Shown here one piece after another: positions 1 through 16,766 of a stretch of DNA of 16,766 nucleotides. A model generated the notes under the pieces. It saw only the letters and a list, made by a program, of their open reading frames with translations. It was not told where the DNA came from and did no database searches. Source of the stretch: Lachnospiraceae bacterium (GTDB lineage Bacteria > Bacillota > Clostridia > Lachnospirales > Lachnospiraceae). Each line of letters opens with the position of its first letter. Within the stretch, counting starts at the first letter, position 1. The position numbers were made by a program, and so were the translations under genes. The stretch is from the NCBI GenBank assembly GCA_021204285.1, contig JAJPZP010000016.1, forward strand, positions 1 through 16,766. The letters are read 5' to 3'.

Positions 1-816
1 ATCCCCGATAGTCGGCTCATCCATCGCCTCAGTCAGGGTATTCCAGATGCCCAGGTCCTTCCACTCGCCCGCAAAACGCATAACCTGGATCTCCGGTTCC
101 TTCTCCACTACGGCATAGTCGAAGCTGATTTTCGTCAGCATCCCGTACTTATCGAACAGATCCGCATAGTCCACAAAATCAATCAGCTCATGAGCCTTGT
201 CCAGTACGTACCTCAGCCTGTAGGCAAACACGCCGCCATTCCAGAGCACGCCCCTGGCGATATAGACTCCGGCGGTTTCCTTATCCGGCTTTTCCCTGAA
301 GGTATCCACCATACTGCTCTGCTCCTTTGTTGCCGGAATGATATAGCCGTATTTCTCGCTGGGATAAGTCGGTTCAATCCCCATCAGGACAAGGTTCACT
401 TCCCCCTTCGACGCCTGCTCTCCCAGGGCTTTCAGCGCCTCAAAATAATCGTCGTCCACGTAAGGATCGACCGGACAGACCACCACCGGTTCATCCAGCC
501 CAATCCCCCGGACGTCATGCAGATACGCCGTTGCCAGAGCGATTGCGGGGAAGGTGTCCTTTCTGCAGGGTTCAACGGAAACGCCCACATCCTCGCCCAG
601 CTGATTGTAAATCGCAGAAAGCTGTTTCTTTGACGTGGCGATCGTCACCGTTGCATCGGCATCCACTGTCTTGATCTGACGGTAGACACGCTGGACCATG
701 GACTCATATTCACCATTCTCTGTCCTGAAAATCTTGATAAACTGCTTGGAACGGACATCGTTGGACAACGGCCAAAGCCGTTTCCCGGAGCCGCCCGAAA
801 GTAAAACGATATTCAT
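1..816 (-). CDS. manC: Mannose-1-phosphate guanylyltransferase (GDP-mannose pyrophosphorylase), 3' end beyond window
   Basis: Makes GDP-mannose from mannose-1-phosphate and GTP in the cytoplasm, the precursor used by Gmd and Fcl encoded just upstream. My translation of the reverse strand is open from an ATG at 816 to the window edge, giving 272 visible residues. The N-terminus begins MNIVLLSGGSGKRLWPLS, which holds the nucleotidyltransferase signature GGSGKRLWPLS (residues 8-18). Further on are VEPCRKDTFPAIALA, the CPVDPY sugar-nucleotide core, GYIIP, FREKPDKE and WNGGVFAY, all typical of the family. A GAGGTG ribosome site lies 8 bases before the ATG. The gene starts 33 bases after the fcl stop, so the three sugar-nucleotide genes look co-transcribed. 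Family members usually continue into a cupin domain; whether this one does lies outside the window. The EPCRKDTFP segment departs from the more common EPxxRNTAP. Confidence 0.93.
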   Translation of the reverse strand, partial: MNIVLLSGGSGKRLWPLSNDVRSKQFIKIFRTENGEYESMVQRVYRQIKTVDADATVTIATSKKQLSAIYNQLGEDVGVSVEPCRKDTFPAIALATAYLHDVRGIGLDEPVVVCPVDPYVDDDYFEALKALGEQASKGEVNLVLMGIEPTYPSEKYGYIIPATKEQSSMVDTFREKPDKETAGVYIARGVLWNGGVFAYRLRYVLDKAHELIDFVDYADLFDKYGMLTKISFDYAVVEKEPEIQVMRFAGEWKDLGIWNTLTEAMDEPTIGD

Positions 817-849
817 ATTGTCTGCACCTCGTCTGTCAAACCCGGCGTC

Positions 850-1794
850 TTATCGCTCCGCTCTCATGGGATTATGCAGGAAATCCTCATAGGCGAGGCG
901 GATGCCGTCCGCAAGCTCCGTCCTGTATGTCCAGCCCAATGCACTCGCCTTGCTCACGTTGAGCAGCTTTCTGGGCGTACCGTTCGGTTTGGACGGGTCC
1001 CAGCGAATCTCGCCCTCATAGCCGATGATTCCTGCGACCAGCTCGGTCAGCTCCCTGATGCTCAGCTCCTTTCCGGTTCCGGCGTTGACCGTCTCGTTGC
1101 CGCTGTAGTTGTTCATCAGGAACACACACAGATCGGCGAGATCGTCGACATACAGGAACTCGCGCAGCGGACTGCCGTCGCCCCAGCAGGTCACAGAAGC
1201 CTTCCCCTCGACCTTTGCCTCGTGAAAGCGGCGAATCAGCGCCGGCAGCACATGGCTGTGCGTCGGGTGATAATTGTCGTTGGGACCATAGAGATTCGTC
1301 GGCATCACCGATATATAATCCGTGCCATACTGACGGTTCAGGAACTCGCAGTATTTCAGCCCGCTGATCTTCGACAGCGCATAGGCCTCATTGGTCTTTT
1401 CCAGCTCCCCTGTCAACAGGCAGCTCTCCGGCATCGGCTGCGGCGCCATGCGGGGGTAAATGCAGGAGGAGCCGAGAAACTCCAGCTTCTTACAGCCATT
1501 CCTCCAGGCGGCGTGTACAACATTCATCTCAAGCATCATATTGTCATACATAAAGTCTGCAAGGGCGCTCTCATTCGCCGCAATCCCGCCGACCTTAGCC
1601 GCAGCGAGGAATACATACTCCGGCTTTTCCTCCGCAAAGAAGGCTTCTACGGCATTCTGGCGGGTCAGGTCCAGCTCTTTATGCGCACGGGTGACAATGT
1701 TATGATAGCCCTGCCGGTTCAGCTCGCGCACGATCGCGGAGCCAACCATTCCACGATGACCGGCTACATAAATTTTCGCGTCTTTTTTCATCAT
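850..1794 (-). CDS. fcl: GDP-L-fucose synthase (GDP-4-keto-6-deoxymannose epimerase/reductase)
   Basis: Converts GDP-4-keto-6-deoxy-D-mannose, the Gmd product, to GDP-L-fucose using NADPH. The protein is a 314-residue short-chain dehydrogenase of normal family length. The Rossmann motif GHRGMVGSA lies at residues 12-20. The catalytic set is visible: Ser109/Ser110 and Cys111 in FLGSSCIYP, and Tyr138 and Lys142 in YALSK. Other family blocks are PTNLYGPNDNYHP and SHVLPALIRRFHEA, which match E. coli Fcl (WcaG) closely by memory. I chose the ATG at 1794 because a GGAG lies 11 bases upstream. The frame is open back to an ATG at 1887, but that would overlap the end of gmd and add 31 unrelated residues. 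The gene lies between gmd (45-base gap) and manC (33-base gap). It ends in TAA. Confidence 0.95.
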   Translation of the reverse strand: MMKKDAKIYVAGHRGMVGSAIVRELNRQGYHNIVTRAHKELDLTRQNAVEAFFAEEKPEYVFLAAAKVGGIAANESALADFMYDNMMLEMNVVHAAWRNGCKKLEFLGSSCIYPRMAPQPMPESCLLTGELEKTNEAYALSKISGLKYCEFLNRQYGTDYISVMPTNLYGPNDNYHPTHSHVLPALIRRFHEAKVEGKASVTCWGDGSPLREFLYVDDLADLCVFLMNNYSGNETVNAGTGKELSIRELTELVAGIIGYEGEIRWDPSKPNGTPRKLLNVSKASALGWTYRTELADGIRLAYEDFLHNPMRAER

Positions 1795-1840
1795 GCTTAT
1801 CCCGTCTCCTTCTCTTAAGAACCCGTTTTTGCCGTTCCGC

Positions 1841-2881
1841 TTAAACGGATCCGCGGATCTTCTCCTGCTTTGCAAGCTGCCGGTCATGCTTTGCCATAAT
1901 CTCGATCAGCTCCTCGTAGCTGGTCTTCTGGGGATTCCAGCCAAGAACCGTCCTCGCCTTTGTCGGGTCGCCCAGGAGATTGTCCACATCCGTCGGGCGG
2001 AACCACTGCGGATTTACGTAGACCAGCATCCGGCCGGTCTCGGCGTCGTAGCCCTTTTCCTCCATGCCGCTGCCCTCCCAGCGGAGGGTAATGCCATTGG
2101 CCCGGAAGGCCTTCTCCGTGAAATCGCGAACCGTGTGCTGCATACCGGTGGCAATCACGAAGTCCTCCGGCCTGTCCTGCTGCATGATGAGCCACATGCA
2201 CTCGACGTAGTCCTTCGCATAGCCCCAGTCGCGCAGAGAATCCAAGTTGCCGAGCTCCAGATGATCCTGCAGACCCTCCGCAATCCGGCCGGCGGCCAGT
2301 GTGATTTTTCTGGTGACGAAGTTCTCGCCGCGGCGCTCGGACTCATGGTTGAACAGGATCCCATTCACGGCAAACATCCCGTAAGCCTCGCGATACTCCT
2401 TCGTGATCCAGAATCCATACTGCTTCGCGACCGCATAAGGACTGTAGGGATGAAACGGGGTGCTTTCCCTCTGGGGAATTTCCTCCACCTAGCCATACAG
2501 CTCAGAGGTGGATGCCTGGTATACCCTTGTTTTCTGAATCAGTCCGAGGATGCGGACCGCTTCCAGGACGCGCAGGACACCCAGCGCGTCCACATCACCG
2601 GAATACTCCGGCACGCCAAAGGAATCCTGCACATGGCTCTGCGCCGCAAGATTATAAATCTCATCCGGCTGAACAAGGGAGATAATGCGGATCAGGGAGA
2701 AGGAATCCGACAGGTCGCCATCGTGCAGGGTGATTCTGCTCATCAGATGATTAATACGACCGGTATTCGAAAGCGAAGCCCGACGGATAATGCCATGTAC
2801 CTCGTAGCCTTTTTCAAGCAGAAACTCCGCCAGATAAGAGCCATCCTGCCCTGTTATTCCTGTAATAAGCGCTGTTTTCAT
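1841..2881 (-). CDS. gmd: GDP-mannose 4,6-dehydratase, interrupted by an in-frame TAG at codon 131
   Basis: Dehydrates GDP-D-mannose to GDP-4-keto-6-deoxy-D-mannose with bound NADP, the committed step to GDP-L-fucose. The frame from an ATG at 2881 (GGAGGTG 3 bases upstream) to a TAA at 1841 has 346 codons before the stop, a normal length. It holds a single TAG at 2489-2491. The N-terminal part (130 residues) carries [13 protein letters not shown] and the active-site ASTSELYG with Thr125 and Glu127. The C-terminal part carries YSPYAVAK with the Tyr149-Lys153 pair, then [21 protein letters not shown] and [13 protein letters not shown]. The TAG therefore separates two halves of one active site, so neither half should work alone. 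No bases appear missing: ELYG-stop-VEEIPQ aligns with E. coli ELYGLVQEIPQ. Restart at the GTG directly after the TAG is possible on paper. Whether the gene is read through, dead, or miscalled at one base is open. Confidence 0.92.
2489..2491 (-). other. In-frame TAG codon inside gmd
   Basis: The minus-strand codons read CTG TAT GGC TAG GTG GAG GAA. Family homology runs on without a gap on either side of the TAG. Single-base changes from CAG (Gln), AAG (Lys) or TTG (Leu) would produce it; E. coli Gmd has Leu here. The context is nearly identical to that of the TAG inside dnaE. Confidence 0.95.
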
Positions 2882-2896
2882 AAACACCTCCAATAA

Positions 2897-3673
2897 TTAT
2901 CCATTGTCTCTCTGGTGGCAGGCCTCATACATCAGGATTGCCGCTGCCACCGACGCGTTCAACGACTCGAGCTTTCCGTGCATCGGGATGCGGATCAGAC
3001 GGTCGGCACAGGCGCTTAAGTCCGTCGTCAGACCGTTCCCCTCATTTCCGATCAGGAACGCACAGCCCTGCCGATAATCAGCCTTATCATAAGCGCTGGC
3101 TCCGTCGAGATGAGCTGCGTAGCTGCGAACGCCACGCGCCTTCAGCTCACGCAGGATTTCCTTCAGATCGTCCGCATAGAAAAAAGGTACCCGGTAAACA
3201 GAGCCCATGGTCGCGCGGATCGTCTTTGGATTATAGATGTCAACAGAATCAGAACTCAGGATAATACCATCCGCCCCCGCTCCTTCTGCGGTTCGGATGA
3301 TCGTACCGAGGTTCCCAGGATCCTGCAGATTTTCCAGAATTATAAGAAATGGATCCGGCCTTTTCGTAAGATCGACCAGTGTGTAATGAAAGCGTTCCAT
3401 CAGACACAGGACTCCCTGCGGCGTCTTCGTATCGCTGGCAGCCCGGTACACCCGGTCGTCCAGGATCTCCAGATCTGCATGTGGAAAAAAAGCCTGTCCC
3501 TTTTCCTCGTACAGGCTTTTTGATACATATATTTTCCGGATGCGCTCCGGCGGCGCTTCGAGGAGCATCTTTACGCCCTCCGCGAGGAAAACGCCCTGCT
3601 CCTTTCGCGCCGAGGATTTTTTCATGAGCTGCTGCAGATTTTTCACCTGCGGATTGGCTGTGCTTGTAATCAT
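2897..3673 (-). CDS. TrmH/SpoU-family RNA 2'-O-ribose methyltransferase
   Basis: A SPOUT-class enzyme predicted to methylate the 2'-hydroxyl of a ribose in rRNA or tRNA using S-adenosylmethionine. It is 258 residues long. An N-terminal substrate-binding region (residues 1-100, beginning ITSTANPQVKNLQQL and including FLAEGVKMLLEA) precedes the knotted methyltransferase domain. The three SpoU motifs are visible: ENLQDPGNLGTIIRTAEGAGA (114-134), FLIGNEGNGL (207-216) and IPMHGKLESLNASVAAAI (229-246). The ATG at 3673 overlaps the pfkA TGA as ATGA, which points to translational coupling; no strong ribosome site stands alone here. The stop is 15 bases before the gmd start. The exact target nucleotide cannot be read from sequence, so I give no gene symbol. 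A terminator-like hairpin lies inside the gene at 3487-3521. Confidence 0.9.
   Translation of the reverse strand: MITSTANPQVKNLQQLMKKSSARKEQGVFLAEGVKMLLEAPPERIRKIYVSKSLYEEKGQAFFPHADLEILDDRVYRAASDTKTPQGVLCLMERFHYTLVDLTKRPDPFLIILENLQDPGNLGTIIRTAEGAGADGIILSSDSVDIYNPKTIRATMGSVYRVPFFYADDLKEILRELKARGVRSYAAHLDGASAYDKADYRQGCAFLIGNEGNGLTTDLSACADRLIRIPMHGKLESLNASVAAAILMYEACHQRDNG
3487..3521 (-). other. Terminator-like hairpin inside the RNA methyltransferase gene
   Basis: An inverted repeat of 11 bp (aaaaagcctgt and acaggcttttt, arms 3487-3497 and 3511-3521) encloses a 13-base loop. On the minus strand the second arm ends in seven Ts. It lies about 150-190 bases into the coding sequence. It resembles an intrinsic terminator but sits in conserved reading frame, so active translation would normally mask it. 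Confidence 0.4.
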
Positions 3674-4644
3674 ACCGACATGTTCTTCGCTATTTTGATC
3701 ATATACTCGGAAACGCCCTTGTTCATGCCAAGCGCTTCATTGATATCATAGTCCTGGAATTTTCCATTCTGATAGCCGACTACGCGGTTCGTCTTCCCTT
3801 CACAGAGCAGATCCGCTGCCATCGCCCCCATCATCGTGGCATAGACGCGGTCCTTACAGGTCGGACTGCCACCGCGCTGCATATAGCCAAGGATCGTCGC
3901 CCTTGTCTCCACACCCGTAGCCGCTTCAATGCGCCTGGCCATCGAAGTAGAGTGCCCGATACCTTCCGCATTGATAATGATGTGATGCTTCTTCCCACGC
4001 TTGCGGCTGACGACAATGTGATTGATGATGCGCTGCTCATCGTAATCATAAGTCTCCGGGATCAGAATATCCTCCGCACCGTTTGCGATGCCGCACCAGA
4101 GTGCGATATAACCCGCGTCACGTCCCATCACTTCTATAATACTCACACGCTCATGTGAAGTCGAAGTGTCGCGCACCTTGTCGATCGCCTCCATGGCTGT
4201 GTTCACTGCCGTGTCAAAGCCAATCGTATACTCGGTACAGGCAATATCAAGGTCAATCGTTCCCGGAACACCTACTGTATTAATTCCCTGTGCTGCCAGC
4301 TTCTGCGCGCCGGCAAAAGAACCATCACCGCCGATCACAACCAGACCGTCAATCTCATTTTTCCTGCAGATCTCAGCGCCTTTTTTCTGCCCTTCCTCCG
4401 TCCGGAACTCTGCACAGCGAGCCGTGAGCAGGAAGGTTCCACCTTTATCAATCGTCTCGCTGACAGACTCCCTCGTAAGCTCTACGATATCTTCCTCCAG
4501 GAGCCCCTGATAACCTCTGCGTATTCCTTTTACCTTTTTGCCATTCGCAAGCGCCTCACGCACCACACCGCGGATCGCCGCATTCATACCCGGCGCATCG
4601 CCGCCACTCGTCAGGACGCCTATTGTATTCACTTCATTCGCCAT
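3670..4644 (-). CDS. pfkA: ATP-dependent 6-phosphofructokinase
   Basis: Phosphorylates fructose-6-phosphate to fructose-1,6-bisphosphate, the committed step of glycolysis. The protein is 324 residues, the usual length for bacterial PfkA. Visible motifs are the ATP loop TSGGDAPGMNAA (12-23), IGGDGS (104-109), the catalytic PGTIDLD segment (127-133) with Asp131 and Asp133, IEVMGRDAGYIALW, and QRGGSPTCKDR. Gly after GGD indicates ATP rather than pyrophosphate as donor, since PPi-dependent enzymes carry GGDD. Leu replaces the Asn of the common TIDND. I chose the ATG at 4644 because GGAGGA lies 6 bases upstream; the frame extends 10 codons further but without a ribosome site. It starts 47 bases after the dnaE stop and its TGA overlaps the methyltransferase ATG. 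dnaE-pfkA adjacency is common in clostridia. Confidence 0.96.
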   Translation of the reverse strand: MANEVNTIGVLTSGGDAPGMNAAIRGVVREALANGKKVKGIRRGYQGLLEEDIVELTRESVSETIDKGGTFLLTARCAEFRTEEGQKKGAEICRKNEIDGLVVIGGDGSFAGAQKLAAQGINTVGVPGTIDLDIACTEYTIGFDTAVNTAMEAIDKVRDTSTSHERVSIIEVMGRDAGYIALWCGIANGAEDILIPETYDYDEQRIINHIVVSRKRGKKHHIIINAEGIGHSTSMARRIEAATGVETRATILGYMQRGGSPTCKDRVYATMMGAMAADLLCEGKTNRVVGYQNGKFQDYDINEALGMNKGVSEYMIKIAKNMSV

Positions 4645-4691
4645 ATCATTTCCTCCGAAAACAACAGCCTGCAATTTTCAGTCTAAAACAT

Positions 4692-7600
4692 TTACGCCTT
4701 ATTTTCAACTGGCTTTTCAACCAGCTTCACATTTTTTTCGCCAAAGCGGGCATACAGCCGGCCGAGCAGTTCTTCGTCCGCTTTCACATTCCGGCCTGCA
4801 GGGAGAACCTTTTTCTGCCGTTCTTTCCGCACGTAGATGACAACGGAATCCTCTCCCCTGCTGTCCGCGAGCAGGTGATAGAGCTCCTGCTCACACGCAC
4901 CGTACTCCTCCAGATCCGCAAACTGTATCCACATTTCCTTCCGGGGCTTCTCAAAAGGTGTGATCTTCTCAAGAATCAGCTTGCTCGCCTTGTCGAGCTC
5001 TGCGGAGACACGGCCGCTGACAAAAACCATACTGTCCACATTCAGCTGTCTGCCATACTTCTCATAATCACGCGGGAAGACAATCACCTCCACGGAACCT
5101 GCCATATCTTCCACATTGATGAAGGCCATCATCTTGTTATTCTTCGTCGCCTTCACCGTTCTGGATGTGATCATACCGCCAATCGTTGCGCGCTCGCCGT
5201 CGCGCAGCTTTTCATCTTCATCATCTTCGGGCGGCAGAAAATCCGTGGAAACATGGCTGATCTTCCGGCGCCACTGCTCCTCATACTCCTCCATCGGATG
5301 ACCACTGATATAGAAACCCAGCACTTCCTTTTCCAGTGAGAGCAGCTCCTCTTTCCCATACTCCGGCACCTGCGGAACCCGAACCTTAAATGATGCCTTA
5401 TCTTCCTCCGGGGCGAAGTCAAACAGACTCATCTGGCCTGCGAACTCCGTCTTTTTCTTCCGCGTCGCCTCGTCTACGATCTGTTCATACACGCTCACCA
5501 TCTGATGGCGGTTCAACGGAAAACTGTCAAAAGCCCCTGCCTTGATAAAGTTTTCGATTGCACGCTTATTCAGCTCCTTGCCCGCGGTCCGCTCGATAAA
5601 ATCTTCGAGATCTTTATAAAGCCCATGCTCTTCTCTCTCCCGGATAATCTCTGCAATCACCGGTTTTCCAACGCTCTTGATTGCCGTCAGGCCATAGCGA
5701 ATCGCACCATTTGACACGGAAAACACACCAACGCTCTCATTGATATCGGGAGGCAGAATACGGATCCCCATCTGACGGCAGCTCGCAATATACTCCGATA
5801 CTTTCGTCGAGTTGTCAATGACCGAGGTCAGAAGCGCGGCCATATACTCCACCGGATAATAATACTTCAGCCAGGCCGTCTGGTAGGAGACCACCGCGTA
5901 GGCCGCCGCATGGGACTTATTGAACGCATACTCCGCAAAGTCCATCATCTCATCATAGATCTTGTTGGCGACCGCCTCGGGAATTCCCCTCGCGATACAT
6001 CCCGGAACGCCCTCCTCCTCCTAGCCGTAGACGAAACTCTGACGCTCTTTCTTCATGACCGAGGCCTTCTTCTTTGACATGGCACGGCGCACGAGATCCG
6101 CCCGTCCCAGCGTATAACCGGCCAGTTGCTGCACGATCTGCATGACCTGCTCCTGATAGACAATACAGCCGTAGGTAGGCTTCAGGATCGGCTCCAGCTC
6201 CGGACAGTCGTAAGTGACCTGATCCGGATGGTTCTTGCCTCGGATATACTGTGGAATGAACTGCATGGGACCCGGGCGGTACAGGGAGATACCGGCGATC
6301 AGATCCTCGAGGCTCTGCGGTTTGAGCTCTTTCATGAAGCTCTTCATCCCCGCGCTTTCAAGCTGAAACACGCCGTCGGTTTTTCCGGTTCCAAGGGAGT
6401 CCAGCACCTTCTGATCCTGATAATCAATCCGGTCGATATCGATCTTTGTCCCGCTGCTCTTTTCCGCCATCTCCACCGCGTTCTGGATCACAGTCAGCGT
6501 TCGAAGACCCAGGAAATCCATTTTCAGAAGCCCCAGCTCCTCCAACGTCGTCATCGTGAACTGCGTCGTGACCGAGCCGTCCTGTGCCCGCGAGAGCGGC
6601 ACATACTCATCCACAGATTTCTGGCTGATCACGACGCCAGCCGCGTGCGTGGAGGCATGCCGCGGCAGCCCTTCCAGACGTTTGGACATGTCCACGAGCT
6701 CCTTTACCTGCTCGTTCGTCTCATAGAGATTTCGCAGCTCAGGATTCACCTGCAGCGCACGGTCCAGTGTGATGTTCAGTTCGCGCGGCACCATCTTCGC
6801 AATCGAATCGACAAAGGCGTAAGGCATATCCATAACGCGGCCCACGTCTTTCAGCACCGCGCGCGCCGCCAGCGTCCCGAAGGTGACGATCTGCGCCACC
6901 CGATCCTTACCGTACTTGCGGACAACATAATCAATAACCTCCTGCCTGCGCTCGAAGCAGAAATCCACGTCAATATCAGGCATTGACACGCGTTCCGGGT
7001 TCAGAAAGCGCTCGAAAAGCAGCTGGTATCTGGCCGGATCGATATTCGTGATCCCGAGGGAATATGAGACAAGGCTTCCGGCCGCCGACCCTCTGCCCGG
7101 CCCGACCGCAATGCCATTATCCCTGGCAAATTTTATAAAATCCCAGACGATCAGGAAGTAATCGACATAGCCCATCGTCTGAATGATCGAAAGCTCATAG
7201 TCGAGCTGCTTTCGCAGCGTGCCGTCATCATCCGGGTAAGGCTCCGCAAATCCCTCTGTGCACAGCTTGTTCAGGTATTCCCAGGAAGTGTAGCCGTCCG
7301 GCACATCGTACTGCGGCAGCTTCGTCACGCCGAACTCAATCTCTACATTGCAGCGATCCGCGATCTTCTGCGTATTCTCCAGTGCCTGCGGCGCGTAACG
7401 GAAAAGCTCCGCCATCTCCTCCTGCGATTTTACAAAATACTGCCCGCCCTCATAGCGCATGCGGTCCTCATCTGCCAGGCGCTTGCCGGTCTGCAGACAA
7501 AGCAGGATGTCATGCGGCTTTTCGTCCTCCGCGTAAGTATAGTGTACGTCGTTCGTCGCCACCAGTTCAATGCCGAGTTCCCGGCTCATCCGCAGAAGGC

Positions 7601-8165
7601 CCTGATTTACCTGTTTCTGCTCCGGAATACCGTGATCCTGCAGCTCCAGGAAGAATTTTCCTTTTCCGAAAATATCCTCGTAACGCTTCGCGGCAGCACA
7701 GGCCTCCTCGTATTGATCCTTCTCAATATAGCGCTGCACCTCCCCCGCGAGGCAGGCACTCGTTGCGATAATCCCCTCGTGATAACGTGCGAGCACCTCA
7801 CGGTCCACGCGGGGTTTATAATAAAAGCCTTCCGTATAACCGATGGACACAATCTTCATCAGGTTCTGATAACCCCGGTTATTTTCTGCCAGAAGCACCA
7901 GATGATAATAGCGATCCTCCCCGCCGGTCGTCTCCTTGTCAAAGCGGGAATTCGGCGCAACGTAAACCTCGCAGCCCAGGATCGGCTTAATGCCCTGCGC
8001 TTTCGCTTCCTTATAAAAATCAATCACGCCAAACATCGCGCCGTGATCCGTGATCGCTGCGCTGTCCATGCCCAGCTCCTTCACCCGCGCTACGTATTCC
8101 GTGATCTTGTTCGAACCGTCCAGCAGACTGTACTCCGTGTGTACATGAAGATGCACAAAACCCAT
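4692..8165 (-). CDS. dnaE: DNA polymerase III alpha subunit (DnaE), interrupted by an in-frame TAG at codon 715
   Basis: Replicative C-family DNA polymerase. The full frame gives 1157 residues including the TAG position, normal for Firmicutes DnaE. Order of domains: PHP domain (HLHVHTEYSLLDG at 5-17, ITDHGAMFG at 38-46); palm with VGPGRGSAAGS (354-364), PDIDVDFC (396-403) and KMDFLGL (548-554), giving catalytic Asp397/399 or 399/401 and Asp550; fingers with YRPGPMQFIPQYI and YGCIVYQEQVM; then FNKSHAAAYAVVSYQTAWLKYYYPVEY; helix-hairpin-helix region; and a C-terminal OB fold near ATIGGMITSRTVKATKN. A TAG at 6021-6023 interrupts the fingers region after FVYG. The continuing frame (EEEGVPGCIARG) keeps family homology without a gap. 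The catalytic aspartates and the FNKSHAAAYA block fall on opposite sides. The ATG at 8165 fits the usual DnaE start; its ribosome site is poor. Confidence 0.95.
6021..6023 (-). other. In-frame TAG codon inside dnaE
   Basis: Minus-strand codons read GTC TAC GGC TAG GAG GAG GAG GGC. DnaE homology continues on both sides with no missing residues. CAG or AAG are one base away. Fifteen of 17 bases match the context of the gmd TAG. GGAGGAG follows directly, which resembles a ribosome-binding sequence. Confidence 0.95.
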
Positions 8166-8168
8166 TCC

Positions 8169-8180
8169 TTACCCCCGCAT
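8169..8180 (-). other. Possible three-codon leader minigene before dnaE (Met-Arg-Gly-stop)
   Basis: ATG CGG GGG TAA lies in the same frame as dnaE and ends 3 bases before its ATG (TAA GGA ATG). The only strong ribosome-binding sequence here, AAGGAG at 8185-8190, is 4 bases before this ATG and 19 bases before the dnaE ATG. Ribosomes may terminate and restart at dnaE. It could also be chance. Confidence 0.35.
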
Positions 8181-8192
8181 TGGTCTCCTTAG

Positions 8193-8222
8193 AAAAAATG
8201 GGCTCCTGCTAAGCAGGAGCCC
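8193..8222 (-). terminator. Intrinsic terminator between the HPr-like gene and dnaE
   Basis: A perfect 23-base inverted repeat at 8200-8222 (arms gggctcctgct and agcaggagccc) is followed on the minus strand by one A and six Ts (8198-8193). It begins 16 bases after the HPr-like gene's TGA. The ribosome-binding sequence before dnaE starts 2 bases past the T run, so dnaE has no room for a promoter after it. The structure may act as an attenuator of dnaE-pfkA. Confidence 0.85.
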
Positions 8223-8238
8223 CTCTTTGACACTTCCG

Positions 8239-8472
8239 TCAGCCGTTAATCATAAAGTTCAACAGCTTGTCGATATCCTCTTTCTCATAAGCGACGATCT
8301 CGAGCTCCGGGATCTCACCGTTCGAGAAAATATTTGCGAGTGACACGTACTGGGAAAGCTTCGACTTCAGGTTCAGTCTGTCTCCCTCCCCTGTCACGAT
8401 TTCTACCTTTCCAGCACAGATGTCTACCACTTCTAAAAACTTATTGACGTCTTTAATGTTCTGTACTTTCAT
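8239..8472 (-). CDS. HPr-like small protein lacking the phosphorylatable histidine
   Basis: A 77-codon frame (about 76-77 residues) starting MKVQNIKDVNKF, with GGAG 9 bases before the ATG at 8472. The frame is open further upstream but has no ribosome site there. The order KVEIVTG, then LNLKSKLSQYVSL (33-45), then LEIVAY and a final helix DIDKLLNFM resembles the phosphocarrier HPr: HPr has a strand, then VNLKSIMGVMSL around regulatory Ser46, then a strand and helix. Here Ser37 would match Ser46. The N-terminal HARPA segment with the active His15 is absent, so phosphotransfer is unlikely. B. subtilis Crh, which also lacks His15 but keeps Ser46, is a partial parallel. Lachnospiraceae, as I recall, often carry an HPr-family gene before dnaE-pfkA. 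It has its own promoter and terminator. The fold is inferred by eye; function is unknown. Confidence 0.6.
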   Translation of the reverse strand: MKVQNIKDVNKFLEVVDICAGKVEIVTGEGDRLNLKSKLSQYVSLANIFSNGEIPELEIVAYEKEDIDKLLNFMING

Positions 8473-8506
8473 CTTCTTATTCTCCTTTCTTCTCTCTACG
8501 GCACAC

Positions 8507-8535
8507 ATTATACTCAAAAGTCCTTCGGAATGCAA
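8507..8535 (-). promoter_or_regulatory. Predicted sigma-A promoter for the HPr-like gene
   Basis: TTGCAT (8535-8530) and TATAAT (8512-8507) are separated by 17 bases on the minus strand. The -35 box begins right after the cvfB TAG stop, and the start of transcription would fall about 30 bases before the HPr-like ATG. It could also drive dnaE-pfkA by read-through of the terminator at 8193-8222. Confidence 0.75.
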
Positions 8536-8536
8536 G

Positions 8537-9367
8537 CTATTTTTTCCAGATGCTGTCTTTGGAGAGGTCAATGCGTTCCTCTTTCAGAAGATGGCCCACC
8601 GCGCGCTTGAACGCGTTCTTGCTCATGGAAAATTTTTCTCTGATGATCTCTGACGATGTTCGGTCGGAAAAGGGCATCTCACCTCCATACTCCTCAAGTA
8701 CCTGCATCACACGCTCTGCATCCTGGGAGCTCTGCAGATACGCTTTTTCCCGCAGGCTCAAATCCAGCTTCCCGTCACTCTTCACGCCCGTCACACGCGC
8801 CTCGACGAGATCTCCGATCTTCGCTTCCCCATAAAACTCCCGTTTGGGTATCAGTCCTGACCAGCGATCGTCCACCGCCACGAATGCGCCGAAATTCTCA
8901 CTGATCTGATAAATCGTCCCCTTTACATGATCATCCTTACGATAAGGACTGTCCAGCGAAAGATACTCATAGACATTCATCGTCGCGCACAGGCAGTCGC
9001 TCCGGTCTATATAGAGCGCAACCAGGCATTCCTCCCCGGCCCGCACCTTTCTGGTCTGCTGCCGGAAAGGCAGAAGCAGATCTTTCGCAAGCCCCCAGTC
9101 CAGGAATGCCCCGATCTTCGTGACTTCCTTCACTTTCAACTTCGCAAGTCCCCCCAGTGTAATAAATGGCTCCGTTGTGGTGGCGATCAGACGATCCTGG
9201 GAGTCTTTATATAAGAAGACCTCCAGCTCATCACCGACCCGGGCACCCTCCGGCACCTGTTTTTTCGGAAGCAGTACCCGCTCCTCCGGGTCATCCGACC
9301 GGGCCAGATAGACGCCGAACTCCACCTCTTTTATAATCTCAAGGGACTGTATTTTTCCTAATTCCAT
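8537..9367 (-). CDS. cvfB: CvfB/YitL-type S1-domain RNA-binding protein
   Basis: A 276-residue cytoplasmic protein with several S1-like OB folds and a C-terminal winged helix, the layout of S. aureus CvfB and B. subtilis YitL. The first fold spans about residues 1-65 (LEIIKEVEFGVYLA, VLLPKKQVPEGARVGDELEV). The second spans about 70-130 (VKEVTKIGAFLDWGLAKDLLLP). A third, clear S1 domain runs about 143-207 (KGTIYQISENFGAFVAVDD, GLIPKREF, GDLVEARV, GKLDLSLR). The winged helix is at about 215-276 (SSEIIREKFSMSKNAFKRAVGHLLKE). CvfB affects virulence-factor expression and binds RNA in S. aureus; its role here is inferred. The ATG at 9367 has GGAG 7 bases upstream; a GTG at 9370 is less well spaced. 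It lies 10 bases after the thioesterase stop, so the two are co-transcribed. It ends with TAG; little family sequence would be expected beyond. Confidence 0.87.
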   Translation of the reverse strand: MELGKIQSLEIIKEVEFGVYLARSDDPEERVLLPKKQVPEGARVGDELEVFLYKDSQDRLIATTTEPFITLGGLAKLKVKEVTKIGAFLDWGLAKDLLLPFRQQTRKVRAGEECLVALYIDRSDCLCATMNVYEYLSLDSPYRKDDHVKGTIYQISENFGAFVAVDDRWSGLIPKREFYGEAKIGDLVEARVTGVKSDGKLDLSLREKAYLQSSQDAERVMQVLEEYGGEMPFSDRTSSEIIREKFSMSKNAFKRAVGHLLKEERIDLSKDSIWKK

Positions 9368-9377
9368 CACTTATCTC

Positions 9378-10079
9378 CTAGCGAAATTCTATCACAGCAT
9401 AAGGCTTTCCATCCGGATCATCCAGAGCGATGGTAGCGGTCTGTCCGTTCATGCTCACCTTCGGGCAGATCTGGTCATTCAGCTTTGCAGACTTCCGGTA
9501 TTCCGCCCGCATCTGGTGGATCTGGAAATCTTCCGGCAAATACTCCGCCGCCATCAGCACATACTGACCATTGTTCACGTGATGGTTTACATCCAGCTGA
9601 TGCCTGATCACCAGAAAAGGCTCCTCCTCGCGCATCCCATCGGGAAGTGCGATATGCCCTTCCTCGTACTCCATGGCAAGCTTCGGATCGATCTCATAAG
9701 CCCCGCTCACATCCGCTTCCAGCCTGCAGGGCCGCGCACGCTCCGTATTCATATAGACCCAATAAGAGTCAGCGAAAGCCAGCACCGCTCCCTGCCCGTC
9801 CAGCATACGGAAATTTCTGCTCCCCGTCATTTTCCCGAAAGCGTAGGGCCATGTCTCAACCCGGATGCGTTCCGCCATCTTCGGATAACGATTGATCACA
9901 ATTTTCCAGGAGCTCAGCACCCACATCCGCTTCCGGCTCTCCAGAAAACTCATTCCGACGCCACGATCCTCCGAATGAAAGATGCTGCAATCCTGAAACT
10001 GATTCAGCACACCGATCAGCGTCATCCGCTGATACTGATCCGCCTCCGTCATTCTCACTCTGGTGTCATATCCATACAT
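9378..10079 (-). CDS. Acyl-ACP thioesterase (FatA/FatB family, double hotdog)
   Basis: Hydrolyses acyl-acyl carrier protein to free fatty acid, a side branch of type II fatty-acid synthesis seen in many clostridia. The protein is 233 residues with two hotdog halves. The first half has EADQYQRMTLIGVLNQFQD and the long helix with WVLSSWKIVINRYP; the second has the active-site stretch LDVNHHVNNGQYV, giving Asp163, Asn165 and His167 in the DxNxHVNN pattern. I chose the ATG at 10079 because AAGGAGG lies 8 bases upstream; a start 10 codons earlier has no ribosome site. It is the first gene of a two-gene unit with cvfB and is transcribed divergently from the plus-strand PBP. The stop TAG overlaps the cvfB ribosome site (CTAGGAG) and is one of only three CTAG tetramers I found. 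If that TAG were CAG, the protein would gain 14 residues before a TGA. Confidence 0.85.
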   Translation of the reverse strand: MYGYDTRVRMTEADQYQRMTLIGVLNQFQDCSIFHSEDRGVGMSFLESRKRMWVLSSWKIVINRYPKMAERIRVETWPYAFGKMTGSRNFRMLDGQGAVLAFADSYWVYMNTERARPCRLEADVSGAYEIDPKLAMEYEEGHIALPDGMREEEPFLVIRHQLDVNHHVNNGQYVLMAAEYLPEDFQIHQMRAEYRKSAKLNDQICPKVSMNGQTATIALDDPDGKPYAVIEFR

Positions 10080-10115
10080 GTAACGCGCCTCCTTACGGGC
10101 AATGCCCATGCGAAC

Positions 10116-10121
10116 ATTATA
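10116..10121 (-). promoter_or_regulatory. Predicted -10 box for thioesterase-cvfB
   Basis: TATAAT reads on the minus strand within AAAAGTATAATG, about 37 bases before the thioesterase ATG. No convincing -35 box sits at 16-18 bases (the best is TGGCTT), so strength is uncertain. Confidence 0.5.
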
Positions 10122-10151
10122 CTTTTAATTTCACAAAAAAGCCACCCTTTC

Positions 10152-10180
10152 TTGTCTCTTTCCGGCAATCCCTGTATAAT
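10152..10180 (+). promoter_or_regulatory. Predicted sigma-A promoter for the plus-strand PBP
   Basis: TTGTCT (10152-10157) and TATAAT (10175-10180) are separated by 17 bases. The PBP ATG lies 35 bases past the -10 box with GAGGAA 6 bases before it. This promoter and the divergent thioesterase -10 box lie within about 65 bases, so a regulator bound here could affect both units. Confidence 0.8.
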
Positions 10181-10215
10181 AGAATATAAAGTAATCATTT
10201 TACGAGGAACCATCC

Positions 10216-12132
10216 ATGAGCAAAAAACGTAAAAAGAGAAAAACACGGAGCGATATGTACACATTTTTCTTCCGGCTGACGCAGGTGACCATGCTCTGCA
10301 TTTTCATCAGCGTCTGTTTTCTGATCTACAAGACGGGCTATGTACAGACCGTTATCCAACTCTATCAGGAAGCGCAGGAGATCACCCAAACCTCCTCGGC
10401 GGCAGACTTCCAGACGGACCAGCAGGGTGAAGTATACGACACGGACGGAAATACCATCGCACTGCTGCGCAATGACCGCAACATCATCTATCTTACTTCT
10501 GATGAGATCCCCGATTATGTGAAGGAAGCCTTTGTAAGCATTGAGGATAAACGCTTCTATCAGCACAGCGGCTTCGACCTGATCGGCATCTTCCGCGCTG
10601 TTGGCTCCCTGATTTCAAGCGGTGACATCTCCCAGGGCGGCAGCACCATCACCCAGCAGCTCGCCAGGAACGTCTATCTGACCCACACGGTAAGCTGGGA
10701 ACGTAAAGTGGAAGAGATTTTCATCGCCGTCGCTCTGGAAAAGATATACACAAAAGACGAAATCCTCGAATTTTACATTAATAATATTTATTTTGGCAAT
10801 AGCTATTATGGTATCGAAGCTGCAAGTCAGGGTTATTTCAGCAGGAGCGTGAATGAGCTGAGTCTGTCCGAAATTGCTTTTCTCTGTGCGATCGTCAACA
10901 ATCCGACTTACTACGATCCGCTCACAAACAGGGAAAACACCGTATCGCGACGTGATCTGATTCTGGAAAGCATGCTGGATAACGGCGCGATCAGCGAAAG
11001 TGAATATACCTCAGCCGTCGCAGAAACGATCACGCTCGACACAAGCTCCCCTCAGTATACGCGTACCTGGGCGCATACCTATATCTATTACTGTGCGACC
11101 CTGGCGCTCATGGATGCAACCGGCGAGGATTACGAGACCTGCAATGAACTGCTCTACACAGGCGGCTACCGGATTTACACCTCTATCGACATGGACGCCC
11201 AGGCACTTCTGCAAAATACTGTGGACGAGACGCTTAAAGATTACAATACGATGGACACCAACGGCACCTACGCCCTGCAGGCCGCTGCCGTGACGATCGA
11301 TAACGATACCGGCCTGGTGGCCGCAATCGTTGGCGGACGATCACAGGACGATATTTCTGTGGATTACAACCGCGCTTACTTAAGCTTCCGGCAGCCCAGC
11401 AGCTCAATCAAGCCGCTGATCGTCTATACCCCCGCCCTGGAACGGGGGTACACAGCCTCCAGTACGGTTGATGACTCGAAGGAGGAGGACGGTCCCTCCA
11501 ATTCCGGCAATTCCTACGCCGGCATGATCTCACTGAGAACGGCTGTGGAACAATCGAAAAACACAGTCGCTTACAAGTTGTTTCGCGAACTGACGCCGGA
11601 AGTCGGACTTTCTTATCTGCTTGATATGAATTTTTCCTCGATTGAGGAAGAGGATTATACACTGGCCGCCGCGCTCGGTGGCCTGACGACCGGTGTCAGC
11701 ACCCTCGAGATGACTGCCGCCTACGCCACTCTGGCGAATGAAGGCATCTATCGCCTGCCGACCTGTGTCACGATGATCACTGACATGGATGGAAATATCA
11801 TTGCCCTGCCGGATCAGGACGAACATCAGGTCTACGAATCCGATGCCGCACACGAAATGACGGATATTCTGGAAGGCATCCTGACACGCGGCACCGGAAA
11901 GGGCAACGCGATCGAGGGGATGCCCTGTGCAGGAAAGACCGGCACGACCAACGACAATCTGGACGGCTGGTTCATCGGTTACACCGCATACTATACGACC
12001 GGGGTCTGGGTCGGCTTCGACTCGCCGCGCAGTGACAGCGCGCTGTCCGGAGCCAGCTATCCACTTTCTATCTGGAACAGTTACATGACAGAACTGCATG
12101 AAGGACTGGAGTCAAAGGAACTCAATGACTGA
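10216..12132 (+). CDS. Class A penicillin-binding protein (bifunctional glycosyltransferase/transpeptidase)
   Basis: Polymerises lipid II and cross-links peptidoglycan at the outer face of the membrane. It has 638 residues, short for the class. A basic cytoplasmic tail (KKRKKRKTR) precedes one membrane segment at about 16-38. The GT51 domain shows IEDKRFYQHSGFD (109-121, catalytic Glu110), GGSTITQQLARN (141-152), EEIFIAVALEKIYTKDEILE, and YFGNSYYGIEAASQGYF. The transpeptidase domain shows SSIK (396-399, catalytic Ser396), SKN (447-449) and KTGTT (574-578). There is almost no C-terminal extension. The ATG at 10216 has GAGGAA 6 bases upstream. It is the only plus-strand gene, between two minus-strand units, and ends 5 bases from the stop of the other PBP. 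The exact PBP1 subtype cannot be named from motifs alone. Confidence 0.94.
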   Translation: MSKKRKKRKTRSDMYTFFFRLTQVTMLCIFISVCFLIYKTGYVQTVIQLYQEAQEITQTSSAADFQTDQQGEVYDTDGNTIALLRNDRNIIYLTSDEIPDYVKEAFVSIEDKRFYQHSGFDLIGIFRAVGSLISSGDISQGGSTITQQLARNVYLTHTVSWERKVEEIFIAVALEKIYTKDEILEFYINNIYFGNSYYGIEAASQGYFSRSVNELSLSEIAFLCAIVNNPTYYDPLTNRENTVSRRDLILESMLDNGAISESEYTSAVAETITLDTSSPQYTRTWAHTYIYYCATLALMDATGEDYETCNELLYTGGYRIYTSIDMDAQALLQNTVDETLKDYNTMDTNGTYALQAAAVTIDNDTGLVAAIVGGRSQDDISVDYNRAYLSFRQPSSSIKPLIVYTPALERGYTASSTVDDSKEEDGPSNSGNSYAGMISLRTAVEQSKNTVAYKLFRELTPEVGLSYLLDMNFSSIEEEDYTLAAALGGLTTGVSTLEMTAAYATLANEGIYRLPTCVTMITDMDGNIIALPDQDEHQVYESDAAHEMTDILEGILTRGTGKGNAIEGMPCAGKTGTTNDNLDGWFIGYTAYYTTGVWVGFDSPRSDSALSGASYPLSIWNSYMTELHEGLESKELND

Positions 12133-12137
12133 GTCCC

Positions 12138-14828
12138 TTAACCTCCTGTATCCTCCGTATCCCCTGTTGTCTCCGTCTCTCCGGCGGAAACATCACCCGT
12201 ATCTTCCGTGACCGTCACCGACGCCGCGCCAGTCTGTTCATAAATACTGGGCACATAGACGCCGCCCGTATGCACCGTACAGGTGGCGGAGGCCAGATCA
12301 GCGCTGATACCATATGCCGTATCCAGGGTAGTTGCCTCGGCAACTCCTTCCTGCATGGCCGGCAGCAGCACCTTCACCTGAATCGCCTGATTCGGGCAGG
12401 ACTCCGTCGCCAGAAGTCCCGTGTCCGCGCAGATATTGACCGCCACATGGACATCACAGGTCTCCGTCGGCTCGGTTCCTTCCACAAAATATTCGTTTAT
12501 GACAATACCAGAGCGGCCATCGCAGTCGCATAAGCCTGCGACCGCCAGCTTGCCTGACTTCGAACAGATCGTGCACTGTACAATGCCGTCCGGCATCTCA
12601 AAATCCTTATTCTCCAGATTCAGATGAATCCGGGTCATAATCTTGGACCAGAGCTTCTTGTGGTAGCTCGTCTCTCCATTGGAACTACTGAGCTCATGCT
12701 TATAGCCATTGTTGTCATATCCGGTCCAGATACCCGCTGTATAATAAGGCGACATACCAACGAACCATACGTCACGGTTCTCTGAAGTCGTACCGGACTT
12801 TCCGGCAACTGTCATTCCACTGACATTCGCTGCACTGGACGTGCCACCCGTTCCCGTGATAACATCTTTCATACAGTCGATCAGCAGCCAGGCGTTCTGC
12901 TCGGAGATCACCTGCGTAGTCTCCTCCTCGTTGTCAAGGATGACATTGCCGTCATTGTCCACGACCTTCGTGTAGAGCCGCGGTTTGATGTATTCTCCGC
13001 CATTGGCAACAGCCGCATAGGCCGCCGTCAGCTCCAGGTTCGACACGCCGTTCGTCAGGCCACCGAGCGCCGTCGCCTGCCCGTAATCGTTATTGGAACC
13101 CTCGAGCTGCAGACTTGTAAATCCGAATTTTAACAGATAATCGATCGCCACCGTCGGAGTCACATCCGTGATCGTCTTGACCGCCATAATGTTCATCGAA
13201 CGGGTAATCGCTTCACGCAGCGTTGTCCAGCCGCGATACTGCGTCGAAGTATCCCAGTTGCTGACAAGGCGGCCGGTCGTCCCGTTTTCTGTGTAGGCGA
13301 AGGGGCCATCGTACTGCGTCGTCCCCGGACCATAGCCAAGCTCCTCGAAAGCCGGCGCATAGGCTGCCACAATCTTGAAAGTAGACCCCGGGTTCCTGAG
13401 GGAATCCGTCGCGCGATTCAGCGTTTTATTTGCCGTCTTTTCCCCGCGTCCGCCAATCATCGCCACGACCTCGCCGGTGCTCTGATCCATAATAACCATC
13501 GATGCCTGCGGCTGAATCACCATGTAGCAACTCTCATATACCGTGTCACTGTCCTTGATGCCAAGCGTTGCAACATACTCATCGATCGCAGCCTGTGCCT
13601 CCTCCTCGGAGTCATACAGCGGTTCATAGCCGGAATCGCTCTCTTTAAAATAGGCGTACAGCATTTCCTGGCTGTAATTTGTCGTCGTGCCGTCCTCTTC
13701 TACAACCGTCAGCGCCCACTCAAGCGCCACCTTGGAACCGGATGGGAAATTATCCTCATCCGCGAACTCCTCATCCAGAATTGCCTGGATATCCGGATCC
13801 TGCGTCGTATAGATCTTAAGCCCACTGCTGTAGAGCGCGTTTGACGCCTGCTCCTCCGTGTAACCGGCCTTTTCTACCAGATCTTCTTCTACCTGATCGA
13901 TCACCGCGTCCACAAAATAGGAATAAACTGTGCTTGTAGACTCTGTCTCCTCATTCGTCTCCTTGATCCGGGAATAGACGTCATCCTCAAGCGCTTCCTC
14001 ATACTCGCTCTGCGTAATATATCCCTGTTCATACATATTTTTCAGCACAAGAGCACGGCGTTCCTTATTGGCCTCCGGATGAGTGATCGGATTATACTCC
14101 GTCGGGCTCTTCGTGATCGCCGCAAGCACCGCCGCCTCCGAAATCGTCAGCTCACTGACGGATTTTCCAAAATAACGGTTCGCAGCTGCCTGCACACCCA
14201 GCGTATTCTGTCCCAGATTGATCGTATTCAGATAACTCTCAAGGATCTCGTCCTTCGTCATAATCTGTTCCAGCTCTATAGCCAGATATTGCTCCTGCAG
14301 CTTTCGTTCGATCTTGTCGAGCATCGTATCCTCAGACATGAAATCAAACACATTATTCTTCAGAAGCTGCTGCGTGATCGTACTTGCTCCCTGCGTGGTC
14401 TGAAATCCACTGGAAACCCAGGTGACACCCGCACGGATGATACCCTGCAGATCGATACCGTTATGCTCATAAAAGCGCTCGTCCTCGATCGCGATAAACG
14501 CATGCTGCACATGTTCCGGGATGTTTTCAATCTTCACGTAGGTACGATTGGTACCCTCCGCAATCAGCTCCGCAATCTTATTTCCTTCCGCATCGTAAAC
14601 AACAGATTTATATCCCCGCGGAATTACGCTCGCGCTCGTAATATCCGGCGCATTCTCCATGACGCCCCGGATTACGCCGACACCGGCGCACACGCCCGCC
14701 ACACCCAGACAGATAACCAGCACCAGCATTGTTTTCAAAAATACAACACCCAGCTTCTTTCCCATCCGTATGCGTCTGGAACGCAGCGCAGATTTCTTTT
14801 TCGAGGTGCCCTTTTTACTGTAATTCAT
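12138..14828 (-). CDS. Large class A penicillin-binding protein (PBP1A-type)
   Basis: Bifunctional peptidoglycan synthase, 896 residues. A basic N-terminus (residues 1-26) is followed by a membrane segment at about 27-52. GT51 motifs are IEDERFYEHNGID (114-126, catalytic Glu115), GASTITQQLLKN (147-158), KLQEQYLAIELEQIMTKDEILE, and LGVQAAANRYFGKS. Transpeptidase motifs are STFK (482-485, Ser482), SMN (544-546) and KSGTT (677-681), with Ser in place of the usual Thr. A Cys-containing stretch (CTICSKSGKLAVAGLCDCDG) follows the transpeptidase and the last 25 residues are rich in Thr, Glu, Asp and Gly. I chose the ATG at 14828 because AAGGAGG lies 7 bases upstream; a TTG two codons earlier is too close to it. 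It starts 35 bases after the ctpA stop, suggesting one unit with ctpA and the M23 gene. Confidence 0.94.
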   Translation of the reverse strand: MNYSKKGTSKKKSALRSRRIRMGKKLGVVFLKTMLVLVICLGVAGVCAGVGVIRGVMENAPDITSASVIPRGYKSVVYDAEGNKIAELIAEGTNRTYVKIENIPEHVQHAFIAIEDERFYEHNGIDLQGIIRAGVTWVSSGFQTTQGASTITQQLLKNNVFDFMSEDTMLDKIERKLQEQYLAIELEQIMTKDEILESYLNTINLGQNTLGVQAAANRYFGKSVSELTISEAAVLAAITKSPTEYNPITHPEANKERRALVLKNMYEQGYITQSEYEEALEDDVYSRIKETNEETESTSTVYSYFVDAVIDQVEEDLVEKAGYTEEQASNALYSSGLKIYTTQDPDIQAILDEEFADEDNFPSGSKVALEWALTVVEEDGTTTNYSQEMLYAYFKESDSGYEPLYDSEEEAQAAIDEYVATLGIKDSDTVYESCYMVIQPQASMVIMDQSTGEVVAMIGGRGEKTANKTLNRATDSLRNPGSTFKIVAAYAPAFEELGYGPGTTQYDGPFAYTENGTTGRLVSNWDTSTQYRGWTTLREAITRSMNIMAVKTITDVTPTVAIDYLLKFGFTSLQLEGSNNDYGQATALGGLTNGVSNLELTAAYAAVANGGEYIKPRLYTKVVDNDGNVILDNEEETTQVISEQNAWLLIDCMKDVITGTGGTSSAANVSGMTVAGKSGTTSENRDVWFVGMSPYYTAGIWTGYDNNGYKHELSSSNGETSYHKKLWSKIMTRIHLNLENKDFEMPDGIVQCTICSKSGKLAVAGLCDCDGRSGIVINEYFVEGTEPTETCDVHVAVNICADTGLLATESCPNQAIQVKVLLPAMQEGVAEATTLDTAYGISADLASATCTVHTGGVYVPSIYEQTGAASVTVTEDTGDVSAGETETTGDTEDTGG

Positions 14829-14863
14829 CGTCAAACCTCCTTATGTTTCCTTCGAACAACAGG

Positions 14864-16060
14864 TCACTTTAACACCTCAATCGCCCTCTGTAACTGGTTG
14901 TCTTCCTCATTCTGCGTATCCGCCTCCAGGACAATATCCGGGGTAATGCCCACTTCATGGATATTATTGCCGGACGGCGTATAATATCTTGAAACTGTAA
15001 TTTTAATCGCGGAACCGTCGCTGAGTGGAATCAGACTCTGCACAATTCCCTTGCCATAGGTCTGTGTCCCGATCAGCGTTCCCACACCATAATCCTGAAT
15101 TGCACCTGCAAAAATCTCCGAAGCACTCGCGGTATTGCCATTCACGAGAATGACCATCTCCCCGTCAAAATAATTCTCAGCATCAGAATACTCTTCTTCC
15201 CTGTTTCCGTATTTGTCCTCCGTATAGACAATCAAGCCCTCCGGAAGCAGGGAATCCAGAATTGTGCAGGTCACATCAACAAGACCGCCTCCATTGTCCC
15301 TGAGATCGATGATCAGGCTTTCCATACCCTGAGACCCGAGATCTTCCAGTGCGCTCGCAAACTGCTCATCCGTCACGTCATCAAACTCCGTGATCGCGAT
15401 ATAGCCGATCGCATCTTCCAGCATCTCATACTCGACAGTCGGAACCTCGATACTGGCACGGGTGATTGTCATCTCGAGCACCTCGCTTCCACGAACTATG
15501 CTGATATTTACATCTGTACCTTCCTCACCCTTCAGGTCTACAACTACAAGGCTGAGGTCAATACCTGTGACTTCCTCCCCTTCCACCATGTAAAGGATAT
15601 CGTCCGCCTGCAGTCCGGCCGATTCCGCGGGCGAACCCTCAAAGGTACTCACCACCGTGATGAGGCCCGTGCTGTAATCCTGCTGCAGCGTAGCTCCAAT
15701 TCCGCTGTAGCTCCCGCTGGAGCTCTCAAGAAAGCTCGCATATTCCTCCGCCGTATAATAGCAGGTGTAGGGATCACCAAGGCCGTCCATCATGCCCTTG
15801 TAAATACTCTCCTCCACATCCTCCTCGTCATAATCAAACAGATAGTAGGCATCAATATAACTCTGCAGCTCCTCCATCTTTTCTGCCAGCTGACTCTCCG
15901 ATGAGTCGGAAGACGTCGAGCCGGAGCTCAGGCCTGCAAGCCCAAGCCGGACGAGAAGAGACGAGGCTCCGCAACCGCCTAAAAACATCACCATGACGCA
16001 CAAAAGGGCTACGCACACCAGCCCTTTTCCGAAGGAATGACTTCCCCGATTTTTTTTCAT
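14864..16060 (-). CDS. CtpA/CtpB-type carboxy-terminal processing protease (S41) with a lipobox
   Basis: Secreted serine protease of family S41, 398 residues. The signal sequence (MKKNRGSHSFGKG plus a hydrophobic stretch at 14-28) ends in FLGGC, a lipobox with Cys30, so it is probably a lipoprotein anchored to the outer face of the membrane. A Ser-rich linker follows (about 44-56). The PDZ domain is at about 118-190 (SGIGATL, AESAGLQADDILYMVEG). The protease domain shows DLRDNGGG (252-259), NTASASEIFAGA (309-320) with catalytic Ser312, and TYGKGIVQ (334-341) with Lys337 and Gln341, matching the Ser/Lys/Gln spacing of B. subtilis CtpB. GAGGAG lies 9 bases before the chosen ATG at 16060. It sits between an M23 hydrolase and a PBP, so a role in processing wall enzymes is plausible. 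CtpB itself acts in sporulation signalling; that role here is not shown. Confidence 0.92.
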   Translation of the reverse strand: MKKNRGSHSFGKGLVCVALLCVMVMFLGGCGASSLLVRLGLAGLSSGSTSSDSSESQLAEKMEELQSYIDAYYLFDYDEEDVEESIYKGMMDGLGDPYTCYYTAEEYASFLESSSGSYSGIGATLQQDYSTGLITVVSTFEGSPAESAGLQADDILYMVEGEEVTGIDLSLVVVDLKGEEGTDVNISIVRGSEVLEMTITRASIEVPTVEYEMLEDAIGYIAITEFDDVTDEQFASALEDLGSQGMESLIIDLRDNGGGLVDVTCTILDSLLPEGLIVYTEDKYGNREEEYSDAENYFDGEMVILVNGNTASASEIFAGAIQDYGVGTLIGTQTYGKGIVQSLIPLSDGSAIKITVSRYYTPSGNNIHEVGITPDIVLEADTQNEEDNQLQRAIEVLK

Positions 16061-16121
16061 AAACAGATTCTCCTCTTTTCTTCCTTCCATTCTATGTCTA
16101 TGATGTTGGTTGATAAAGTAT

Positions 16122-16766
16122 TTAATTCACATATCCGGTCGGATCCACATAAGTCCCATTTACGATCACACCAAAATGCAGGTGCGGTCCGGTGGAATAG
16201 CCGGTCGAACCCACTGCGGCGATCGTCTGTCCCTGGGTGACATAATCCCCTTCCGATACATACAGCGCCGATGCATGCATATAGACAGTAGAAATACCGC
16301 CGCCGTGAGAAATTACCACATAGTTTCCGGCAGAGCTGCTATAGGTGGCTGTCGTCACCCTGCCGGATGCAGAGGCAACAATCGCCGCACTGCTGGAAGC
16401 GCCGATATCAATCCCCTTGTGATAGGTAGAAGCGCCGGCAATCGGAGCCGTCCGATAACCAAAACTGCTCGTAATGCGATGACTTGACGGACAGGGCCAT
16501 ACAAAACCGCTGCTGCCTCCGTCGCCATCGTCTGAAGACGCCTTCGCCGCCGCTGCCGCCGCAATTTGCTGTTCGACCTGGTCAAGCAGCTTCTCCTGCT
16601 CATCCAGCTGATCCTCATAGGTGCTCTGCTCTCCGGAAGCTGCATCAATCTGCGCCTGATAGGACGCGATCTCCTGCGACTTCGCCTCGATGGCCGTGTT
16701 CACCGCCTCCTGCTGCGACTCCGCCTCGGCAAGCAGCTCCTCAAGCTCCGTCTTTTCCTCCTCAAG
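16122..16766 (-). CDS. M23 (LytM) murein hydrolase or activator with N-terminal coiled coil, 5' end beyond window
   Basis: A secreted or surface peptidase that cuts, or activates cutting of, peptidoglycan cross-bridges. The frame is open to the right edge; 214 residues are visible. The N-terminal visible part is a Glu/Gln/Ala-rich coiled coil (LEEEKTELEELLAEAESQ onward). A linker rich in Ala, then Asp/Gly/Ser, follows. The M23 domain has FGYRTAP, then HKGIDIG (zinc ligands His and Asp) and HLHFG (His-x-His), so the catalytic set looks complete. This is the EnvC/PcsB-like arrangement often found after ftsE-ftsX and before an S41 protease in Firmicutes; ftsEX would lie to the right of the window, which I cannot see. 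It ends in TAA, 61 bases before the ctpA start. The signal peptide and true start are outside. Confidence 0.92.
   Translation of the reverse strand, partial: LEEEKTELEELLAEAESQQEAVNTAIEAKSQEIASYQAQIDAASGEQSTYEDQLDEQEKLLDQVEQQIAAAAAAKASSDDGDGGSSGFVWPCPSSHRITSSFGYRTAPIAGASTYHKGIDIGASSSAAIVASASGRVTTATYSSSAGNYVVISHGGGISTVYMHASALYVSEGDYVTQGQTIAAVGSTGYSTGPHLHFGVIVNGTYVDPTGYVN

Follow-up and report, generated by a model that had tools for sequence, protein, structure and literature searches.

In-frame TAG codons in a shared sequence context in gmd and dnaE of a draft Lachnospiraceae-like genome

INTRODUCTION

One contig of a draft Lachnospiraceae-like genome carries two conserved genes, gmd and dnaE, each of which is interrupted by an in-frame TAG codon, and the bases surrounding the two stops are nearly the same. 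Are these TAG codons read through by the cell, does their context attract mutations or sequencing errors, or are they isolated changes that came to lie in similar surroundings? A sequence-only reading of this DNA had proposed that such a shared context, if not coincidental, points to a common cause, namely a read-through context, a mutation hotspot or a platform-specific error motif.

We analysed this stretch of 16,766 nucleotides (hereafter the window) together with the genome to which it belongs. The window is one contig of a 2.19-Mb draft (G000) comprising 272 contigs and estimated to be 88.5% complete. The nearest named matches of its dnaE (95–98%) come from four Lachnospiraceae metagenome-assembled genomes. 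Sixteen other genomes of the same genus were used for comparison, with G010 as the main relative for two-way comparisons. Beyond the window, 60 stretches amounting to 474 kb (∼22% of the genome) were sampled; the 61-piece sample is non-random, as several contigs were chosen since an earlier scan had named them.

RESULTS

The TAG codons in gmd and dnaE are private to this genome

The gmd gene (GDP-mannose 4,6-dehydratase) occupies positions 1841..2881 of the minus strand and has its TAG at 2489..2491. Its frame runs on beyond the stop (346 aa with one TAG inside), and the match to the NCBIfam model TIGR01472 (residues 2–335) spans the stop. The same is true for dnaE (DNA polymerase III alpha subunit; 4692..8165, minus strand), where the TAG lies at 6021..6023 within a frame of 1157 aa that is otherwise uninterrupted, and the TIGR00594 match (residues 3–1030) extends across it.

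We observed that neither stop is present in the relatives. All 13 same-genus orthologues of gmd have Lys at this position, and the TAG is one base change away from the nearest of their codons. For dnaE, a full-length match was found in 15 of the 16 other same-genus genomes (the exception being G012), and none of them has this stop. Asn was aligned at the site in all the 15, for 12 of which the codons were read, and the TAG is two base changes away from these Asn codons. In a wider set, in which 77 of 80 loci could be scored, the residue was Asn in 73, Asp in three and Cys in one. G016 has a TAG of its own in dnaE, five residues short of the aligned end. Among the more distant genomes, one stop was counted somewhere within the dnaE match of each of G019 (TGA), G042 (TAA) and G048 (TAG). 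On two contigs of G021 (C43 and C44), a full dnaE is accompanied by numerous partial dnaE-like matches in either orientation, several of them stop-rich.

Apart from the stop, dnaE carries three private replacements, compared to five in G016 at a similar divergence, and hence no excess. In these alignments, dnaE is otherwise as conserved as its orthologues, which fits a functioning gene under continued selection whose stop is either spurious or was acquired very recently. Conservation of gmd was judged by eye. It has three further private residues at positions where the other 13 sequences agree, as if constraint were relaxed, and a close match of this gene is absent in G001, G008 and G016. Therefore, gmd may be dispensable and truly decaying in this genome. 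These features of gmd would favour the view that the stops are real nonsense alleles in the sampled population, either pseudogenes or alleles of a minority strain. We consider this quite unlikely as a general explanation, because dnaE is otherwise normally conserved and because dnaE, as well as enolase and gatB (interrupted elsewhere in this genome, see below), is hardly dispensable to a cell and, from general knowledge, not easily lost.

The similarity of the two contexts is mostly inherited

On the minus strand, the context of the gmd stop reads TATGGCTAGGTGGAGGA (2481..2497, read 2497–2481) and that of dnaE reads TACGGCTAGGAGGAGGA (6013..6029, read 6029–6013). The near identity reported by the sequence-only reading is correct, with 15 of the 17 bases in agreement. 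Its description of both sites as Tyr-Gly-stop followed by acidic residues holds for dnaE; in gmd, the stop is followed by Val-Glu-Glu and so is not acidic at once. The similar site without a stop that it had pointed out in a ctpA-like S41 peptidase gene, TATGGCAAGG, is indeed intact, and lies at 15049..15058 of the minus strand (15058–15049, rather than 15060–15051).

The corresponding stop-free sites, taken from dnaE of G010 and gmd of G011, are already identical at 14 of 17 bases (counted manually from the codons), since each gene, when uninterrupted, specifies Tyr-Gly-(Asn or Lys)-X-Glu here in similar codons. Therefore, the similarity is mostly inherited and older than the stops. Even so, such a likeness is rare among random pairs of coding sites from the sampled genome: this flank similarity was reached with P = 6e-5 when the codons drawn were a single step away from TAG, and with P = 0.0017 when any codon was allowed. 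A free-window score for the context pair gave P = 0.0004–0.002. What remains after inheritance is taken into account is that both stops landed on such similar sites.

A third in-frame stop occurs in the same context

In the 2.19 Mb of the genome we found nine GGCTAGG sites, compared to 415 for the reversed control. Natural GGCTAGG is scarce because CTAG is depleted about sixfold (observed/expected of 0.163 in the sample of this genome and 0.158 in that of G010). Three of the nine sites are in-frame internal stops, namely those of gmd and dnaE and one beyond the window, while the remaining six, inspected by eye, interrupt no recognisable frame. The third stop is also a Tyr-Gly-TAG and lies in a gene for an acyl-CoA dehydratase activator (contig C252 of G000, positions 9865–9867; L317 and L356), inside an open frame of ∼1420 aa. 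This gene is stop-free in 14 of the 16 same-genus genomes, the other two having either no match or a partial match only, and G010 has Glu in place of the stop.

The extended motif TAYGGCTAGG occurs three times in this genome, each time as an in-frame internal stop, and four times across the 16 other same-genus genomes, never within a long frame. Of the 62 sites of the relaxed motif TAYGGNTAR, 56 were read, and among these the three TAY-GGC-TAG stops alone are flanked by long open frames upstream and downstream. All three have T directly after GGC, where the relatives have a purine. These observations could be accounted for by a context-specific error or hotspot that turns the codon after TAY-GGC into TAG if G follows, whether of technical (base calling, error correction or template switching) or biological origin. 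If the genome contained 30–100 interruptions, a range extrapolated from about ten in 474 kb, 0.016–0.054 TAY-GGC-TAG cases would be expected. Only one of the three sites counts as a test, since the other two had given rise to the idea. For one new case, P is 0.016–0.053 for TAY-GGC-TAG and 0.13–0.36 for the looser GGC-TAG-G. We regard this excess as suggestive, not strong.

Other data speak against such a context effect. A similar site is intact in ctpA, as are GGCAAGG-type sites, which may or may not be in frame, in contigs C96 and C180. In a 146-kb alignment to one relative, the balance of purine-to-T differences behind GGC (52 versus 39) was no more lopsided than that over all contexts (1164 versus 922), and, compared with G010, the genome as a whole is shifted towards A and T. 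Thus, no special purine-to-T excess after GGC was found in this alignment, the 13% divergence of which would hide a weak effect. GGC-associated and systematic Illumina errors resemble the present sites in that the changed base follows GGC, in the window as well as in C252. The published systematic errors are mostly T to G, compared to purine to T here, and the GGC error was not observed where an AT-rich triplet came next (PMC3295828, PMC3431227). We also considered two-colour base calling and oxidative damage, and by reasoning neither fitted all three sites together. Taken together, we judge a context-specific error or mutation to be a somewhat unlikely main cause of the stops.

Interrupted genes are scattered over the genome in other contexts

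In the 474-kb sample we identified ten further interrupted genes. The residue preceding the stop was never Gly, and none of these stops follows GGC. Family models span the TAG stops of an alpha/beta hydrolase, an RpoD-like sigma factor, an enolase and a RepA_N protein, the TAA stop of gatB, and the TGA stops of a phosphoglucomutase/phosphomannomutase and an XdhB-like FAD subunit. In spoIIIAG (TAG), the family match lies on the far side of the stop, with two stretches, and the interruption is also backed by relatives. In a UvrD-like helicase gene, the TAG falls ∼12 residues short of where the alignment with G010 ends. The tenth, a candidate kept by eye, is a putative adaptor-like gene in L092 (TAG). 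The names of eight of the interrupted genes rest on family scans. In the enolase locus (L064), Ns and an apparent frame break were seen shortly upstream of the TAG, with more stops downstream.

These ten were retained from 15 printed candidates; the other five (L076, L073, L086, L052 and L074) looked like gene ends or antisense frames on visual inspection and were dropped. A scan that used coding scores to find stops with coding sequence on each flank was abandoned, as its 146 candidates were swamped by antisense frames, and a stricter Markov scan missed dnaE itself. A frame-competition scan (58 candidates here, 109 in G010) served for nomination only, most of its rows being natural gene ends that were removed by eye.

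For six of the interrupted genes, we looked for counterparts in the five closest genomes. All five have stop-free versions of the hydrolase, gatB and enolase genes, and spoIIIAG is stop-free in all four genomes where it was found. For the sigma factor, the nearest match (G013) carries a TGA itself and the match in G001 is stop-free. The phosphoglucomutase/phosphomannomutase yielded only paralogues at ≤65% in these five genomes.

Together with the two genes of the window, the stops comprise nine TAG, one TAA and two TGA. Single base changes acting on the codon usage of this genome are expected to give a TAG share of 52–60%, so nine of 12 is unremarkable (∼0.1 by our own arithmetic). Frame changes were seen in five of 88 aligned ORFs, compared to one of 102 in the reverse comparison with G010. 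Before sorting, the numbers of flanked stops were 10 here and five in G010, antisense-looking ones being set aside by eye afterwards. The contrast with G010 is therefore modest, and G010, also a draft, has breaks of its own. A few internal stops seem to be present in it as well (L219, L237 and L244).

Components for reading TAG as a sense codon were not found

The presence of TAG in genes that a cell should need, with the frame continuing at high identity, could mean that TAG is read through by amber suppression, partial reassignment or pyrrolysine insertion. Reassignment or suppression of TAG reportedly occurs in crAss-like phages and in pyrrolysine bacteria, and the in-frame TAG inside conserved genes is common to those systems and to the present case. 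In other respects this genome differs from them. RF1 is intact, stop-free and above the NCBIfam cut-off. A CUA anticodon was absent among the 25 typed tRNA genes; this set is not complete, and two of the 27 Rfam matches have no assigned type. The only match to PF01409, a single frame of 368 aa, was read as PheS, so no PylS match was obtained, although the absence of PylS is not certain because the genome is 88.5% complete. TAG also ends genes, terminating 65 of 380 long coding-like frames (a few of these being the interruptions themselves) as well as the thioesterase gene of the window. The residues at the TAG sites are inconsistent in the relatives (Asn, Lys, Glu and Gln), the stops are private to one genome, and TAA and TGA interruptions are present alongside TAG. 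We consider reading of TAG as sense to be highly improbable.

DISCUSSION

The genome-wide scan for GGCTAGG suggested by the sequence-only reading did bring out a third in-frame case; the ten other interruptions listed in the 474-kb sample, whether TAG, TAA or TGA, lack the GGC context. A common cause is thus borne out in part only. GGCTAGG is rare and three of its nine sites are in-frame stops, but ten other stops lie elsewhere in context, the flanks are mostly inherited, no excess after GGC was observed in the aligned 146 kb, and no machinery for read-through was found in the draft. It follows that read-through is improbable, and that no one motif predominates. A small context effect may or may not operate besides the scattered stops.

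We propose that both TAG codons are isolated, private base changes in a draft genome with many interrupted ordinary genes, and that they probably arose by consensus or assembly error. Low or uneven read depth would lead to such errors and these, in turn, to scattered false stops; a few of the stops, that of gmd for instance, may be real broken alleles. Most likely, the living cell had a whole dnaE. We infer both the low read depth and the absence of the dnaE stop from the living cell. Internal stops in assemblies have been described as often being errors that are commoner at low coverage (PMC11017572). As expected of assembly error, the internal stops seen here are confined to this one assembly, and near relatives have the genes intact. 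The spurious pseudogenes treated in that report (PMC11017572) likewise involve private internal stops and frame breaks across conserved genes in a fragmented draft; here, unlike those, three stops share one context. A literature search for papers on internal stops in metagenome-assembled genomes yielded none.

Several points count against draft error. A third Tyr-Gly-TAG was found where ∼0.02–0.05 further cases were expected. If errors were rare and independent, two within one dnaE codon would be improbable. Nor does the dnaE alignment show the excess of missense changes that a heavy local load of errors would bring. The contrast with G010 is modest, and stops were also counted within the dnaE matches of three more distant genomes (G019, G042 and G048). 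A bolder idea is that TAY-GGC, a codon and G form a true hotspot of this lineage, at which a local, perhaps templated change would write TAG into needed genes and create the otherwise avoided CTAG, the cell surviving by mixed alleles or weak read-through; we hold this to be very doubtful.

Inherited coding similarity combined with draft-genome errors can mimic a signal of recoding. Should the small TAY-GGC-TAG excess be borne out by reads, it would indicate an error or mutation tied to this context, and would call for caution when such genomes are mined for stop-codon recoding. The stops of this genome have the appearance of errors spread over a draft, or of broken gene copies, rather than of a new reading of the code.
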